Under the pieces are notes generated by a model. The model was not told the DNA's origin, searched no databases, and saw only the letters and a program-made list of their open reading frames with translations. This document shows, piece after piece, positions 1 to 64,000 of a stretch of DNA of 64,000 bases. The translations under genes were made by a program, and so were the position numbers. Within the stretch, counting starts at the first letter, position 1. Each line of letters starts with the position of its first letter. Origin of the DNA: Comamonadaceae bacterium OS-4 (GTDB taxonomy: Bacteria > Pseudomonadota > Gammaproteobacteria > Burkholderiales > Burkholderiaceae_C); the NCBI GenBank assembly GCA_027924025.1, contig AP026970.1, forward strand, positions 3,184,501-3,248,500. The letters run 5' to 3'.

Positions 1-449
1 TAGTCATAGCCCCATTTCCACTGCATGCCTGTCGCCTTGATCGTCAGGTCAGCATTGGTGGTGTCCTTCATGGCGACCACCACCTTGGTGGCGGGGAGCG
101 CCATCAAGATGACGATGACGAAAGGAACAATCGTCCAAATAATTTCAACTGTGACCGACTCATGGAAGGTCGCGGGTTTGTGACCCACCGACTTGCGGTG
201 CTTCCAGATGGAATAGAACATGACGGCGAAAACCGCCACAAAGATCACGGAACACACGATCAACATGAACCAGTGGAGCCACTGCTGCTCATGCGCAATT
301 TTGGTGACTGCGGGTGCCAGATTCAGCTGATTGACCGCTGGACCGCCCGGCAAATCATTCACTGCCTGCGCTTGCGACAGGAGGGATGTACCGGCAAAAG
401 CGCCGGCAGTCCACAGCATGGAAGCCAGTTTGTTCGTTGTGTTCTTCAT
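1..449 (-). CDS. coxB: Cytochrome c oxidase subunit II, N-terminal part
   Basis: This is the start of aa3-type cytochrome c oxidase subunit II, which accepts electrons from cytochrome c at the CuA site. The gene runs off the left edge, so only about 149 residues are present. Visible are a signal peptide ending near SQAQA (about residue 30), two membrane segments (about residues 60-82 and 100-120) and the conserved GMQWKWGYDY strand at the start of the cupredoxin domain. The CuA ligands lie outside the window, so catalytic integrity cannot be judged. The ATG at 449 is the obvious start because the signal peptide follows directly. Confidence 0.95.
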   Translation of the reverse strand, partial: MKNTTNKLASMLWTAGAFAGTSLLSQAQAVNDLPGGPAVNQLNLAPAVTKIAHEQQWLHWFMLIVCSVIFVAVFAVMFYSIWKHRKSVGHKPATFHESVTVEIIWTIVPFVIVILMALPATKVVVAMKDTTNADLTIKATGMQWKWGYD

Positions 450-505
450 CTCGTTCACTTTTAGATGCCCCAAAATAATTCACCGCACCGGATTCACGCC
501 TGCCA

Positions 506-982
506 TCAGGCAGCACGCAAAGCCGAACGAATCTCTCTAGCCAGCTGCGGTCGCAACTCCGGGCGTATATACCGCCCGACCTGAATGGTCCGGCCGCGCT
601 CTGACAATTCAATCAGCGACGTATCACTTGCACGCGGCTCAACCCTCACCCAACCTCTTTGAAACTCTGCTTTTTCCAACTTGCCGCCACACTCCAACTC
701 AACGACGAGTCGGTTATCCAGCAATGCAATGTGCTCTCCGTCGGTCGAATGCCTTGCGTACACGTAAAAGGCCAGCCCGACTGCGATCAACTCCAAGGAG
801 GCGAATGGAATCACCAGCGTTGCACCTTGGAACCAGAAGAAAAGCCCGATTCCGATGGAAACCACGCATAGCGCTACATAAGTCCACACCAACTGCAGGG
901 GCGTTACGGAACAATTCCGCCGGAGAAGCCAGTGGACCTGTTGCCCTTCTACTGTCGCAAAGCGAAAACCCGGATTCGTCAT
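506..982 (-). CDS. DUF2244 family membrane protein
   Basis: A protein of about 158 residues of the DUF2244 type. Such proteins often sit beside cytochrome oxidase genes in proteobacteria, as here directly upstream of coxB on the same strand. Two adjacent hydrophobic segments (about residues 30-52 and 56-75) form a membrane hairpin, followed by a soluble C-terminal domain ending in an arginine-rich stretch. I chose the ATG at 982. A GTG three codons upstream at 991 is equally possible because neither has a strong ribosome binding site. The biochemical role is not established; a link to oxidase assembly is inferred only from position. Confidence 0.8.
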   Translation of the reverse strand: MTNPGFRFATVEGQQVHWLLRRNCSVTPLQLVWTYVALCVVSIGIGLFFWFQGATLVIPFASLELIAVGLAFYVYARHSTDGEHIALLDNRLVVELECGGKLEKAEFQRGWVRVEPRASDTSLIELSERGRTIQVGRYIRPELRPQLAREIRSALRAA

Positions 983-1134
983 GCGTGTCACCCGAAATGA
1001 ACTGTGCCGGTAAAAACTCAGTCCAAACTGGAGGGGGAATATGCCATCACCTCGTTCCTAACATTGTATGACAGTAACGAACTTGACAGGCCTCAGCCCG
1101 GCGCCACGTTGAGGGGAATCCGTAGGGGTTTTGC

Positions 1135-2013
1135 CTAGTTTTTCAGAGCGGCGCGCATGTCGCCCAAGGAAACGCGCGTCTCTGGTGCAACCTTCAAACG
1201 AGGCTTGGGCTTGAAGGCGTGCCCGTAGACCACTTCAAAAGTGATCGTCAAGCGTCCGTCGTCCATGCCCAGCTCGCGGGTGAGGCGCTCCAACAATTCT
1301 TTGCGCCACCCTTTGGTTCTGGTGCCAGCAAAGCGGTTCGTGTGCAAATTACGGCCCAAACCGCGCAACTCCTCCAATAGACGCTCCGCCGAAGAATAGC
1401 TCAGGGTAATGCGCTCCATGTCCATCACAGGCTCCGCAAAGCCGGCATGCACCAGCATGTCACCCCAGTCGTGCATGTCAGTGAACTGGTGATGCGGCTG
1501 GGGCCAACCCGCCCCATCAAAAACACGACGCAACTCGCGCAAGGTATCGGGGCCGAAGCAGGAAAACATGACAAACCCGTCGACAGCCAAGTGAGAGTGC
1601 CACTCGCGGATCAACGCCTGTGGGTCCGCCGCCATGTGCAGCGCCATGTTGGCCCACAACATTTGCACCGGATCCACCGCTTTTTCAAACCGGGGCGTGG
1701 CGCCCGTCCACCGCCCGGGACTCCACCACGCGGGTGTCAGGACCTTCCGCGAATGCTCTTGCCGGGCTGAGGTGCTCTCGCATACGTAACTTTGCGCTTT
1801 GGGGTAGCGCTTTTGCACTCGCAAATGCCCTTCATAGCCGCCCTTGGAGGGCTCCCAATCCAACCAGGTTGCCGGCTTTTGCACAATCCACTGCAACCGG
1901 TCTTCCATGCGACGGGCCACCTCCTCATGTAGCCAAGGGGCGGACTCCACCGGCGCATGGGCCCAACGGGCTGCGGCAACCGGGTCTATGGTGGGGGGCT
2001 TGTGATCAGTCAT
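1135..2013 (-). CDS. BioC-like SAM-dependent methyltransferase
   Basis: A 292-residue class I methyltransferase resembling BioC (malonyl-ACP O-methyltransferase) and the related NDUFAF5 family. The N-terminal DPVAAARWA segment and the central VDPVQMLWANMALHM and FVMFSCFGPDTL motifs are typical of that group. The glycine-rich SAM motif I, normally near residue 70, is poorly recognisable, so the substrate and activity are uncertain. It is divergent from comF, with 38 bp between the two starts. In BioC the reaction primes pimeloyl synthesis for biotin. No other biotin gene is nearby, so I avoid the gene symbol. Confidence 0.7.
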   Translation of the reverse strand: MTDHKPPTIDPVAAARWAHAPVESAPWLHEEVARRMEDRLQWIVQKPATWLDWEPSKGGYEGHLRVQKRYPKAQSYVCESTSARQEHSRKVLTPAWWSPGRWTGATPRFEKAVDPVQMLWANMALHMAADPQALIREWHSHLAVDGFVMFSCFGPDTLRELRRVFDGAGWPQPHHQFTDMHDWGDMLVHAGFAEPVMDMERITLSYSSAERLLEELRGLGRNLHTNRFAGTRTKGWRKELLERLTRELGMDDGRLTITFEVVYGHAFKPKPRLKVAPETRVSLGDMRAALKN

Positions 2014-2051
2014 GGCCAGGAAAATCGTCGGTCCGCGAGTATATTGGCCCC

Positions 2052-2765
2052 ATGTTCAGCGCCTTGCTCCAAGGGTTAAGCCGCCAAGTGCCGAGCGTGT
2101 GTCGGGTTTGCAGAGCATGGCCCTCGCACCCGGTGTGCGAAAACTGTGTGCAGGCATTTGCCCAGCCGGTCCACCGCTGCGCGCTATGTGCACTCGCCAT
2201 CCCGACGACCTTGCATCACTGCAAAGCATGCACGGCTACCCCGCCCGTGTGGCATGCAGCACTTGCGGCCGTGGACTATGGTTACCCTTGGGACCGGCTG
2301 ATTGCGGACTTCAAGTTCCAGGGCAATCCGGCCTGGGCGCGCCACTTCGCCACCGTCATGCGGAGTGCGCCTTGGGTGGAGCCCGCCCTGGAAGAGGCTG
2401 ATTGGCTGATCCCGATGCCATTGGCCAGGGAACGTCTGCTGGAGCGGGGTTTTAACCAGTCCGCGCTGCTGGCCCGCCATCTGAGCCCTGCCAAAGTGCG
2501 GGAGGATTGGCTATTGCGCCTTTTCCACACCCCGCCACAAAGTGGGCTGTCCCGCGAAGAGCGGCAGCACAACCTGCAGCACGCTTTTGCCATGGAGCCG
2601 CACAGCGGCGCGCGCTTGCAAGGCAAAAACATCATCTTGGTAGACGACGTGATGACCAGTGGCGCCACCATGGCGGCTGCAAGCCTCGTCTTGCAGCGCG
2701 CCGGCGCCCGGCAGATCACAGCACTGGTGTTTGCGCGCACTGCCCGAGGGGATGCCGGAGCGTAG
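2052..2765 (+). CDS. comF: ComF family phosphoribosyltransferase-like protein
   Basis: A 237-residue ComF/GntX-type protein linked to DNA uptake in competent bacteria. The N-terminus carries cysteine pairs (CRVC, CENC, CALC, CKAC within residues 17-60) that look like a zinc-binding module. The C-terminus carries the phosphoribosyltransferase signature ILVDDVMTSGAT. The open frame extends far upstream, but the ATG at 2052 aligns with the usual N-terminus just before the cysteines. It is followed by trmL after 11 bp, so the two are probably cotranscribed. Confidence 0.9.
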   Translation: MFSALLQGLSRQVPSVCRVCRAWPSHPVCENCVQAFAQPVHRCALCALAIPTTLHHCKACTATPPVWHAALAAVDYGYPWDRLIADFKFQGNPAWARHFATVMRSAPWVEPALEEADWLIPMPLARERLLERGFNQSALLARHLSPAKVREDWLLRLFHTPPQSGLSREERQHNLQHAFAMEPHSGARLQGKNIILVDDVMTSGATMAAASLVLQRAGARQITALVFARTARGDAGA

Positions 2766-2776
2766 ACAATCACGAC

Positions 2777-3241
2777 ATGTTTCATATTGTTTTAGTTGAA
2801 CCAGAAATTCCGCCCAACACCGGTAACGTGATCCGGCTGGCGGCCAACACCGGCTGCCAATTGCACCTGGTGGAACCCTTGGGCTTTTCGATGGACGACA
2901 AGCACATGCGGCGCGCAGGATTGGACTACCATGAGTACGCCCAACTCAAGCGGCACGCCAGTTGGCAGCAGTTTCTGGAGGACGAGAAACCCGATCCTGA
3001 GCGACTCTTCACGCTCACCACCCGAGGAACACGCAGCCCCTTTGAGGTTGCATTTCAAGCGGGGGACTGGCTGGTCTTCGGTTCAGAAACCAAGGGAATT
3101 TCCGACTTTGTGCGGACTTCGTTCAGCCCCGAACGCAGTTTGCGCCTGCCCATGCGGCCGGACCAGCGCAGCCTCAACCTGTCGAATGCAGTGGCAGTCA
3201 CCGTGTTCGAGGCCTGGCGCCAAAACGGTTTCGGCGGTTGA
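2777..3241 (+). CDS. trmL: tRNA (cytidine/uridine-34 2'-O)-methyltransferase
   Basis: A 154-residue SPOUT-class methyltransferase that methylates the wobble ribose of certain tRNA-Leu species. The protein starts MFHIVLVEPEIPPNTGN, which is the family N-terminus. It ends with the knotted SAM-binding region, LRLPMRPDQRSLNLSNA followed by VAVTVFEAW. Length matches TrmL/YibK. The ATG at 2777 was chosen because the upstream extension is not conserved-looking and overlaps comF in another frame. Confidence 0.93.
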   Translation: MFHIVLVEPEIPPNTGNVIRLAANTGCQLHLVEPLGFSMDDKHMRRAGLDYHEYAQLKRHASWQQFLEDEKPDPERLFTLTTRGTRSPFEVAFQAGDWLVFGSETKGISDFVRTSFSPERSLRLPMRPDQRSLNLSNAVAVTVFEAWRQNGFGG

Positions 3242-3269
3242 CGCCAGACGGCGCCCCCCACCGGATAGC

Positions 3270-3725
3270 TCAGGGGTACTGGCGGACCAAGGCCTCTGCC
3301 ACACAAGCAGGTTTGGCAGCCCCTTCGCGCTCGATCGTGACTTCCCAGCTTTGCTGGACACCCCCGTTATCAATCGGCTCGGCTGACAGCAGCTTCAAAT
3401 GGGCACGCAGCCGGCTGTTCACCGGCACCGGTGACACAAAGCGGACCTTGTTGAGCCCGTAGTTGACCCCCATGCGGGCCTCGGTCACCGCGAGGCTGGA
3501 CTCCATAAACCGGGGAATCAAAGACAAGGTCAAAAAGCCGTGCGCAATCGGGGTGCCAAAAGGCCCTTGCGCCGCGCGCACCGGGTCCACATGGATCCAC
3601 TGGTGGTCTCCCGTCGCCTGGGCAAACAAATCGATCTGAGTCTGGCTGATGGTGAGCCAGTCGCTGACCGCGACCGTGGTGCCAACTTGGGCGGACAGCT
3701 CCGCCAGTGTGTCAAAGATTTTCAT
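3270..3725 (-). CDS. MaoC-like (R)-specific enoyl-CoA hydratase/dehydratase
   Basis: A 151-residue single hot-dog-fold protein of the MaoC dehydratase family. The hydratase signature ATGDHQWIHVDP (about residues 38-49) contains the conserved Asp/His pair, followed by the typical PFGTPIAHGFLTLSL helix. Such enzymes hydrate enoyl-CoA thioesters in fatty acid or polyhydroxyalkanoate metabolism. The exact substrate cannot be read from the sequence. The ATG at 3725 is preferred to the TTG two codons upstream. Confidence 0.88.
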   Translation of the reverse strand: MKIFDTLAELSAQVGTTVAVSDWLTISQTQIDLFAQATGDHQWIHVDPVRAAQGPFGTPIAHGFLTLSLIPRFMESSLAVTEARMGVNYGLNKVRFVSPVPVNSRLRAHLKLLSAEPIDNGGVQQSWEVTIEREGAAKPACVAEALVRQYP

Positions 3726-3779
3726 GCACAAACTCTAGCCAGTGGTGGCCGGGGCGCATGTAGCCCGGGTGACAGTGGG

Positions 3780-4397
3780 TCAGGTACTCAACCAGTCGCA
3801 AATCGGCTGCCACTGTTGCAAGTCGCGTTCGACCTTACCCGGTGCCACGTCAAATATGGTGAGGCCTCGCGCTGTCGTCTGGATGTAGTTCTGGGTATCG
3901 CGCACCGAGCCGAGCACCGGCAAGCCCAAGCCGGTGACAAAGTGTTGGAGTTGCTCGGCAGCCAGTGTCCGCTCGTCGACCCGCATCCCGACAATGCCCA
4001 CCTTAAATTTGTCGGCCCGCGAGCTGGCAGCCAACTCATCCAGAAAAGGCTTGGTCGCAAAAATATCAAAAATACTGGGCTGCAAGGGCACGACCACATG
4101 GGTCGCGATCTTCAAAACCTCTTTCAAACGCTTGCCGTGCAAGCCAGCGGGGGTATCGAGCACCACGTGACTGGTACCTTTGGGCGGCTTGGCGATGCCA
4201 TCGGCGCCCAAGGCCCAGCCGGTAATCGGCTTGGCCGCGGCGGGGCGCAAACTTAACCAAAGCTGCGAGGACTGCTGACGATCGGCGTCCCCCAGCATGA
4301 CGGCGTGCCCTTGGGACGCGAAATACCCGGCAATTTGGGTGGACAGCGTGGACTTCCCCACCCCGCCTTTGGGATTCGCAACAACAACCACGGGCAT
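3780..4397 (-). CDS. ParA/MinD-type ATPase
   Basis: A 205-residue P-loop ATPase of the ParA family with the deviant Walker A motif KGGVGKST (residues 10-17) and a conserved DTPAG Walker B-like motif. The family positions DNA, protein clusters or membrane complexes by nucleotide-dependent dimerisation. No ParB-like partner lies next to it, so this is an orphan ParA whose cargo is unknown. Start choice is supported by AGGAGAC just upstream of the ATG at 4397. It diverges from kefF. Confidence 0.85.
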   Translation of the reverse strand: MPVVVVANPKGGVGKSTLSTQIAGYFASQGHAVMLGDADRQQSSQLWLSLRPAAAKPITGWALGADGIAKPPKGTSHVVLDTPAGLHGKRLKEVLKIATHVVVPLQPSIFDIFATKPFLDELAASSRADKFKVGIVGMRVDERTLAAEQLQHFVTGLGLPVLGSVRDTQNYIQTTARGLTIFDVAPGKVERDLQQWQPICDWLST

Positions 4398-4437
4398 AAA
4401 CAAAGTCTCCTGCAAATAACTGCGCTATGTTATCGGC

Positions 4438-5061
4438 ATGGTCAATGAAAACCAACCTTCTCCCATTTACGTGATCGCGGCGCACCCGAACTGGCGCGAC
4501 TCGCGGGTCAACCGCCAGCTGCACACCGCCGCAACCACCACCGCAGGCGTAAGCGTGTGCGACTTGTACGAGACCTATCCGGATTACGCGATCGAGGTGC
4601 AGGCCGAGCAAACCAAGCTTGAGGCGGCCCAACTGGTCGTGCTGATGCATCCGGTCCAGTGGTACTCCATGCCCGCACTGCTCAAGCTCTGGGTCGACGA
4701 AGTGCTGAGCTATGGCTGGGCGTATGGGCAGGGCGCCAGTGCCCTCAAAGGCAAAGACCTGTGGCTGGTGGCCAGCACAGGCGGGGCGGAATCGTCGTAC
4801 CACCCGCAGGGCTATAACCGCTACTTTTTTGACGCCTTCTTGCCACCCTACGAACAGACCGCGGCGCTATGCGGGATGCGCTTTCTCCCGCCGATGGTGT
4901 TGCACGGTGCCCATAGCGCGCCTGCAGAGGTAGTAGCTGAGCACGTGAGCACCTTCCGTGAGCGGCTGCAGACCTACCCGCACTGGCCGGAGCTGGACGA
5001 GCTGGCGGACTGTGCGGCCTGCGAAGTGCCGGAACAGGACCGACCTGCAGGGGAGCACTGA
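4438..5061 (+). CDS. kefF: KefF-like NAD(P)H quinone oxidoreductase, ancillary to KefC
   Basis: A 207-residue flavodoxin-fold oxidoreductase of the KefF/MdaB group. The N-terminus IYVIAAHPNWRDSRVNRQL is the FMN-binding start, and VVLMHPVQWYSMPALLKLWVDEV is the conserved central strand-loop. KefF is the cytosplasmic activating partner of the glutathione-gated K+ efflux channel KefC. The next gene starts 1 bp after this stop, so the two are translationally coupled and very probably form one functional unit. Confidence 0.88.
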   Translation: MVNENQPSPIYVIAAHPNWRDSRVNRQLHTAATTTAGVSVCDLYETYPDYAIEVQAEQTKLEAAQLVVLMHPVQWYSMPALLKLWVDEVLSYGWAYGQGASALKGKDLWLVASTGGAESSYHPQGYNRYFFDAFLPPYEQTAALCGMRFLPPMVLHGAHSAPAEVVAEHVSTFRERLQTYPHWPELDELADCAACEVPEQDRPAGEH

Positions 5062-5062
5062 G

Positions 5063-6889
5063 ATGGAACACGCACCCGCCTGGCTGCTCAACAGCCTGAT
5101 TTACCTGAGCGCCGCAGTGATCGCGGTGCCGATTTCCAAGGCGCTGGGTCTGGGCGCCATCATTGGCTACCTGGCCGCCGGTATCGCGATCGGCCCCTGG
5201 GGCGCAGGCCTGGTTACCAATGTGGAAGACATTCTTCACTTTGCCGAATTCGGCGTGGTGCTGATGCTGTTTCTGGTGGGCCTGGAGCTGGAGCCGCGCC
5301 GGCTCTGGAGCCTGCGCCGATCCATCTTCGGCTGGGGGGCGATGCAAGTGCTGGGTTGCGCTGCGCTTTTGATGCTTGTAGCGGTGGCCTGTGGTGTGGG
5401 CTGGCGCTTGAGCCTGGTGGGCGCGCTCGGCTTGGCACTGTCGAGCACCGCCATCGCCCTGCAAGTGATGGAAGAGCGCAACCTGCTCCCCACGCCCAGC
5501 GGCCAAGCGGCGTTCTCCATTTTGTTGTTTCAGGATGTGGCAGCCATCCCAATCCTGGCGCTACTGCCTCTACTCGGCGCTGCTTCAGGACAAAACAGCG
5601 ATCTAGCCCCCGTTGAATATGCGCAAGCAGCTATAAAAATCATAGCGGTCATCGTCAGCATCATCTTGGGGGGACGCTTGTTGTTGCGCCCCCTGTTTCG
5701 CTGGATTGCACGCTCCAACACGCCAGAGATATTTACCGCAGCCGCCTTGCTGCTGGTGGTCGGCATCTCTGCCCTGATGCTATTGGTCGGCTTGAGCATG
5801 GCCTTGGGCGCTTTTCTGGCGGGCGTACTGCTGGCAGACAGCGAGTACCGGCGCGAGCTGGAGACCGACCTGGAGCCCTTCAAGGGCCTGCTGCTCGGGC
5901 TGTTTTTTATTGCAGTGGGCATGAGCATCGACTTTGGCGTCCTGCGCGCATCCCCGGGTGCGATGGCTCTCGTCGTGTTCGGCTTTCTGGCGGTGAAGGG
6001 CGCCGTGATCTACACCCTGGCACGCCATATCCAACTTCCATTGGCCGAGCGCCCGGTGTTCACCTTGCTGCTGGCCCAAGGGGGTGAGTTCGCATTTGTC
6101 GTGTTTCAGGCCGCCGCCGGAGCCCACGTATTTCCGGCTCAGACTGCGTCGCTGCTGATTGGCGCGGTCGCGGTTTCCATGCTGCTGAGCCCCTTGGTGC
6201 TGGTTGCGGTGGACCGTCTGTTGCTGCCGCGTTTTGCCGGTTCTGGCGGTACGCCTCTCGAGGAAATCGCAGAGCAGCAGGATGCGCCTGTCATCATTGC
6301 CGGCTTCGGGCGTTACGGGCAAATTGTCGGCCGGGTCATGCTGGCAGAGGGCATCTCCACGACCGTGTTGGACCATGATGCTGAAATGGTCGAAGTCGCC
6401 CGCAAGCTGGGCTACCGCGTGTTTTACGGCGATGCAACCCGGCTGGATTTGCTCCGCATCTCAGGCGCGGAGCAGGCGAAAGTGCTGGTCGTCGCTGTGG
6501 ATGATGTGGAGCAATCGCTCGCGGTGGTCGATCTGGTGCGGGCCCATTTCCCCGGGCTGCACATCGTGGCCCGTGCCCGGGACGTCACCCACTGGAACCA
6601 GCTGCGCGAACGCGGTGTCACCTTGGTGGAGCGGGAGCTGTTTGAGTCGAGCCTGCGCAGCGCCCGCAGCGTGTTGCAGTTGCTGGGCCAACCCGCCCAT
6701 GCGGCACGCCAGACCGCCATGCGCTTTCGGCTCCACAACCTTGCCTTGTTTGAAAAAATGCGCCCTCACTTCAAAGACCGCAGCAAGCTGATTGCCACCA
6801 TCAAACAAGGCCGCCAGCAACTCGAAGAGCAAATGGCCCAAGAGCGGGCAGACCAGGAAAAACGAGATACCACCCGGTGGGTGGACTAA
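5063..6889 (+). CDS. kefC: Glutathione-regulated K+/H+ antiporter, CPA2 family with RCK domain
   Basis: A 608-residue CPA2 transporter. Residues 1-380 form about 12 membrane segments; residues 405-525 form a TrkA-N/RCK domain with the nucleotide-binding signature GFGRYGQIVGRVM; a charged tail follows. KefC releases K+ and acidifies the cytoplasm in response to glutathione adducts of electrophiles. It is coupled to kefF. An oddity is a copy of the dispersed repeat (AATATGCGCAAGCAGCTAT) read in frame at about residues 184-194, just before a membrane segment, suggesting that the repeat was inserted into or preserved within the gene. Confidence 0.92.
   Translation: MEHAPAWLLNSLIYLSAAVIAVPISKALGLGAIIGYLAAGIAIGPWGAGLVTNVEDILHFAEFGVVLMLFLVGLELEPRRLWSLRRSIFGWGAMQVLGCAALLMLVAVACGVGWRLSLVGALGLALSSTAIALQVMEERNLLPTPSGQAAFSILLFQDVAAIPILALLPLLGAASGQNSDLAPVEYAQAAIKIIAVIVSIILGGRLLLRPLFRWIARSNTPEIFTAAALLLVVGISALMLLVGLSMALGAFLAGVLLADSEYRRELETDLEPFKGLLLGLFFIAVGMSIDFGVLRASPGAMALVVFGFLAVKGAVIYTLARHIQLPLAERPVFTLLLAQGGEFAFVVFQAAAGAHVFPAQTASLLIGAVAVSMLLSPLVLVAVDRLLLPRFAGSGGTPLEEIAEQQDAPVIIAGFGRYGQIVGRVMLAEGISTTVLDHDAEMVEVARKLGYRVFYGDATRLDLLRISGAEQAKVLVVAVDDVEQSLAVVDLVRAHFPGLHIVARARDVTHWNQLRERGVTLVERELFESSLRSARSVLQLLGQPAHAARQTAMRFRLHNLALFEKMRPHFKDRSKLIATIKQGRQQLEEQMAQERADQEKRDTTRWVD
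5615..5646 (+). repeat. Dispersed Comamonadaceae-type short repeat, inside kefC
   Basis: AATATGCGCAAGCAGCTAT followed by an A-rich run and CATAGC. The same core recurs at 28991, 29594, 47158, 47926, 60414 and 61195 in either orientation. Here it is translated as EYAQAAIKIIA within kefC. Confidence 0.7.
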
Positions 6890-6914
6890 TTCTCACCGTG
6901 CTAACCTTGAGCCC

Positions 6915-7349
6915 ATGTTCAATCCATCCCAAGAAGACGTACGTCGATTTTTCTGCTCCACCTACGCCAAAGCCAAGGCGGGCCAATCACTTGAAGCTAT
7001 CGAAATCATAGCGTCGCAATGGATGGACGAGCACCCCGAATACCGCGAAGACTTTGCCGACCTGGACACCGCGCTGGCCACGGTGTACGAGGCGACCGAA
7101 GGGCGCACCAACCCTTTTTTGCACTTGAGCATGCATTTGTCGATCAGCGAACAGTGCAGCATCGACCAGCCGCGGGGCATCCGGCAGGCGGTGGAGCTGC
7201 TGACCCACAAGCGGAACTCTTTGCACCAGGCCCACCACGAAGCCATGGAGTGCTTGGGGCAAATGCTCTGGGAAAGCCAGCGCGCCGGCCGGCCACCCGA
7301 TGGCAATGCCTATATTGACTGCGTGCAGCGACACGCCACCAAAGACTGA
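6915..7349 (+). CDS. DUF1841 family protein
   Basis: A 144-residue soluble protein matching the DUF1841 family: the N-terminal MFNPSQEDVRRFF, the central NPFLHLSMHLSISEQ and the HHEAMECLGQMLWE stretch are characteristic. No catalytic function is known. It follows kefC by 25 bp on the same strand. It lacks membrane segments or a signal peptide. The ATG at 6915 matches the family start. Confidence 0.85.
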   Translation: MFNPSQEDVRRFFCSTYAKAKAGQSLEAIEIIASQWMDEHPEYREDFADLDTALATVYEATEGRTNPFLHLSMHLSISEQCSIDQPRGIRQAVELLTHKRNSLHQAHHEAMECLGQMLWESQRAGRPPDGNAYIDCVQRHATKD

Positions 7350-7442
7350 GTCTGCGCTTTCACGCAACTGTCACGGACCTTGTCACGCCGCTGCCATCAT
7401 GCGGCGATAGCATGAATCTTCTGTTTTCAGGAGACTCTGTCC

Positions 7443-8057
7443 ATGCAGGAATTTTTTAAGCAACTCAAAATCCAGCGCTGGGATGACCACCGCTATTACC
7501 ACCACAGCCGCATCAACCAGTCTTTGCACTTGGTCAGCGCGATCAGCTTTGTGGTGGCCTATGCGCTGCTCTTCAAAGACCCCGCCGTGGCGGCTTTGGT
7601 CGCCTGGCTGATCTCGATGACGGCCCGCCAATCCGGCCACTTTTTCTTTGAACCGCGGGGCTACGACGAAGTCAACAAGGCCACCCACGAATACAAAGAA
7701 GAGATCAAGGTCGGCTACAACCTGCAGCGCAAAGTAGTGCTCATGGCCATCTGGGCCGCAGCCCCTGTGATGCTCTGGATCGACCCCACCCTGTTCGGCT
7801 ACTACGAGGCCACCACCGGCTTTGAAGCATTTGCCCGTCACACCGGCGAACTTTGGCTGGCCGTGGGCGTGGGTGGCTTGATTTTCCGCACCGTGCACCT
7901 CTTCTTCATCAAAGACGTGATGTCCGGTCTGGTGTGGATGACCAAAATCATCACCGACCCCTTCCACGACATCAAGCTTTACTACAAGGCACCTCTGGCC
8001 CTGATGCGCGGCGAACTTATCGAACCCCGCGGCAATATGGACCACGCACCCACCTGA
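7443..8057 (+). CDS. Integral membrane protein with Mpo1/DUF962-like motifs
   Basis: A 204-residue hypothetical protein with three or four hydrophobic segments (about residues 28-60, 96-115 and 138-160). Short motifs such as HSRINQSLHLVSA and RQSGHFFFEP recall the His-containing motifs of the Mpo1/DUF962 family, iron-dependent dioxygenases of 2-hydroxy fatty acids. The resemblance is by eye only. It has a good ribosome binding site (CAGGAGAC) upstream of the ATG at 7443. Neighbours in lipid metabolism (psd at 9799) fit a membrane-lipid role, but this is inference. Confidence 0.5.
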   Translation: MQEFFKQLKIQRWDDHRYYHHSRINQSLHLVSAISFVVAYALLFKDPAVAALVAWLISMTARQSGHFFFEPRGYDEVNKATHEYKEEIKVGYNLQRKVVLMAIWAAAPVMLWIDPTLFGYYEATTGFEAFARHTGELWLAVGVGGLIFRTVHLFFIKDVMSGLVWMTKIITDPFHDIKLYYKAPLALMRGELIEPRGNMDHAPT

Positions 8058-8092
8058 CCGGAACCCGTCGCCAGGTTCCGGCCCTCTGAGGC

Positions 8093-9757
8093 TCAGAACT
8101 TGGCGGCCAGCATCTCCCGCAGGATGCGGCGCTTGATGACCTTGTGCGTCTGGGCGCTATCGGTCCACCACCAACCATCCTGCTGCATCGCCTGACCCGC
8201 CGCCACAAACCGGCGGATTACCTCCTCAAAGTCCGCATCGCTGAAATTCAGGCTGAAGATCATGCGACCGGTTCCCACCCAGCTCAAGGCCAGCCCTTGC
8301 AAACGCAAATAGTGCTGAAACAACCAGTGGTAGCAGCCGGGCTGCGTGTAGGTCACGGTCCAGATGGTCGACAGGTTGGCCACGCGTACCGGCAAACCCG
8401 CTACCTCCATGGCATGGTTGAGCTGCGATGCTCGGCGGTTCCAGACACCATCCAGATCGGTGTAGAGCGCTTGTACCTCGGGTGTTTCGAGCCTGCGCAT
8501 AAAGGTATTCATGGCGCCCATCACATAGGGGTGCGAATTGAACGTGCCGCGGGCAAAGCAGATATCTGCTGGTGCTTCATCGCGGAAGCGGCGCATCCAT
8601 TCGCGCTTGCCGCACAGCACGCCGATGGGCAGCCCGCCGCCCAGTGTCTTGCCGTAGGTCACCATATCGGCACGCACGCCGAAGTATTCCTGTGCGCCAC
8701 CGGGCGCCAGGCGGAAGCCGACAAACACCTCGTCAAAGATGAGCGCAATACCGCGCTCATCGCAAATCGTGCGCAGGGTTTTGAGCCATTCTGTGTAGGC
8801 CGCTTTGTCGAATCCGGCTTTGCGCGAACCGTCCAGCAAGGAGCCGTCGCTGGGCGCCGGCATGTTGGGGTGCAGGGCCTGCAAGGGGTTGATCAAGATG
8901 CAGGCAATGTCACGGCGCTTGCGCAGCACGCGCAGAGTGCCCTCGCCCATTTCAGACAAGGTGAAGGTGTCTTTGGCCGTCATCGGGTTGCCGATACCGG
9001 GCTGCACATCACCCCACCAGCCATGGTAGGAGCCGCAAAACCGCACCAGCTTCTTGCGGCCGGTGTGGTAGCGGGCCAGGCGCACGGCTTGCATCACTGC
9101 CTCGGTGCCGGACATGTGGAAAGACATCTCGTCCATGCCCGAGGCTTTGCGCAGGCGCTGCACGTTGTCCACCATGACCGGGTGGTATGCGCCCAGCACC
9201 GGACCCAGGTCGCGCGCGATGGCAGCGCCTTCGTCAATGCACTCTTTGTAAAAGTCATTGCCCATCAGGTTCACGCCATACGAGCCGGTCAGGTCGATGA
9301 ACACATTGCCGTCCAGATCGGTCACGGTGACGCCGGAAGACGACTGCAAAAAGGAACCGATCTTCAAGCCCTGCTTGACCATGGACTTGAACTGGTAGGG
9401 CACGCGGTAGGCACTGACGAACTGCATGTCCGACAAGCCATCGATCACCGAAGCGCCCGCCTCCAGGGTCTTGGGGTAACGCTGTGCAATGCCTTGCACC
9501 AGTGCGGCGAACGCCGCCTTGCGGCGTGCCACCACATCGACTGGCGCACCGTCTACGGCGAAAGCCTGCTGCTCGTCGTAGCTGTAGTTGGGCAGCAAAG
9601 AAGCCAGCAAACGCGCATTGCGCGGATGACCTGCCAGCGAGCGGTGCTTGGCCAGCGAGAGCTCGGCGCGCGCCTTCAATTTGCGCAAAGCCGCTATGGC
9701 CGCCGCCGTTCCCACGCCGGCCAGCAGCAAGGTTTGCAGTTCTAGAGATTCATTCAC
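8093..9757 (-). CDS. HemL-like class III aminotransferase
   Basis: A PLP-dependent class III aminotransferase of about 554 residues related to glutamate-1-semialdehyde aminomutase. The PLP lysine lies in VTYGKTLGGGLPIGVL, and DEVFVGFRLAPGGAQEYFGV is the cofactor Asp region. It is some 120 residues longer than HemL. The extra N-terminus begins with a hydrophobic stretch (about residues 7-25) that could anchor it to the membrane, followed by a helical region. The genuine hemL is at 45869, so this paralogue probably has another amine substrate. GTG at 9757 has AAAGG at a good distance; GTG at 9766 is the alternative. Confidence 0.75.
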   Translation of the reverse strand: MNESLELQTLLLAGVGTAAAIAALRKLKARAELSLAKHRSLAGHPRNARLLASLLPNYSYDEQQAFAVDGAPVDVVARRKAAFAALVQGIAQRYPKTLEAGASVIDGLSDMQFVSAYRVPYQFKSMVKQGLKIGSFLQSSSGVTVTDLDGNVFIDLTGSYGVNLMGNDFYKECIDEGAAIARDLGPVLGAYHPVMVDNVQRLRKASGMDEMSFHMSGTEAVMQAVRLARYHTGRKKLVRFCGSYHGWWGDVQPGIGNPMTAKDTFTLSEMGEGTLRVLRKRRDIACILINPLQALHPNMPAPSDGSLLDGSRKAGFDKAAYTEWLKTLRTICDERGIALIFDEVFVGFRLAPGGAQEYFGVRADMVTYGKTLGGGLPIGVLCGKREWMRRFRDEAPADICFARGTFNSHPYVMGAMNTFMRRLETPEVQALYTDLDGVWNRRASQLNHAMEVAGLPVRVANLSTIWTVTYTQPGCYHWLFQHYLRLQGLALSWVGTGRMIFSLNFSDADFEEVIRRFVAAGQAMQQDGWWWTDSAQTHKVIKRRILREMLAAKF

Positions 9758-9798
9758 GACATTCACCTTTCAATCCAACTTCACTATCAACAATCACC

Positions 9799-10680
9799 AT
9801 GCAACTACGTGCACAGATTCAAAAAATACTCAGCCAAGAAGACCTGAACTTTCTGCTGACCAACCGCATTCCGCGCCAGGCGCTCACCCGCTTTCTGGGG
9901 TGGTTCAGCAAGATCGAGCAGCCGCTGGTGCGTGATGCCTCTATCGGCATCTGGAAGTTCTTCAGCGACCTGGACTTGAGCGAAGCCAAAAAGCAGCGCT
10001 TTTCCAGCATGCATGACTGCTTCACCCGCGAACTCAAAGATGGCGCCCGTCCCGTATCGCAAGATGTGGATGCCATGACCAGCCCGGTCGACGCCATCAT
10101 TGGCGCGAGCGGCCCTATCGAAGGCACCCGCGTGTTCCAGGCCAAAGGCTTTCCGTACACCCTGGAAGACCTGCTGGGCCCGGACGCCGACGTCAGCGAA
10201 TGGCGTGACGGCAGCTTTGTGACCTTGCGACTGACATCCAGCATGTACCACCGCTTCCACGCGCCCCACGACTGCACCGTGGACGAAGTGCGCTACTTCT
10301 CGGGCGACACCTGGAACGTGAACCCGATTGCCCTCAAGCGGGTGGAAAAACTGTTCTGTAAAAACGAGCGCGCCTTCATCAGAACCCGGCTGAATGGACC
10401 CGGCCCATTGCAGGGACAACGGGTGGCGTTGGTTCCGGTGGCTGCAGTGCTGGTAGCCAGCATCCGGCTGCACTTTCTGGATGTGTTGTTTCACCTGAAA
10501 TACACCGGCCCCAAAAAGATTGCCTGCAACGCAAGCTTTGAGCGCGGGCAGGAAATGGGCTGGTTTCAGCATGGCTCCACCGTGATCGTGCTGGCGCCCA
10601 AAGGCTTTGTGCTCGATGCGGGCCTAGAGCAAGGGTCGCGCGTGCGAATGGGCCAGCCGCTCCTTCGCTGGCAATCCTGA
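9799..10680 (+). CDS. psd: Phosphatidylserine decarboxylase proenzyme
   Basis: A 293-residue Psd that makes phosphatidylethanolamine from phosphatidylserine at the inner membrane. The enzyme cleaves itself to form a pyruvoyl cofactor. The self-cleavage GST triplet is at residues 259-261 (HGSTVIV), and the upstream SSMYHRFHAPHDC motif contains catalytic residues. Length fits the proteobacterial family. It is divergent from the aminotransferase, and its 3' end overlaps the converging glycosyltransferase gene by 57 bp. Confidence 0.95.
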   Translation: MQLRAQIQKILSQEDLNFLLTNRIPRQALTRFLGWFSKIEQPLVRDASIGIWKFFSDLDLSEAKKQRFSSMHDCFTRELKDGARPVSQDVDAMTSPVDAIIGASGPIEGTRVFQAKGFPYTLEDLLGPDADVSEWRDGSFVTLRLTSSMYHRFHAPHDCTVDEVRYFSGDTWNVNPIALKRVEKLFCKNERAFIRTRLNGPGPLQGQRVALVPVAAVLVASIRLHFLDVLFHLKYTGPKKIACNASFERGQEMGWFQHGSTVIVLAPKGFVLDAGLEQGSRVRMGQPLLRWQS

Positions 10681-11907
10681 GGCGTTCGCCCTGCTCGCGG
10701 GGACGGAAGCAAACGGCCGGCCGTGGCGCTCCAGTACCGAGCGCAAGGTGTGCAAAAACGTATCGGCCACCGCATCCCAGCTGCGGTCGGCCACGGCCTT
10801 GGCAGCCGCCGCGCGGAAACGCGCGATGCGTTCAGGGTCCACCGCCAGTTGCACTGCGGCATTGACGAAAGACACGTCGTCGCCTGTAGGCACCAGCACC
10901 CCGTTGTCACCGCTTTCGATCAGTTCCAGCGCTGCGGCACAGTCGTACGACACCACCGCCAGCCCACTGGCCAATGCTTCTGGCACCACGTTGCCGTAGG
11001 TCTCTGTCAAGCTGGGGAACAAAAACAGGTCGGCCGAGGCATAGTGCGCCGCGAGGTCGCCGCCTTTTTGCACACCGGCAAAGGTGGCTTCCGGGCACGC
11101 CTCGGTCAGCGCCTTGCGCAAAGGACCATCGCCCACAAACACCAGCTTTACATCCGGCACGCGCGCCTTGATGGCGCGGAACGCGGCCACCACCAGTCCC
11201 ACATTTTTTTCCTTGGCGAGGCGCCCCACCAGCAGAATGACCGGCTCATCGCCCTGCACGCCCCATTGGCGGCGCAGCACATCAGACCGGTGTTGCGGGC
11301 CGAACTGCTCCAGCGCAACGCCGCGCGACAGCAGCGTCACGTTTTCGTAGCCGCGTGCGCTCAGGTCCTGCACCAGGCTGCGGGTGGGCACCATGGTGGC
11401 CTGGGTGCGGTTGTGCAGTTTGCGCAGGTAAGACTCGATCGGCGTCTTCAAGAGGCCAATGCCGTAGTGCTGCGAATAGCTCTGAAAATTGGTGTGAAAC
11501 GAGCTGGTGATCGGCAGCTGCAGCTTGCGCGCTGCCGCGACCGCCGACCAACCCAGCGGCCCTTCGGTCACCACATGCACGATGTCGGGCCTGCGCTCGC
11601 CCCAGAGTTTGATCAGGCGACTTTTGGAGGGCATGCCGAATCGCAGCTCGCCGTACGCAGGCAAAGGCACGCCTTTGGAGAGCACCTCGTCCAGGCCCTC
11701 GTGCTGCACCGTGGCCTGCTCGCGCGGCTGGCGCGGTCGCACCACCTGCACCGAGTGGCCCTTTTGCAGCATGCCGTTGACAAGCCACCCCAGCGTCATG
11801 GCCACGCCATTGACTTCGGGTGGGAAGGTTTCTGTCACGACGGCAATCCGCAAACTGGAGAGCTGCGGAGCGAAGGACTCGATGAGGAGGTCGTCGGAGG
11901 TTTTCAC
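10624..11907 (-). CDS. GT4-family glycosyltransferase
   Basis: A 427-residue group 1 glycosyltransferase. The N-terminal domain begins RIAVVTETFPPEVNGVAMT, typical of enzymes such as MgtA/PimB-like mannosyl or glucosyl transferases acting on diacylglycerol. The C-terminal domain has VGRLAKEKN and the E-x7-E motif in TETYGNVVPEALASG. Start is uncertain: GTG at 11907 is given, with a TTG upstream at 11937. The last 57 bp overlap the converging psd gene. A role in glycolipid synthesis is inferred from fold and the lipid-gene neighbourhood. Confidence 0.85.
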   Translation of the reverse strand: MKTSDDLLIESFAPQLSSLRIAVVTETFPPEVNGVAMTLGWLVNGMLQKGHSVQVVRPRQPREQATVQHEGLDEVLSKGVPLPAYGELRFGMPSKSRLIKLWGERRPDIVHVVTEGPLGWSAVAAARKLQLPITSSFHTNFQSYSQHYGIGLLKTPIESYLRKLHNRTQATMVPTRSLVQDLSARGYENVTLLSRGVALEQFGPQHRSDVLRRQWGVQGDEPVILLVGRLAKEKNVGLVVAAFRAIKARVPDVKLVFVGDGPLRKALTEACPEATFAGVQKGGDLAAHYASADLFLFPSLTETYGNVVPEALASGLAVVSYDCAAALELIESGDNGVLVPTGDDVSFVNAAVQLAVDPERIARFRAAAAKAVADRSWDAVADTFLHTLRSVLERHGRPFASVPASRANASGLPAKERLAHSHARPLL

Positions 11908-11970
11908 ACACCCGAGACTAGGCACCGCACATAACAACTTGATGATGGTTTTTTGACAGTTTGGCGTCTA

Positions 11971-13230
11971 TCACGCAGCCCGCAGCGGCCACCATTGCTC
12001 GCGGTAGAGCCCACACACCAGCGCCATCCCCACAACCACCATGACGCCAAATCCCCAGACCAAAGTGTGCAAAGGCAGGTTGAGCGCAGTGACACCCGCG
12101 TAAACCATCAGCATGACCAGCATGCCTGCGTTTTCATTAAAACCCTGCACCGCAATCGAGCGCCCCGCTGTGAGCAAGGTGTAACCCCGATGCTGCAGCA
12201 GCGCATTCATTGGAACCACAAAAAACCCCGCCATGGCGCCCACCACGATCATCAGCACCGCGGCGGCATAGATCGACTGCACCCACAACATCATCGGTAT
12301 CACGACACCCAGCAATAGCCCCAGCGGCAACAGATGGACAGCCCGCTCCAGCACCACAAATCGGCTAGCCGCCATGGCGCCGACCACCACACCCAGAGCG
12401 GTTACCCCCTGCAGGTAGGCCGCTTGATCCAGCGGCAGGCCAAACGCCTCGTGCGCCCAACGCAACACCACGAGTTGCAGCGTGGCGCCGACGCCCCACA
12501 ACAAGGTGGTCACCGCCATGGACATGCCCCCGACCTTGTCGCGCCAGAGCACCAGGTTTTCGCGCCAGAACCGCAGCACCAAAGTCAGAGGGTGAATCGA
12601 ATGGGCGCCGTAGCGGGCGCCACTATCGGGTATCCAGAGGCACACCACCATGGCAATGCTGTTCAGCAGCAGCAAGACCACCATGCCACCCGCGTAAGCA
12701 CTGCCCTCAGCGGGCTGCCAAGCTAGCAACAGGGGGCTGATCAGGAGTCCCCCCAGAACCGTGCCCAAGATAACGGCACACACCGTGGCTCCTTCAAAAA
12801 ATCCATTCGCACGCACCAGGGCTGCGGGCGGCAGCAACTCGGTCATCAGCCCGTATTTCGCTGGCGCATAAAGGGCGGCACCCCACCCCGCCACCGCAAT
12901 GGCCAGCAGAGGATCCACCCCCTGCAACAACAGCAACATGGCAATGACCTTGAACGCGTTGGACAACACCATCACTCGCCCCTTGCGGAATGCGTCTGAC
13001 GCGGGCCCCACAAACGGCGCCAACACTACATAGAACACGGTGAACCCGATTTTCAGCATCGGTATCCGCCAATCCGCCTCTGCCAACTCCATCACCCGGG
13101 CGATCGCCACAATCAAGAACGCGTTGTCCGCAAGCGTGGAGAGAAACTGAACACCCAACAGCAAGTAGAACGCTCGGGGCATAGGGCGGCTGGAGTTCGG
13201 CATGGCGTTGCGGAGAGTAAAGCTGCGCAT
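11971..13230 (-). CDS. lplT: Lysophospholipid transporter LplT, MFS family
   Basis: A 419-residue major facilitator transporter with about 12 membrane helices. The N-terminal FYLLLGVQFLSTLADNAFL and LYAPAKYGLMTELLPP are characteristic of LplT, which flips lysophosphatidylethanolamine inward for reacylation. No acyltransferase partner (aas) is fused or adjacent; plsC at 29026 is distant. The ATG at 13230 is given; an internal ATG at 13203 is also plausible since neither has a strong ribosome binding site. It lies near psd, consistent with phosphatidylethanolamine maintenance. Confidence 0.85.
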   Translation of the reverse strand: MRSFTLRNAMPNSSRPMPRAFYLLLGVQFLSTLADNAFLIVAIARVMELAEADWRIPMLKIGFTVFYVVLAPFVGPASDAFRKGRVMVLSNAFKVIAMLLLLQGVDPLLAIAVAGWGAALYAPAKYGLMTELLPPAALVRANGFFEGATVCAVILGTVLGGLLISPLLLAWQPAEGSAYAGGMVVLLLLNSIAMVVCLWIPDSGARYGAHSIHPLTLVLRFWRENLVLWRDKVGGMSMAVTTLLWGVGATLQLVVLRWAHEAFGLPLDQAAYLQGVTALGVVVGAMAASRFVVLERAVHLLPLGLLLGVVIPMMLWVQSIYAAAVLMIVVGAMAGFFVVPMNALLQHRGYTLLTAGRSIAVQGFNENAGMLVMLMVYAGVTALNLPLHTLVWGFGVMVVVGMALVCGLYREQWWPLRAA

Positions 13231-13283
13231 GCTGCCCGCGGGTTATGAAGCCTGCGTGACACGCCCCGTGACGCAGCCGTGTC

Positions 13284-13811
13284 ATGGATTTGCCGCAATC
13301 CGTCCCTAGCATGCTGCGAAACTTGCGAACGGAGCACGCCTTGCGACACCGACTTGCCCACTGGGCCACCCATGCACTGATTGGCTGCGCGTATCTCAGC
13401 GTTCCGGTGGCTCCCGCAGTGGCCAGCCTGGTGTTTTGGCGGCGGCGATATCTGCTCCGCTACCGGACCACCATGCGCAAAACACTGACCCATATTCAGG
13501 CCCTGCGGCAAGGCCCTGCCCTGCATTACTTCCGGGACGTGGCCGGCCAGGTGAAACAAGTGCCAGAGCACATTGAAGGTGAATGCGTGCAGTGCGGCAA
13601 CTGTTGCATGAACCACCAATGCATGTTTCTGGAGCCTGCAGGCGCAGGAAAATTCCAGTGCGGTATTTATCACTCCCCTCTGCGCCGCTGGTCCAACTGC
13701 GGCTCGTTTCCGCTGCATGGCCATGACATCGCCCGATACCAATGCCCCAGCTACTACGTGGCGGGCGGGCAAGGCAAGCCTGTCATCCCGATCCACCGGG
13801 CACGGGTTTAA
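13284..13811 (+). CDS. YkgJ-type cysteine-cluster protein
   Basis: A 175-residue protein with a C-terminal cysteine cluster (CVQCGNCCMNHQCMFL, then later Cys residues at CGIY, NCGSF and YQCPSYY) of the YkgJ/zinc- or iron-binding oxidoreductase family. A hydrophobic segment around residues 30-52 could anchor it in the membrane. The function of this family is not established. It is followed at once by a bidirectional terminator shared with the converging cytochrome c4 gene. Confidence 0.75.
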   Translation: MDLPQSVPSMLRNLRTEHALRHRLAHWATHALIGCAYLSVPVAPAVASLVFWRRRYLLRYRTTMRKTLTHIQALRQGPALHYFRDVAGQVKQVPEHIEGECVQCGNCCMNHQCMFLEPAGAGKFQCGIYHSPLRRWSNCGSFPLHGHDIARYQCPSYYVAGGQGKPVIPIHRARV

Positions 13812-13823
13812 CGCGCACCAAAT

Positions 13824-13853
13824 AAAAAGCCGCTGAAACAGCGGCTTTTTTTT
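13824..13853. terminator. Bidirectional Rho-independent terminator
   Basis: A perfect 12-bp stem (AAAAAGCCGCTG with CAGCGGCTTTTT) with an AAA loop and an 8-T run on the plus strand and a 5-A run on the other side. It lies between the converging YkgJ-type and cytochrome c4 genes. Confidence 0.92.
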
Positions 13854-13870
13854 GCGAGAGGCAGTGGCGA

Positions 13871-14536
13871 TTACTTGAATCGGTTTTGCGGCACCACTTG
13901 CAAATCGGAGGGCAAGGAGCCTACGTAATTCGCCAGTTCTTTGAGTTCAGCGTTGCTGAATTGCTTGGCAATACCACCCATGATGGCGTTGCCACGACCA
14001 ATGTTGGCGTTGCCTTCAACCTTGTAAGCCTTGAGCGCAACAAACAGGTAGTCGCTGTGCTGGCCGGCGATTTTGGGGTAAGTCGGGTCGATAGGCTTGC
14101 TCAAAGACTCACCGTGGCAGGAAGCACAGTTGCCTTTGGTCAGCAGTGCGTTGACCTTTTCGGAGCCGGCCGCAGCTTTACCCAGTGCCGGGGTACCGGC
14201 AACCACGCCACTGGCTTCGTAGTAAGCCGCCAAGTCCGCGATGTCTTGGTCGGTCAAAGAGGCGGCGATCCCTTTCATGGAGGGATGTTTGCGCTCGCCC
14301 TTCTTGTAGGCATTCAACGAGGCTGCAATGTACTGGCCGGACTGCCCGGAAATCTTGGGGACCTTGTGGATTTCAGGGAAGCTGGACTGGTAACCCACGA
14401 TGCCATGGCAGCCAATACACATGGCGTTCTTTTTGGCTCCCGCCTTCACATCACCCTGCACGCCCTCAGCATGAGCAGCGAAAACGGTCACAGAAGCGAC
14501 AAGCGCGGCGGACAGCGACAAGAGAAGTTTGTTCAT
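13871..14536 (-). CDS. Dihaem cytochrome c4
   Basis: A 221-residue periplasmic dihaem cytochrome. Residues 1-23 form a signal peptide (ending AAHA). Haem motifs are CIGCH at 40-44 and CASCH at 137-141, each in a class I cytochrome c domain with a distal Met (SMKG and IMGG regions). Cytochrome c4 carries electrons from the bc1 complex to terminal oxidases, in keeping with the coxB gene in the same window. The tandem-domain length fits the c4 family. Confidence 0.93.
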   Translation of the reverse strand: MNKLLLSLSAALVASVTVFAAHAEGVQGDVKAGAKKNAMCIGCHGIVGYQSSFPEIHKVPKISGQSGQYIAASLNAYKKGERKHPSMKGIAASLTDQDIADLAAYYEASGVVAGTPALGKAAAGSEKVNALLTKGNCASCHGESLSKPIDPTYPKIAGQHSDYLFVALKAYKVEGNANIGRGNAIMGGIAKQFSNAELKELANYVGSLPSDLQVVPQNRFK

Positions 14537-14656
14537 TTTGCGATGACAATCACAGAGTGATGACGTGGTGGTTTTGTGAAACCATTATATCGAGAAGGCC
14601 CTCCGTAGAACCCCTATGTTTGATCGCTATCAAGCAGCAACACAGACGCTTTTGCT

Positions 14657-15511
14657 ATGAAATTCACCGGTACCTCCAACTACGTTGCCACCCAGGACCT
14701 GATGCTGTCGGTCAACGCCGCCATCACCCTGCAGCGCCCTCTGCTCGTCAAGGGCGAGCCCGGCACCGGCAAAACCATGCTGGCCGAAGAGGTGTCTAAA
14801 GCTTTGGGCATGCCTTTGTTGCAGTGGCACATCAAGTCCACCACCAAGGCCCAGCAGGGCCTGTATGAGTACGATGCCGTGAGCCGCCTGCGAGACTCGC
14901 AGCTCTCGGATGTGGATGGCGGTGAACGCGTCAAAGACATCAACAACTACATCATCAAGGGCGTGCTGTGGCAAGCCTTCACCGCCGACCAGCCGGTGGC
15001 GCTGCTGATTGACGAAATCGACAAGGCCGACATCGAATTCCCCAACGACCTGTTGCGCGAAATCGACCGCATGGAGTTCTATTGCTATGAGACACGCCAG
15101 CTGATAAAGGCCAAGCATCGGCCGCTGGTGTTTATCACCTCTAACAACGAAAAAGAACTGCCTGACGCCTTCTTGCGCCGCTGCTTCTTCCACTACATCA
15201 AGTTCCCGGATGCGGCCACCATGCAAAGCATTGTGGATGTGCACTTCCCCGGCCTGAAAAAAGAGCTGGTGAGCGCCGCCATGAAAACTTTCTTCGAGGT
15301 GCGCAACCTGCCGGGCCTGAAGAAAAAGCCATCCACCAGCGAACTGCTGGACTGGCTCAAGCTGCTGCTTGCCGAAGACATTCCTGCCGAAGCCCTGCAA
15401 AGCAAAGACGACAAAATGGCGGTGCCCCCGTTGGTGGGTGCACTGCTGAAAAACGAACAAGACGTCACGCTGTTTGAAAAGCTGATGTTCATGCAACGCC
15501 ACAACCGCTGA
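14657..15511 (+). CDS. MoxR-family AAA+ ATPase
   Basis: A 284-residue MoxR-type AAA+ ATPase with Walker A GEPGTGKT (residues 33-40) and Walker B ALLIDEIDKAD (about residues 115-125), plus a sensor region VFITSNNEKELPDAFLRRC. MoxR proteins act as chaperones that mature enzyme complexes together with a VWA-domain partner. That partner is three genes downstream (16355) in the same transcription unit, giving a canonical MoxR-VWA pair. The client complex is not visible in the window. Confidence 0.92.
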   Translation: MKFTGTSNYVATQDLMLSVNAAITLQRPLLVKGEPGTGKTMLAEEVSKALGMPLLQWHIKSTTKAQQGLYEYDAVSRLRDSQLSDVDGGERVKDINNYIIKGVLWQAFTADQPVALLIDEIDKADIEFPNDLLREIDRMEFYCYETRQLIKAKHRPLVFITSNNEKELPDAFLRRCFFHYIKFPDAATMQSIVDVHFPGLKKELVSAAMKTFFEVRNLPGLKKKPSTSELLDWLKLLLAEDIPAEALQSKDDKMAVPPLVGALLKNEQDVTLFEKLMFMQRHNR

Positions 15512-15521
15512 GCCATCCCCG

Positions 15522-15743
15522 ATGAAAAACAATCCGTTGATTGAAGGCCTATCCGACGCCATAGGCTTTGTGGGTGGTGCACTGCTGGGCTTCTGGTTGG
15601 GTCGCTTGTTAGGGCTCGACGTGTTTGCCACCGGCTACGGCGCTGCCAGCATCGGCGGCATTGTGCTCGTGGGCGTGGGTGGGGGGCTGGGCCTTCAGGC
15701 CGCGCGCCGCTGGCGCAATCGCAACCAGGACAAGGCAGACTAA
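15522..15743 (+). CDS. Small membrane protein between moxR and GNAT genes
   Basis: A 73-residue protein with two glycine-rich hydrophobic segments (about residues 11-30 and 38-58) and a basic tail ending RRWRNRNQDKAD. I do not recognise a family. It starts 10 bp after the moxR stop and ends 4 bp before the next start, so it is part of the MoxR-VWA operon. GxxxG-type packing in both helices suggests a hairpin that may oligomerise, which is inference. Confidence 0.7.
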   Translation: MKNNPLIEGLSDAIGFVGGALLGFWLGRLLGLDVFATGYGAASIGGIVLVGVGGGLGLQAARRWRNRNQDKAD

Positions 15744-15747
15744 ACCC

Positions 15748-16344
15748 ATGGCATTCGTCGAACCCGTCACCCTGAGTGCCCGCGGCATCACTTTGCTTCC
15801 GCTGGCGCTGGAGCACGAAGCGGGCTTGCGCCTTGCTGCGGCCGACGGCGAGCTCTGGAATATCCGCGTGACCTCGGTCCCCGAGCCGGAAAACACCCGC
15901 AAATACATTGAAGATGCGCTCGCCATGCGTGACGCCGGCAACCGCTTTGCCTTCGCCGTCACCGAGACTGCCACCGGCAAGGTGCTGGGCTGCAGCAGCT
16001 ACCACGACATCGTGCCGGCAGTGAAGCGTGTCGAAATAGGCTGGACCTGGTACGCCAAAAGCAGCCAGCGCAGCCACGTCAACACCACCACCAAGCTACT
16101 GCTGCTGACCCACGCTTTCGAGACGCTGGGCTGCCATGTAGTGGGCTGGCGCACCGACAACTTCAATTTCGCGTCCCAAGCCGCCATCGAGCGCTTGGGC
16201 GCCAGACGAGACGGCGTGATCCGTGGCCATGCCCTGCGCCGCGACGGCACCATTCGCGACACTGTGATGTACAGCCTGCGCAGCGGCGAGTGGCCTGAAG
16301 TGAAGGCACAACTCTTATACCTGTTGGACAAACCGCGCACCTGA
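15748..16344 (+). CDS. GNAT-family N-acetyltransferase (RimJ/RimL type)
   Basis: A 198-residue GNAT protein of the RimJ/RimL-like subgroup, which acetylates protein N-termini or small molecules. VEIGWTWYAKSSQRSHVNTTTKLLLL and FETLGCHVVGWRTDNFNFASQAAIERLGA are the acetyl-CoA-binding and following motifs. It lies within the moxR-VWA cluster with very short gaps. Substrate is unknown. The ATG at 15748 fits the family start. Confidence 0.85.
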   Translation: MAFVEPVTLSARGITLLPLALEHEAGLRLAAADGELWNIRVTSVPEPENTRKYIEDALAMRDAGNRFAFAVTETATGKVLGCSSYHDIVPAVKRVEIGWTWYAKSSQRSHVNTTTKLLLLTHAFETLGCHVVGWRTDNFNFASQAAIERLGARRDGVIRGHALRRDGTIRDTVMYSLRSGEWPEVKAQLLYLLDKPRT

Positions 16345-16354
16345 GGGCACCCCC

Positions 16355-17569
16355 ATGCTGCTGGACTTCTTCTACACCCTCCGCTCTGCCAAGTTGCCCG
16401 TATCGGTCAAGGAATACCTGACCCTGCTGGAAGCACTGCAAAAAGGGGTGGTAGGGCCCAACACCCGGCCTGCGGATGGTGAAGCAGAGGCCAGCGGCTA
16501 CAGCATTGACGACTTCTACTTTCTGGCCCGCACCACGCTGGTGAAGGACGAGAAGCACTACGACAAGTTCGACCGGGCCTTCGGGGCTTACTTCAAAGGC
16601 ATCGAACACGTCAGCGATTTCACCAAAGACATTCCGGCCGAATGGCTGCGCAAAAACCTCGAGAAGTTTTTGACGCCTGAAGAACAAGCCAAGCTACAGG
16701 CCATGGGCTGGAACGAGCTGATGGAAACGCTCAAGAAGCGCCTCGAAGAACAAAAAGAACGCCACGAGGGTGGCAGCAAGTGGATTGGCACGGGCGGCAC
16801 ATCCCCTTTTGGCGCTTACGGGCAGAACCCGCAGGGAATCCGCATCGGGCAGGACAAGAGCCGCAACCGCAGCGCTGTGAAAGTCTGGGACCAGCGCGCC
16901 TACAAAGACTACGACGACACCCAGGAACTCGGCACCCGCAACATCAAGGTGGCGCTGCGCCGCCTGCGCAAGTTTGCCCGCGAAGGCCATGAAGACGAGC
17001 TGGACCTCGACGAAACGATCAGCAAGACGGCGGCGAATGCCGGCTTTCTGGACATCAAAATGCGCCCCGAGCGGCACAACAACGTCAAGGTGCTGCTACT
17101 GATGGACGTGGGCGGCACCATGGACGACCACATCCAGCGGGTGGAAGAGCTCTTCAGCGCGGCCAAGACCGAGTTCAAGCATCTGGAGTTTTATTACTTC
17201 CACAACTGCGTCTATGACTTCATGTGGAAGAACAACCGCCGCCGCTTTGCGGAGAAGTTTGATACCTGGGACATCATCCGCAAGTACAACAAGGACTACA
17301 AGCTGATCTTTGTGGGCGACGCGACCATGAGCCCCTACGAGATTTTGCAGCCCGGCGGCAGCGTGGAATACAACAACGAAGAGCCCGGCGCCGAGTGGCT
17401 GCAGCGGCTGATGAGCGCCTTCCCCAAATTCGCCTGGATCAACCCTGAGCCCCAAGGCGTCTGGCAGTACCGCCAGAGCATCGCAGTCATCCAGCAGCTG
17501 GTGCAAAACAAGATGTACCCCCTCACCCTCAAAGGCCTGGAAGAGGCCATGCGGCAGCTGACCAAATAG
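16355..17569 (+). CDS. VWA-domain protein, CoxE-like MoxR partner
   Basis: A 404-residue protein with a helical N-terminal half and a C-terminal von Willebrand A domain, as in the CoxE-like partners of MoxR ATPases. The metal site (MIDAS) reads LLLMDVGGTMDD instead of the usual DxSxS, so the two serines are replaced by Gly and Thr, which may alter metal binding. The segment QDKSRNRSAVKVWDQRAYKDYDD is conserved in this subfamily as far as I recall. It is the last gene of the cluster and stops 56 bp before the split tRNA-Arg gene. Confidence 0.85.
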   Translation: MLLDFFYTLRSAKLPVSVKEYLTLLEALQKGVVGPNTRPADGEAEASGYSIDDFYFLARTTLVKDEKHYDKFDRAFGAYFKGIEHVSDFTKDIPAEWLRKNLEKFLTPEEQAKLQAMGWNELMETLKKRLEEQKERHEGGSKWIGTGGTSPFGAYGQNPQGIRIGQDKSRNRSAVKVWDQRAYKDYDDTQELGTRNIKVALRRLRKFAREGHEDELDLDETISKTAANAGFLDIKMRPERHNNVKVLLLMDVGGTMDDHIQRVEELFSAAKTEFKHLEFYYFHNCVYDFMWKNNRRRFAEKFDTWDIIRKYNKDYKLIFVGDATMSPYEILQPGGSVEYNNEEPGAEWLQRLMSAFPKFAWINPEPQGVWQYRQSIAVIQQLVQNKMYPLTLKGLEEAMRQLTK

Positions 17570-17625
17570 ACATCGCCCCGCGACGAGGGATGCCCCGCGC
17601 GCAGGCCGATACAATCCCGCGTCCG

Positions 17626-17664
17626 GTCTCCGTAGTTCAATGGATAGAACGGCCCCCTCCTAAG
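17626..17664 (+). pseudogene. 5' half of host tRNA-Arg(CCU), split by the element (attL)
   Basis: Acceptor strand GTCTCCG, D-arm GTTC-AATGGATA-GAAC, anticodon 5' stem GCCCC and loop CTCCTAA followed by one G are present. Then the sequence becomes element DNA, so the 3' half is missing. The partner half begins at 28909. A TACAAT at 17610-17615 upstream is the likely -10 of the old promoter and would still transcribe this half into the element. Confidence 0.93.
17655..17664 (+). repeat. attL core, CCCTCCTAAG
   Basis: Ten bases shared with 28909-28918 and covering the whole anticodon loop CTCCTAA of the host tRNA. The following bases (CGA then CTTGGGAGGG) make an imperfect inverted copy of the core (9 of 10 bases), as expected for paired core-type integrase binding sites. 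Confidence 0.88.
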
Positions 17665-17759
17665 CGACTTGGGAGGGTGCCAAACCAAAGCTAAGTTGTT
17701 GATTTGTATGGAAAGCAGGCTCTGCTAATCCCTCGAAATCCACCTTGATCCAAGGTAGT

Positions 17760-17779
17760 CTTGGAACAATTTTGGCACA
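17760..17779 (+). repeat. Left arm-type repeat for the integrase
   Basis: CTTGGAACAATTTTGGCACA matches 28817-28836 (CTTGGAACAAATTTGGAACA) at all but three positions in the same orientation. Both contain two TTGG(A/C)AC boxes 11 bp apart and lie within about 100 bp of the element ends. They are likely arm-binding sites of the integrase. Confidence 0.65.
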
Positions 17780-17810
17780 CGAAGATGGAAAAGTAAGGGC
17801 CAGAAATGAC

Positions 17811-17840
17811 AACAGGTAGCACGTGGCTACCTGTTTTTTT
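17811..17840 (+). terminator. Rho-independent terminator just inside attL
   Basis: Ten-bp perfect stem AACAGGTAGC/GCTACCTGTT with loop ACGTG followed by a long T run to 17840 on the plus strand. It would stop transcription entering from the truncated host tRNA promoter before it reaches the element genes and the opposing tRNA-Arg. Confidence 0.88.
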
Positions 17841-17856
17841 ATGTAGTGTCAATCGG

Positions 17857-17931
17857 TGGTGTCCCCACCAGGAATCGAACCTGGATCTGATTCTTAGGAG
17901 GAACCTGTTCTATCCATTGAACTACAGGGAC
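17857..17931 (-). tRNA. tRNA-Arg(CCU) carried by the element
   Basis: A complete cloverleaf of 72 nt plus an encoded CCA. Acceptor GTCCCTG pairs TGGGGAC, D-stem GTTC/GAAC, anticodon stem GGTTC/GAATC with loop CTCCTAA (anticodon CCU, reads AGG), variable AGAT, and T-stem CCAGG/CCTGG with TTCGATT loop. It differs from the host copy in the acceptor, anticodon and T stems, so it is not a duplicate of the disrupted gene. It lies on the opposite strand and presumably replaces the function lost when the host tRNA was split. Confidence 0.95.
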
Positions 17932-17947
17932 ACACGATCAGCCCGCT

Positions 17948-17977
17948 ACTGTAGCATGTGTGCGAGTCTTTAGACAA
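17948..17977 (-). promoter_or_regulatory. Putative promoter of the element tRNA-Arg
   Basis: On the minus strand TTGTCT (17977-17972), an 18-bp spacer and TACAGT (17953-17948) lie 16 bp before the tRNA 5' end. The region also holds the upstream sequence of the diverging gene at 17993. Confidence 0.55.
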
Positions 17978-17992
17978 GAAGTGATATACAAA

Positions 17993-18478
17993 ATGGTAAG
18001 TCAACAACTTATTGATAATTTGAAGGAAAAGACCAAAGGCAAGTTGTTGATGTCACCTGAACAACTGTCTGAAGTAATTCCACTTACTTCCAAGCAGCAA
18101 TCAAAGTTGCGAAAAGAAAACCGTTTTCCGATCCCCTTCAAGAACATTGGACGACTTGTTTACTACTCAGTTTATGACGTGGCTAACTTCCTTTTGAATG
18201 GTGAAACCACACCAACTAAAGAAGTTCCAGAAGAAGCGCCAGCACCACAGATCACCGTCAAGAAGAAGCCAACCAAGTCCACAGCACCAGTTCAGGACCT
18301 GTCCCATATCTTCATGCTCAGAGCCTTTGCAAAGTCTTTAGAAGAACGTGCAACTGCTATGCTTTCTTTGGCGGAGAACTTGAACAACTATGCCAATAAA
18401 AAAGAAATGTCTGATCGTTTTGAAACGAAATTTCCATCAAAAAACGAATCAATCCAAAAGAATGATGGAAAAATTTAA
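17993..18478 (+). CDS. Putative winged-helix DNA-binding protein (excisionase/AlpA-like)
   Basis: A 161-residue basic protein. Residues 20-65 (MSPEQLSEVIPLTSKQQSKL, then RFPIPFKNIGRLVYYSVYDV) resemble the small MerR/AlpA/excisionase winged helix, in which an arginine-rich recognition turn is followed by a tyrosine strand. A proline/lysine-rich linker and a helical C-terminus (residues 105-135) follow. Its place beside attL and the tRNA suggests a recombination directionality factor or regulator of the element, but this is inference. The GTG at 17960 is an alternative start that would overlap the tRNA promoter. Confidence 0.6.
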   Translation: MVSQQLIDNLKEKTKGKLLMSPEQLSEVIPLTSKQQSKLRKENRFPIPFKNIGRLVYYSVYDVANFLLNGETTPTKEVPEEAPAPQITVKKKPTKSTAPVQDLSHIFMLRAFAKSLEERATAMLSLAENLNNYANKKEMSDRFETKFPSKNESIQKNDGKI

Positions 18479-18503
18479 CCGATCTTAAGAGAAGCCAAAA
18501 AAT

Positions 18504-19688
18504 ATGGAATTTAGAATTTTAGACACATTTGCTGGAGCTGGAGGATTTAGCTTAGGCTTTCAACTGGCAGGTGCAAAATTAGTTGGTGCTATTGAAAGAG
18601 ATAGTTGGGCGACTGACACATTTAAGTTTAATCACCCCGATGCTGAAGTATTGAAAGCCGACATAACCGATCTCTCAGATCAGGAAATATTAGACCGATT
18701 TTCACCACTTAAACCAACAGTAATTCTTGGTGGTCCGCCATGCCAAGGATTTTCCATTTGCAATAAAAACAGTGGAGATCCCAAAGATCCCCGAAATTCT
18801 CTATTTGAGGAATTTATTAGAGTAGGCAGATTGCTAAAGCCAGAAGTTATGATCATGGAAAACGTTCCAAATCTGATCAAAGCGCGAACTGCTGAAAAAA
18901 AATTAGTTGTGGATATTATCGTATCTGAACTCGAAAGCCTTGGATACCATGCAAAATATAAAATCCTAGAAGCTACAGATTACGGAGTTCCACAAATTAG
19001 GCGGCGGCTTGTAGTGATAGCTACAAGGGTCAAAATTGACGATCCATTCCCTCAAAAGACACACTCTGTGATTAGAAATAATGACCTCTTTGAAAATCAA
19101 CTCCTTGCTTGTCCGACACTTTGGGACGCAATTTCTGATATGCCAGATATTGAAGCGCGAGAAGGTGGGGAAGAAATGGAATACATCTCCGATCCAAAAA
19201 ATGATTATCAAAGAAAGTTGAGGATAGATTCAAAATCAGTCTACAACCATAAGGCGATGAATCATTCAAAGCGCCTTGTAGAACGATTTTCCTCAATGGC
19301 GTGGGGTGATTCAACATCAGATGTACCGGATCACCTTAAGCCATTAAAACGAAACAGCACAGAAATATCTGAAAAAATCTATGACCAGAATAATCGTAGA
19401 ATGCACCCTGATAAACCTTGCCATACTATTGCTGCTTCATTTTACGCAAACTTTGTTCATCCGTATAAAAATCGGAATTTCACCGCTCGTGAAGGAGCAA
19501 GAATTCAATCTTTTCCCGATTGGTATGTATTCAAAGGAAAGCCAACAGTTGTTAGCCACAAACTACTCAACCGTGAAGGCCGTACCGAAGACACTCACTT
19601 ATGTCAATACAACCAAATTGGAAATGCAGTCCCGCCTCTAATGGCGAAAGCAATTGCACAGCACCTCATATCAATTCTCGGAGATTAG
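18504..19688 (+). CDS. DNA (cytosine-5)-methyltransferase of a type II R-M system
   Basis: A 394-residue C5 methyltransferase with all main motifs: motif I DTFAGAGGFS (7-16), motif IV GGPPCQGFS (76-84) with nucleophile Cys80, motif VI ENVPN (119-123), motif VIII QIRRR (164-168), and motif X GNAVPPLMA near the C-terminus. The variable region between VIII and IX (about residues 185-300) should determine the target sequence. It protects against the nuclease encoded immediately downstream. The nuclease starts 1 bp after this stop, so the pair is translationally coupled. Confidence 0.95.
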   Translation: MEFRILDTFAGAGGFSLGFQLAGAKLVGAIERDSWATDTFKFNHPDAEVLKADITDLSDQEILDRFSPLKPTVILGGPPCQGFSICNKNSGDPKDPRNSLFEEFIRVGRLLKPEVMIMENVPNLIKARTAEKKLVVDIIVSELESLGYHAKYKILEATDYGVPQIRRRLVVIATRVKIDDPFPQKTHSVIRNNDLFENQLLACPTLWDAISDMPDIEAREGGEEMEYISDPKNDYQRKLRIDSKSVYNHKAMNHSKRLVERFSSMAWGDSTSDVPDHLKPLKRNSTEISEKIYDQNNRRMHPDKPCHTIAASFYANFVHPYKNRNFTAREGARIQSFPDWYVFKGKPTVVSHKLLNREGRTEDTHLCQYNQIGNAVPPLMAKAIAQHLISILGD

Positions 19689-19689
19689 C

Positions 19690-20559
19690 ATGTTCGTTCA
19701 CGGCAATAATTTAGAACAAAAAGAGACTCATCAAACAAAATACAACGATAGAGAGTCGAAACAATTTCTATCTGAAATTCGCGCAAAGTATGACCAATGG
19801 AAATCTGCGAATGAAACTCTTAAGGGACCAACAAAAGAAATTGCAGAAAATGATCAAGAAACTCTCATAGAAAGAGTACGACTTTTAAATGAATATAAAG
19901 ACTTTCTAGATCAGCAACACTATGCTGAAAAATTTGATTCACGATCGAACTTGCATTCTTCTGTTTTGGAAGAGTTTATGTTCTATCTTTTTAGGGACCT
20001 GGTTTTCAGCATATCCGAAACGGCCCTCATTGGTAAATCACATTCATTTAAAGATTTATTCTTCAGAGCCACTTCATACAGCGCAATGGTAAAGTCACCA
20101 AATGCCCTAATTGAAAAGAAGGATCACGACTTTGCAATTGGAGCAAGTGTCAGAGCAACTATGCAATGCCAAGGCCAAGAACAAGCAGAAATTCATGATT
20201 GGGATATTCCTGCTGTTGCGATTGAGTGCAAAACATATCTAGATAAAACTATGCTGCAAGATGTATCAACCGCAGCAGATCAATTAAAGCAGAAAAATCC
20301 CAATGCGGTTTATATAGTTGTCGCAGAATGGCTAAAGCTAACTGAATCAGTAAATTTGAAAAAGTATAAAATAGATCAAATTTATGTTCTGAGGAAGCAG
20401 AAAAATACAGACCGAGAGTTCAGATATAGTCCAGACTATGTAAAGAATCCGATATATCCTGATGTATTAGAGCATTGCTTTAACTATGTCAGAGTATTCT
20501 TAACAGCGGACTGGGAAGGCGGGATTGCTCATGGACTTGAAAACGGTTATCTGATATAA
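19690..20559 (+). CDS. Type II restriction endonuclease, possibly Bpu10I-like
   Basis: A 289-residue protein paired with the cytosine methyltransferase. A PD-(D/E)xK-like core is visible: acidic residues around DHD (145-147), then IPAVAIECKTYLDKTM with the catalytic ECK at 179-181. The ECKTYLDKTML segment recalls the Bpu10I family of nucleases, but I cannot confirm this without a search. The N-terminal 90 residues are helical and charged. A bidirectional terminator follows immediately. Bpu10I-type enzymes normally act as heterodimers, and only one nuclease chain is seen here. Confidence 0.75.
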   Translation: MFVHGNNLEQKETHQTKYNDRESKQFLSEIRAKYDQWKSANETLKGPTKEIAENDQETLIERVRLLNEYKDFLDQQHYAEKFDSRSNLHSSVLEEFMFYLFRDLVFSISETALIGKSHSFKDLFFRATSYSAMVKSPNALIEKKDHDFAIGASVRATMQCQGQEQAEIHDWDIPAVAIECKTYLDKTMLQDVSTAADQLKQKNPNAVYIVVAEWLKLTESVNLKKYKIDQIYVLRKQKNTDREFRYSPDYVKNPIYPDVLEHCFNYVRVFLTADWEGGIAHGLENGYLI

Positions 20560-20589
20560 AAAAAGCCAGTCATAAAGACTGGCTTTTTT
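20559..20589. terminator. Bidirectional terminator after the first R-M pair
   Basis: Thirteen-bp stem AAAAAAGCCAGTC/GACTGGCTTTTTT with loop ATAAA. Runs of T exist in both directions, so it can end the endonuclease transcript on the plus strand and a putative small RNA on the minus strand. Confidence 0.92.
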
Positions 20590-20674
20590 ATTGTCGTTAG
20601 ATTCGGCACCACCCGGTTTCTAACAGCACACTTGACAATTAAGAAATTCTTATTAGAAGTGTACTACCACGAAC
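20559..20674 (-). ncRNA. Putative short minus-strand RNA
   Basis: A promoter with TTGACA and TATGAT 16 bp apart reads leftward, with a predicted start near 20674, and meets the terminator at 20559-20589. The product would be about 115 nt. It has no ORF and includes a hairpin GTTAGA...TCTAAC (20596-20624) with a C-rich loop helix. The 5' edge of the large structured region overlaps or abuts it. Expression is not shown, only predicted. Confidence 0.4.
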
Positions 20675-20680
20675 AAACTA

Positions 20681-20708
20681 ATCATATTAGATATTTTTTA
20701 ATTGTCAA
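20681..20708 (-). promoter_or_regulatory. Strong minus-strand sigma70-type promoter
   Basis: On the minus strand TTGACA (20708-20703), a 16-bp spacer and TATGAT (20686-20681). The TTGACAATTAA arm is also mirrored at 20632-20642 on the plus strand, making an 11-bp inverted repeat, so the site may be regulated or bidirectional. Confidence 0.55.
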
Positions 20709-20734
20709 TAACGCGAAACTGATTATTTGCTCTT

Positions 20735-21609
20735 GGTAAAACAAGGGCATTTTTTATGCCTGAATGAAAGATGGATTGATATGTTATATGTCACAAGGCA
20801 ACCATAAGACCTTGGAATCAGCATTCAATCAATCCAGGAAGAAGTTAGGAAAGTAGAGGATGCTTGTTCATGGTTGAATAATACAGCGACGAACAAATGC
20901 AGAACTTGAGCGATTTAGGCACTAAATAACAACCATGCGCCTATAACAACAAGCAGACTCCAAATCCTGAAAGTATTTAATCAGTCATTTGTGTGACGAA
21001 AATAGCATGGCTCATTAGAGTGTAGTAGTTTGGCAAAATTACAGCGATACGGCATAAGATAAGTCCGAATGCAACTGGCGAGAAGTTGCAACCACGCCAA
21101 ATGAAAGAGCCCAATAACACAAATGCCATTGTTTGCGAACAATGGAGTTTCTTTCAGACTACTGATGAGGAATTATTCATGCCGATTCCTCAAGGCAAGA
21201 AGTTGGGTTGTGCAAAGCAAAAGGTTAAGGCTTAGTTCATAGAAATATGGATGCCGTGGAGATCCTGCACACTGCTGTTAGATAAGCAGAAAACGACTAC
21301 GGTTTTAGTGAGTAGCTAACTACTTACTGGGGTCTTTTCAACTGAATGAAAAGAGACAAAAGCAAAACGATTTTATTCAAAATCGTAGGGTTAGGCTTTG
21401 TCTTTTTCTTTAGAAAAATACAAAGCTGTGTACCATCAATAACCAATAATTGATGAATAGTACATCAGCAAATTAGATTAACAACCATCAAATAAACACT
21501 AACTCGTTAGAGATTTACGATAGTAAATAAAAATCCTGCGGGAGAATTTATTACTTCGGATCTAACTTCCAACTCAAAAAAAACCAAGCACCCAACGGGT
21601 GCTTTTTTT
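20735..21609 (+). ncRNA. Candidate large ornate structured RNA, class unassigned
   Basis: An ORF-free stretch of about 870 nt with a dense set of helices. Examples: TGGATTGAT/ATCAATCCA (20772/20828) enclosing CAAGG/CCTTG; CATGGTTG/CAACCATG (20869/20930); ATTTAG/CTAAAT (20913); TGCAACT/AGTTGCA (21070/21084) whose loop GGCG can pair CGCC at 21095; CCATTGTT/AACAATGG (21126); GAGGAAT/ATTCCTC (21167/21185) whose loop TGCC can pair GGCA at 21194; AGTGAGTAG/CTACTTACT (21307); TCTTTTCA/TGAAAAGA (21333); ACGATTTT/AAAATCGT (21367) inside GACAAA/TTTGTC; CATCAAT/ATTGATG inside TGTAC/GTACA (21429-21464). A terminator closes the 3' end. No homology is asserted. Confidence 0.6.
21587..21609 (+). terminator. 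Terminator at the 3' end of the structured region
   Basis: AGCACCC/GGGTGCT stem with loop AAC followed by seven T on the plus strand. It has no protein gene upstream for 1 kb, which implies that an RNA made from this region is terminated here. Confidence 0.9.
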
Positions 21610-21640
21610 ATTTCTGATTAATTCGATATCAGATCAGCCT

Positions 21641-21667
21641 TTGACTTTTTATTATATTTTTTATAAT
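21641..21667 (+). promoter_or_regulatory. Putative promoter of the adenine methyltransferase gene
   Basis: TTGACT at 21641-21646, a short 15-bp spacer and a perfect TATAAT at 21662-21667, 30 bp before the ATG at 21698. Confidence 0.55.
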
Positions 21668-21697
21668 TAAAAAATAACAATAAAAATAAGGCGAAAT

Positions 21698-22684
21698 ATG
21701 TATTTATTAGAAAAAGGAAATTCATTTCAATCAAAACTAAGCTCAGACTTTTTAAACCTAATTTACCAAAGAAGAAATTCTGAATATCTTCCAAAAAAAT
21801 CCACAGAATTTAAACAGATAAATGAGTGCTTAGATAAATACTACACCAAGCATAACGTTGCAAAAGACTGTTATGAGCACCTAAAAATTGTCTTGCGAAA
21901 TATAGGTGTAGATCCAACAAATATTCTGTTCATAGAACCTTCTGCTGGCTCAGGAGCATTTATGAAGCAAATAGCTGAAGAGTGCATTGGTTTCGATATA
22001 GCTCCAGCCTCAGAAGAAATAATTAGAGCCGATTTTTTAAATCAAAATATTTTAGAGCACTTAACTGTTGGTCAGAGAAAGAAACCGATTGCATTTATAG
22101 GAAATCCGCCATTTGGCAAAAAATCCAGCCTAGCAATTGACTTTATCAACAAAGCTCTAGGGTATTCAAATTTAGTCGCATTCATCGTTCCAGTTCAATT
22201 CAGAAAATGGTCAGCGCAATCAAAAATCAGCAGAGACGCAAAGCTACTTTTTGATATGACATTGGCTGAAAATTCTTTTGAGCTAGTTGGAAAAGATTAT
22301 GACTTGAGATGCTGTTTTCAAGTTTGGGGGACTGGATTCGAAAATGAACCAGATATGAGAATCAAGGAAAAGCCAAGCACTTTCCATTTAGATTTTGAAA
22401 TATATCAATACAACAGAACTGAGCAAGCAGAGAAGTTTTTTGAATATGAATGGGACTTTGCTGTACCGAGACAAGGGTACCAAGATTACACGAAAAAGGT
22501 CTTTTCAAAAGATGAATGCGATAAGAAGCAGCAATGGATTTTTTTCAAAGCAAAAAACAAGAAGATTCTGAAGCGCCTCCTTGCACTAGATTTTGTCAAG
22601 CTTTCCAAGAAAAACATTGGCACTCCAGGTTTTGGGAAAGCCGACGTAGTTTTCGAATACATAGAAAAATATGAAAAACAATAA
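21698..22684 (+). CDS. N6-adenine DNA methyltransferase of a second R-M system
   Basis: A 328-residue amino-methyltransferase. Motif I (SAM binding) is FIEPSAGSGAFMKQI (78-92) and motif IV is NPPF (136-139), the order of gamma-type enzymes such as M.TaqI; NPPF indicates adenine N6 methylation. The C-terminal 150 residues, rich in aromatic and charged residues, would recognise the target. It is followed after 33 bp by a PD-(D/E)xK nuclease. It lies downstream of the large structured RNA region and has its own likely promoter. Confidence 0.9.
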   Translation: MYLLEKGNSFQSKLSSDFLNLIYQRRNSEYLPKKSTEFKQINECLDKYYTKHNVAKDCYEHLKIVLRNIGVDPTNILFIEPSAGSGAFMKQIAEECIGFDIAPASEEIIRADFLNQNILEHLTVGQRKKPIAFIGNPPFGKKSSLAIDFINKALGYSNLVAFIVPVQFRKWSAQSKISRDAKLLFDMTLAENSFELVGKDYDLRCCFQVWGTGFENEPDMRIKEKPSTFHLDFEIYQYNRTEQAEKFFEYEWDFAVPRQGYQDYTKKVFSKDECDKKQQWIFFKAKNKKILKRLLALDFVKLSKKNIGTPGFGKADVVFEYIEKYEKQ

Positions 22685-22717
22685 ACCTAAAAAAAACAAT
22701 AATAACAAAGGTAATTT

Positions 22718-23617
22718 ATGGCAAAGAGGATACAAAATGCCAGTGATTTAAACACTGGAATAGTGAGTTTTATTCAAGGAATAATTAAGATCGGCGCATC
22801 ATCAAAAGGGAATGCCTTTGATGAAACCGTTCGAAGTCTGTTGCTCAAAGAACTTAGCGGAGCAGTTCTTATTGATGACAAGCGATGGGGTTCAAAATCG
22901 TCCACTTCAATATTTAGAGAATATAGAAAAAGATCAATGACAAAGAATTTTGACTTCACTGATCTACAGCCCATCGTTGACAACACACAACCGTTAGATT
23001 TGATTATTGTGGATAAACCAAATGGGAGCCAAAACTGGCCTGATCTCTTGATTATCTACAATCAAATCGGATTGCCAATAGAAGTCAAATCCACCGAAAA
23101 TGATTCCATCGTGTGGAACAGTGGATTCCCTCGTTTTGATGGAATATATATCTTCAACTGCTACGGAAAAAGCACAACAACCTGCTTTCTTGGTCAGCAT
23201 GCAATAAATAAATTTGAGCTAGATGAGCTTAAAACATCCTCAAAAGAAGCAAGTCAGCATAATAAAAAATGCGGTGGTACTAGGTGGTCATATTATGTCA
23301 GAGATATGTATAACTCTAGTCAGTCATTCATTGAAAGCAAATCGCTACCAACTGAGCTGATCAAGCTTGGCAACGACATTAAAGAGGCTGAATCTAAGCT
23401 TAAATGTGGTTGCACTACAAGCGGGAAAAATCTAACTTTCAATCAAATAGAGGCATTGAAAGTATCTATTGAAGAGAAGACAGAAAAATTTATTGCGCTT
23501 GATAATGAGTTCAATAGGCAAAAACATCGCAGGGAAGAAATGGAAAGAGAAACAATTGAATTTATTCAAAAGTTACCTTGGACTACAAATCAAAATACAG
23601 ATTTTGATCCAGTCTAA
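22718..23617 (+). CDS. Type II restriction endonuclease of the second R-M system
   Basis: A 299-residue protein with a clear PD-(D/E)xK core: NWPDLLIIYNQIGLPIEVKS, with PD at 108-109 and ExK at 122-124. After the nuclease core come CGCTTSGKN and a long charged coiled coil (about residues 215-285), which may serve for dimerisation or target search. It pairs with the NPPF methyltransferase immediately upstream. I do not recognise the isoschizomer family. A terminator follows 14 bp after the stop. Confidence 0.8.
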   Translation: MAKRIQNASDLNTGIVSFIQGIIKIGASSKGNAFDETVRSLLLKELSGAVLIDDKRWGSKSSTSIFREYRKRSMTKNFDFTDLQPIVDNTQPLDLIIVDKPNGSQNWPDLLIIYNQIGLPIEVKSTENDSIVWNSGFPRFDGIYIFNCYGKSTTTCFLGQHAINKFELDELKTSSKEASQHNKKCGGTRWSYYVRDMYNSSQSFIESKSLPTELIKLGNDIKEAESKLKCGCTTSGKNLTFNQIEALKVSIEEKTEKFIALDNEFNRQKHRREEMERETIEFIQKLPWTTNQNTDFDPV

Positions 23618-23631
23618 ACAAATACATTAAG

Positions 23632-23653
23632 AGCACCATAAGGTGCTTTTTTT
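23632..23653 (+). terminator. Terminator after the second R-M pair
   Basis: AGCACC/GGTGCT stem with ATAA loop and seven T. Confidence 0.88.
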
Positions 23654-23862
23654 ACGACCTAACGTGAGAGGTTAGGACCTCACGTGCCACTGCATGTACC
23701 TTCTTCACTGACAAGCGTACAGTTCGTTCTATTGGTTGGCGACACAAAGAAGTCAATCAAATAAAGCGATCAACTGTAGCGACTACCCACTTTATACCTA
23801 CCAGTGAAATAATTCACTTGGAAAGGAGGGATTAAATATGACTTAAATTAAAGGAAATTATC
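23654..23862. other. Intergenic segment with a compact predicted pseudoknot
   Basis: Within this 209-bp gap, CCTAAC (23658-23663) pairs GTTAGG (23671-23676), while the loop GTGAG (23664-23668) pairs CTCAC (23679-23683), an H-type pseudoknot. The extended arm ACGTGAG/CTCACGT is an alternative hairpin. The rest holds the leader of the 111-residue protein, with GGAAAGGAGGGA at 23820-23831. Confidence 0.4.
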
Positions 23863-24198
23863 ATGAACCAACTTAATCTTATCGCAGTCCCTAACGGCTT
23901 TTATACTCTTGAAGAAGCTCTTCAAGATCCAACAATCAAACAAGCTGCTCAAATGCTTAAACCCCTTGAAGGCACTACAACAGGAAAAATCAAAGCTTTT
24001 CTAACCGTTTATCAAATGATTGATGCTTTGGACCAAATGCGCCAACAAGGCATGGATTTGAACCAATTGAACCGCGAAGTTTTTAAGGACTCAATGGCAG
24101 CGACTGTTCATCTTAGCTATGACTTAATCATGAAGTCTTTCACCAACCAAGAGCGCAAAATGCTTCAAGAGTTGGTTGCGAAAGCTCCTGCTCACTAA
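23863..24198 (+). CDS. Hypothetical 111-residue helical protein
   Basis: An acidic-to-neutral soluble protein predicted to be all helical, with no cysteines and no membrane segment. The middle (KIKAFLTVYQMIDALDQMRQ) is strongly amphipathic. I recognise no family. It has its own ribosome binding site (AAAGGAAATT) and terminator, so it is an independent unit between the second R-M pair and the Xre regulator. An accessory role in the element is possible but unsupported. Confidence 0.65.
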   Translation: MNQLNLIAVPNGFYTLEEALQDPTIKQAAQMLKPLEGTTTGKIKAFLTVYQMIDALDQMRQQGMDLNQLNREVFKDSMAATVHLSYDLIMKSFTNQERKMLQELVAKAPAH

Positions 24199-24220
24199 GT
24201 TTCAGCAGCACCAAAAACAA

Positions 24221-24245
24221 AGGTTCCAATTTGGAGCCTTTTTTG
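24221..24245 (+). terminator. Terminator after the 111-residue protein
   Basis: AGGTTCCA/TGGAGCCT stem (one G-T pair) with a 3-nt loop and a T run. Confidence 0.85.
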
Positions 24246-24261
24246 TTGATCTCTGCGCCTA

Positions 24262-24293
24262 TGTCAGTCAAAATCATAGGAATTTAACTGACA
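24262..24293. promoter_or_regulatory. Inverted repeat upstream of the Xre regulator
   Basis: TGTCAGT (24262-24268) and ACTGACA (24287-24293) form a perfect 7-bp inverted repeat separated by 18 bp, directly before the start at 24303. The size and position suit an autoregulatory operator for the Xre protein. Confidence 0.5.
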
Positions 24294-24302
24294 ACACTAC
24301 AC

Positions 24303-24668
24303 ATGGCAAAGTCACCCAAAGACATACAACGATTGCAGGTAATCGGTAAGAGCTTGCAGAAGCTGCGACTTAAGTCAGGTTATTCTCAAGAGGAAGTTTC
24401 AGAACGTCTCGATATCACATCCAAATCATATGGTGAATATGAACGTGGTGACTCCACTCTTAACATCCTTAGATTGATTCAGATTGCTGAAATCTTTGAA
24501 TGTGAACTTGATGAACTTCTAGTTGGAATCAGTTCAAAACCTGATGACCAAGCAAAACATATTTCCGGCCTTCTACAAGGAGTTAAACGAGCCGATAGAC
24601 TCCACATTGTCAGAATTGTGGAGAAAATTTGTCTAATTTCAAAAGGCAAATCAAAAATAGACTCCTAA
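24303..24668 (+). CDS. Xre-family HTH transcriptional regulator
   Basis: A 121-residue regulator with an N-terminal Cro/C1-type helix-turn-helix (about residues 16-70: LQKLRLKSGYSQEEVSERL and then SKSYGEYERGDSTLNILRL). The C-terminal 50 residues are helical and basic and may mediate dimerisation. It could be the element repressor or the control protein of one R-M system; it is about 0.7 kb downstream of the nearest nuclease gene, which is unusual for a C protein. An inverted repeat lies just upstream. Confidence 0.85.
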   Translation: MAKSPKDIQRLQVIGKSLQKLRLKSGYSQEEVSERLDITSKSYGEYERGDSTLNILRLIQIAEIFECELDELLVGISSKPDDQAKHISGLLQGVKRADRLHIVRIVEKICLISKGKSKIDS

Positions 24669-24995
24669 CAGGTGTCATTTTTCTGGGCAGCTTGGTTGCA
24701 GAATAGTGCCCACGTCAATCAAAAGTGCATTAGTTAATCGCTAAAGCAACCAGCCTCATATTAATTCTAGCAAATAGAATTTTTGAAGCAATAGAACAGA
24801 AGCACTCAATTGAGTACTTTTCTTATTGATCAATTTTTTGAACTTCATACGATCCCTGCGGGAGCACCTGCTTCATTTATGCGTTGCAAAATAAAGCAGG
24901 TCGATGAAATTCACTCTTACAACTGGCGCACGTAGTGGGAACGCTCCGCCGTTCTTCCAATATGTGAGGCCGGGGCCGGCACCAGCCAAGTGCGT
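24669..24995. other. Noncoding region with inverted repeats
   Basis: This 327-bp stretch has no ORF. It has an imperfect hairpin around AAGCACTCAATTGAGTACTT (24799-24818) and the 8-bp inverted repeat ACCTGCTT/AAGCAGGT (24866-24873 and 24894-24901). At 24930-24990 there is a GC-rich patch that contrasts with the AT-rich element, with GAACG/CGTTC. It lies downstream of both flanking genes' 3' ends. Its function is unknown. Confidence 0.4.
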
Positions 24996-25202
24996 TTAGT
25001 CAAAGCCATTTACATCAACAGCACCGGGAAGAAGTCTATTTTTTCTCACGATTGATTCAAGGATCATTTTCAGTTCTTGAATCTTTTGAGCATCATTTCC
25101 AATAGTAAAAGCTTGAACCAAGTCCCTCAAGTCTGCGACTGAAACACTCAATTCATCAATTGAAGTGAGTCGGCTTTTGTCATAGTTGAACTCAACTTTC
25201 AT
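24996..25202 (-). CDS. Small protein, second gene of a coupled pair near oriT
   Basis: A 68-residue acidic protein starting MKVEFNYDKSRLTSIDELSV. The ATG at 25202 is preceded by GGAAGT and overlaps the 3' end of the upstream gene by 11 bp, which indicates translational coupling. I recognise no family. It has no cysteines or membrane segment. As it is paired with a likely DNA-binding protein divergent from the mob genes, an accessory mobilisation or regulatory role is plausible but not shown. Confidence 0.6.
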   Translation of the reverse strand: MKVEFNYDKSRLTSIDELSVSVADLRDLVQAFTIGNDAQKIQELKMILESIVRKNRLLPGAVDVNGFD

Positions 25203-25503
25203 TTTTACTTCCAACCATTTTTGAAACATATTTTGATTTTTGGATCAGTGTTTCCTTGATCAATTGCTCTAGATTAGTTCCATTTTTAATTGCATATTCT
25301 TCAAGAGCCTTGCAGTTTTCTTCACCAATGAACTTGAAGTAGGCAGCGGCGCGAGCCTGTTTTTTCTTCTGAACATATTCACTCACTGCATTTCTAACTA
25401 CCATGCCGAAGTTATCTGACTGCCCCGCATTGATTAAATAATCATCAATCCACTCAGCATCTTCGTTGCGAATAAATGCAGTTTTTTTCTTGCAACCCTT
25501 CAT
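25192..25503 (-). CDS. Putative ribbon-helix-helix-like protein near oriT
   Basis: A 103-residue basic protein. The N-terminal portion (KKTAFIRNEDAEWIDDYL followed by GMVVRNAVSEYVQKKK) looks like a ribbon-helix-helix DNA-binding domain, as in small relaxosome accessory proteins and plasmid repressors. The ATG at 25503 has a perfect AGGAGG upstream. It is divergent from the MobC-like gene, and the oriT lies between them, so it may bind there. Function is inferred from position and fold only. Confidence 0.55.
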   Translation of the reverse strand: MKGCKKKTAFIRNEDAEWIDDYLINAGQSDNFGMVVRNAVSEYVQKKKQARAAAYFKFIGEENCKALEEYAIKNGTNLEQLIKETLIQKSKYVSKMVGSKNES

Positions 25504-25648
25504 AAAATTCCTCCTGTTTTTATGAAGCATATGAAATCATATAGATAAAACAAGACCCATTCCGAAAATGTCAGCTATCGAGTTTTTTCATAATCGTGGA
25601 CATTACTTTTTAATTTCGTAAAATTAAGAGTACAGAACAGCAAGACAA

Positions 25649-25722
25649 ATAAACCATACCGTCGCTTAACCCCTTACGGGCTTAACCAACGTGGTTTATC
25701 TCTTGTTAGGGCGTTGCCCTAA
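25649..25722. other. Putative origin of transfer (oriT)
   Basis: Between the divergent genes lies an 8-bp inverted repeat ATAAACCA/TGGTTTAT (25649-25656 and 25692-25699). It encloses two CTTAAC boxes (25665-25670 and 25681-25686), the second as GGGCTTAACC. This resembles the ColE1 nick region CTGG/CTTA, cut by the MbeA relaxase family. A perfect hairpin TTAGGGC-GTT-GCCCTAA (25706-25722) follows. The likely nick is at the GG/CT junction (25680/25681). Confidence 0.65.
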
Positions 25723-25763
25723 GACCCTAAAAATGCTTAAAACAAAAATAAAAAGGAGAGCAT

Positions 25764-26189
25764 ATGAGCAAAGAATTAGAACCAAAATTGCACCCAGGAA
25801 GACATGGAAATGCTGATGATCATTTATACAAACGCACTCACTCATTAGACATTCGTTTGTCTCCAGTTGAGTTCATAGCATTGAAAGAGTCATGGAATAA
25901 AACTCAATTTAATTCAATGGCTTCTTATGTTCGCAATACCATCTTCAAAGGAAATGAAAAGAAGATTGACTTCTACTTTGAAGAAAAGCAGCAAGATCGC
26001 ATCCTTGCAGGAAAGTATTTAGCGGAGCTAAATAAACAAGGAAAAAATTTGAATCAGATCGCAAAGCAGCTAAGTTTAAAAACAGATTTTACAAAACAAG
26101 AGACAAAATTACTTGTAGACGATCTGAAAAATACACTGCTTGCCATTCAAGAAATCAAAGATAAATTTTCTGTACAGAAGAAAATTTAA
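25764..26189 (+). CDS. MobC-like relaxosome accessory protein
   Basis: A 141-residue protein of the MobC type. IRLSPVEFIALKE (about residues 30-42) and the C-terminal LAELNKQGKNLNQIAKQLS are the usual features of relaxosome DNA-binding proteins. It assists the relaxase in opening the nick site. It sits directly after the oriT and 11 bp before the relaxase gene, as mbeC/mbeA in ColE1-type plasmids. The ribosome binding site is AAAAGGAGAG before the ATG at 25764. Confidence 0.8.
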   Translation: MSKELEPKLHPGRHGNADDHLYKRTHSLDIRLSPVEFIALKESWNKTQFNSMASYVRNTIFKGNEKKIDFYFEEKQQDRILAGKYLAELNKQGKNLNQIAKQLSLKTDFTKQETKLLVDDLKNTLLAIQEIKDKFSVQKKI

Positions 26190-26200
26190 GGCTTGGTTTT

Positions 26201-27562
26201 GTGATTAATGCCGTTCAAGGCCATCGCACGAATTCAGTTCAAGAAGCGATTAACTATCTTAAAGGCGACCACGATCATAAAGGCGTGGAGAGAAATCCTA
26301 AGCCTAGATTTTTCACCGGAAGTGAAAATGATTGTCTTATTGCTTGTGAAAGCATAGATAGAAAACAGAAGTATGTTACTGGAACCTTGGCCTTTGAACC
26401 AAATGAACGACCAAGTGATAAAGAGCTTATGGAAGTAGTTAAATCATTCCGCGCCACCTTCATGGCCGGCCTTGAACATGGCGTAAATTTCACAGACTTT
26501 TGGAATATCCATGAAGATAAAAATCGTATTGAGTTGAATTACGTCATCCCATTGACTGAATTAACCACTGGCAGGCAAATAAATCCGTTTCCACCTGGCA
26601 AAGCAAAAGAAGATTTTAAGGACGCATTTGATGCAACCTGGAATCACATTCTTGGTTTTGACCAAGTTGTCAGAGATCCACTCAAAGCATCTTCTTCAAA
26701 ATTTGAAACCAAGGTTTTGCCACATTCAGATTCAGCACTTGCCAAGCAAATTAAAGTTAGCAAACCAGATAAGGACAACATAAGCGCCAATGTTGCCTAT
26801 CAGATTCATCAAGGAAAAATTAACAGCAGGCAGCAGCTATGTGATTACCTAGAAAACTTTGGTGAAATCACCAGAGTGAACGATAAGTTCATCTCACTAA
26901 AAATTCACGGATCACAAAAAGCTTTTCGTTTAAAAGGTCCAGTTTATGAACATGGCGCCGATTTTCAGAAGTTGAAAATTGAGTCTGCTACTAAGGATGC
27001 TCCATACAGAAGGCAGCTTAATGATGCTGATTTTCAAAAGGTGCAATCAACTCTTGCACGATTGACTAAATCAAGAAAGTCTTTTAATCAGAAGCTGATT
27101 GCCACTCCCATGACTGGAAGAAGCAACAGAAACCGTTTGTATGGTGCCAAGGCAATTCCTAAGCAGTCTGCACCAGTCAAAGAAGTTCAGCAGACACCAC
27201 AGAGGGCCCCTACACAGGTTCAAGCGCCATTGACCAGCACCGCACCTAAGCAAGTTCCTGAAATCGCTCAGAAGCAGCCTACAGCCGGTAAACCAGCAAT
27301 GATGGATTCACAAACTAAAGAAAGTGGTTCTTCTGGACCAACTTCAATGGGTAGTAGTTCAGATTCTTCTATTGGAAATCTTCAAGCTCAATTGTCTGAT
27401 TTGAGAAATCAAATTGCTAATGCCAAAGATCCAGCTAAGGCCGCATCTTTGAAAATTAGAGCTATGAAACTTGAACAGCAGATTGGCGCAGCAGTAGAAG
27501 CTGATCGCATTAGAAAACTCAAAGAATCAGAACGATTCAGTGGCATCAAGAAAAAATACTGA
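26201..27562 (+). CDS. MbeA-like HEN relaxase (MOBP5/MOBHEN type)
   Basis: A 453-residue relaxase starting with GTG. The catalytic Tyr19 sits in INYLKG as in ColE1 MbeA. The HEN signature in place of the usual three-His motif is seen as H104, E111 and N113 in IHEDKNRIELNYVIP. SRQQLCDYLENFGEITRV (residues 200-225) matches the next conserved block of MbeA. The C-terminus is a low-complexity Pro/Gln/Ser-rich linker (about residues 305-395) and a coiled coil. It nicks oriT and leads the strand into a recipient using another element's secretion system. Confidence 0.88.
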   Translation: MINAVQGHRTNSVQEAINYLKGDHDHKGVERNPKPRFFTGSENDCLIACESIDRKQKYVTGTLAFEPNERPSDKELMEVVKSFRATFMAGLEHGVNFTDFWNIHEDKNRIELNYVIPLTELTTGRQINPFPPGKAKEDFKDAFDATWNHILGFDQVVRDPLKASSSKFETKVLPHSDSALAKQIKVSKPDKDNISANVAYQIHQGKINSRQQLCDYLENFGEITRVNDKFISLKIHGSQKAFRLKGPVYEHGADFQKLKIESATKDAPYRRQLNDADFQKVQSTLARLTKSRKSFNQKLIATPMTGRSNRNRLYGAKAIPKQSAPVKEVQQTPQRAPTQVQAPLTSTAPKQVPEIAQKQPTAGKPAMMDSQTKESGSSGPTSMGSSSDSSIGNLQAQLSDLRNQIANAKDPAKAASLKIRAMKLEQQIGAAVEADRIRKLKESERFSGIKKKY

Positions 27563-27575
27563 ATACTTGGCCAAC

Positions 27576-27600
27576 AAAAAGGCACCCGAAGGTGCTTTTT
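27576..27600. terminator. Bidirectional terminator between relaxase and integrase
   Basis: GCACC/GGTGC stem with CGAA loop, flanked by AAAAA and TTTTT, so it can serve both converging genes. Confidence 0.85.
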
Positions 27601-27624
27601 ACTCTCAGTTTAATTCATATGAAT

Positions 27625-28782
27625 TTAACTAGCTTTGGCCCAAAGTTTTGCGCCAATGTCACTATGCCTTAAAGTGGCATATCGTTTCAAAGTTCCCAAT
27701 TCAATATGGCCTGAAATTTTACTAATTTCAATGTCAGTCAAGTTTGTGTTCACAAAATACCAGCTAACAGCACAATGCCTTAAATCGTGAATTTTGAAGT
27801 TTGTAACTTTGGCATTTTTGCAGATGACTTTGAACCGAGCAGCAAGAACAGAACTACTTTTCCAATAGTCACCAAACACCAACGATTGACTATCCTTCTT
27901 CAACTTCATAAGCCTGTCTTTAATGAAGTGGTAGAACTCTGGCCTTAGTGGAACTTTCCGATCTTCGGCATTCTTTTTATCAGCAATTTTTGTGTTCTCT
28001 TTGGGAACAAAAATGTATGAATGACTTGGATTTTTTTCATCCAAATGAATTTCATCCCACTTGATAAGGAGACTTTCACCAGCACGCATACAAGAATAGT
28101 ATTGCCAAAGAATGAGACACCGCAATTCTTCGCGCTTCACATACATTTTTTCTGTAGCAGCCAGCAAGCTATCTAATTCACCAGCTTCAAGAATCCGATC
28201 CCGTGGAATCCAAGCTTTGGGAGGCGAATTCTCATCAAATGGCTTACGGTCAAACGTGTAATCATGGTGTTTGGCGTGCCACGCCAATGAGGTTTTGATA
28301 GCGTAATAAAGCTTCCTGATGGTGCTTTCGCTGTAGGTCTTTTTGACCATCTCACCAGTTTTCACATCCAAAATTTTATGACCAGCATAAAGCGGACTAG
28401 CTTTCTTTTTAGTCGCTTGATCTGGAACCTTTTGTTCCAATTTGGTTTTCAGGTAAAGAGCAAACGTTCCAGATTTGAAATTTCCAAGAGGAACCTTTCC
28501 AATCTCCAACTTCAATTTTTCAAGGTCATACCGTTTGCCATCGGCAACAGTGTTGTGCTTTAAATATTCGGTGAAAATTTGAGCCAAAGTCAGCTTCTTG
28601 ATTTTGGTGATGTCTACCGACTCACCACGATCAATTTTTGACTTGACTTCACGAATGAATTTTTCAGCTTCTTTTTTTGTCTTGTAGGTCTTGCTTACAG
28701 CAACACCAGCTTCGCGCACACGCACCAAGAACGACACATCGCCATTGACGCCAACACGTTCAGTGATCAACTTCCCCGCCAT
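27625..28782 (-). CDS. int: Tyrosine recombinase (element integrase)
   Basis: A 385-residue phage-type integrase. The N-terminal part is an arm-binding AP2-like strand region, followed by a core-binding domain (LTLAQIFTEYLKHNT). The catalytic domain has Arg233 (CMRAGE), HxxR at H332-R335 (HDLRH), H359 (GHIELG) and nucleophile Tyr368 (LKRY). The ATG at 28782 has AAAGGAGTG upstream. It lies at the right end reading inward, with TTGGAAC boxes between its start and attR, the standard arrangement of an integrase with its arm sites. Its target is the anticodon loop of tRNA-Arg(CCU). Confidence 0.95.
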   Translation of the reverse strand: MAGKLITERVGVNGDVSFLVRVREAGVAVSKTYKTKKEAEKFIREVKSKIDRGESVDITKIKKLTLAQIFTEYLKHNTVADGKRYDLEKLKLEIGKVPLGNFKSGTFALYLKTKLEQKVPDQATKKKASPLYAGHKILDVKTGEMVKKTYSESTIRKLYYAIKTSLAWHAKHHDYTFDRKPFDENSPPKAWIPRDRILEAGELDSLLAATEKMYVKREELRCLILWQYYSCMRAGESLLIKWDEIHLDEKNPSHSYIFVPKENTKIADKKNAEDRKVPLRPEFYHFIKDRLMKLKKDSQSLVFGDYWKSSSVLAARFKVICKNAKVTNFKIHDLRHCAVSWYFVNTNLTDIEISKISGHIELGTLKRYATLRHSDIGAKLWAKAS

Positions 28783-28810
28783 CTTCACCACTCCTTTTAG
28801 AACGTCCAAG

Positions 28811-28836
28811 TTGGAACTTGGAACAAATTTGGAACA
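28811..28836 (+). repeat. Right arm-type repeats for the integrase
   Basis: Three TTGGAAC boxes at 28811, 28818 and 28829. The last two, 11 bp apart, match the left-end pair at 17761/17772 in sequence, spacing and orientation. Confidence 0.65.
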
Positions 28837-28908
28837 TTATGGCTAGAATAGCGTACATCATCACTGTAAGTGGTTGCTGTATAAAGAATTTTTCAACTTG
28901 TTAGTGTT

Positions 28909-28954
28909 CCCTCCTAAGGGGCAGATACAGGTTCGATTCCTGTCGGGGGCACCA
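28909..28954 (+). pseudogene. 3' half of host tRNA-Arg(CCU) (attR)
   Basis: CCCTCCTAAG (the attR core, 28909-28918) then GGGC closing the anticodon stem, AGAT, T-arm ACAGG-TTCGATT-CCTGT, acceptor CGGGGGC, discriminator A and encoded CCA. Joined to the left half this gives a normal tRNA-Arg(CCU) with a GCCCC/GGGGC anticodon stem. In the present state the preceding bases are element DNA and do not rebuild the 5' half. Confidence 0.93.
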
Positions 28955-28990
28955 GCCACTTTAACGTCAAATAAGGCTCTGGCGCACATG

Positions 28991-29016
28991 GAATATGCGC
29001 AAGCAGCTATCAAAAA
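28991..29016 (+). repeat. Dispersed short repeat copy
   Basis: AATATGCGCAAGCAGCTATC followed by an A run, the clearest copy of the family in the window, in intergenic host DNA between attR and plsC. Confidence 0.7.
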
Positions 29017-29025
29017 GTGAGTAAA

Positions 29026-29760
29026 TCAGCGCTGACGTAGCGCAATGATGTCTTCCCGCACCGCGGCCGACCAAGTCCTGCGGTCGCGCCCGTCGGCGGT
29101 TTGCGGGGTTCCAAACGTCACCACTGCCTGAATGCCGTCGCTACACAGCGTGCGCCACAGGGAGCCGAGCAGGGTGTCGTCTCCGATGTAGCAAGGGGCA
29201 AAGCTTTGCTCACCTCGGGCGTCGGCAAACTGCAGGGCCACCGGTTGGATGGGCGCATTCACCGCAATAGCCGCCTGCAGCAAGTTCGCATGAAAGGGCA
29301 GCACATGGGTGCCGTCGCCGGTGGTGCCCTCGGGGAACACGGCCAGCACCTCTCCCGCTTGCAACCGCTCGGCCATGTGGTGCACCACGCGCATAGCGTC
29401 CCGGCGGGATTCGCGCTCGATATACAGCGTGCCGGCGCCGGTGGCCAGCGTGCCCACCACGGGCCAGTGCTGAATGTCTGCCTTGGAGATAAAGCGGCAA
29501 TGCCGGGCCGCGTGGATAACCACGATGTCCAGCCAGGAGATATGGTTGGCCGCCAACAGCACCGGACCGCCTGCGGGTGGCGTGCCATTTACTACCAATT
29601 TGATAGCTAGCCGCGCAAGCATGGCCTGCGCCCAGGCCTGAACTTCTGCATCACGCTCTGGCTGCGTCAGCCGGGAGAACCCCGTGCGAATGCGCCATGC
29701 GCCCGCCAGCACATGCAAAAGGACACGACTGATTCGCCACAGGGCTTTGAGTTGGCGCAT
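29026..29760 (-). CDS. plsC: 1-acyl-sn-glycerol-3-phosphate acyltransferase
   Basis: A 244-residue PlsC-family acyltransferase that makes phosphatidic acid at the inner membrane. The H-x4-D catalytic motif is NHISWLD (about residues 71-77) and the substrate motif is FPEGTTGDG (about residue 145). A hydrophobic N-terminus (about 8-25) suggests membrane attachment. The frame opens into the pyrC gene, but ATG at 29760 lies just after the pyrC stop and has the family-like start. It is the last gene of the algH-ruvX-pyr cluster. A repeat copy lies within the coding region at 29594. Confidence 0.9.
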   Translation of the reverse strand: MRQLKALWRISRVLLHVLAGAWRIRTGFSRLTQPERDAEVQAWAQAMLARLAIKLVVNGTPPAGGPVLLAANHISWLDIVVIHAARHCRFISKADIQHWPVVGTLATGAGTLYIERESRRDAMRVVHHMAERLQAGEVLAVFPEGTTGDGTHVLPFHANLLQAAIAVNAPIQPVALQFADARGEQSFAPCYIGDDTLLGSLWRTLCSDGIQAVVTFGTPQTADGRDRRTWSAAVREDIIALRQR

Positions 29761-29782
29761 GGGCTCAGGGCTCTGTGCGGTT

Positions 29783-31078
29783 TCAGGCTGCGGTGTAGGC
29801 CACGCGGCCACCGACCAGCGTGGCCTTCACGCGGCCGGGCAGCTCGTAGCCACCGAACGGTGTGTGATGCCCTTGGCTGACCAGTGCGGATGGCTCCACC
29901 ACCCAATGGGCGGCAGGATCAAACACACAAATGTCGGCCGCACCGCCTGCTGTGAGCCGGCCTGCGCTGGCGGCAAAGGTGCCCAGTGCGGCGCCCAACA
30001 CGTTTGCAGAGCGGCTAGTGACGGTGGCCACCGCATCTGCCACGCCCAAGCCGCTCTCTTGCGCCCACTTGAGGGCCAGGCTCAGCAGCAGCTCCAGGCC
30101 AGTGGCGCCGGGCTCAGCTTCAGCAAAGGGCAGTGTTTTTTCGTCGGCGCTGACGGGGTTGTGGTCGGAGACCAGCGCATCGATGGTGCCATCGGCCAGG
30201 CCGGCACGCAGGGCATCGCGGTCGCGCTGCTGGCGCAGGGGCGGGTTCAAGCGCATGCGGCTGTCGAAGTAGCCGATGTCCACATCGGTCAGGTGCAGGG
30301 AGTTGATGCTCACATCGCAGGTCACTGGCAGGCCTTCGGCCTTGGCTTGGCGCACTAGCTCTACACCGGCGGCGCTGCTGATGCGGCACAGGTGGACGCG
30401 GGCCTTGGTCGAGCGCACCAGCTCAAAGATGGTGTGCAGGGCAATGGTTTCAGCGGCCACTGGCACGCCAGAGAGGCCCATCCGGGTAGCCAAGGGGCCG
30501 CTGGCAGCTACGCCCTTGCCCAAGTAAGCCTCTTGCGGGCGCAGCCACACGGTGTAGCCGAAGGTGCTGGCGTACTGTAGGGCGCGCTGGGTGACCTGGG
30601 TGTTGAGCAAAGGCACTTCGGCCTGGCTGAAGGCCACGCAGCCGGCTTGGGTGAGCTGCAACATTTCGGTCAACACTTCGCCCTGCAAGTTGCGGGTGAG
30701 CGCCCCTAGCGGGAACACGCGGGCCTGGTGCAAGCGCTCGGCGCGATGGCGCAGCATCTCCACCAAGCCGGCTTCGTCCAACACGGGCTCGGTATCGGGA
30801 GGGCACACGACGCTGGTGACGCCACCTGCCACTGCGGCGGCGGTTTCGCTGGCCAACATGCCTTCGTGCTCGTGGCCAGGCTCGCGCAAGCGCACGGACA
30901 AGTCCACCAAGCCCGGCGCGACGATGCAGCCTTGGGCGTTGATGGTGGTTTGCGGGGCAAAGCCGGCGGGCACAGTGCCAATGGCCAGGATGCGGCCGCT
31001 GGAAATGGCCACATCGGCCACGGTGTCGGTGCCGCTGGCGGGGTCGATAACGCGGCCGCCTTGAATCAGAATTTGCAT
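29783..31078 (-). CDS. pyrX: Catalytically dead dihydroorotase homologue (PyrC')
   Basis: A 431-residue dihydroorotase-fold protein. The metal-binding HxH of active enzymes (DLHVHLREPG) is here DLSVRLREPG, so both histidines are lost. The later TPHHL-type motif reads SINSLHL and the active-site DHAPH reads DHNPV. Such inactive homologues next to pyrB, as in Pseudomonas, form a structural dodecamer that aspartate carbamoyltransferase needs. It lies 34 bp downstream of pyrB. Another active dihydroorotase must exist elsewhere in the genome. Confidence 0.9.
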   Translation of the reverse strand: MQILIQGGRVIDPASGTDTVADVAISSGRILAIGTVPAGFAPQTTINAQGCIVAPGLVDLSVRLREPGHEHEGMLASETAAAVAGGVTSVVCPPDTEPVLDEAGLVEMLRHRAERLHQARVFPLGALTRNLQGEVLTEMLQLTQAGCVAFSQAEVPLLNTQVTQRALQYASTFGYTVWLRPQEAYLGKGVAASGPLATRMGLSGVPVAAETIALHTIFELVRSTKARVHLCRISSAAGVELVRQAKAEGLPVTCDVSINSLHLTDVDIGYFDSRMRLNPPLRQQRDRDALRAGLADGTIDALVSDHNPVSADEKTLPFAEAEPGATGLELLLSLALKWAQESGLGVADAVATVTSRSANVLGAALGTFAASAGRLTAGGAADICVFDPAAHWVVEPSALVSQGHHTPFGGYELPGRVKATLVGGRVAYTAA

Positions 31079-31112
31079 TGCTTCAGTCCTTGAATCTGGG
31101 TGCGGGTCGCGA

Positions 31113-32075
31113 TCAAGCCTCGTTGCCCGCGACGATGCTCATGACCGCCATGCGCACGGCGATACCGAAGGTCACTTGCGGCAGGATCACGGCCTGCGCG
31201 CCGTCCACCACTGCCGAGTCAATCTCCACCCCGCGGTTGATAGGGCCGGGGTGCATGACGATGGCATCAGGCTTGGCGAGTTGCAGCTTTTCGGGTGTGA
31301 GGCCGAAGCTCTTGAAGAACTCGTGCATAGACGGCAACAGCGCACCGCTCATGCGCTCGTTTTGCAGGCGCAGCATGATGATGACGTCGCAGTCCTTGAT
31401 GCCCTCTTCCAAAGTGTGGCACACACGTACGCCCATCTGCGCCATGTCAGAGGGCACCAGCGTTTTCGGGCCAACCACGCGCACCTCGGCACAGCCCAGA
31501 GTGGTCAGCGCATGGATGTCAGAGCGCGCGACCCTTGAGTGCAGCACGTCGCCCACGATCGCGACCGTGAGGTTGGAAAAGTCTTTCTTGTAGTGCCGGA
31601 TGGTGAACATGTCCAGCAGACCCTGGGTGGGGTGGGCATGGCGGCCGTCTCCGGCGTTGATCACATGCACATGGGGCGCCACGTGCTGGGCGATCAGGTA
31701 GGGCGCGCCGGACTCGCTGTGGCGCACCACAAACATGTCAGCCGCCATGGCGCTCAGGTTGGCGATGGTGTCCAGCAGGGACTCGCCTTTGGAGGCGCTG
31801 GAGCGCGCGATGTCGAGGTTGATGACGTCCGCGCTCAGACGGGTGGCAGCAATCTCGAAGGTGGTGCGGGTGCGGGTGCTGTTTTCAAAGAACAGGTTGA
31901 ACACACTTTTGCCGCGCAACAAGGGCACTTTTTTAACTTCGCGGTCGTTGAGCGACACGAAGTTGGTGGCGGTGTCCAGAATGTGGGTGAGGATGTTTTT
32001 GGGCAGCCCTTCGGTGGAGAGCAGGTGGATCAGCTCGCCGTGTTTATTGAGTTGCGGATTGCGCTTGTACAACAT
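31113..32075 (-). CDS. pyrB: Aspartate carbamoyltransferase catalytic subunit
   Basis: A 320-residue PyrB that condenses carbamoyl phosphate and aspartate, the committed step of pyrimidine synthesis. The carbamoyl-phosphate motif STRTRTTFE and the [10 protein letters not shown] motif near the C-terminus are intact. It starts 2 bp after the pyrR stop and is followed by the inactive dihydroorotase that likely completes the holoenzyme. No pyrI regulatory subunit is present. Confidence 0.96.
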
Positions 32076-32077
32076 GC

Positions 32078-32575
32078 TCAGGCCTCCTGCACATCAAAAG
32101 AAAACACACCCTCAGCGCTGCGCGCCAGAGCCAGAGACTGGTTGGCCGCAAGGCTGACCCGTGCGGCGGCGAATTCAGCCTGGATGGGCAACTGGCGCCC
32201 GCCGCGGTCTACCAGCACCGCCAAGCGCACTTGCGCGGGGCGGCCGTAGTCAAACAGCTCGTTGATCACCGCGCGGATGGTGCGGCCGGTGTAGAGCACA
32301 TCGTCCAGCACCAGAATATCGGCGCCATTCACATCAAAGGGCAACTGGGTCTGGCCACCAGAGGACAAGCCCCGTTTGGCGAAGTCGTCACGGTGCATGG
32401 CGGACGAAATCGTGCCGTGCTTGCCCGCGAGTTTCAGGTCCGCCTGCAGGCGCTCGGCCAGCCAGGCGCCGCCCGAAGTGATGCCCACCAAGCGGGTATC
32501 TGCATTGCACAACTGCTGTACGCCGCGCAGGAGTTCGCGGTACAGCGCCTCTGCATCCAAAGCCAATGTGGTCAC
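32078..32575 (-). CDS. pyrR: PyrR-type regulator/uracil phosphoribosyltransferase
   Basis: A 165-residue phosphoribosyltransferase-fold protein with the PRPP motif [16 protein letters not shown]. PyrR proteins bind pyr mRNA or make UMP from uracil. The GTG start at 32575 overlaps the ruvX stop codon (GTGA). In beta-proteobacteria the regulatory mechanism is less clear than in Bacillus, and I see no obvious attenuator here. Confidence 0.9.
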
Positions 32576-32985
32576 GGGAGGTTCCTCAAAAATTGTTCCA
32601 AAATAATGCAGGCAGACATGGCATCGGCGTCTTTGGCGCCACTGGCAATCGCCTCGGTGGTGCTGTAGCGCTCGTCCACCTCAAACACTTGCAGGCCGAA
32701 TCGCCCTTGCAACTGGCGGCCGAACTTTTTGGCGCGGGCGGTGTTTTCGTGCGGGGCGCCGTCAGGGTGATAGGGCACGCCGATCACGATGGCGTCGGGC
32801 TGCCATTCTTTGAGTTTGGCGGCCACACCGTCAAAGCGGGCATTGCCTTCGGCATGGATAGAGCCTTGTGGCTGGGCAGTGCGCATCAAGCGGTTGCCCA
32901 CCGCCACGCCGGTACGTTTCAAGCCGAAATCAAAAGCAATGAAGGTCGTGAATGCCTCGGGGACGGGCACCGCGGCCTCGGTCAT
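32572..32985 (-). CDS. ruvX: YqgF/RuvX family putative Holliday junction resolvase
   Basis: A 137-residue RNase H-like protein. FIAFDFGLKRTGVAVGN holds the first catalytic Asp, VIGVPYHPDG is the second strand, and VFEVDERYSTTEA holds the conserved Glu-Arg. The family is implicated in pre-16S rRNA processing and recombination. The ATG overlaps the upstream stop (ATGA) and its own stop overlaps the pyrR start, giving a tightly coupled chain. Confidence 0.92.
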   Translation of the reverse strand: MTEAAVPVPEAFTTFIAFDFGLKRTGVAVGNRLMRTAQPQGSIHAEGNARFDGVAAKLKEWQPDAIVIGVPYHPDGAPHENTARAKKFGRQLQGRFGLQVFEVDERYSTTEAIASGAKDADAMSACIILEQFLRNLP

Positions 32986-33581
32986 GCGTGCCCCACTTGC
33001 TGAGAAATCATCCACGACTGCAGGCCGAGCAAGCCCAGCGCCCGGTCGTAACGCTGGTCTACCGGCGTATCAAAAATAATGGCGTGATCTGCGGGCGTGG
33101 TGAGCCAGCTGTTTTCGCCCAGCTCGGATTCCAACTGCCCTTCGCCCCAAGCTGCATAGCCCAAGGTGACCAGCACACGTTTGGGGCCAGAGCCCATCGA
33201 CAGCGCCTCGAGCACATCGCGGGAGGTGGTCATCTCCAACCCGCCGGGTATGGTCATGGTGGAAGCATAAAGAGATTCGCCGGCCTCTGGGCCTCCGGTG
33301 ATCACGGGCTCGTGCAATACAAAGCCGCGCTCGGTTTGGACGGGGCCACCTTGGAATACCGGCTGCTCGAGCAGGTCTGCACGCTGCAAGGTCAGGTCGA
33401 TCTTGTCGAACAAAGCCGTCAACGGCATGTCTGCGGGCTTGTTGATGATCAGGCCTAAGGCCCCGCGCTCTGAGTGCTCGCACAAAAAGACCACGCTTTT
33501 GGAGAACATCTCATCGTCCAGCCCGGGCATTGCGATCAGGAAATGATGGGTGAGATTGAAAGGTGCAGAATCGCCGGACAT
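32982..33581 (-). CDS. YqgE/AlgH family protein (UPF0301)
   Basis: A 199-residue UPF0301 protein: LTHHFLIAMPGLDDEMFSKS and then FLCEHSERGALGLIINKP at the N-terminus, and VFQGGPVQTERGFVLH in the middle are diagnostic. No signal peptide or membrane segment. Function is not settled. It is the first gene of the algH-ruvX-pyrR-pyrB-pyrX-plsC run and diverges from the photolyase gene. Confidence 0.92.
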   Translation of the reverse strand: MSGDSAPFNLTHHFLIAMPGLDDEMFSKSVVFLCEHSERGALGLIINKPADMPLTALFDKIDLTLQRADLLEQPVFQGGPVQTERGFVLHEPVITGGPEAGESLYASTMTIPGGLEMTTSRDVLEALSMGSGPKRVLVTLGYAAWGEGQLESELGENSWLTTPADHAIIFDTPVDQRYDRALGLLGLQSWMISQQVGHA

Positions 33582-33602
33582 TCCCTGATTTTAACGGCTG
33601 AC

Positions 33603-35099
33603 ATGCAATCTGAATTCTCCAAAGGGCTGGTTTGGTTCCGCCGCGATTTACGCACCCAAGACAACGCGGCATTGGCCCTTGCTGCCGCATCTTGCGAGGT
33701 GGTGTATTGCGTTTTTGTATTCGACAAGGCGATCCTGAACCACCTGCCCCGGCAGGACCGGCGTGTGGAGTTCATTCATGGCGCAGTTTCTGAACTGCAC
33801 ACCCGGCTCAGTGCAATGGCACCGGGCAGTGGTGGGTTGATCGTTCTGCATGCGGATTCGGTGGATGCGATTCCCGAGTTGGCAGCGCGCTTGGATGTGC
33901 AAGCCGTATTCGCAGCCAGGGACTACGAACCCGCAGCCCTGGAGCGGGACACCGCCGTGCAGCAACAACTACTGAGCGAAGGGCGCCAGCTCAAACTGGT
34001 CAAAGACCAGGTGATTTTTGAGGAACGCGAAGTTTTGACGCAGATGGGCAAGCCCTATGGCGTGTTCACCCCCTATCACCGCGCCTGGCTGGCCCGCATC
34101 GGGGGGAATACCGTGGCCCAACACCAGCTCCCCGAGAACATAGCGACAGTATTGGCCCCCGTGCCTCATGAATGGCGTAGCTCCGTATCCTCACTGTCCT
34201 CTCTGGGTTTCGAGCAGACCAATCTGCAGACACTCGGAATGCACGGCGGCGAGTCTGCAGGTCAGGCCCTGCTGAATGATTTTGTGGTGCGCATGGACCG
34301 CTATGGCGAAGCCCGTGACTACCCTAGTCTCAAGGGCCCGAGCTATCTGGGTGTTCATTTGCGCTTTGGCACCGTGTCCATCCGGCACTTGGTCAACCTG
34401 GCCTTGGAGCGGGGGCGCGCCGGGAGCCAAGGGGCATCTGTTTGGCTCGCAGAACTGGCGTGGCGCGATTTTTATTTTCAGATTCTGGCGAACTTTCCCC
34501 GGGTGGCCCATCACGCCTTCAAACCGGACTACGACCACATCCAGTGGGAGAGCGGCGAGCACGCCGAAGCCCTGTATGCGGCGTGGTGCGAAGGCCGCAC
34601 CGGTTACCCGATCGTTGATGCCGCCATGGCCCAGCTCAACCAGACCGGCTATATGCACAACCGCTTGCGGATGGTGGCTGGAAGCTTTTTAGTCAAGCAC
34701 CTGGGGCTGGATTGGCGTTGGGGCGAACGCTACTTCGCGACCCATCTCAATGACTTTGACTTGTCTGCCAACAACGGGGGATGGCAGTGGGTCGCCTCGA
34801 GTGGTTGCGATGCGCAACCCTATTTCCGGATTTTCAACCCCGTGACCCAAAGTGAGCGCTTTGATGCGCAGGGCAAGTTCATCCGGCGCTATATCCCCCA
34901 ACTCGCAGGCTTGTCAGACAAAGCGATCCACGCACCTTGGGCCGCCAAGCCGATGGAGCTGCTCGCCGCCGGTGTGGAGTTGGGTGTGAACTATCCCGCT
35001 CCCGTTGTGGACCATGCGCAAGCCAGGGAGCGCACCTTGGCGCGCTATGGCTTTCTCAAAAAATCAGGGGATCAGGCGGGAACCGCCGCCGAGCAATAA
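33603..35099 (+). CDS. phrB: Deoxyribodipyrimidine photolyase
   Basis: A 498-residue class I photolyase that repairs cyclobutane dimers using blue light. The N-terminal antenna domain begins LVWFRRDLRTQDNAAL. The FAD domain has TGYPIVDAAMAQLNQTGYMH, HLGLDWRWGERYF and NNGGWQWVASSGCDAQPYFR, with tryptophans of the electron-transfer chain. Its ATG at 33603 is preferred because the upstream part overlaps the divergent algH start. The 3' end overlaps the chemosensory kinase gene by 28 bp. Confidence 0.95.
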   Translation: MQSEFSKGLVWFRRDLRTQDNAALALAAASCEVVYCVFVFDKAILNHLPRQDRRVEFIHGAVSELHTRLSAMAPGSGGLIVLHADSVDAIPELAARLDVQAVFAARDYEPAALERDTAVQQQLLSEGRQLKLVKDQVIFEEREVLTQMGKPYGVFTPYHRAWLARIGGNTVAQHQLPENIATVLAPVPHEWRSSVSSLSSLGFEQTNLQTLGMHGGESAGQALLNDFVVRMDRYGEARDYPSLKGPSYLGVHLRFGTVSIRHLVNLALERGRAGSQGASVWLAELAWRDFYFQILANFPRVAHHAFKPDYDHIQWESGEHAEALYAAWCEGRTGYPIVDAAMAQLNQTGYMHNRLRMVAGSFLVKHLGLDWRWGERYFATHLNDFDLSANNGGWQWVASSGCDAQPYFRIFNPVTQSERFDAQGKFIRRYIPQLAGLSDKAIHAPWAAKPMELLAAGVELGVNYPAPVVDHAQARERTLARYGFLKKSGDQAGTAAEQ

Positions 35100-38000
35100 G
35101 CCCGCACCAAGCCCAGCAGCTCATCTTCTGAGTAGGGCTTGCCAAGGTAGTGGTCCACACCGAGCTCGCGGGCGTGCTCGCGGTGTTTCTCGGCAATACG
35201 CGACGTGATCATGATGATGGGCAGGCCACGCAACTTGGCATCCGCACGGATGTTGCGAGCCAGGTCGAAGCCATCCATACGCGGCATCTCAATGTCAGAC
35301 AACACCACTGCAGGCACCTCTTCCTGCAAACGCTCCAAGGCCTGCAAGCCATCATTCGCCAGCGCAACCCGATAACCTTCACGCTTGAGCAAACGCTGGG
35401 TCACGCGGCGCACCGTGATCGAATCATCAACCACCAGCACCAATGGCAGCTGGGTCGCCGCGACCACTGTGGCCGGCTGCTGCGCCTCGGCTCGCTCTGT
35501 GCCTTGTGCACTGCGCTCCTGACGCTGCGTCACCAAGGCACGGGCTTGATCGCCGTATACCGATGCCAACGCGACCGGGTTGTAGATCAACACCACAGCA
35601 CCCGAAGCCAGCACAGACATGCCTGCCAGGCCGGGCAAGCGGGCCAATTGTGGGCCGAGGTTCTTCACCACCACTTCGCGGTTGCCCAGAACTTCGTCGA
35701 CGTGAACCGCCAGCCGCTGACCCGCACTGCGGAAGATGGCCACCGGCAGGGTTTTGCCCCCCATTTCTTCACTTTGCGCGGACACTTGCAACAATGCACC
35801 GCCCCAAAAGAACGGCACGGACTCATCACCGAATGAAAAATTCTGCGCGGCATACGCGTCTTTGAGCTGCCCGCTGGGCACTCGCAACACGGTCTCCATG
35901 ATGTTGGCCGGTACGCCGATGGAGAAATCGCCCATCCGCAGAATCACCACCTGGGTCACGGCAGTGGTCAGTGGCAACACCAGCTTGAATGAAGTCCCTG
36001 CGTTGGTTTGGCTTTGGGTCTCAATGCGCCCACCGAGCGCATGCACCTCTGCACGCACCACATCCATGCCGACACCACGCCCGGAGAGCTCGGTGACTTC
36101 ATCCGCTGTAGAGAAGCCCGGCATAAAAATCAAGTTCGCCGCATCCACATCGCTCATGGCGGCGCCCGATGCAATCAGCTGTTTGGCCTCGGCCTTGCTG
36201 CGGATGCGCTCCAGATCCAGGCCTGCACCGTCGTCACTGAAGGTCACCGTGATGTCGTTGCTTTCTTGCAAGACCTGCACCTGAATCGCGCCTGCCGCCG
36301 GCTTACCCACGGCCAGGCGCACTGCAGGCATCTCGACACCGTGCGCCACCGCATTGCGCAACAAGTGCTCAAAGGCGGGGGCCATACGGTCCAGCACACC
36401 ACGGTCCACTTCAATCGCGTCTCCGATGATGTCCAGTTTGACTTGCTTTCCGACATCTTTCGCCGCCTGGCGGACCACGCCATACAGGCGGTCTGACACG
36501 CTGTCGAACTCCACCATCCGGGTGCGGAGCAAGTCTTTTTGCAGTTCGCGGGCTTGGCGGCCTTGTGCGATCAAATCGTCCTCGGCACCTTCCACCGAGC
36601 GGAGCAAATTGCGCTGCACCGTCGCCACGTCGTTCACCGACTCGGCCATCATGCGGGTCAGCTCTTGTACGCGTGTGAACCGGTCAAACTCCAGCGGGTC
36701 GAAGGCCTGTTGCGAGTCTTTGGTCTGCGCCAGTCGGGACTGCATTTGTGACTCAGCCTGCAACTCGACGTCGCGCAGTTGCTGGCGCAAGCGATCCAAA
36801 TTGCCCGAAAGCTCGCCGAGCGACATGCGAATCTGGCCGATCCGCTCATCCACCCGCGAGCGCGCAATCATGACCTCACCCGCTTGGTTGACCAGCCGAT
36901 CCAACAGCTGTGCACGCACACGCACCGATTGGTTGCCTTGCGCGCGTGGCTGGGGAGCTATAGCCGCCACTGCGGGCAACAGCTTGGGCATGCGTGCCGC
37001 AGCACCTGGCTCAGGGGCCGTAGTTTCGGTTGCCGGCGTGGACACTGGGGGTGTCGGCACAGCCGCTTCTTGCTCCGCGTCTTGGAGCGCTTTGCCCAAG
37101 CCCACAAATACCGCCTGCATCGCATCAAAGCGGGTGAGCAGGGGTTCGAGCTGCAGAGATTGCAGACCTTCGGCACCCAAGGTCTCGATGGAGGACTCCA
37201 TCCGGTGCCCCATTTCACCCAAACGCATGGCACCCGCAAGGCGCGCACTGCCTTTGAGTGTGTGGAGCAAGCGCATCACCTCTTGCCGAGAGGCCATCTC
37301 ATCGGGATGAGACACCCACTGGCGCAGCGCGGCACCTAATTGAGGCATCAACTCGGTGGCCTCTTCTTCAAAGATGGGCAGCAAATCGACATCGAGACTG
37401 TCTTGCGCAACCCATTCTTCATCATCCCCATCCAACACGATAAGGGGAGCGGCCTCCGGCAAAGGCGTTGGCGCGTTCACGGCCTCAGGGACTGGTGTTT
37501 CTGGCAGCAAGGACACATCCGCGGGGGCTTCGGGCTCCGCAAGCGGCACAGGCTCGGAGGCCACGGGCGCGACCGACTCGAGGCTATTGAAGTCCAACTC
37601 TTCGTCCAGCTCTTGCAAGGTATCCCCGGACTCCATCACTGGTGCCGGGAATTCTGTTTCGGTGATGTCTTGCAAAGCTTGCAAAACGTGTGGATCCGCC
37701 TCTTTCACAAAACCTGCGGCGAACTGGTGCAGCAAGCGACGGATGTCTTCCGCTGCGTGGCAAAATACATCGGCATGGTCTGCCTGCACTTGCCGGTGCA
37801 ACTGAACATGTTGCAGCGCTTGCTCCAGAGCTTTGGCGGTTTCTGAAAGCGCTGTAAAGCCCACCGTCGCGGAACTGCCCAACAAAGAATGGGCTAAGGA
37901 AATAACGGTGTCAGACACCGGCTCTTGAAGCTCTATCGCCCACTCACCCAGCTCTGTTTGCAACCGGCGAGACCATTCATCGGCCTCGTTCAGGTAAACG

Positions 38001-40930
38001 TTGTAGAGCGGGATACTCATGCGCAACGGGCCGATGACCTTCATGCCCTCATCGGGATCTGCAGAAACACGTTCAGGGAATTGCAACACCAGCCCGGTGG
38101 TGGCAGGCTGCTCTCGCTCCTCAACCAGATCCTCAATGTCGACCTCTGAGCCCACGGGCTCATCCAGATCGTCCAAAGCCTCTGCAACCGGAGCTTCGCT
38201 GCTTTCCAGTTCGCTGATATCGAGCAAACGGGTTTCTAGCGGCGCATGGATTGTTTGCGATGGAGCATCGAAATCAGAAAAGTCGAAGTCACCCAAGTCG
38301 GCATCCGAGAGCTCGACGCTTTCTACGGAATCCAACGACTGCGCAGTGGGCTCGGCAATACCCAGACTTGTCGCGTCGAAATCGAAGATCTGTGTTGCCA
38401 CGAAATCTGGCTTGGCTTCTTCGAGCGGCGGCGGAGAAGGCAGGTCATCCAAAACGATAGACCCCATTTCGGTGGCTGCAAAATCGACCTGAATCTCTTC
38501 GAGTTCAGGCAACTCCAGCTCCGGAGCTTCTTCTGGAAGTTGCTCGACCGATGGAGCGTCTTGTGTATGTGAAGCCTCTGGCTCGATCAAGGCCTCATCA
38601 GAAGAAATCACCGCATCGGGAAGTTCTGACGGAATATCCAGTGCCACGCTTTGGCCATGCAATCGCAAGGCATCAGCGGTGGCCCGGAAAGGCACAGAAC
38701 TCCAGCCCGATGCCTGCCCCTGAGCAATATCGTTGACCCAGCGTGCCAGACCAGCGATGGCCTGGTCTGCAACATCCATCAGCGCGTTGCTCGCAGGTCG
38801 CTGTTCGGCCAACGATGTATTGAGCAGCTGCTCAAACGCCCAAGATGCCTCGCCGAAGTCATCCAAACCGACCATGCGGGAACTGCCCTTGAGTGTGTGG
38901 AACGCCCGGCGCAAAGTGGTTTGATCTGCTAGATTGGTCGGATCCAGACGCAATGCGGCAAGCGCCTCACGTCCGCGCTCGATGACGTCACGGGCTTCCT
39001 CGAGGAAGATATCCTGAAGCTCTGCCGCATCGTCATCGTCCAAGTCCGCGGCGGCTGGCTGGACAGGCGCGCTGGCAGGAGTTGGGGCGACCGCCGCAAC
39101 TCCTGCCAAGCTGGCCAGATCGTCTCGGACCTCGTCATGCACGACCTGCACTTCTGGCACCACCATACGCTCGCGGCCCATCACAGGCTTGAACTCGCCA
39201 AGGCTCTCGTCATACACGAACAAGGTCTTCGCCAGCGAGCGCTGAAAGCTCAACATATCAATTAAGAAGCCCAACGCACCCAAGCTGTTACCCAGCTTTT
39301 CAAACACGCCTGTGGGCGCGGTGGAAGCGTCGACCTCATCGACCAGCAGCTGTTCCACCGTCGTGCGCATCCGCAATGCGGCGAGCGAGGGCTGATCCAA
39401 CCCCAGCACCGAGAACACGCCGCGCATTTGGGCAAACTGTCCGGGTACGCTGCGAAGGGGGCCTTTGTCGCGCGGGTCCCTGAAGAATTGATCCAGGGAC
39501 TTCTCAATATCCCCCAAGGTCGTACGGAGCTCATCCACCACACTGCCCATGGTCTGGCGATCACTCACGCGGCGGTACAGCTCTTCCATCCAGGTTTCCA
39601 GCGGCTCCGGTTCTTCGCCGTCCGTCACATGCTGGAGTCGCTGCGCCAACCGGGCACTGCGCTCCGCCAACTGGTTGTCCGTGGGGTCGAGATCTTCGTA
39701 AGCCGCTTCAAGGTAAAGAATCGAAGTGGCGACTTCCATCGCCACCGCCGGTGTCGGCGCCACGCCCGAGCGGGCAGTTGCCTCGATCACCTGCGACAAG
39801 CCGCGAGCCAGCTCACCACTCTCAGGGTGCAATTTGGTCACGGCCTCCGACACCGCAGCAAACTGTTCAGCTGCGGCTTTGAGGCGATTGACATCGCCGC
39901 CTGCCAAGGCCGACCATGTCTCTGCAGCTGCAGCGATTCGTTTGCGCGCGAGAACCAGCATCGCGGGGTCAAAGCGACCGAACTGCTCACTGACATAGTC
40001 CACTTGCTTGTTGCGCGTTAAACCGTAAGCGGTGCGGACTGCCGTCAACACAGGCGCCACAGTGGAATCTGCAGGGATAGCACGCGAGCAGAAAAACACA
40101 ATATCTTGGGCCAGTCGCTCAGACACTGCGGTTTGCCCTTTTGTGAGGGCCACATATTGCTGCAGGATGCGTGATGCAGCGCGTTTGGTGTAGATATCGC
40201 TATCAAACAGGTTTTGCGACATTCCCTCAAAGTAGGCGCCACAGACCATCCAGAAGGTGCGCTCCTCCATGGACTGCGCTGCTGCAGCCAAGCCGAGGCT
40301 GACCTGCAACAAACGAAGCGCCGCCTCTTTCTCGCCGTATTTGACGAGTCGCAGCACCGCATGGTCCATCTCCCGGCGCACCTGCGGGCCCGCAGTGTGC
40401 GGCTCCACACCTTTGGGCACTTGCACCGGGATCCATTGCCACGCCGGTGGCCACAAATCTGCAGGATGAATCCGTTCCGCACCGGCCATTTCCAGCAGAA
40501 CTTTGTACTGCGGGAACAACGCCACCGAGGAGGCGGACTTGCCCTTGATGACGCCATCAAGGTATTCCGTCAAGGCGAAGCTGGCGCGCTCCATGGCGTT
40601 CGCCGCATCATCGCTGCACTGCTCGGGCCTCTGCACGAATTTTTGAGCCAGCGTTTCCATGGCCCGCACAAACTTGGCGGGCGCCTCTAGCCCCACCATT
40701 TCCAAGGCACCTACCGCTTGATGCAACTGCTGGCGCGCTATGCGCAGGTGGCTGGCATCCAACTCCGTCAAATCCGCCCCGCGGGCCATTTCAGCGTCAC
40801 GGACAAAACGACGCATCGCCTTGGTGGCTCCATCTAAGGACTTGCGGAGCTCCTCAAGCACCCATGCCAATGGCCCCAGGTCACCGATGGCGAGTTCGTT
40901 ATCTCCGGAATCAAGAAGGTTGGACGACAT
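35072..40930 (-). CDS. ChpA/PilL-type multi-Hpt hybrid histidine kinase
   Basis: A 1952-residue CheA-like kinase of the type IV pilus chemosensory system. Several Hpt domains occur: clear motifs AFHTLKGSS (about residue 677) and LLHTLKGSA (about 1223), and a possible degenerate one, LAHSLLGSS (about 1012). Then come a dimerisation/HATPase region (HLLRNAVAHGVE near 1525, GRGVGMDVV), a CheW-like domain (about 1680-1790) and a C-terminal receiver (SDIEMPRMDGFD near 1880). Acidic low-complexity linkers join the Hpt domains. ATG at 40930 has AGGAG upstream. Confidence 0.93.
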   Translation of the reverse strand: MSSNLLDSGDNELAIGDLGPLAWVLEELRKSLDGATKAMRRFVRDAEMARGADLTELDASHLRIARQQLHQAVGALEMVGLEAPAKFVRAMETLAQKFVQRPEQCSDDAANAMERASFALTEYLDGVIKGKSASSVALFPQYKVLLEMAGAERIHPADLWPPAWQWIPVQVPKGVEPHTAGPQVRREMDHAVLRLVKYGEKEAALRLLQVSLGLAAAAQSMEERTFWMVCGAYFEGMSQNLFDSDIYTKRAASRILQQYVALTKGQTAVSERLAQDIVFFCSRAIPADSTVAPVLTAVRTAYGLTRNKQVDYVSEQFGRFDPAMLVLARKRIAAAAETWSALAGGDVNRLKAAAEQFAAVSEAVTKLHPESGELARGLSQVIEATARSGVAPTPAVAMEVATSILYLEAAYEDLDPTDNQLAERSARLAQRLQHVTDGEEPEPLETWMEELYRRVSDRQTMGSVVDELRTTLGDIEKSLDQFFRDPRDKGPLRSVPGQFAQMRGVFSVLGLDQPSLAALRMRTTVEQLLVDEVDASTAPTGVFEKLGNSLGALGFLIDMLSFQRSLAKTLFVYDESLGEFKPVMGRERMVVPEVQVVHDEVRDDLASLAGVAAVAPTPASAPVQPAAADLDDDDAAELQDIFLEEARDVIERGREALAALRLDPTNLADQTTLRRAFHTLKGSSRMVGLDDFGEASWAFEQLLNTSLAEQRPASNALMDVADQAIAGLARWVNDIAQGQASGWSSVPFRATADALRLHGQSVALDIPSELPDAVISSDEALIEPEASHTQDAPSVEQLPEEAPELELPELEEIQVDFAATEMGSIVLDDLPSPPPLEEAKPDFVATQIFDFDATSLGIAEPTAQSLDSVESVELSDADLGDFDFSDFDAPSQTIHAPLETRLLDISELESSEAPVAEALDDLDEPVGSEVDIEDLVEEREQPATTGLVLQFPERVSADPDEGMKVIGPLRMSIPLYNVYLNEADEWSRRLQTELGEWAIELQEPVSDTVISLAHSLLGSSATVGFTALSETAKALEQALQHVQLHRQVQADHADVFCHAAEDIRRLLHQFAAGFVKEADPHVLQALQDITETEFPAPVMESGDTLQELDEELDFNSLESVAPVASEPVPLAEPEAPADVSLLPETPVPEAVNAPTPLPEAAPLIVLDGDDEEWVAQDSLDVDLLPIFEEEATELMPQLGAALRQWVSHPDEMASRQEVMRLLHTLKGSARLAGAMRLGEMGHRMESSIETLGAEGLQSLQLEPLLTRFDAMQAVFVGLGKALQDAEQEAAVPTPPVSTPATETTAPEPGAAARMPKLLPAVAAIAPQPRAQGNQSVRVRAQLLDRLVNQAGEVMIARSRVDERIGQIRMSLGELSGNLDRLRQQLRDVELQAESQMQSRLAQTKDSQQAFDPLEFDRFTRVQELTRMMAESVNDVATVQRNLLRSVEGAEDDLIAQGRQARELQKDLLRTRMVEFDSVSDRLYGVVRQAAKDVGKQVKLDIIGDAIEVDRGVLDRMAPAFEHLLRNAVAHGVEMPAVRLAVGKPAAGAIQVQVLQESNDITVTFSDDGAGLDLERIRSKAEAKQLIASGAAMSDVDAANLIFMPGFSTADEVTELSGRGVGMDVVRAEVHALGGRIETQSQTNAGTSFKLVLPLTTAVTQVVILRMGDFSIGVPANIMETVLRVPSGQLKDAYAAQNFSFGDESVPFFWGGALLQVSAQSEEMGGKTLPVAIFRSAGQRLAVHVDEVLGNREVVVKNLGPQLARLPGLAGMSVLASGAVVLIYNPVALASVYGDQARALVTQRQERSAQGTERAEAQQPATVVAATQLPLVLVVDDSITVRRVTQRLLKREGYRVALANDGLQALERLQEEVPAVVLSDIEMPRMDGFDLARNIRADAKLRGLPIIMITSRIAEKHREHARELGVDHYLGKPYSEDELLGLVRAYCSAAVPA

Positions 40931-40982
40931 GGGTTCAGGCACTCCTGGAAATCACGGGGCGGGAGGTCACGTGGGCACGCGA

Positions 40983-43247
40983 TCAGGAAATCTTGAACCG
41001 GGACACCGATTGACGGAGTTCCTCGGCCATACGGGAGAGTTCACGCACTTGGTTGGCAGTCGCGCGGGTACCTTCACCGGTCTGCTCGGTCACCGCAAAA
41101 ATGTGTTGAATGTTGTCAGCCACGACGTTTGCCAAACCGGCTTCGCGGGAGGCCGCGTTCGAGATCTGCTCAATCAGGTCAGCCACTTGGCGGGACACCC
41201 GATCAATTTCAGTTAGCGCGGTACCGGCGTTATCGGAGAGCTTGGCCCCTTCCACCACACCCTGTGTGGAGCGCTCCATCGCGCCGATGGCATCCTGCGT
41301 ATCCGTCTGAATGGCCTTCACCAGCGCCGCAATCTGACGCGTCGCATCGGCGGAGCGTTCCGCCAGACGCTGCACTTCTTCCGCCACCACCGAGAATCCG
41401 CGACCAGCTTCACCCGCCGATGCGGCCTGAATAGCGGCGTTCAAAGCCAACACGTTGGTCTGCTCGGTAATGTCAGAAATCAGCTCTGTAATTTCACCAA
41501 TCTCCTGCGAGGATTCACCGAGTCGCTTGATCCGCTTGGAGGTTTCCTGAATCTGGTCACGGATGGAGTTCATACCGCCGATCGCGTTTTGCACCGCCTG
41601 CAAACCGGACTCCGCCGCTTGCAAGGATTGACGGGCTACCGACGCAGATTCTTGGGCTTGTGCAGACACTTCGTTAATACGGCCCGCCATATCGAGAACC
41701 GACTTGCCGGTTTCACGAATTTCGTGCAGTTGCTCGTTGGATGCGGCAAGCAGTTCGGTCGAGGTGGCATCCACATCCGCAGTCGTTTGCGCCACCCGGG
41801 CCGCCGTGTTTTGCACGTTCGACACCAGCGAGCGCAGTTCTTCCACCGTATAGTTCACCGAGTCAGCAATAGCGCCGGTAATGTCTTCGGTCACGGTCGC
41901 TTCTTGGGTCAAATCACCCTCCGCAACCGTTTGCAGTTCGTTCATCAAACGCAAAATCGCAGCCTGGTTGGCGTCGTTCACGCGCTTGGCTTCTTGCTCT
42001 TGGCGCTCCGCCTCCAAACGCTGGTCTTCGGCCACCACTTGACGCTTGCGGCTGTCTTGCAGCTGCACATAAGACAGGCCACCCGCACACACCAACGCGA
42101 ACAGCGCCGCAAGAATCAGCAATGCCAACGAGGCGCCACTGATACCCGCTTGACCGGACAACTTGGCCTGCAAATCTTCCAGGTTGCGGCGCAAGGGCTC
42201 GCTATCCGCAATGATCGCGCCCTGCGCTTCACGCGCAGACACCAAGCCCTGCAAGTTGCCCAGAATCGCGCCCGCTTGCACCCGGGTTTCTTCGTACATC
42301 TTGATCAGTGCTTCAAGTTGCTCGCGCGTGGCTTGGTCTTTGGTGGCGGTGAGTCGGAGCTCGGTACTTCCGGACAGCAGCGCTTCTGAAATTTCCTTGA
42401 AGGTATTCAAGTCCTTACCCAACAAGAACACCGCCTCAGGACTCACGCCCTCGGCCGTCAAGAACTCATTGGAGGACTTGCCAATCCGCTGCGTCAACAT
42501 CACCAGCTGACCCACCGCAGAGATTTCGGCCGCAGGTGCGTTCTGTTGCAACTTCAAGGAGGAAACGGTTTCCGCAACCTCCAGCAAGTCAGAGGACTGA
42601 CGGTTAATCAAGCGGAGCGCAGACCCGATCTGGGTCAACATTTTTTGTTGCGCGATCACCGCCTTGGCGTTCTTGTCGGCGCGCTCTACAAGGGGGAGAA
42701 CCTTGCCGAGCTCCGGCGCGTAGTCTTCACTCAGCGGGTTGATGCGCATCTCGTCATCACCGGCCTGGAGACCCCGGACCGATTTCGACAGAATACTGGC
42801 ACTGTCCGACACGTCAGGGAAGGCCTGGGCGCTGCCCACCACCGCCTGGGACACGGACTTCGCCAAGCGTTGCGACTGCATCAAAGACTGGCCTGTCGCA
42901 CCCAATTGTTGGGCCACACGATCCGACTGATTCAGTGCGTAAAAAGTAACACCCGCCAACACGATCAACGCGCCACCCAACAGAACGAACAACGTCCGCT
43001 GGTGCTCCACCACCGTCTTGCGCCCGAGCACCGGAATGGTGATCAAATCGCCCCCTGCCGGAGTTGCCTCGTCACCTGCCGTAGCCGCTACTGCACTCTG
43101 CAAAGGCGCGTTCCGCGACTCGGGTTGTATCTCGTTGTCTGTGTTGACGATAGTCACGTCGGGCATAGCCAAACTCAAACGCGAGTCCAGCTCAGAATCA
43201 AGCTGCTTCTTAGAAAACAAATTCTTCAATTGATCGACGACAGACAT
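40983..43247 (-). CDS. pilJ: PilJ-type methyl-accepting chemotaxis protein
   Basis: A 754-residue transmembrane chemoreceptor. One membrane helix is at about residues 84-105, then a large periplasmic PilJ domain, a second helix at about 375-395, and a cytoplasmic signalling domain with the hairpin tip EQTNVLALNAAIQAASAGEA. It feeds signals to the ChpA kinase through PilI, controlling twitching motility and surface responses. The long N-terminal cytoplasmic segment (80 residues) before the first helix is typical of PilJ. Confidence 0.93.
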   Translation of the reverse strand: MSVVDQLKNLFSKKQLDSELDSRLSLAMPDVTIVNTDNEIQPESRNAPLQSAVAATAGDEATPAGGDLITIPVLGRKTVVEHQRTLFVLLGGALIVLAGVTFYALNQSDRVAQQLGATGQSLMQSQRLAKSVSQAVVGSAQAFPDVSDSASILSKSVRGLQAGDDEMRINPLSEDYAPELGKVLPLVERADKNAKAVIAQQKMLTQIGSALRLINRQSSDLLEVAETVSSLKLQQNAPAAEISAVGQLVMLTQRIGKSSNEFLTAEGVSPEAVFLLGKDLNTFKEISEALLSGSTELRLTATKDQATREQLEALIKMYEETRVQAGAILGNLQGLVSAREAQGAIIADSEPLRRNLEDLQAKLSGQAGISGASLALLILAALFALVCAGGLSYVQLQDSRKRQVVAEDQRLEAERQEQEAKRVNDANQAAILRLMNELQTVAEGDLTQEATVTEDITGAIADSVNYTVEELRSLVSNVQNTAARVAQTTADVDATSTELLAASNEQLHEIRETGKSVLDMAGRINEVSAQAQESASVARQSLQAAESGLQAVQNAIGGMNSIRDQIQETSKRIKRLGESSQEIGEITELISDITEQTNVLALNAAIQAASAGEAGRGFSVVAEEVQRLAERSADATRQIAALVKAIQTDTQDAIGAMERSTQGVVEGAKLSDNAGTALTEIDRVSRQVADLIEQISNAASREAGLANVVADNIQHIFAVTEQTGEGTRATANQVRELSRMAEELRQSVSRFKIS

Positions 43248-43267
43248 GTTGAGACCTTACAGGTGAA

Positions 43268-43795
43268 CTAAGCGGTGATGCTTAAAAACTGCGGAGACTG
43301 GGAGAGAACGCGCAAGTTGATTTCTTGCCAAGACTCACCCGCGCTATCGATGAACACATTCCCCAGGTAAGGCGGAGAGCCTTCTGCCGGACCATGTGAC
43401 TGGGTGAACGCATCAGCGCCGCGCAGGCCAGACAAAACATCCACCTGCAACGCGCAATTCACATCCAATGCGGCATTGAGCGTCACCACACTGGGCTCCC
43501 CGGCCACAACCTGCGCGGAGCCCACCCCGTCTTGCGCCAAATACGCCGCAAGATCGACAACGCCAAAAAGACCGCCCCGGATATTCATGACGCCCAAGAA
43601 CCAGTCCACCGAATAGGGGACCGCTTGCAGATGGGAGACGGGAACGATTTCGCCGGACTGACCCAATGGAAACAAATACTTCCGGGCGCCGGCCTGCACG
43701 GCCAACCACGCCACCGACATACCTTCGGTCTTTGCAGCTTGCAAACGGCTCGCGAGCCGGGCTTGTAACTCTCGGAGTGCGTCTCTGTTGGCCAT
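43268..43795 (-). CDS. pilI: PilI-like CheW-domain coupling protein
   Basis: A 175-residue CheW-fold protein linking the PilJ receptor to the ChpA kinase. YLFPLGQSGEIVPV and DWFLGVMNIRGGLFGVVDLA are the CheW core. It sits between pilH and pilJ in the canonical order. Starts at ATG 43795. Confidence 0.9.
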   Translation of the reverse strand: MANRDALRELQARLASRLQAAKTEGMSVAWLAVQAGARKYLFPLGQSGEIVPVSHLQAVPYSVDWFLGVMNIRGGLFGVVDLAAYLAQDGVGSAQVVAGEPSVVTLNAALDVNCALQVDVLSGLRGADAFTQSHGPAEGSPPYLGNVFIDSAGESWQEINLRVLSQSPQFLSITA

Positions 43796-43807
43796 ATCAA
43801 GTCGGCG

Positions 43808-44173
43808 TTAGCCCAGTGCCTTGATTTTGGCTAGCAACTCGGATGCATCGACCGGCTTGGTGATGTAGTCTTTGGCGCCCTGGCGCATACCCCAGACCCG
43901 GTCGGTCTCCAGGCTCTTGCTGGTGCACATGATGATCGGGATGTCGGCGTACTCAGGCGTGCGATTGATGGCCCGCGTCAGCTGGAAGCCGTTTTGCCCG
44001 GGCATCACCACGTCCATCAAAATCAGGTGCGGACGGTCTTCTGTGAGCCGCTTGAACGCCTCGTCAGCGTTCTCTGCCGAACGGACGCTGAATCCGTTCT
44101 TCTGCAAAATTTCGGTCAGAAACAGCAACTCTGTTTTGGAATCGTCAACGATCAGTACTTTTTGGATAGGCAT
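43808..44173 (-). CDS. pilH: PilH-type response regulator
   Basis: A 121-residue single-domain receiver with acidic pocket D10/D11, phosphorylation site Asp54 (LMDVVMPGQNGF) and conserved Lys in DYITKPVD. It opposes PilG in controlling pilus retraction. Its ATG shares one base with the pilG stop codon, so the two are coupled. Confidence 0.92.
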   Translation of the reverse strand: MPIQKVLIVDDSKTELLFLTEILQKNGFSVRSAENADEAFKRLTEDRPHLILMDVVMPGQNGFQLTRAINRTPEYADIPIIMCTSKSLETDRVWGMRQGAKDYITKPVDASELLAKIKALG

Positions 44174-44565
44174 CAATTCGCTCCTTGCATGGCAGCTCCG
44201 AATTGCTGAACCGCTTTCAGCAATTGGTCTTTGGTAAATGGTTTGGTGAGGTAGTCTTGCGCGCCGACCATGCGGCCCCGGGCTTTGTCGAAGACACCGT
44301 CCTTGGAGGACAGCATGACCACCGGCACACTAGAGAATTTGGCGTTGCGCTTGATGATGGCGCAGGTCTGGTAGCCGTCCAGCCGTGGCATGAGGATGTC
44401 ACAGAAGATGATGTGCGGCTGGTAATCATTTACCTTCGCAAGCGCATCGAAACCGTCCTCAGCCAACAGGACATCGTGCCCACCCTGCTTGAGAAAGATT
44501 TCCGCGCTACGTCTTATCGTGTTGCTGTCGTCTATCACGAGCACTTTGTAGGTGGAAATGGTCAT
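44173..44565 (-). CDS. pilG: PilG-type response regulator
   Basis: A 130-residue receiver with Asp56 in FCDILMPRLDGYQ and Lys in DYLTKPFT. It is the first pil gene of the operon rubredoxin-pilG-pilH-pilI-pilJ-chpA. PilG phosphorylated by ChpA activates pilus extension and, in Pseudomonas, adenylate cyclase. Confidence 0.92.
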   Translation of the reverse strand: MTISTYKVLVIDDSNTIRRSAEIFLKQGGHDVLLAEDGFDALAKVNDYQPHIIFCDILMPRLDGYQTCAIIKRNAKFSSVPVVMLSSKDGVFDKARGRMVGAQDYLTKPFTKDQLLKAVQQFGAAMQGAN

Positions 44566-44636
44566 ACGTTAAGAGGAATGCTCCCCGCGTTGGCGAGATA
44601 CGTCAGTACAAGCAAATTTCACACCCGCAAAGGGTG

Positions 44637-44810
44637 TTAGATCTGCACCATTTCAAAATCTTCTTTACGAGCGCCGCATTCGGGGCAGGTCCAGTTCATC
44701 GGAACGTCTGCCCACAAGGTACCGGGTGCGATGCCGTGGTCAGGCGCTCCGGCGGTTTCGTCGTAAATCCAACCGCAAATCAAGCACATCCAAGTTTTGG
44801 TATCAGTCAC
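44637..44810 (-). CDS. Rubredoxin
   Basis: A 57-residue protein, short enough to be missed by usual ORF length limits. It has the two iron-binding CxxC motifs CLICGW (residues 9-14) and CPECGA (42-47) and the GIAPGT segment between them, which is classic rubredoxin. It acts as a one-electron carrier. The start is the GTG at 44810 (MTDTKTWMCLICG). It immediately precedes pilG, an arrangement seen in many Burkholderiales. Confidence 0.95.
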   Translation of the reverse strand: MTDTKTWMCLICGWIYDETAGAPDHGIAPGTLWADVPMNWTCPECGARKEDFEMVQI

Positions 44811-44930
44811 AGCTTATTGAGCCTTCAAATAGAATCCAACGATTGTATAGAGCAGGTTTTGTGAAAAAGACAACCGCCCATCTAAAGAACGCCATTCTGC
44901 ACGATGACTTACCCTAATAGAGGCCTCTAG

Positions 44931-45854
44931 ATGTCGGCATCCCTCCCCCCCGAACTTGATGAAGTCATGGACGACGACGGCCCCTCGGCTTGCGTCATGG
45001 CATTCAACGCCAACGACCCGAGCGGCAGCGCCGGGACCTCTGCCGACCTCACTGCCATTGCGTCCGTAGGCGCCCATGCCCTGCCCGTGGTCACTGGTGC
45101 CTATGCCCGCGACACCACAGAGATCGTGGACCATTTCCCCTTTGATGACGAGGCGGTCACCGAGCAAGCCCGCATCATTCTGGAAGACGTTCCGGCACAG
45201 GTCTTCAAGGTCGGTTTTGTGGGTACCCCAGAGAACCTTTCCGCGATTGCGGAACTGGCCTCTGACTATGCCGATGTCCCGCTGGTTGCCTACATGCCCG
45301 ACCTCTCCTGGTGGGAGGAAGACAAGATCGATTTGTATCAAGACGCTTGCACAGAGTTACTTTTGCCACAGACCACTCTGTTGGTAGGAAACCACAGCAC
45401 GCTCTCGCGCTGGCTGCTACCGGACTGGAGCGCCGACAAAAGCCCATCGGCCCGTGACATCGCCAAAGCGGCCAATGCCTTTGGCGTGCCCTACACCCTG
45501 GTCACCGGCATCCCGCTGCCGGACCAGTTCATTGATAACGTTTTGGCCTCGCCCACCTCTGTGTTGTGCAGTGAAAAGTTTGAGCGCTTCGAAGCCATCT
45601 TCACGGGGGCAGGCGATACCCTTTCCGCGGCATTGGCAGCGTTGATTGCCAGCGGCACCGAACTGAACGAAGCCGTGACCGAAGCCCTGAGTTACCTGGA
45701 CCGATGCCTGGAAAACGGGTTCCGCCCCGGCATGGGGCACGTGATTCCAGACCGGCTTTTCTGGGCACAACCAGAATCCGATGACGACGACGAAAGCACC
45801 ATCAGTGCCCTTGAAGCCGACTTCGAAGTCCCTCCCAACTCTACCCGACACTAA
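44931..45854 (+). CDS. thiD: ThiD-like hydroxymethylpyrimidine kinase family protein
   Basis: A 307-residue ribokinase-fold protein similar to ThiD, which phosphorylates hydroxymethylpyrimidine in thiamine synthesis. [15 protein letters not shown] is the N-terminal motif and [14 protein letters not shown] holds the catalytic Asp and anion hole. Length exceeds ThiD by about 40 residues, with an acidic C-terminal tail (SDDDDES). It is 14 bp upstream of hemL in the same direction. A thiamine-independent kinase role is possible. Confidence 0.8.
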
Positions 45855-45868
45855 CTGGCAGAAATTTT

Positions 45869-47170
45869 GTGACAGATCGTAATTTAGAACTCTTTGAGCG
45901 CGCCAAGCGCGTAATTCCTGGTGGCGTGAACTCGCCTGTGCGTGCATTCAAGGCCGTGGGCGGCACACCGCGCTTCGTGCAACGTGCCCAAGGCGCCTAC
46001 TTTTGGGACGCCGACGGCAAGCGCTATATCGACTACATCGGCTCCTGGGGCCCCATGATCCTGGGCCACGGCCACCCTGCGGTGCTGGAGGCGGTGCAAA
46101 AAGCAGCCCTCGACGGCTTCTCGTTTGGGGCCCCCACAGAGCGCGAAGTCGAACTGGCCGAGGCCATCCTGGCACTGGTGCCCAGCATGGACATGGTGCG
46201 CCTGGTCAGCAGCGGCACCGAGGCCGGCATGAGCGCCATCCGCCTGGCTCGCGGCGCTACAGGCCGCAGCAAGATCTTGAAGTTTGAAGGCTGCTACCAC
46301 GGCCATGCCGACGCACTGCTGGTCAAAGCCGGCTCCGGCTTGGCCACCTTCGGCAACCCCACCAGCGCCGGTGTACCGCCCGAAGTGGTGCAGCACACCC
46401 TGGTGCTGGAGTACAACAACATCCAGCAACTCGAAGAGGCTTTCGCCCTGCACGGCAAAGAGCTGGCCTGCGTGATGATCGAGCCGATTGCCGGCAACAT
46501 GAACTTCGTGCGCGCCAGCGTGCCCTTCATCAAACGCTGCAGCGAGCTGTGCACCGAATACGGCGCGCTGTTTGTGTTTGACGAAGTGATGACGGGCTTC
46601 CGCGTCGCCCCCGGCAGCGCCCAGCAGGTCTATGCCCGCAGCATTCCCGGCTTTGAGCCCGACATGACAGTGATGGGCAAGGTCATTGGCGGCGGCATGC
46701 CCTTGGCAGCCTTTGGCGGCAAGCGCGCGGTCATGGAGCAGCTGGCCCCCTTGGGCCCGGTGTACCAAGCCGGCACGTTGTCTGGCAACCCGGTGGCTAC
46801 CGCTTGCGGCTTGGCGACCTTGGCAGAAATCAGCAAACCCGGCTTCTACGAAGACCTGGGCCGCAAAACCCAGTCCCTGATCCGCGGCCTGCAAGCAGAA
46901 GCCGACAAAGCGGGAATCGACTTCTGCGGCGACTCTGAGGGCGGTATGTTCGGCTTTTTCTTCTTCAAAGAACTGCCGCAAAACTACGCCAAGGTCATGA
47001 CCACCGACAACGCGCGTTTCAACACCCTGTTCCACGGCCTACTGGACCGCGGTGTGTACATCGCCCCGGCGCTGTATGAGGCTGGCTTCATGAGCGCTGC
47101 GCACACCGACGCAGACATTGCTGAGACGGTCGCTGCAGCGGGTGACGTATTCAAGTTGCTATCAAAATAG
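45869..47170 (+). CDS. hemL: Glutamate-1-semialdehyde 2,1-aminomutase
   Basis: A 433-residue HemL that makes 5-aminolevulinate for tetrapyrrole synthesis by the C5 pathway. PLP-binding Lys is in [17 protein letters not shown], with [15 protein letters not shown] carrying the cofactor Asp. Starts with GTG at 45869. A copy of the dispersed repeat spans the stop codon (47158-47186), so the last codons KLLSK come from it. A long terminator follows. Confidence 0.96.
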
Positions 47171-47186
47171 AAGCTGCTCGCGCAAA
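47158..47186 (+). repeat. Dispersed repeat spanning the hemL stop
   Basis: TGCTATCAAAATAGAAGCTGCTCGCGCAA. This is an inverted-orientation copy of the family, and it supplies the hemL stop codon. Confidence 0.6.
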
Positions 47187-47187
47187 C

Positions 47188-47230
47188 AAAACAAGGGCTG
47201 GAAGCCAATTTGGCTTCCAGCCCTTGTTTT
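47188..47230. terminator. Long bidirectional terminator after hemL
   Basis: AACAAGGGCTGGAAGCCAA pairs with the mirror-image TTGGCTTCCAGCCCTTGTT over about 20 bp, flanked by A and T runs. It serves hemL and the converging gmhA-like gene. Confidence 0.92.
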
Positions 47231-47251
47231 ATGGTGCCTTTGACTACGCGC

Positions 47252-47845
47252 TCACTCGCCGACGTAGTTCTCTGGAAAGAAGTGGCGCTCGATCAGCTCA
47301 ATCAGGATGTGCAGCACCTTGATGTGCAGCTCCTGCACCCGGTCTGCATACGTGCCACCGGGGGTGCAGATGTACACATCGCTCAGGGGCTCCAGCTTTT
47401 CGCTGCGCTTGCCGCTGAGGATGATGACCTTCATGCCCAGTGCTTTGGCCGCCTCGGCGGCCTTGATCACATTCTTGCTGGTGCCACTGGTGCTGAGCGC
47501 CACCAGGCAATCGCCGGGGCGACCGTGGCCTTCGACATAGCGGGCGAACACTTGCTCGTAGCCATGGTCATTGCCCACACAGGTCAGGTGGCCGGCGTCG
47601 CTGATGGCGGTGGCGCCCAAGGCTTTGCGATCTTTGCGGTAGCGACCGGTCAGCTCTTCGGCAAAGTGCATGGCATCGCACATGGAGCCGCCATTGCCGC
47701 AGGAATACACACGGCCTTGGCTCTCAAAGGTAGCGATCAGCAGTTGCGCTGCCTGCTCGATGGTCGCCAACGCGGCCGGGTTGGCCAGCAGGTTGGTCAA
47801 TGCGGTGTGCGCCTCTTGCAGGCTGGAGGTGATGTGGTTTTGCAT
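47252..47845 (-). CDS. gmhA: SIS-domain phosphoheptose isomerase (GmhA/DiaA family)
   Basis: A 197-residue SIS-domain protein. SCGNGGSMCDAMHFAEELTGRY is the sugar-phosphate site, and ALSTSGTSKNVIKAAEAAK the second SIS motif. GmhA makes heptose 7-phosphate for lipopolysaccharide. The DnaA-interacting DiaA is a close relative, but the conserved metal-site residues in HLTCVGNDHGYEQVF favour GmhA. ATG at 47854 is an alternative start. Confidence 0.88.
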   Translation of the reverse strand: MQNHITSSLQEAHTALTNLLANPAALATIEQAAQLLIATFESQGRVYSCGNGGSMCDAMHFAEELTGRYRKDRKALGATAISDAGHLTCVGNDHGYEQVFARYVEGHGRPGDCLVALSTSGTSKNVIKAAEAAKALGMKVIILSGKRSEKLEPLSDVYICTPGGTYADRVQELHIKVLHILIELIERHFFPENYVGE

Positions 47846-47925
47846 GGCGCCCATTTTCGCGCAATCCCCACCAGCCCGGATCGACAGCGGTGCAAGACCC
47901 GATGCTGGCCCGGCTCAAACTTCGA

Positions 47926-47965
47926 TTTGCTATAAAAATAGTAGCTAGTTGCGCATATTGCGCGA
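47926..47965 (+). repeat. Dispersed repeat copy
   Basis: Region with GCTATAAAAATAGTAGCTA then GTTGCGCATATTGCGCG, an intergenic copy of the family in reverse orientation. Confidence 0.6.
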
Positions 47966-47988
47966 GGCCTACAGATCAAATTAGCATA

Positions 47989-48016
47989 AAAAAAGCCGCT
48001 CAAGAGCGGCTTTTGA
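47989..48016 (-). terminator. Terminator after the Bug-type gene
   Basis: AAAAGCCGCT/AGCGGCTTTT stem; on the minus strand it ends in seven T, so it terminates the substrate-binding protein gene. Confidence 0.88.
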
Positions 48017-48032
48017 ATCGATGCAGCGCCCT

Positions 48033-49004
48033 TCAATCCACGCGGGCGCCCGTGTCTTTCACTACTTTTTCATACTTGCGGCGCTCTGCCTGCATCCACG
48101 CATCAAAGGCAGCGGGGGTGGAAGGTGCGGGTTCGGCGAACAAAGTGTTAAAGCGGGTCTTGGTCTCAGGCGCTTGCAGGGCCGCGGTAAAGGCCTGGTG
48201 GAGTTGCGCGATCCGCTCCTTGGGCGTACCTGCCGGAGCGACCAGCCCCCACCATGTGTCAATCGCAAAACCTTTGAGCGTTTCGGACATGGCCGGCACC
48301 TCCGGCAGCGCTGCGCTGCGGCTGAGAGAAGTGACCGCCAAGGCCTTGAGCTTGCCGGATCGGATATTGGGCGCAGCCGTGGCTAGGTTGTCCAGATTGA
48401 AGTCCACCTGCGCGCTGAGCAATGCCAGTTGCGCAGGGTTTCCGCCGTTGTAAGGAATATGCAGCGCGAAAATTCCGGCTTCTTTCTTGAACATCTCCCC
48501 CGCCAAGTGCCCGGCACTGCCGTTGCCGCCGCTGCCGTAGTTGAGCTTGGCAGGATGGGCCTTGGCGTAAGCGATCAGGTCCGCCAGGGTCCCGATGCGC
48601 AGGCGCTGGGCCACCTCGGCATTCATCACCAGCACGTTGGGCACACGCACCATCTGCGTGATGCCGGCAAAGTCCGTCGCTGCGTTGTAGGGCATCTTGG
48701 CAAACAGCCACGGGTTCACCGCGTGCGTGGCGGTGGCCGCGATGCCGATGGTGTAACCGTCAGGCGCAGCTTTGGCCACCACATCCGCACCAATGTTGCC
48801 GCCGGCGCCGGGGCGGTTTTCGACCACCACCGTGCCGAGGCTGTCTTTGACCCGCTCGGCCAGCACTCGGGCGGTAATGTCCAGCGGGCCGCCTGCGGCA
48901 TAAGGAACCACGAGACGGATCGGCTTGTTCGCCCCTTGGGCCCAACTGCTGGAGGTACCCAGCACGATGGCTCCAACGAGAGTTGCAAATCGCAAAGCGT
49001 TCAT
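48033..49004 (-). CDS. Bug-family tripartite tricarboxylate transporter receptor
   Basis: A 323-residue periplasmic binding protein of the Bug/TctC family, expanded in Burkholderiales. Signal peptide residues 1-23 (GTSSSWA/QG), then NKPIRLVVPYAAGGPLDITARV and the GAGGNIGADVVAKAAPDGYTIG ligand-binding loop. The ligand is usually a carboxylate but cannot be predicted. No TctA/TctB membrane genes are adjacent, so this is an orphan receptor. It follows purH by 10 bp on the same strand. Confidence 0.92.
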   Translation of the reverse strand: MNALRFATLVGAIVLGTSSSWAQGANKPIRLVVPYAAGGPLDITARVLAERVKDSLGTVVVENRPGAGGNIGADVVAKAAPDGYTIGIAATATHAVNPWLFAKMPYNAATDFAGITQMVRVPNVLVMNAEVAQRLRIGTLADLIAYAKAHPAKLNYGSGGNGSAGHLAGEMFKKEAGIFALHIPYNGGNPAQLALLSAQVDFNLDNLATAAPNIRSGKLKALAVTSLSRSAALPEVPAMSETLKGFAIDTWWGLVAPAGTPKERIAQLHQAFTAALQAPETKTRFNTLFAEPAPSTPAAFDAWMQAERRKYEKVVKDTGARVD

Positions 49005-49014
49005 AACAGGCCGA

Positions 49015-50625
49015 TCAGTGGCGGAAGTGGCGCACGCTGCTGAACACCATGGACACGCCGCGCTCGTTGGCGGCATCAATCACTTCCTGGTCGCGCATGG
49101 AGCCGCCGGGTTGAATCACGCAGGTCGCGCCGTGGTCAACCACCACATCCAGACCATCGCGGAAGGGGAAGAACGCGTCGCTCGCCACCACGGTGCCTGC
49201 CAAAGACAGGTTGGCGTGGCCGGCTTTGATGGAGGCAATGCGAGCAGAGTCCAGGCGGCTCATCTGGCCGGCGCCCACACCCATGGTCATGCCGCCCTTG
49301 CAGAAGACGATGGCGTTGGACTTGACGTACTTGGCCACCTTCCAGGCGAACAGCAGGTCGTTGAGTTCTTCAGCAGTGGGTTGCTTGGTCGTCACGACCT
49401 TCAGGTCGCTCAGCGCCAGCTCATGGTTGTCGGCCGTTTGCAGCAGGATGCCGGAGCCGATGCGCTTCATGTCCATCAGGTTGCGGCCCTGGTCCCACGC
49501 CGACGCCCCACCCTTGGGCAGGTCGATTTGCAGAATGCGCACATTGACCTTGGTCTTGAAGACTTCCAGCGCTGCGGCTGTGAAGCTGGGTGCCATCAGC
49601 ACTTCCACAAATTGCTTGGAGATTTGCTGGGCACCTGCCTCGTCCAGCTCTGTGTTCAGGGCAATGATGCCGCCGAAGGCGCTAGTGGGGTCGGTCTGGA
49701 AGGCCTTGCTATAGGCTTCCAAGGCATTCGCGCCGACAGCCACGCCGCAGGGGTTGGCGTGCTTGACGATCACGCAGGCTGGCGTGTCAAAGCTCTTCAC
49801 ACATTCCCAGGCGGCATCCGCATCGGCGATGTTGTTGTAGCTCAGCTCTTTGCCTTGCAGCTGCTTGGCAGTCACCAGCGAGCCGGGTGCGGGCATCAGG
49901 TCGCGGTACAGCGCGGCTTGCTGGTGGCTGTTCTCACCGTAGCGCAGGTCTTGCACCTTGATGAAGCGGCCATTGCTCTGGCCGGGGAACAGGTCCAACA
50001 CCGGCGCCTTGTCGCCTGCGGGCACCTCGCCACCGATCTGGATAGCAGACAGGTAGTCGCTGATGGCGCCGTCGTACTGGCTGATGCGGTTGAACGCAGC
50101 AATCGACAGGCCCAGCTTGGTCTTGTCGCTCACCACGCCGTTGGTTTTCAGCTCGGCGATCACGGTGTCGTACTGGGCCGCGTCGGTCAGCACCGCCACG
50201 TCTTTCCAGTTTTTGGCGGCGCTGCGCACCATGGCGGGGCCGCCGATGTCGATGTTCTCAATCGCGTCTTCCAATGTGCAACCAGCCTTGGCCACGGTGG
50301 CTTCAAACGGGTACAGGTTCACCACCAGAAAGTCGATGGTGTTGATGTGGTGCTCGGCCAGTGCGGCCATGTGGGTGGGGAAGTCGCGGCGCGCGAGCAA
50401 GCCACCGTGCACGCGGGGGTGCAGGGTCTTCACGCGGCCGTCCAGCATCTCGGGGAAGCCGGTCATCTCCGCCACTTCGGTCACCGGCAGGCCTTTGTCG
50501 GCCAGCAGCTTGGCCGTGCCCCCGGTAGACAAGAGCTTCACGCCTTGGGCGTGCAGCGCTTGGGCGAGTTCCACGATGCCGGTCTTGTCGGAGACCGACA
50601 GCAATGCAGTTTTTTGTGCGTTCAT
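49015..50625 (-). CDS. purH: Bifunctional AICAR transformylase/IMP cyclohydrolase
   Basis: A 536-residue enzyme for the last two steps of IMP synthesis. The N-terminal MGS-like cyclohydrolase domain starts [21 protein letters not shown], and the C-terminal transformylase domain has the conserved [11 protein letters not shown]. Length is as usual. It is the third gene of a dusB-fis-purH unit. The ATG at 50625 is preferred to an upstream start. Confidence 0.96.
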
Positions 50626-50697
50626 AGTGCGGGAGTAAAGTAAAACCAGAAAACGTTTCACCGGGCAACCGCACCAAGGCGGATGCCGGTGGGAGGC

Positions 50698-50934
50698 TTA
50701 TGCGAGCAGCTTGTGCTCGACCAATTTTTTGCGCAGGGTGTTGCGATTCAGGCCCAGCCATTGCGCTGCTTTGGATTGGTTGTGGTCTGCCTGCGCCATC
50801 ACCACCTCCAACAAAGGCTTTTCTACCGCGCGCACCAACATGTCATACATGCCGGCGGGCTCTGTGCCGTCGAGGTCTGCAAAGTAAAGCTCCAAGCTTG
50901 CGCGCACGCAATCATCCAAATTCGTGCCGCTCAT
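50698..50934 (-). CDS. fis: Fis-family nucleoid protein
   Basis: A 78-residue Fis. The C-terminal helix-turn-helix NQSKAAQWLGLNRNTLRKKL is the DNA-binding motif of Fis/NtrC effector domains. Fis bends DNA and adjusts transcription to growth rate. Its ATG overlaps the dusB stop (ATGA). The dusB-fis arrangement is conserved in proteobacteria. Confidence 0.95.
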   Translation of the reverse strand: MSGTNLDDCVRASLELYFADLDGTEPAGMYDMLVRAVEKPLLEVVMAQADHNQSKAAQWLGLNRNTLRKKLVEHKLLA

Positions 50935-51983
50935 ACTGCCAATTCCGTCATGTCATGTCCCCTTGCCTGACCGCTCGCAGATCCCCTTGCTGGGATGCGA
51001 TCCATTTTTTCGTTCAACGTGTCCAAATACGCTTCGACCGCCGCCACCTGGGAGGCGCTGTCTTCCAGCAGATTCATGCCCTGGCGGAAATCCTCACCGC
51101 CGGGTAAATCCTGCAAATACCATCCGATGTGCTTGCGGGCCGAGCGCACACCGATAAATTCGTCATAGAGGCTGTAGTGGTCGTAGAGGTGCTCGACCAA
51201 CAGCTTTTTGACCTCGCTCACCAGCGGCGGCGCAAGGTGTGTGCCAGTGGCCAGAAAATGCGCCACTTCCCGGAATATCCAAGGGTAACCCTGGGCGGCG
51301 CGGCCGATCATGATGGCGTCTGCGCCGGTCGCGGCCAGCACCTCACGCGCTTTCTCAGGGGTAGTGATGTCGCCGTTGGCCACCACCGGAATGCGCAAGG
51401 CCGCTTTCACCGCCGCAATCGTGTCGTACTCGGCCTGCCCTTGATAGCCCTGCTCCCGGGTGCGGCCGTGCACCGTCACCATTTGCACGCCCACGGCCTC
51501 GGCGGCACGGGCGAGCACCACCGCGTTCTTCTCTGCCTGGCACCAACCGGTGCGCATTTTCAGGGTCACGGGCACATTGCGGGGGGCGCAGGCGTTCACC
51601 ACAGCCTCCACGATCTCGATAGCGAGCTGCTCATCCTGCATAAGGGCAGAGCCGGCCCATTTGTTGCACACCTTTTTGGCCGGGCAACCCATGTTGATAT
51701 CGATGATCTGGGCACCACGGTCGATGTTGTAGACCGCGGCTTCCGCCATCATCTGCGCATCGGTGCCGGCAATTTGCACGGCGATCGGACCGGGTTCCCC
51801 ATCGTGATTGGCCCGGCGCGAGGTCTTGAGGCTTTTCCACAAGTCTTTGCGGGAAGTCACCATTTCGCTCACTGCATACCCTGCGCCGAGCTTTTTGCAA
51901 AGTTGGCGGAAGGGCCGGTCCGTCACCCCCGCCATGGGGGCAACAAAGAGGTGATTCGCCAAAGCGAATGGGCCGATTTGCAT
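50931..51983 (-). CDS. dusB: tRNA-dihydrouridine synthase B
   Basis: A 350-residue FMN-dependent enzyme that reduces uridine in the tRNA D-loop. The N-terminal VAPMAGVTDRPFRQLCKKLGAG, the catalytic-Cys segment IDINMGCPAKKVCNKWAGSALM and the FMN motif NGDITTPEKAREVL are diagnostic. ATG at 51983 aligns with the family start; an in-frame upstream start would add 22 residues. It is first in the dusB-fis-purH unit. Confidence 0.95.
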   Translation of the reverse strand: MQIGPFALANHLFVAPMAGVTDRPFRQLCKKLGAGYAVSEMVTSRKDLWKSLKTSRRANHDGEPGPIAVQIAGTDAQMMAEAAVYNIDRGAQIIDINMGCPAKKVCNKWAGSALMQDEQLAIEIVEAVVNACAPRNVPVTLKMRTGWCQAEKNAVVLARAAEAVGVQMVTVHGRTREQGYQGQAEYDTIAAVKAALRIPVVANGDITTPEKAREVLAATGADAIMIGRAAQGYPWIFREVAHFLATGTHLAPPLVSEVKKLLVEHLYDHYSLYDEFIGVRSARKHIGWYLQDLPGGEDFRQGMNLLEDSASQVAAVEAYLDTLNEKMDRIPARGSASGQARGHDMTELAV

Positions 51984-52130
51984 GGATATGAGGAAAGTGG
52001 GAGCGTTAGAAAGCGTGAAGGCCCGCATTTCAGCGAGCCCGGCCCGCATTCTAACTGCTCAAAATTTCAGCAATTGAAATGCGCAGGCACTTCACCGGCT
52101 GCCGGGCCCTGCTCCCTATACTGGGCCGCT

Positions 52131-52604
52131 ATGGATGCTTGGTTTCACTCTTTGTTGCAATGGCTTTCGCTCCCCGAATTCGGGCTGAGCACGGTGTTTG
52201 CGGTCTCGCTGATGTCTGCCACTTTGTTGCCGATGGGGTCAGAGCCGGTTGTCTTCGGGCTGGTGCAATTGCAACCGGATTGGTTCTGGCGGGTCATCGC
52301 GGTGGCCACTGCCGGCAATACCCTCGGCGGAGCCATCACCTGGTGGATGGGCCACGCGGCCAGCCATCTCGCAAACCGGTATGGCCAATCCGCCAGTCAC
52401 GTGCGGGCGCTGGCCTGGCTCACACGCCTCGGGCCCAAGGCCTGCTTGCTGTCGTGGCTGCCGGTCGTGGGCGACCCTTTGTGTGCGGTTGCCGGCTGGC
52501 TGCGCCTTCCGTTTTGGCCGTGCGTGATGTACATGGCGATCGGCAAATGCCTGCGCTACATCACCATGACGGCAGCACTTACCGGACTGGTGCGGCTGTG
52601 GTGA
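52131..52604 (+). CDS. YqaA/DedA-like membrane protein (VTT domain)
   Basis: A 157-residue integral membrane protein with four to five helices. GNTLGGAITWWMGH and then CLLSWLPVVGDPLCAVAGWLRL are the SNARE-associated/VTT-domain motifs of YqaA. The group is linked to lipid scrambling or membrane homeostasis. Its last 26 bp overlap the converging selU gene. Confidence 0.85.
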   Translation: MDAWFHSLLQWLSLPEFGLSTVFAVSLMSATLLPMGSEPVVFGLVQLQPDWFWRVIAVATAGNTLGGAITWWMGHAASHLANRYGQSASHVRALAWLTRLGPKACLLSWLPVVGDPLCAVAGWLRLPFWPCVMYMAIGKCLRYITMTAALTGLVRLW

Positions 52605-53664
52605 GTTGCGAGCGCAGTGCCAAGCGGCTGGCGAGGTCCATGAAGCCGGTGTCGGAGACATCGTCGGTACTCAAGAGAAAGTCCCGCGCCTCACCGGATT
52701 GAAGCTGGCGCATGGAGCGGTCGTAGTACCGGTCATAGTGCTTGACCAAGAGGTCCTCCACCAACTCCGCATATCGCGACGCTGCCACCCACTCTTTCCA
52801 CTGGTCCACCTGGGCTCTGCCACAGGTCGCGACCAAACGGTCCAGCGGGTCCAGCAAATTGGCGCTGTGCAGAAAGTACGCATAGTCCTGCAGCAAAAAC
52901 TGCACCCTGAGCCCCACCGGCACATCCAGCCCCCACCACTGGCCTTGCTGGATGCCTTGGTAAATCGAATCCGGCAATCGCAGCAAACCGATGCGCTTGC
53001 TTTCCGCCTCGACATACACCGGGCGCCCCGGGTCAAAGCTGGAGAGGGTATGGAGTATCTGCGTCTCGAACATTTTTTGAGACGGTTGGGCCTGGTCCGG
53101 CAAACCGCCCAGTACCGAGCCCTTGTGGGCCGCCAGCGCCTCCAGGTTCAGCACCTGGTGACCTTGTGCCTGCAAGGCTTCGAGCACCTTGGTTTTGCCC
53201 GAGCCTGTCGGGCCCGCCAGCACCTGAAAGCGGAATTGCGCGGGCACCCGCACCAACTCTTCGAGCACATGGTGGCGCCACGATTTGTAGCCCCCTGACA
53301 AGCGCCGCGCCGTCCAGCCCACCTCGTTCAGGATATGGGTGAAAGAGCCGCTGCGCTGGCCACCGCGCCAGCAATACACCAACGGCCGCCAAGACTTGGG
53401 GTGCGCTGCAAACAAACTGTCGATGTGCGTTGCCACATTGCGGGCGACCAAGACGGCCCCCACCTTGCGTGCCTCGAACGGCGAGACCTGCTTGTACATC
53501 GTGCCGACGCGGATACGCTCCTCGTCATTGAGCACCGGGCAGTTGATGGCGCCGGGAATATGGTCCAACGCGAATTCGCCTGGCGAACGAGCGTCGATCA
53601 CCGCATCAAAGGTGGACAACTGCGCAATGTCAGCAAACGTGTGATTCACAGAAGTCACGGGCAT
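52579..53664 (-). CDS. selU: tRNA 2-selenouridine/geranyl-2-thiouridine synthase
   Basis: A 361-residue SelU (MnmH). The N-terminal rhodanese domain has catalytic Cys in VYCWRGGQRSGS (about residue 97); the C-terminal P-loop domain has AGPTGSGKT (about residue 150). It replaces sulfur by selenium in the wobble 2-thiouridine of tRNA via a geranylated intermediate, and implies selenophosphate synthesis elsewhere. ATG at 53664 has TGAGGGG upstream. It is followed by convergent yqaA. Confidence 0.93.
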   Translation of the reverse strand: MPVTSVNHTFADIAQLSTFDAVIDARSPGEFALDHIPGAINCPVLNDEERIRVGTMYKQVSPFEARKVGAVLVARNVATHIDSLFAAHPKSWRPLVYCWRGGQRSGSFTHILNEVGWTARRLSGGYKSWRHHVLEELVRVPAQFRFQVLAGPTGSGKTKVLEALQAQGHQVLNLEALAAHKGSVLGGLPDQAQPSQKMFETQILHTLSSFDPGRPVYVEAESKRIGLLRLPDSIYQGIQQGQWWGLDVPVGLRVQFLLQDYAYFLHSANLLDPLDRLVATCGRAQVDQWKEWVAASRYAELVEDLLVKHYDRYYDRSMRQLQSGEARDFLLSTDDVSDTGFMDLASRLALRSQLTTAAPVR

Positions 53665-53684
53665 CCCCTCATTAACGGACCCAT

Positions 53685-54581
53685 TTAACGAACCAACACC
53701 AACACCGTGCCCAGCACCGTGAGACCGGCGCCCCACCAAGCGCCCTGCGCGGGCGAGCGGCCCAAGTGCCACCATAACAAGGGCAACACCAATACCGGCG
53801 ACACGGATGACAAGATGCCCACCATACCGACATTGCCACGCTGCAGAGCCAGCAGGATGAGGCTCATCCCCAAGCCCATGCCGATCATGCCGCTCAAAGC
53901 GACTTTGCCCAATACGGCCAAAGACAAGGGATTTTGGGTGCGCGCTACCGAAGCGCCCGCCCACAAAAGCACCAAATGGGCGGCACAAGTAGCCCCCACC
54001 CGTAGCACCGTGGCCGCGACCGGGTCCACGCCTGAGGCCATCACCGGCTTGGCAATCAAAGAACCGGTCGCCTGGCACAAGGCGGCCAACAGGCCCAGCG
54101 CAATCCCCGAGGGAATGTGGCCGCGAAGCTGCTCCAGGGCATGCGACTCGTCTTTGCGGCTGCCCAAGGCAATCGCCGTCATAACGCCGCCCACCACCAA
54201 AGCGCCGCCCACCATGGCCTGAGGCCCCATGCGCTCATCCAGCACCACAAACCCCAGCAGTGCGCTGAACAAGGCGTGCGTGGCAAACAGCACCCCGGTG
54301 CGGCGTGGGCCTAGCCGGTTCATCGAGGCAAACAAGGCGGTGTCGCCAATGAAGATGCCGATCAATCCACTGAGAATCAAAACCCAGGCTTGCTCGGCAT
54401 GGATGCTGTGCCAAGCCCCATTGAGCAGGACCACGGGCGCCAGCATCACAAACACCAGCCCCATACGCCAACGGGTAAATGCAAACGCGCCGAGATGGCG
54501 CGCTTGGGGGGCTGAAATCAGCCCGGTCACCGCCCAGCAAGCCGCAGCACCTAGGGCCAACCAATCAAAAGACAGCGTCAC
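53685..54581 (-). CDS. EamA/DMT-superfamily permease
   Basis: A 298-residue ten-helix permease with two EamA repeats (about residues 1-140 and 155-298). The glycine/alanine-rich helices and the LGPRRTGVLFATHALFSALLGFVVLDERMG segment ending each repeat are typical of the drug/metabolite transporter superfamily. The substrate cannot be predicted. It lies 20 bp upstream of selU on the same strand, so they may be cotranscribed. Confidence 0.9.
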   Translation of the reverse strand: MTLSFDWLALGAAACWAVTGLISAPQARHLGAFAFTRWRMGLVFVMLAPVVLLNGAWHSIHAEQAWVLILSGLIGIFIGDTALFASMNRLGPRRTGVLFATHALFSALLGFVVLDERMGPQAMVGGALVVGGVMTAIALGSRKDESHALEQLRGHIPSGIALGLLAALCQATGSLIAKPVMASGVDPVAATVLRVGATCAAHLVLLWAGASVARTQNPLSLAVLGKVALSGMIGMGLGMSLILLALQRGNVGMVGILSSVSPVLVLPLLWWHLGRSPAQGAWWGAGLTVLGTVLVLVR

Positions 54582-54603
54582 GCTGCCGCCGCGGCACGTG
54601 CCA

Positions 54604-55695
54604 TCAAGAACTGAACAGGAAGTTCATCACGTCGCCATCTTTGACCACGTATTCCTTGCCTTCAGCGCGCATCTTGCCCGCGTCTTTGGCACCCTGCTCG
54701 CCCTTGTGGCTGATGAAGTCATCAAAGGCAATAGTCTGGGCGCGGATGTAGCCCTTTTCGAAATCCGTGTGGATCACGCCAGCCGCTTGGGGGCCGGTGT
54801 CGCCCACATGGATAGTCCAGGCGCGCACCTCTTTCACCCCAGCGGTAAAGTAGGTTTGCAAACCCAACAGGCTGTAGGCAGAGCGAATCAGGCGGTTCAA
54901 ACCGGGTTCGGTTTGGCCGAGTTCCTGCAGAAACTCCAGTCGGTCCGCATCATCCATCTCGGAGAGTTCGGCTTCCATCTTGGCGCAAATGGCCACCACA
55001 GGCGCGCCTTGGGCAGTCGCAAACGCGGTCAAGCGGTCGAGCAAAGGGTTGTTCTCGAAACCATCTTCCGACACGTTGGCGACAAACATCGCGGGCTTGG
55101 CGGTGATCAGGAAAAACTGCTTGAGCAAAGGCAACTCTTCTTTGCTGAAGTCCAAGGTACGCACCGGCTTGGCTTCGTTCAGCGCCACCTGGCACTTCTC
55201 CAGAATCGCCACCAGCTTGATCGACTCCTTGTCGCCGGACCGGGCCAGCTTGGTCACACGGTGCAAGGCTTTTTCCACCGCGCCCAAATCCGCCAGGCAC
55301 AACTCGGTCTGGATGACTTCGATATCGGCAATCGGGTCCACCTTGCCGGCGACGTGGATCACGTTGTCATCTTCAAAGCAGCGCACCACATTGATGGTGG
55401 CGTCTGTTTCGCGAATGTGCGCCAAAAACTTGTTGCCCAAGCCTTCGCCGGTGCTCGCACCCGCGACCAGACCCGCAATATCCACAAACTCCACGATGGC
55501 CGGAACAATGCGCTCGGGGGTGATGATGTCCGCGAGCTGCTGCAGACGCGGATCAGGCACCTCGACCACGCCCACATTGGGCTCAATCGTGCAAAACGGA
55601 TAGTTCTCTGCAGCAATGCCCGCCTTGGTCAGCGCATTAAAAAGGGTACTTTTGCCCACGTTGGGCAGGCCTACAATGCCACACTTCAAACTCAT
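54604..55695 (-). CDS. ychF: Ribosome-binding ATPase/GTPase YchF
   Basis: A 363-residue Obg-like P-loop NTPase. G1 is GLPNVGKST (9-17), and the C-terminal TGS domain carries [17 protein letters not shown]. YchF binds the ribosome and prefers ATP, having NxxE in place of the usual GTP motif. Its start is 31 bp from the diverging 7TMR-DISM gene. Confidence 0.96.
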
Positions 55696-55726
55696 AAAAA
55701 ACCTCTAAAAACTGGGTGACAAGTGT

Positions 55727-57481
55727 ATGCCATACCTGTTCCTGCGCCTGTTGGTGGCGCTGGCACTTTGGGCGGGAGCGGGTTGGGCGCATGGATTTGT
55801 CGCCGAAGCCCGCGCTGCCAGTCCACTTTTATTGACAGACAACAGCGAGCCGTGGCCCCTCCAAGACAGCAGCCTGCAGTGGCTGGAACCGGGCCGTAAC
55901 GCAACAGCGGCCCAAGCCTGGGCAGCGCCGTTTGAAGCCGCCCACATGGCGCACGCTGCGCCCCTCAACGCCAATAACACCCTGTGGATCAAGCTCACCT
56001 TGGTTCGAGCAACCGGCAGCACCGGCCGGTGGACCCTGAACATCCCCCAGCCCTACCTTGACCATGTGGTGCTCTTTGAGCGGCAAGACGGCGCTTGGTA
56101 CCCCCAAACAGCAGGCGACAAGCACGCCCAGCGCCACTGGAACGTGCGCGGCCTGTACCCCGAGTTTGAGCTGTACTTGCCGCCTGGACAGCCTACCGAG
56201 GTGTTGCTGCAGATACGCAATTTCAAACCGCTCGCCATCCCTTTGCGCATGGTCCCGGCCAACCTGCGCGAGGGCCAGCGCCTGGCTGAGGGCATTGGCC
56301 TTGGCGTCATGTTCGGGCTGATCCTCACCCTGGCGGCCGTGTCGCTGATGCGCTACGCAGAGTTTCGCAACGTGTCGGATCTGGGCGCCGCTCTTTACAG
56401 CGTAATGATTGCGCTCACGCTAGCGCAATTCAACGGCATCCTCAACTCGCTGCTCTGGCCCGGCGCACCCTTGTGGGCAGACTACGCCAGCAGTGTGCTG
56501 CCTTCACTGGCTATCGGGGTCGCTCTGCTCTATGTGCGGCACCTGTATGCGCTCTCGACCCACCACCCGTGGTTTGACAAATTGCTCGGCGTGCTGGGTG
56601 TTGCCGCACTGGCCTCGGTCGCCTGCTACCTGTTCCTAGACCGCACCTTGGCGGATACGGTCTCGGGCATCGTGATTCTGCTGGGCACCGCTTGCAGCCT
56701 GCTGGCCACGGCGGTGAACTGGAGGGCGGGCTCCCCCTTGGGAGCTTGGCTGCTGTGGACCTACACCCCCAAATTCGCCCTGGTGATCTGGATGACGCTG
56801 GAGGCCGGCGGCAACCTGCCCGCATTCTGGCCGCTGCGCTATTTGCTCACACTCACCGTGGCGGCTTCGGTGCCTGCCTTGGTATATGCCTTGGGGCGCG
56901 CCACCCATGACCGCAAAGAAGTCGTGGCCCGGGCAGAACACCTCCCGACCCAAGACGCATTGACCGGCTTGCTCACTGCAGATGCCTTCCAAACCCACCT
57001 CACAGAGGCCTATGAACGCGCCATCACCCACCGCGAGCCCTTGGCCTTGGTCCTGGTGAATATCGCCAACGTGGATCACATCCGCCACAACATGGGGGAT
57101 CCGGCGGCTGAGCAATGCATCTTGCGCGCTGTGATCAAGTTGCACCGGGTGCTACGGGATGTAGACCCGGCAGCACGGGTGGGCAGCGCGCGGTTTGCCA
57201 TGCTGCTGGAGGGTGTCGGATCGCGGCAGATGCTGACCGAGCGGCTGGTCAAACTGGTGGCCTCGGGGCTGATTCCCTTGCAAGGCATGCCCACCGAGGT
57301 CACGCTGCAGTTTCAAGCCGCGTGCGTGCTGCTGCACGAAAACCCGGTCGAACCTGCACAAGCCCTCAACGAGTTGGCAGGCGTGCTGGCGGGCATCTCA
57401 CCGCGAACCCGCCGGCCGATCCGTTTTCTTGAGCCCGTGCCCACCCAACTGGCCAGCTTGCACTCCTCGCTGTCGAGCTGA
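55727..57481 (+). CDS. 7TMR-DISM sensor with degenerate GGDEF domain
   Basis: A 584-residue membrane sensor. A signal peptide (1-30) precedes an extracellular DISM domain (about 31-180), seven membrane helices (about 185-390) and a C-terminal GGDEF-like domain that begins DALTGLLTADAFQTHL. The catalytic GGDEF position reads RVGSARFAML, so the signature is lost and diguanylate cyclase activity is unlikely. It may act as an effector or partner of other c-di-GMP enzymes. Confidence 0.85.
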   Translation: MPYLFLRLLVALALWAGAGWAHGFVAEARAASPLLLTDNSEPWPLQDSSLQWLEPGRNATAAQAWAAPFEAAHMAHAAPLNANNTLWIKLTLVRATGSTGRWTLNIPQPYLDHVVLFERQDGAWYPQTAGDKHAQRHWNVRGLYPEFELYLPPGQPTEVLLQIRNFKPLAIPLRMVPANLREGQRLAEGIGLGVMFGLILTLAAVSLMRYAEFRNVSDLGAALYSVMIALTLAQFNGILNSLLWPGAPLWADYASSVLPSLAIGVALLYVRHLYALSTHHPWFDKLLGVLGVAALASVACYLFLDRTLADTVSGIVILLGTACSLLATAVNWRAGSPLGAWLLWTYTPKFALVIWMTLEAGGNLPAFWPLRYLLTLTVAASVPALVYALGRATHDRKEVVARAEHLPTQDALTGLLTADAFQTHLTEAYERAITHREPLALVLVNIANVDHIRHNMGDPAAEQCILRAVIKLHRVLRDVDPAARVGSARFAMLLEGVGSRQMLTERLVKLVASGLIPLQGMPTEVTLQFQAACVLLHENPVEPAQALNELAGVLAGISPRTRRPIRFLEPVPTQLASLHSSLSS

Positions 57482-57515
57482 TCGCGGGCACGGAGCTCGC
57501 CGTGGCCGGCGTGAC

Positions 57516-58412
57516 TTACGGGGCAGCGGCTCCATCAAACTGGTACGACGCAGCAACCGTCTGCCCCACCCGCAGCACTTGGCCTGCGCCGGCCTGCACG
57601 ATGGCATTCATCCCGAAGGTGATCGCGCCGTTCAAGCGGGCGTCCCGGCGGTAGCTTTGAAGGGCATCCCCCACGCCGGGGTGGCTCTCGGCCGTGTCGG
57701 GGTCAATATTGGGTATCGGGCAGCGGGCGCAGGGCTTCACCAAGGCGAGTTGTGCGGGGTTGGCGCCGCCCTCCTCGGCCATGACCTGCAAGACCGCCAT
57801 GTGGTCTTCATCATGTGCCTCCATTCCACCCAACACCACGTTAGGCCGGAAACGGCGCATTTCGACCGGCAGCAAACCCGCGGCCGCCAACCGGCTGTTG
57901 AGCGGTGCCATGGACGCGTCGGTCGTGACCAGCACCGGGTATCCGTCGGCAAATTGGGTGTGACCCTGGGCGCCGCCAGTCCAGCGGGGGCTGCACGCCC
58001 GCCGCCCTTGGGGCGCAAACGTCACCAGGCGCACACCTTCGCAACCCAGCGCTTGCTGCAACCACAGAGCGGCAGCATCCCCCATATCGAGGGCATCCAC
58101 CGTGTCGTCCCAGACTTGGACCCGGGTTTGGGGCCCCTTGGCGTCGAGCGCTACTTCCAGCGGGCTCAGGCCGGGGCACTGCAACTCCAGTGCCTGTGCC
58201 AGCAGGCGCGGCTGCACCAGCGCCATGCGGGGGTATTCGCGCTGGCTCACAAACAGCCCTTCTGCATCTACCACCATCCAGTGCCGGTCCCACTCCAGCC
58301 CGGTGTCCAGCAGGCGCGCATGTTCCACCGCGATACCCGCGAGCGATTTCACCGGGTAAATCATCAGCGCGGCAATGTGTCCGTGAACATCGGCTTCAAA
58401 GTGTGGGGTCAT
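57516..58412 (-). CDS. MOSC-domain protein (YcbX-like)
   Basis: A 298-residue protein with an N-terminal MOSC beta-barrel (IAALMIYPVKSLAGIAVEHARL) and the C-terminal MOSC fold. YcbX-like proteins bind molybdenum cofactor and reduce N-hydroxylated compounds. No ferredoxin domain is fused. The ATG at 58412 has AGGAAA upstream. It diverges from the UbiH-family gene. Confidence 0.88.
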   Translation of the reverse strand: MTPHFEADVHGHIAALMIYPVKSLAGIAVEHARLLDTGLEWDRHWMVVDAEGLFVSQREYPRMALVQPRLLAQALELQCPGLSPLEVALDAKGPQTRVQVWDDTVDALDMGDAAALWLQQALGCEGVRLVTFAPQGRRACSPRWTGGAQGHTQFADGYPVLVTTDASMAPLNSRLAAAGLLPVEMRRFRPNVVLGGMEAHDEDHMAVLQVMAEEGGANPAQLALVKPCARCPIPNIDPDTAESHPGVGDALQSYRRDARLNGAITFGMNAIVQAGAGQVLRVGQTVAASYQFDGAAAP

Positions 58413-58468
58413 GGGGGTTTCCTGGTGCATAGAGCCAGCATTGTGCACAGCCCTCCTACAATGACCGA

Positions 58469-59593
58469 ATGGCCCAAACCTATGACATTTGTATCCGTGG
58501 CGCCGGCATCGTGGGGCGCACCCTGGCGTTGCACTTGGCGGCCAAACGCCTGAAAGTGGCGCTGGTCGAGGCGCCCCCCCAGCCCCCGTCTAGCCCGGAT
58601 GTGCGGGCCTACGCCCTGAACGCCCGCTCGCGCCAACTGCTCGAAGCCATCCGTTGCTGGCCGGCGGACGCCCATGCCACGCCGGTGCTGCACATGGCGG
58701 TCGTGGCCGACGCGGACGCCCAAGTCCACTTTGATGCAGCCCCGCAAGGCGTAGACGCCCTGAACTGGATTGTGGACGTGCCGGTGCTCGAGCAACAGCT
58801 TGCCCTGGCCGTGCAATTCCAACCCCTCATTTCCGTGGTCGACACACCGCAACCGGCAACCCTGACCGTCGTGTGTGAAGGGCGCGCCAGCACCACCCGC
58901 GACGAGTTCGGCGTGGAGTTCGAAACACATCGCTACGCCCAGACCGCCGTAGCCGCCCGGGTGGAGAGCGCGCTGCCCCACCAACAAACCGCCCGGCAGT
59001 GGTTCAGCGAAGGTGAAGTGACCGCGCTGTTGCCAATGCAAGGGCCGGAGGGGAACTTTCACGCCTTGGTGTGGTCAGTGTCACCAGAGCGCGCACAAGC
59101 CCTGATGCAACACACCGACCTGGAATTCACCAACGCCCTGCAAACGGCCACCCGCATGGCGGTGGGTACCCTGCGCCTGGCCAGCCCCCGCGCGAGTTGG
59201 GCTTTGCAGCATGCCGTCGCCACCCGCTGGACAGGTACAACTACCCTGGACGGCCCCCGGCGCGCCTGGGTATTGGCGGGTGACGCGGCCCACAACGTGC
59301 ACCCACTGGCGGGCCAAGGCCTGAACCTGGGCTTGGGTGATGTGGCCGAGCTGGTGCAGGTGCTCGACACCCGTGGCTACTGGCGCCCTGTGAACGATAT
59401 GCGCTTGTTGCGCCGCTACGAGCGGGCCCGCAAGGCGGCCTTCGCGGTGGTGGGTGGCAGTGGCAACTCTTTGCAGCAGCTGTTTGCCTACCCCCACGCC
59501 TGGGCGGAAAACGCCCGCAGCTGGGGTATGCGCGGCTTTGACAGTTGCGCCCCGCTCAAACACTGGGTTGCCCGGCAGGCCATGGGCCTGTGA
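58469..59593 (+). CDS. UbiH/UbiF-family FAD-dependent hydroxylase
   Basis: A 374-residue flavoprotein monooxygenase. The FAD Rossmann motif GAGIVG (11-16), the central DxAxR-type region and the C-terminal GDAAHNVHPLAGQGLNLGLGD are typical of ubiquinone ring hydroxylases. Which ring carbon is modified is not evident from sequence. It sits 48 bp before dsbC on the same strand. Confidence 0.85.
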   Translation: MAQTYDICIRGAGIVGRTLALHLAAKRLKVALVEAPPQPPSSPDVRAYALNARSRQLLEAIRCWPADAHATPVLHMAVVADADAQVHFDAAPQGVDALNWIVDVPVLEQQLALAVQFQPLISVVDTPQPATLTVVCEGRASTTRDEFGVEFETHRYAQTAVAARVESALPHQQTARQWFSEGEVTALLPMQGPEGNFHALVWSVSPERAQALMQHTDLEFTNALQTATRMAVGTLRLASPRASWALQHAVATRWTGTTTLDGPRRAWVLAGDAAHNVHPLAGQGLNLGLGDVAELVQVLDTRGYWRPVNDMRLLRRYERARKAAFAVVGGSGNSLQQLFAYPHAWAENARSWGMRGFDSCAPLKHWVARQAMGL

Positions 59594-59640
59594 GCGCCCG
59601 GGTTCGCTCCGTCTTTTTACTTTTACCGGAAATTTTGTTT

Positions 59641-60366
59641 ATGCACTTCCCCCGTTTGTTTGCCACCGTGGGCCTGGCGCTCGCCGCCTTTGCCACGGGT
59701 GCCTTCGCCCAGGAGGCCGCGATTCGCGAGGCCATTGCCAAACGGGTGCCCCAGCTGAAGTCGATCGACGAAGTGCGCCCGGCCGGCATCCCCGGCTTGT
59801 ATGAGGTCCGGGCCAATGGCGTCGAGATTTACTACACCGATGCCAAGGGCAACTACCTGATCCAGGGCAACCTGTACGAGACCAAAGGGCTGCGCAACTT
59901 GACCGAGGAGCGGATCAACAAGCTGACCTCCATCAAGTTCAGCAGCCTGCCCCTCAAAGACGCCTTCACCATCGTGCGGGGCAACGGCTCGCGCAAGCTG
60001 GCCGTTTTTGAGGACCCGAACTGCGGCTACTGCAAACGCTTTGAGCGCGATCTGCAAAAAATCGACAACGTGACGATCTACATGTTCCTCTACCCCATCC
60101 TCGGGGCGGACTCCGCAGAAAAATCCAAGGCCATCTGGTGCAGCAAAGACAAGGTTGCGGCTTGGCAGGACTGGATGCTGCGCGACCAGCCAGCACCGGC
60201 CGCTGCGGCCATGTGCGACACCTCCCCGCTCGCCCGCAATGTGGAGTTCGGCAAAACCTACCGCATCCAGGGCACGCCCACGCTGCTGTTTGAAGATGGC
60301 AACCGCGTGCCCGGTGCGATTGATGCTCAGCAAATCGAAAAACACCTGAAAGACGCCAAAGGCTAA
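59641..60366 (+). CDS. dsbC: Thiol:disulfide interchange protein DsbC
   Basis: A 241-residue periplasmic disulfide isomerase. Signal peptide 1-23 (AFA/QEA), an N-terminal dimerisation domain, and a thioredoxin domain with active site CGYC (128-131) and cis-Pro in GTPTLLF. It corrects wrong disulfides and is kept reduced by DsbD. A second Cys pair (WCSKDK and AMCDTS) is structural as in E. coli DsbC. Confidence 0.94.
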   Translation: MHFPRLFATVGLALAAFATGAFAQEAAIREAIAKRVPQLKSIDEVRPAGIPGLYEVRANGVEIYYTDAKGNYLIQGNLYETKGLRNLTEERINKLTSIKFSSLPLKDAFTIVRGNGSRKLAVFEDPNCGYCKRFERDLQKIDNVTIYMFLYPILGADSAEKSKAIWCSKDKVAAWQDWMLRDQPAPAAAAMCDTSPLARNVEFGKTYRIQGTPTLLFEDGNRVPGAIDAQQIEKHLKDAKG

Positions 60367-60413
60367 AGCCCCAGGGCGCACGGCGCGGGTCGGCGCCCCC
60401 ACAAACCGCTCCT

Positions 60414-60440
60414 GAATTCATAGCTGCTCGCGCAAGCATA
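60414..60440 (+). repeat. Dispersed repeat copy before the M61 peptidase
   Basis: AATTCATAGCTGCTCGCGCAAGCATAG, an intergenic copy of the family. Confidence 0.6.
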
Positions 60441-60464
60441 GCGGGCGCCAACCGGTGCTTAGGC

Positions 60465-62327
60465 ATGAAAACTTCGTCCAAATCGTCAAAATCCCTCGCA
60501 ACTGCTGCTGCACCCGTATCCGCGGTGCACTACCGGATCGAAGTGCCCGATGTGCAAAGCCACCTGTTCACGGTGCAGATGACCGTGGCCTCGCCGGCCA
60601 GCATCCAAACCCTGCGGCTACCGGCCTGGATTCCGGGCAGCTACCTGCTGCGCGAATTCGCCAAACACCTGCAGCAGCTGGAGTGCCGTCAAGGCGGCAA
60701 GCGCATCCAGGTGACGCAGCTGGACAAAGCCACCTGGCAAGTCAGCTGCCGCGCCGGCCTGCCGTTGGAGCTGAGTTACGAGGTGTATGCCTTTGACGCC
60801 TCGGTGCGCACCGCCTGGCTGGATGCGCAGCGCGGCTTTTTCAATGGCACCAGCCTGTGCCTGCAGGTGCCCGAAGCGGCAGCGGAGCCGCACACCCTGG
60901 ACATCGCGCCAGTTGCCGGCACCACCGGCTGGCAGCTGGCCACCGGCCTGCCAGCGGTCAATGTCGACAAGGCGGGTTTTGGTCTGTACCGCGCCCCCGA
61001 CTACGACACCTTGGTCGACTGCCCGGTGGAAATGGGGCCGTTCTGGAGCGGCAGTTTTGAGGTGTTCGGCATTCCCCACCGCTTTGTGGTGGCCGGCGCA
61101 CCGCCCAGCTTTGACGGCGAGTTGTTACTGGCCGACACCCGCGCCATTTGCGAAACCGAAATGCGCTTCTGGCACGGCAGCGCCCTTGAGCAGTATCAAA
61201 AAGATAGCAGCTCGCGCAATAAAGACGAGGGCCAAGGCCCGATCCCATTCAAAAACTACGTCTTCATGCTGGCCGCGGTGCACGATGGCTATGGCGGGCT
61301 GGAGCACAAAAACTCCACCGCCCTGATTTGCAACCGCAAAGACCTGCCGCGCCTGCCCCGCACCACGCTGGCCCCCACCACCCACAAGCAGCCCGAGGGC
61401 TACACCACACTGCTGGGGCTGATCAGCCACGAGTACTTCCACACCTGGAACGTCAAACGCCTGCGCCCCGCCGAACTCGCTACCTATGACTACACCCAAG
61501 AAAACTACACCGAACTGCTGTGGTTTTTTGAAGGCTTCACCAGCTACTACGACGACTTGCTGCTGCGCCGTGCCAAACGCATCGACAACGCCGCTTACCT
61601 GAAGCTCTTGAGCAAGACCATCAACCAGGTCCAGCAAACCCCGGGGCGGCTGGTGCAAAGCGTGGCACAAAGCAGTTTTGACGCGTGGGTGAAGTACTAC
61701 CGCCAAGACGAAAACACCGCCAACGCCACCGTGAGCTACTACACCAAGGGTTCACTGGTGGGCCTGTGCCTGGATCTGACCCTGCGCGCCGAAGGCAAGA
61801 CCCATCTCGATGCCGTCATGCGCGGCCTATGGGCGCGCTGCGCCGGCGGCCCCATGACCGAAGCCGACCTGCTGGCCGTGCTGCAAGACCTTGGCGGCCG
61901 CTCGTTCGCCAAAGACTTGGCGCGCTGGGTGCACAGCACCAAAGAGCTGCCCGTGCCCGAACTGCTGGAGCAGCACGGTGTGCAAGTCAACCGCGAGCCT
62001 GACCAGGCCGCCCAGCAACTCGGGCTGCGGGTCAAAGAAAGCGGCGGGCTATTCATTCAGCAGGTGCTGCGGGGCGGAGCCGCAGAAAAAGCGGGCTTTG
62101 CGGCGGGCGACGAGTGGTTGGCCGTGCAGACCGAGGGCATGCCATGGCGCATGCAGGCCTTGGATGACCTGATGCTCTATGCCGGCAAGGCCAAGAAAGT
62201 TACCGCATTGGTTTCGCGCGACAAGCGCCTGATGCAGCTGACACTCACACTGCCGGCCCCCACCCAGGCGGTGCGCCTCTCGGTGCGCGATGCGGCAGCC
62301 GCCAACCGCTGGCTGGACGGCGCGTAA
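60465..62327 (+). CDS. M61-family metallopeptidase with PDZ domain
   Basis: A 620-residue M61 (glycyl aminopeptidase-like) protein. The zinc site HEYFHTWNVKRL lies at about residues 322-333, preceded by an immunoglobulin-like N-terminal domain and followed by a PDZ domain (GGLFIQQVLRGGAAEKAGF, about residues 525-545). No signal peptide, so the enzyme is probably cytoplasmic. A dispersed-repeat copy is read in frame at about residues 244-252 (QYQKDSSSRNKDEG), a region that is likely a surface loop. Confidence 0.92.
   Translation: MKTSSKSSKSLATAAAPVSAVHYRIEVPDVQSHLFTVQMTVASPASIQTLRLPAWIPGSYLLREFAKHLQQLECRQGGKRIQVTQLDKATWQVSCRAGLPLELSYEVYAFDASVRTAWLDAQRGFFNGTSLCLQVPEAAAEPHTLDIAPVAGTTGWQLATGLPAVNVDKAGFGLYRAPDYDTLVDCPVEMGPFWSGSFEVFGIPHRFVVAGAPPSFDGELLLADTRAICETEMRFWHGSALEQYQKDSSSRNKDEGQGPIPFKNYVFMLAAVHDGYGGLEHKNSTALICNRKDLPRLPRTTLAPTTHKQPEGYTTLLGLISHEYFHTWNVKRLRPAELATYDYTQENYTELLWFFEGFTSYYDDLLLRRAKRIDNAAYLKLLSKTINQVQQTPGRLVQSVAQSSFDAWVKYYRQDENTANATVSYYTKGSLVGLCLDLTLRAEGKTHLDAVMRGLWARCAGGPMTEADLLAVLQDLGGRSFAKDLARWVHSTKELPVPELLEQHGVQVNREPDQAAQQLGLRVKESGGLFIQQVLRGGAAEKAGFAAGDEWLAVQTEGMPWRMQALDDLMLYAGKAKKVTALVSRDKRLMQLTLTLPAPTQAVRLSVRDAAAANRWLDGA
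61195..61222 (-). repeat. Dispersed repeat inside the peptidase gene
   Basis: TATCAAAAAGATAGCAGCTCGCGCAATA, in the opposite orientation to the kefC copy, read in frame within the M61 peptidase. Confidence 0.65.
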
Positions 62328-62414
62328 ACAGCAGCTCGCGTCAGCGCGGTGCAAATTCGCTTGGCTATAGTGCGCCCAGCCCCCTGATTTCGACACATAA
62401 AAGGAGACCACTGA

Positions 62415-63194
62415 ATGAGCTACGAATGCATCACCACCCGCGTGGAAGGCGACAAGGTTGCCATCATCACCCTGAACCGCCCCAAGCAGCTCAACGCCCT
62501 CAACGACCAGCTGATGGACGAGCTGGGAGCCGCCCTCAAGGGTTTTGACGCTGACCCCGCCATCGGCTGCATGGTAATCACCGGCAGCGAAAAAGCGTTT
62601 GCGGCAGGCGCCGACATCACCGCCATGGCCAAATTCAGCTTTGCCGATGCCTACAAAGGCGACTTCATTACCCGCAACTGGGAGACCATCCGCACGATCC
62701 GCAAACCGGTCATTGCCGCTGTGAGCGGCTTTGCGCTGGGTGGCGGTTGCGAGCTGGCCATGATGTGCGACTTCATCATCGCCGCCGACAACGCCAAATT
62801 CGGCCAGCCGGAAATCAAGCTGGGCATCATCCCCGGCGCCGGTGGCACCCAGCGTCTGCCCCGTGCGGTGGGCAAATCCAAGGCCATGGACCTGGCCCTG
62901 ACCGGCCGCATGATGGACGCCACCGAGGCCGAACGCGCCGGCCTGGTGAGCCGCGTGGTAGCGCTGGACAAGCTGCAAGAAGAAGCCCTGGGCGCCGCTT
63001 TGCAAATCTGCGCCTTTTCACAAGTGGCGACCATGGCAGCCAAAGAATCGGTCAACCGCGCCTTTGAAGGCACCTTGGCAGATGGCATTGCCTTCGAGCG
63101 CCGCATGTTCCACGCCTTGTTTGCGACCGCCGATCAAAAGGAAGGCATGGACGCTTTTGTGAACAAACGCGCTGCAAACTTTACGCATCAATAA
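62415..63194 (+). CDS. Enoyl-CoA hydratase
   Basis: A 259-residue crotonase. [13 protein letters not shown] holds the oxyanion-hole glycine, and the catalytic glutamates are in [37 protein letters not shown]. It hydrates trans-2-enoyl-CoA in fatty acid or amino acid breakdown. Length and motifs match EchA-type enzymes. The start has AAGGAGACC upstream. It precedes the tRNA-Met gene. Confidence 0.95.
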
Positions 63195-63208
63195 ATCTGG
63201 TCTATAAT
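63180..63208 (+). promoter_or_regulatory. tRNA-Met promoter
   Basis: TTTACG (63180-63185), a 17-bp spacer and perfect TATAAT (63203-63208), 9 bp before the tRNA. Confidence 0.75.
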
Positions 63209-63217
63209 GCCGGTCTC

Positions 63218-63294
63218 GGTCGTATAGCTCAGTTGGTTAGAGCGCAGCATTCATAATGCTGATGTCGGTGGTTCAAGTCCACCTACGACCACCA
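63218..63294 (+). tRNA. tRNA-Met(CAU)
   Basis: A 77-nt tRNA with encoded CCA. Acceptor GGTCGTA/TACGACC, D-arm GCTC-GAGC, anticodon loop TTCATAA with CAU, T-arm GGTGG-TTCAAGT-CCACC. The perfect G1-C72 pair indicates the elongator form rather than the initiator. Confidence 0.96.
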
Positions 63295-63302
63295 AATTAA
63301 AA

Positions 63303-63335
63303 ACCCGCAGTGCGCAAGCGCTGCGGGTTTTTTCT
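63303..63335 (+). terminator. Terminator after tRNA-Met
   Basis: CCCGCAG/CTGCGGG stem with a short inner helix and a T run. Confidence 0.9.
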
Positions 63336-63395
63336 TGGTATCGACGCCCGGCCCGTAAAATCTGGCGATTCATTCACAGCCTCTGGATACACACC

Positions 63396-63809
63396 ATGAA
63401 CCGCTGCCTTCGCCCTCTGGGCGCATTTTTCTTCGCGGCCAGTTTGGGCGCACTCGTGCTGATCGGATCTGCCGGACCGGTTCACGCCCAAAACGGCGTT
63501 ACTACCCGCCAGGCGACCGACAGCAATGGCAACACCGTGACGGTGCGGACGTTTCCAGCCACCGCGGTACGCGGGACCCTGCAGGTGGTGCAACCTCCCG
63601 AAGTCTTGTTTAACAACGCAGTGGCCCGCCTCTCCCCCGGCGCCCGGATCCGCGGAGCCAACGGCATGCTGCTCATGTCCGCCAGCGCCGTCGGGCAGAC
63701 CCTGCAGGTGATGACCGTCCTGGACAGCCAATCCATGCTGCACGACGTGTGGGTATTGAACGAGACAGAACTCGCGCTTTACCCCGGCAAGCCGTCGTAC
63801 TCCCGATAA
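63396..63809 (+). CDS. Hypothetical secreted protein
   Basis: A 137-residue protein with a signal peptide (residues 1-31, cleavage after VHA). The mature part is small, beta-rich and lacks cysteines or known motifs; a conserved-looking segment is [21 protein letters not shown], which recalls a surface or pilus accessory protein but no family is certain. It lies between tRNA-Met and miaB, the latter starting 94 bp downstream. Confidence 0.7.
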
Positions 63810-63903
63810 GCCGCCCAAGGGCTTATTCGCCTTTTCGGCCGGTAGCGCACTATCTGCTTGCGCCAGCCGCTCCTTTATTCATAGCATTTTCACGGGATAC
63901 GTC

Positions 63904-64000
63904 ATGTCCAAAAAAGTCTTTATCAAAACCTTCGGCTGCCAAATGAACGAGTACGACTCGGACAAGATGGCCGACGTACTCGGCGCCGCACAGGGCTATG
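63904..64000 (+). CDS. miaB: tRNA methylthiotransferase MiaB, N-terminal part
   Basis: Only the first 32 residues are in the window: [19 protein letters not shown], with the first Fe-S cysteine (Cys12) of the N-terminal UPF0004 domain. MiaB adds a methylthio group to A37 of tRNAs. The gene continues off the right edge. Confidence 0.95.

What the first reader, a model, noticed from the sequence alone, without database searches (positions are those of the whole stretch)
20735..21609. About 870 nt of ORF-free, densely helical sequence: candidate giant ornate RNA
The stretch between the two R-M systems lacks any ORF of 60 codons but holds at least 15 perfect or near-perfect helices of 6-9 bp with short loops, and ends in a terminator. 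Large ornate RNAs of the GOLLD and ROOL classes are known to occur in phages and mobile elements, often near tRNA genes. This element also carries a tRNA. No class assignment is made; it may be a new class.
Basis: partly seen in the sequence, partly recalled or inferred. Interest (0 to 1): 0.92.

Follow-up and report, generated by a model that had tools for sequence, protein, structure and literature searches.

The report
New large structured RNA on mobile elements
A gap without genes in a small mobile DNA element encodes a roughly 0.9-kilobase, intricately folded RNA that no family in the reference RNA library matches; relatives sit on similar elements in other bacteria, and one part of the RNA recurs as a separate small RNA on the same element.

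Summary
Window 20596-21553 is an ORF-less, conserved, structured RNA, probably on the + strand. Seven other full-length loci were found in betaproteobacterial integrative mobilizable elements (IMEs). Six share the window's RNA body; the seventh (VITREO) keeps leader and 3' end around an unrelated body. A decayed remnant is in Vogesella. On six members 38 of 218 consensus pairs show double compensatory changes and 94.4% of cells pair; slid controls give 2-12 pairs and 34-46%. No Rfam 15 family reaches its gathering score; plasmid and phage collections gave no match.

Beyond the finding: (1) a conserved opposing promoter should make a ~117-nt minus-strand sRNA with a hyperconserved hairpin (20674-20558); (2) a 68-nt domain of the large RNA (20870-20937) recurs as a separate predicted sRNA (24686-24755, minus) in 7 of 8 elements examined; (3) leader, body and backbone are exchanged independently.

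It is not GOLLD or ROOL by model, and the nearby tRNA marks the element's end. Expression is untested. Most likely a trans-acting element RNA whose shared domain docks the same partner as the small RNA (inferred).

The parts
20666..21609 (+). Large structured RNA; predicted transcript from about +1 at 20666 to the terminator. Conserved core 20596-21553 (leader included); body from 20750
   Evidence: Profile hit 20596-21551; 218 consensus pairs, 38 with double changes; z -6.7. Transcript ends are inferred
20632..20659 (+). Candidate promoter of the large RNA: TTGACA, 16 nt, TAGAAG. Weak second hexamer in the window
   Evidence: TTGACA is invariant in the 7 aligned members. The stricter promoter pattern is met on + in 4 of 9 loci, and the window's site is not listed by the consensus scan
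20681..20708 (-). Opposing sigma70-like promoter TTGACA, 16 nt, TATGAT, for the minus-strand sRNA1
   Evidence: 11 of 12 consensus positions; pattern found in 8 of 9 loci, Vogesella failing
20558..20674 (-). sRNA1: predicted ~117-nt RNA of three adjacent hairpins, the last being the terminator shared with the left cargo
   Evidence: A2: 140 of 140 cells paired, 3 pairs with double changes; z -4.5 to -6.3 in five members. The + strand of the window copy folds as well (z -6.6)
20596..20624 (.). Hyperconserved hairpin, middle hairpin of sRNA1; identical in 7 aligned members, absent in G747
20559..20589 (.). Terminator hairpin between left cargo and RNA unit, bidirectional by sequence
   Evidence: listed on +; the minus fold shows the same hairpin
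20728..20755 (+). Terminator-like (attenuator-like) hairpin plus T-run near the start of the large RNA
   Evidence: in G747 the hairpin arms differ in sequence but still pair
20870..20937 (+). Domain of the large RNA that recurs as the core of sRNA2
21586..21611 (+). Terminator hairpin with T-run downstream of the RNA
   Evidence: present in 3 of 8 members
24686..24755 (-). sRNA2: predicted small RNA whose core is homologous to 20870-20937
   Evidence: Present in 7 of 8 elements examined; model hit 69.4 bits
24764..24791 (-). Candidate promoter of sRNA2: TTGCTT, 16 nt, TAGAAT, preceded by TGC
   Evidence: Aligned upstream sequence in 7 elements; not listed by the consensus scan
18504..20559 (+). 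Left cargo: C5 cytosine methylase (18504-19688) and Bpu10I-like enzyme (19690-20559)
   Evidence: Pfam PF00145 and PF09549
21698..23617 (+). Right cargo: type II methyltransferase (21698-22684) and a 299-aa protein (22718-23617), restriction enzyme by position only
   Evidence: PADLOC 1.8e-54 for the first, none for the second; no Pfam family for either
17857..28954 (.). Carrier IME: tRNA-Arg(CCU), excisionase-like gene 17993, XRE 24303, NikA/MobC-like 25764, MbeA-like relaxase 26201-27562, integrase 27625-28809 (-)

Best explanation
The stretch encodes a new class of large structured non-coding RNA (about 850-950 nt, + strand), carried by a family of small integrative mobilizable elements between two variable cargo slots. 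Shown by comparison: selection on RNA structure, no conserved ORF, no match to a curated RNA family, an adjacent predicted minus-strand sRNA with a conserved opposing promoter, and a predicted small RNA elsewhere on the element that is homologous to one domain of the large RNA. Inferred: the RNA acts in trans as a folded scaffold or decoy rather than as a leader of a neighbouring gene; its shared domain docks the same unknown partner as sRNA2, so the two compete; the overlapping face-to-face promoters make the large RNA and sRNA1 alternatives. Confidence by step: real structured RNA gene of a new class 0.93; acts in trans 0.6; shares a partner with sRNA2 0.35. The number given is for class plus trans action.
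For: Homologues in several genera. 38 of 218 pairs with double changes, slid controls 2-12. Seven-member fold energy -154 vs -69 +/- 7 in 40 column shuffles. In the + fold 138 body cells are G-U and 10 A-C; in the - fold 55 are A-C and 21 G-U. No ORF conserved across members. No Rfam family. Leader function unlikely: a terminator follows in 3 of 8, and in D. caeni the next gene points the other way. The body is exchanged independently of backbone and leader. The domain shared with sRNA2 has 27 of 75 columns invariant in 12 sequences, with z 3.0-8.8 in six of seven same-element comparisons.
Against: No expression data. The + promoter of the window is weak and not found by the consensus scan. 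The strand is not settled by z-scores: the column-shuffle z is -12.3 on + and -13.7 on -, and in 2 of 8 members (D. caeni, VITREO) the body's - strand has the stronger z. In helices found on both strands without G-U, G-U and A-C cells are 14 and 8 only. The 38 double changes come from few lineages, so independent events are fewer. For the shared domain the consensus fold has 8 pairs and no double change. In B. lata and D. caeni the best of 300 shuffles equals or exceeds the observed score, and VITREO has sRNA2 without the domain in its own body. In 5 of 8 members no terminator was found, so read-through into a downstream gene is possible there.
Confidence: 0.58

Rival explanations
1. A ROOL/GOLLD-like RNA-only assembly: many copies form a homo-oligomeric particle, and the small RNAs only control its production.
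For: Similar length, dense structure, no ORF, mobile-element location. ROOL and GOLLD are reported to form such oligomers (PMC12286853, start of abstract and passages).
Against: No sequence or model relation. No covariation-supported loop-loop contact: one invariant 5-bp candidate only. Nothing here tests oligomers.
Confidence: 0.2
2. A cis-acting leader or attenuator that controls the right-hand cargo gene.
For: A terminator-like hairpin with T-run near the 5' end. In several members the RNA runs towards a same-strand gene without a detected terminator.
Against: A terminator follows in 3 of 8 members. In D. caeni the next gene is on the opposite strand. The downstream genes differ between members, and promoter-like sequences precede several of them (seen by eye).
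Confidence: 0.08
3. A DNA-level element: a recombination, cargo-exchange or transfer site whose hairpins act as single-stranded DNA.
For: Cargo on both sides differs in most members. The hyperconserved hairpin sits at the left cargo junction. Leader, body and backbone exchange independently.
Against: G-U cells outnumber A-C cells in the + fold of the body, and compensatory changes extend over long-range helices. The hairpin is absent in G747, whose body is 97% identical. The hairpin does not follow the order of attC boxes (recalled).
Confidence: 0.06
4. A plasmid-type replication preprimer with a control RNA (ColE1 RNAII/RNAI-like), kept from a plasmid ancestor; the relaxase is ColE1 MbeA-like.
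For: Relaxase matches the MbeA model, E 9.7e-22, below the curated cut-off; a large RNA next to an opposing ~117-nt RNA.
Against: The small RNA runs away from the large one and is not antisense to its body. No Rfam match. The body can be replaced wholesale (VITREO).
Confidence: 0.05
5. A decayed or unusual protein gene, not an RNA.
For: Short ORFs exist in each member.
Against: The ORFs differ between members; base-pair covariation is strong.
Confidence: 0.02

Closest known systems
GOLLD and ROOL RNAs
   Same: Hundreds of nucleotides, densely folded, without ORF, on mobile DNA; function unknown (PMC12286853 and PMC7567579, passages)
   Different: No Rfam match; carriers are IMEs, not phages or prophages; no tRNA array; has a stand-alone small RNA homologous to one domain
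OLE and HEARO large RNAs
   Same: Large structured bacterial RNAs (recalled)
   Different: No Rfam match
ICP1 phage ~800-nt ncRNA and PLE inter-inverted-repeat transcript
   Same: ORF-less gap of about 1 kb on a mobile element, likened to GOLLD/ROOL by the authors (PMC7567579, passages)
   Different: No blastn match in the phage collection with window or B. lata queries; whether ICP1 itself is in the collection was not checked. For PLE only the paper's passages were seen
ColE1 RNAII/RNAI
   Same: Large RNA with an opposing small RNA; MbeA-like relaxase on the element
   Different: The small RNA is not antisense to the large one; no Rfam match

Membership tests
GOLLD / ROOL / OLE / HEARO | Match to a curated Rfam covariance model | tested here: not met
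   Window at gathering score: only two tRNAs. Permissive scan of 20560-21700: best family for the stretch is an unrelated sRNA at E 0.022, below gathering. Five homologous loci: tRNAs and one sub-threshold sRNA hit. That these four families are in Rfam 15 is recalled
Large ornate bacterial RNA (kind) | More than 500 nt, ORF-less, densely paired with covariation | tested here: met
GOLLD / ROOL | Phage or prophage location, often near tRNA islands | tested here: not met
   IME with relaxase and integrase, single tRNA at its end; phage collection and viral contigs gave none or chance hits
GOLLD / ROOL | Homo-oligomeric RNA cage | not testable with these tools
   Needs biophysics
Integrative mobilizable element (carrier) | Integrase, relaxase, tRNA end, no transfer apparatus of its own | tested here: met
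   Integrase PF00589; relaxase by the MbeA model at 9.7e-22, below its cut-off, and Pfam Relaxase only 0.026. The absence of transfer-apparatus genes rests on the small gene list of the 11-kb island
Group II intron or known ribozyme | Match to Rfam intron or ribozyme models | tested here: not met
ColE1-type preprimer | Antisense RNAI complementary to the 5' part of the large RNA | tested here: not met
   The minus RNA starts at about 20674 and runs leftward, overlapping only the first few predicted bases of the + transcript

The most novel reading that the evidence does not exclude
The locus is a modular platform for giant RNAs. A constant leader (opposing promoters, sRNA1, attenuator) and a constant 3' end bracket interchangeable large-RNA bodies, as in VITREO. 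The element also makes a miniature of one body domain (sRNA2) that competes for the same partner, so that the element runs an RNA control circuit whose working part is a giant RNA.
Probability: 0.3. Interest if true: 0.9.

Novelty: new variant of a known kind. Interest (0 to 1): 0.78.

Why it matters
Few classes of giant structured bacterial RNA are known, and the passages read say that the roles of GOLLD and ROOL are unknown. This one offers handles: a defined carrier, natural swaps of leader and body against each other, and a stand-alone small RNA homologous to one domain. The question of what a giant mobile-element RNA binds becomes testable with a roughly 70-nt bait.

Tried and rejected
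Rejected: a hidden protein (no ORF conserved across members; no 60-codon ORF). A known RNA family (sRNA2 alone). Six of the nine genomes matched (G018, G045, G155, G237, G305, G368) by short stretches: none of their loci is hit by the profile at E <= 1. Chance pattern hits: viral contig L018 in a coding region, L036 and L037 in coding-like DNA without further similarity, L021 and L026 in Rhodobacteraceae, L049 of G599. Pairing of the sRNA1 hairpin with the large RNA was considered and dropped: G747 keeps the body without that hairpin and VITREO keeps the hairpin with another body. Conserved loop-loop contacts: one invariant 5-bp candidate, no covariation. Elements with relaxases 32-38% identical in G328, G018 and G194 show no RNA by profile; for G194 only 15 kb at a contig start was read. 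Andreprevotia, relaxase 38%, does have the RNA, so relaxase kinship does not decide it. The covariation energy printed has an unclear sign and was not used. Direct repeats of the element ends were sought and none of 12 nt or more was found for the window.

Literature: five searches of open-licence papers; no report of this RNA was seen in the listings. PMC7567579 and PMC12286853 were read as passages only. Absence from print is not established.

Full report
OBSERVATION. The stretch between the two restriction-modification operons has no ORF of 60 codons and folds far better than chance: -243.5 vs -196.5 +/- 7.0 kcal/mol, z -6.7, 20 shuffles. Of 111 overlapping 200-nt windows along the element, the lowest z on either strand is -7.9, on + at 21300. 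A few windows in coding DNA also reach about -5 (for example 19200 and 23500, + strand). The stretch lies in an AT-rich island of about 11 kb in a GC-rich chromosome.

CARRIER. The island is an integrative mobilizable element. At one end is tRNA-Arg(CCU) (17857-17931), then an excisionase-like gene (phrog_66, 1e-6); at the other end is an integrase (PF00589). Between them are an XRE regulator and a NikA/MobC-like protein and a relaxase. The relaxase matches the MbeA model at 9.7e-22, below its curated cut-off; Pfam Relaxase gives only 0.026. Left cargo: C5 methylase and Bpu10I-like enzyme. Right cargo: a type II methyltransferase (PADLOC) and a 299-aa protein without a family above cut-off.

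RELATIVES. blastn against 399 family genomes gave 9 with a match at E <= 0.01: three real (own, Diaphorobacter caeni, a MAG called VITREO here) and six short chance hits. A scan of the species-genome collection with the 19-base core of the 5' hairpin gave 9 stretches. Six are full relatives (D. caeni, VITREO, Andreprevotia chitinilytica, Acidovorax soli, Burkholderia lata, Deefgea salmonis), one is a decayed remnant (Vogesella margarita) and two are chance. An order sample of 399 gave 5 with a match: own, Andreprevotia, G747 (new), the Vogesella remnant and one chance hit. A class sample of 266 gave only the window's own genome. Plasmids and phages gave no match; viral contigs gave chance hits or none. 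Deefgea and Andreprevotia are Neisseriales and D. caeni Burkholderiales in NCBI taxonomy. The collection scan used one exact pattern, so members with a changed or missing hairpin, such as G747, are missed.

STRUCTURE AND STRAND. On six members (A1, 1034 columns) RNAalifold gives 218 pairs: 94.4% of 1295 cells paired, 38 pairs with a double change. 0 of 500 shuffles reach either value; the number of further pair types is not above the shuffles (323 of 500 reach it). Slid controls give 34-46% and 2-12 pairs. With G747 added, the fold energy is -154 vs -69.4 +/- 6.9 on + and -128 vs -64.4 +/- 4.6 on - (40 column shuffles each; z -12.3 and -13.7). The structure is therefore beyond doubt, while z does not choose the strand. 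The energy and the wobble counts favour +: the + fold holds 138 G-U and 10 A-C body cells, the - fold 55 A-C and 21 G-U. In helices found on both strands with G-U forbidden, G-U and A-C are 14 and 8. Single bodies: z -3.2 to -5.6 on + and -2.4 to -4.8 on - in 8 members; the + strand has the stronger z in 6 of 8. No ORF is shared by all members.

LEADER AND SECOND RNA. Two sigma70-like promoters face each other upstream of the body. The minus one matches 11 of 12 consensus positions in the window, and the pattern is met in 8 of 9 loci. The plus pattern is met in 4 of 9, and not in the window, where the second hexamer is TAGAAG. The predicted minus RNA (20674-20558) folds into adjacent hairpins in five members (z -4.5 to -6.3), but the + strand of the same stretch does too (z -6.6). 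On six members 140 of 140 cells pair and three pairs have a double change; 6 of 500 shuffles reach this. One pair is U-G in five sequences and A-U in one; U-G on minus would be A-C on plus, which favours minus. The middle hairpin is identical in seven aligned members. G747 lacks it and has a different leader, yet keeps opposing promoters and a hairpin with T-run (read by eye; minus pattern).

THIRD RNA, COPY OF A DOMAIN. Profile searches hit a second place in four elements (E 0.0016 to 0.037). It is a 70-78-nt sequence on the opposite strand, with an aligned promoter-like sequence upstream, in 7 of 8 elements examined and not in Andreprevotia, whose backbone differs. Aligned with the large-RNA domain, 27 of 75 columns are invariant in 12 sequences. 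The consensus fold finds 8 pairs and no double change, so the homology rests on sequence. Against the same element's large RNA the local score exceeds 300 shuffles by z 3.0 to 8.8 in six of seven elements. In B. lata and D. caeni the best shuffle equals or exceeds the score. VITREO shows nothing with its own body, but z 11.5 and 11.0 with those of A. soli and Andreprevotia. A model built from the 12 finds 14 strong hits in 13 sources; 12 are training sequences, and the two untrained (L042 sRNA2 65.7 bits, L050 large RNA 73.9 bits) fit the same places. The next best scores 18.5 bits. In 10 whole genomes, six have two copies, VITREO and Andreprevotia one, G328 and G018 none; at most 150 first-look candidates per genome were scored.

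EVOLUTION. The parts move separately. B. lata and VITREO: relaxase 91%, body 50% (no homology detected in the middle), leader 81%. B. lata and Andreprevotia: relaxase 36%, body 76%. Window and G747: relaxase 97%, body 97%, leader 57%. Relaxase searches: in the order sample 3 of 399 match at E <= 1e-60 and all 3 have the RNA. In the family sample 6 of 399 match at E <= 1e-40; three above 60% identity have the locus and three at 32-38% show none. Cargo differs in most members; Deefgea and VITREO share one restriction-modification pair (84-87%). It includes restriction-modification, a DarT1-associated NADAR protein, a bile-acid-symporter-family protein and small proteins without known family.

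MECHANISM. Shown: conservation, structure, position, modular exchange, shared domain. Inferred: transcription from the stated promoters, mutual exclusion of the two, action in trans, and a common partner for the domain and sRNA2. A cis leader is unlikely because a terminator follows in 3 of 8 members and in D. caeni the next gene points the other way. A replication preprimer is unlikely because the small RNA is not antisense to the large one.

COMPARISON. It resembles GOLLD and ROOL (long, folded, ORF-less, on mobile DNA; PMC12286853 and PMC7567579, passages). It is not a member by model. I class it as a new class within the known kind 'large ornate bacterial RNA'. A stand-alone small RNA homologous to one domain is, as far as I recall, not reported for the others.

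Noticed in passing
window 24686-24755 (-): Small predicted RNA behind the XRE gene, on the opposite strand, whose core is homologous to a domain of the large RNA.
   Followed up: yes
window 20596-20624: Hairpin identical in seven aligned members across genera, absent in G747; reason for the extreme conservation unknown.
   Followed up: partly
L019 5440-6129: VITREO carries an unrelated structured body (z -3.2 on +, -3.7 on -) between the conserved leader and 3' end; no blastn match in plasmids or phages.
   Followed up: partly
window 28910-28954 and 17857-17931: The right end of the element holds a stretch like the 3' half of a tRNA-Arg gene, inverted relative to the tRNA-Arg(CCU) at the left end; Deefgea shows the same. 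Unusual for direct-repeat attachment sites.
   Followed up: no
L044 9468-12326: Vogesella remnant: tRNA-Arg, a methylase-like gene and a 290-aa gene, then only the first ~200 nt of the RNA unit.
   Followed up: partly
L039 10321-11613: D. caeni carries a DarT1-associated NADAR protein (PF22397, 3.9e-88) and a 187-aa protein without family in the left cargo slot.
   Followed up: no
window 20728-20755: Terminator-like hairpin just inside the predicted large RNA; followed by a sequence that can pair alternatively (GGGCAT/ATGCCC), suggesting attenuation.
   Followed up: partly
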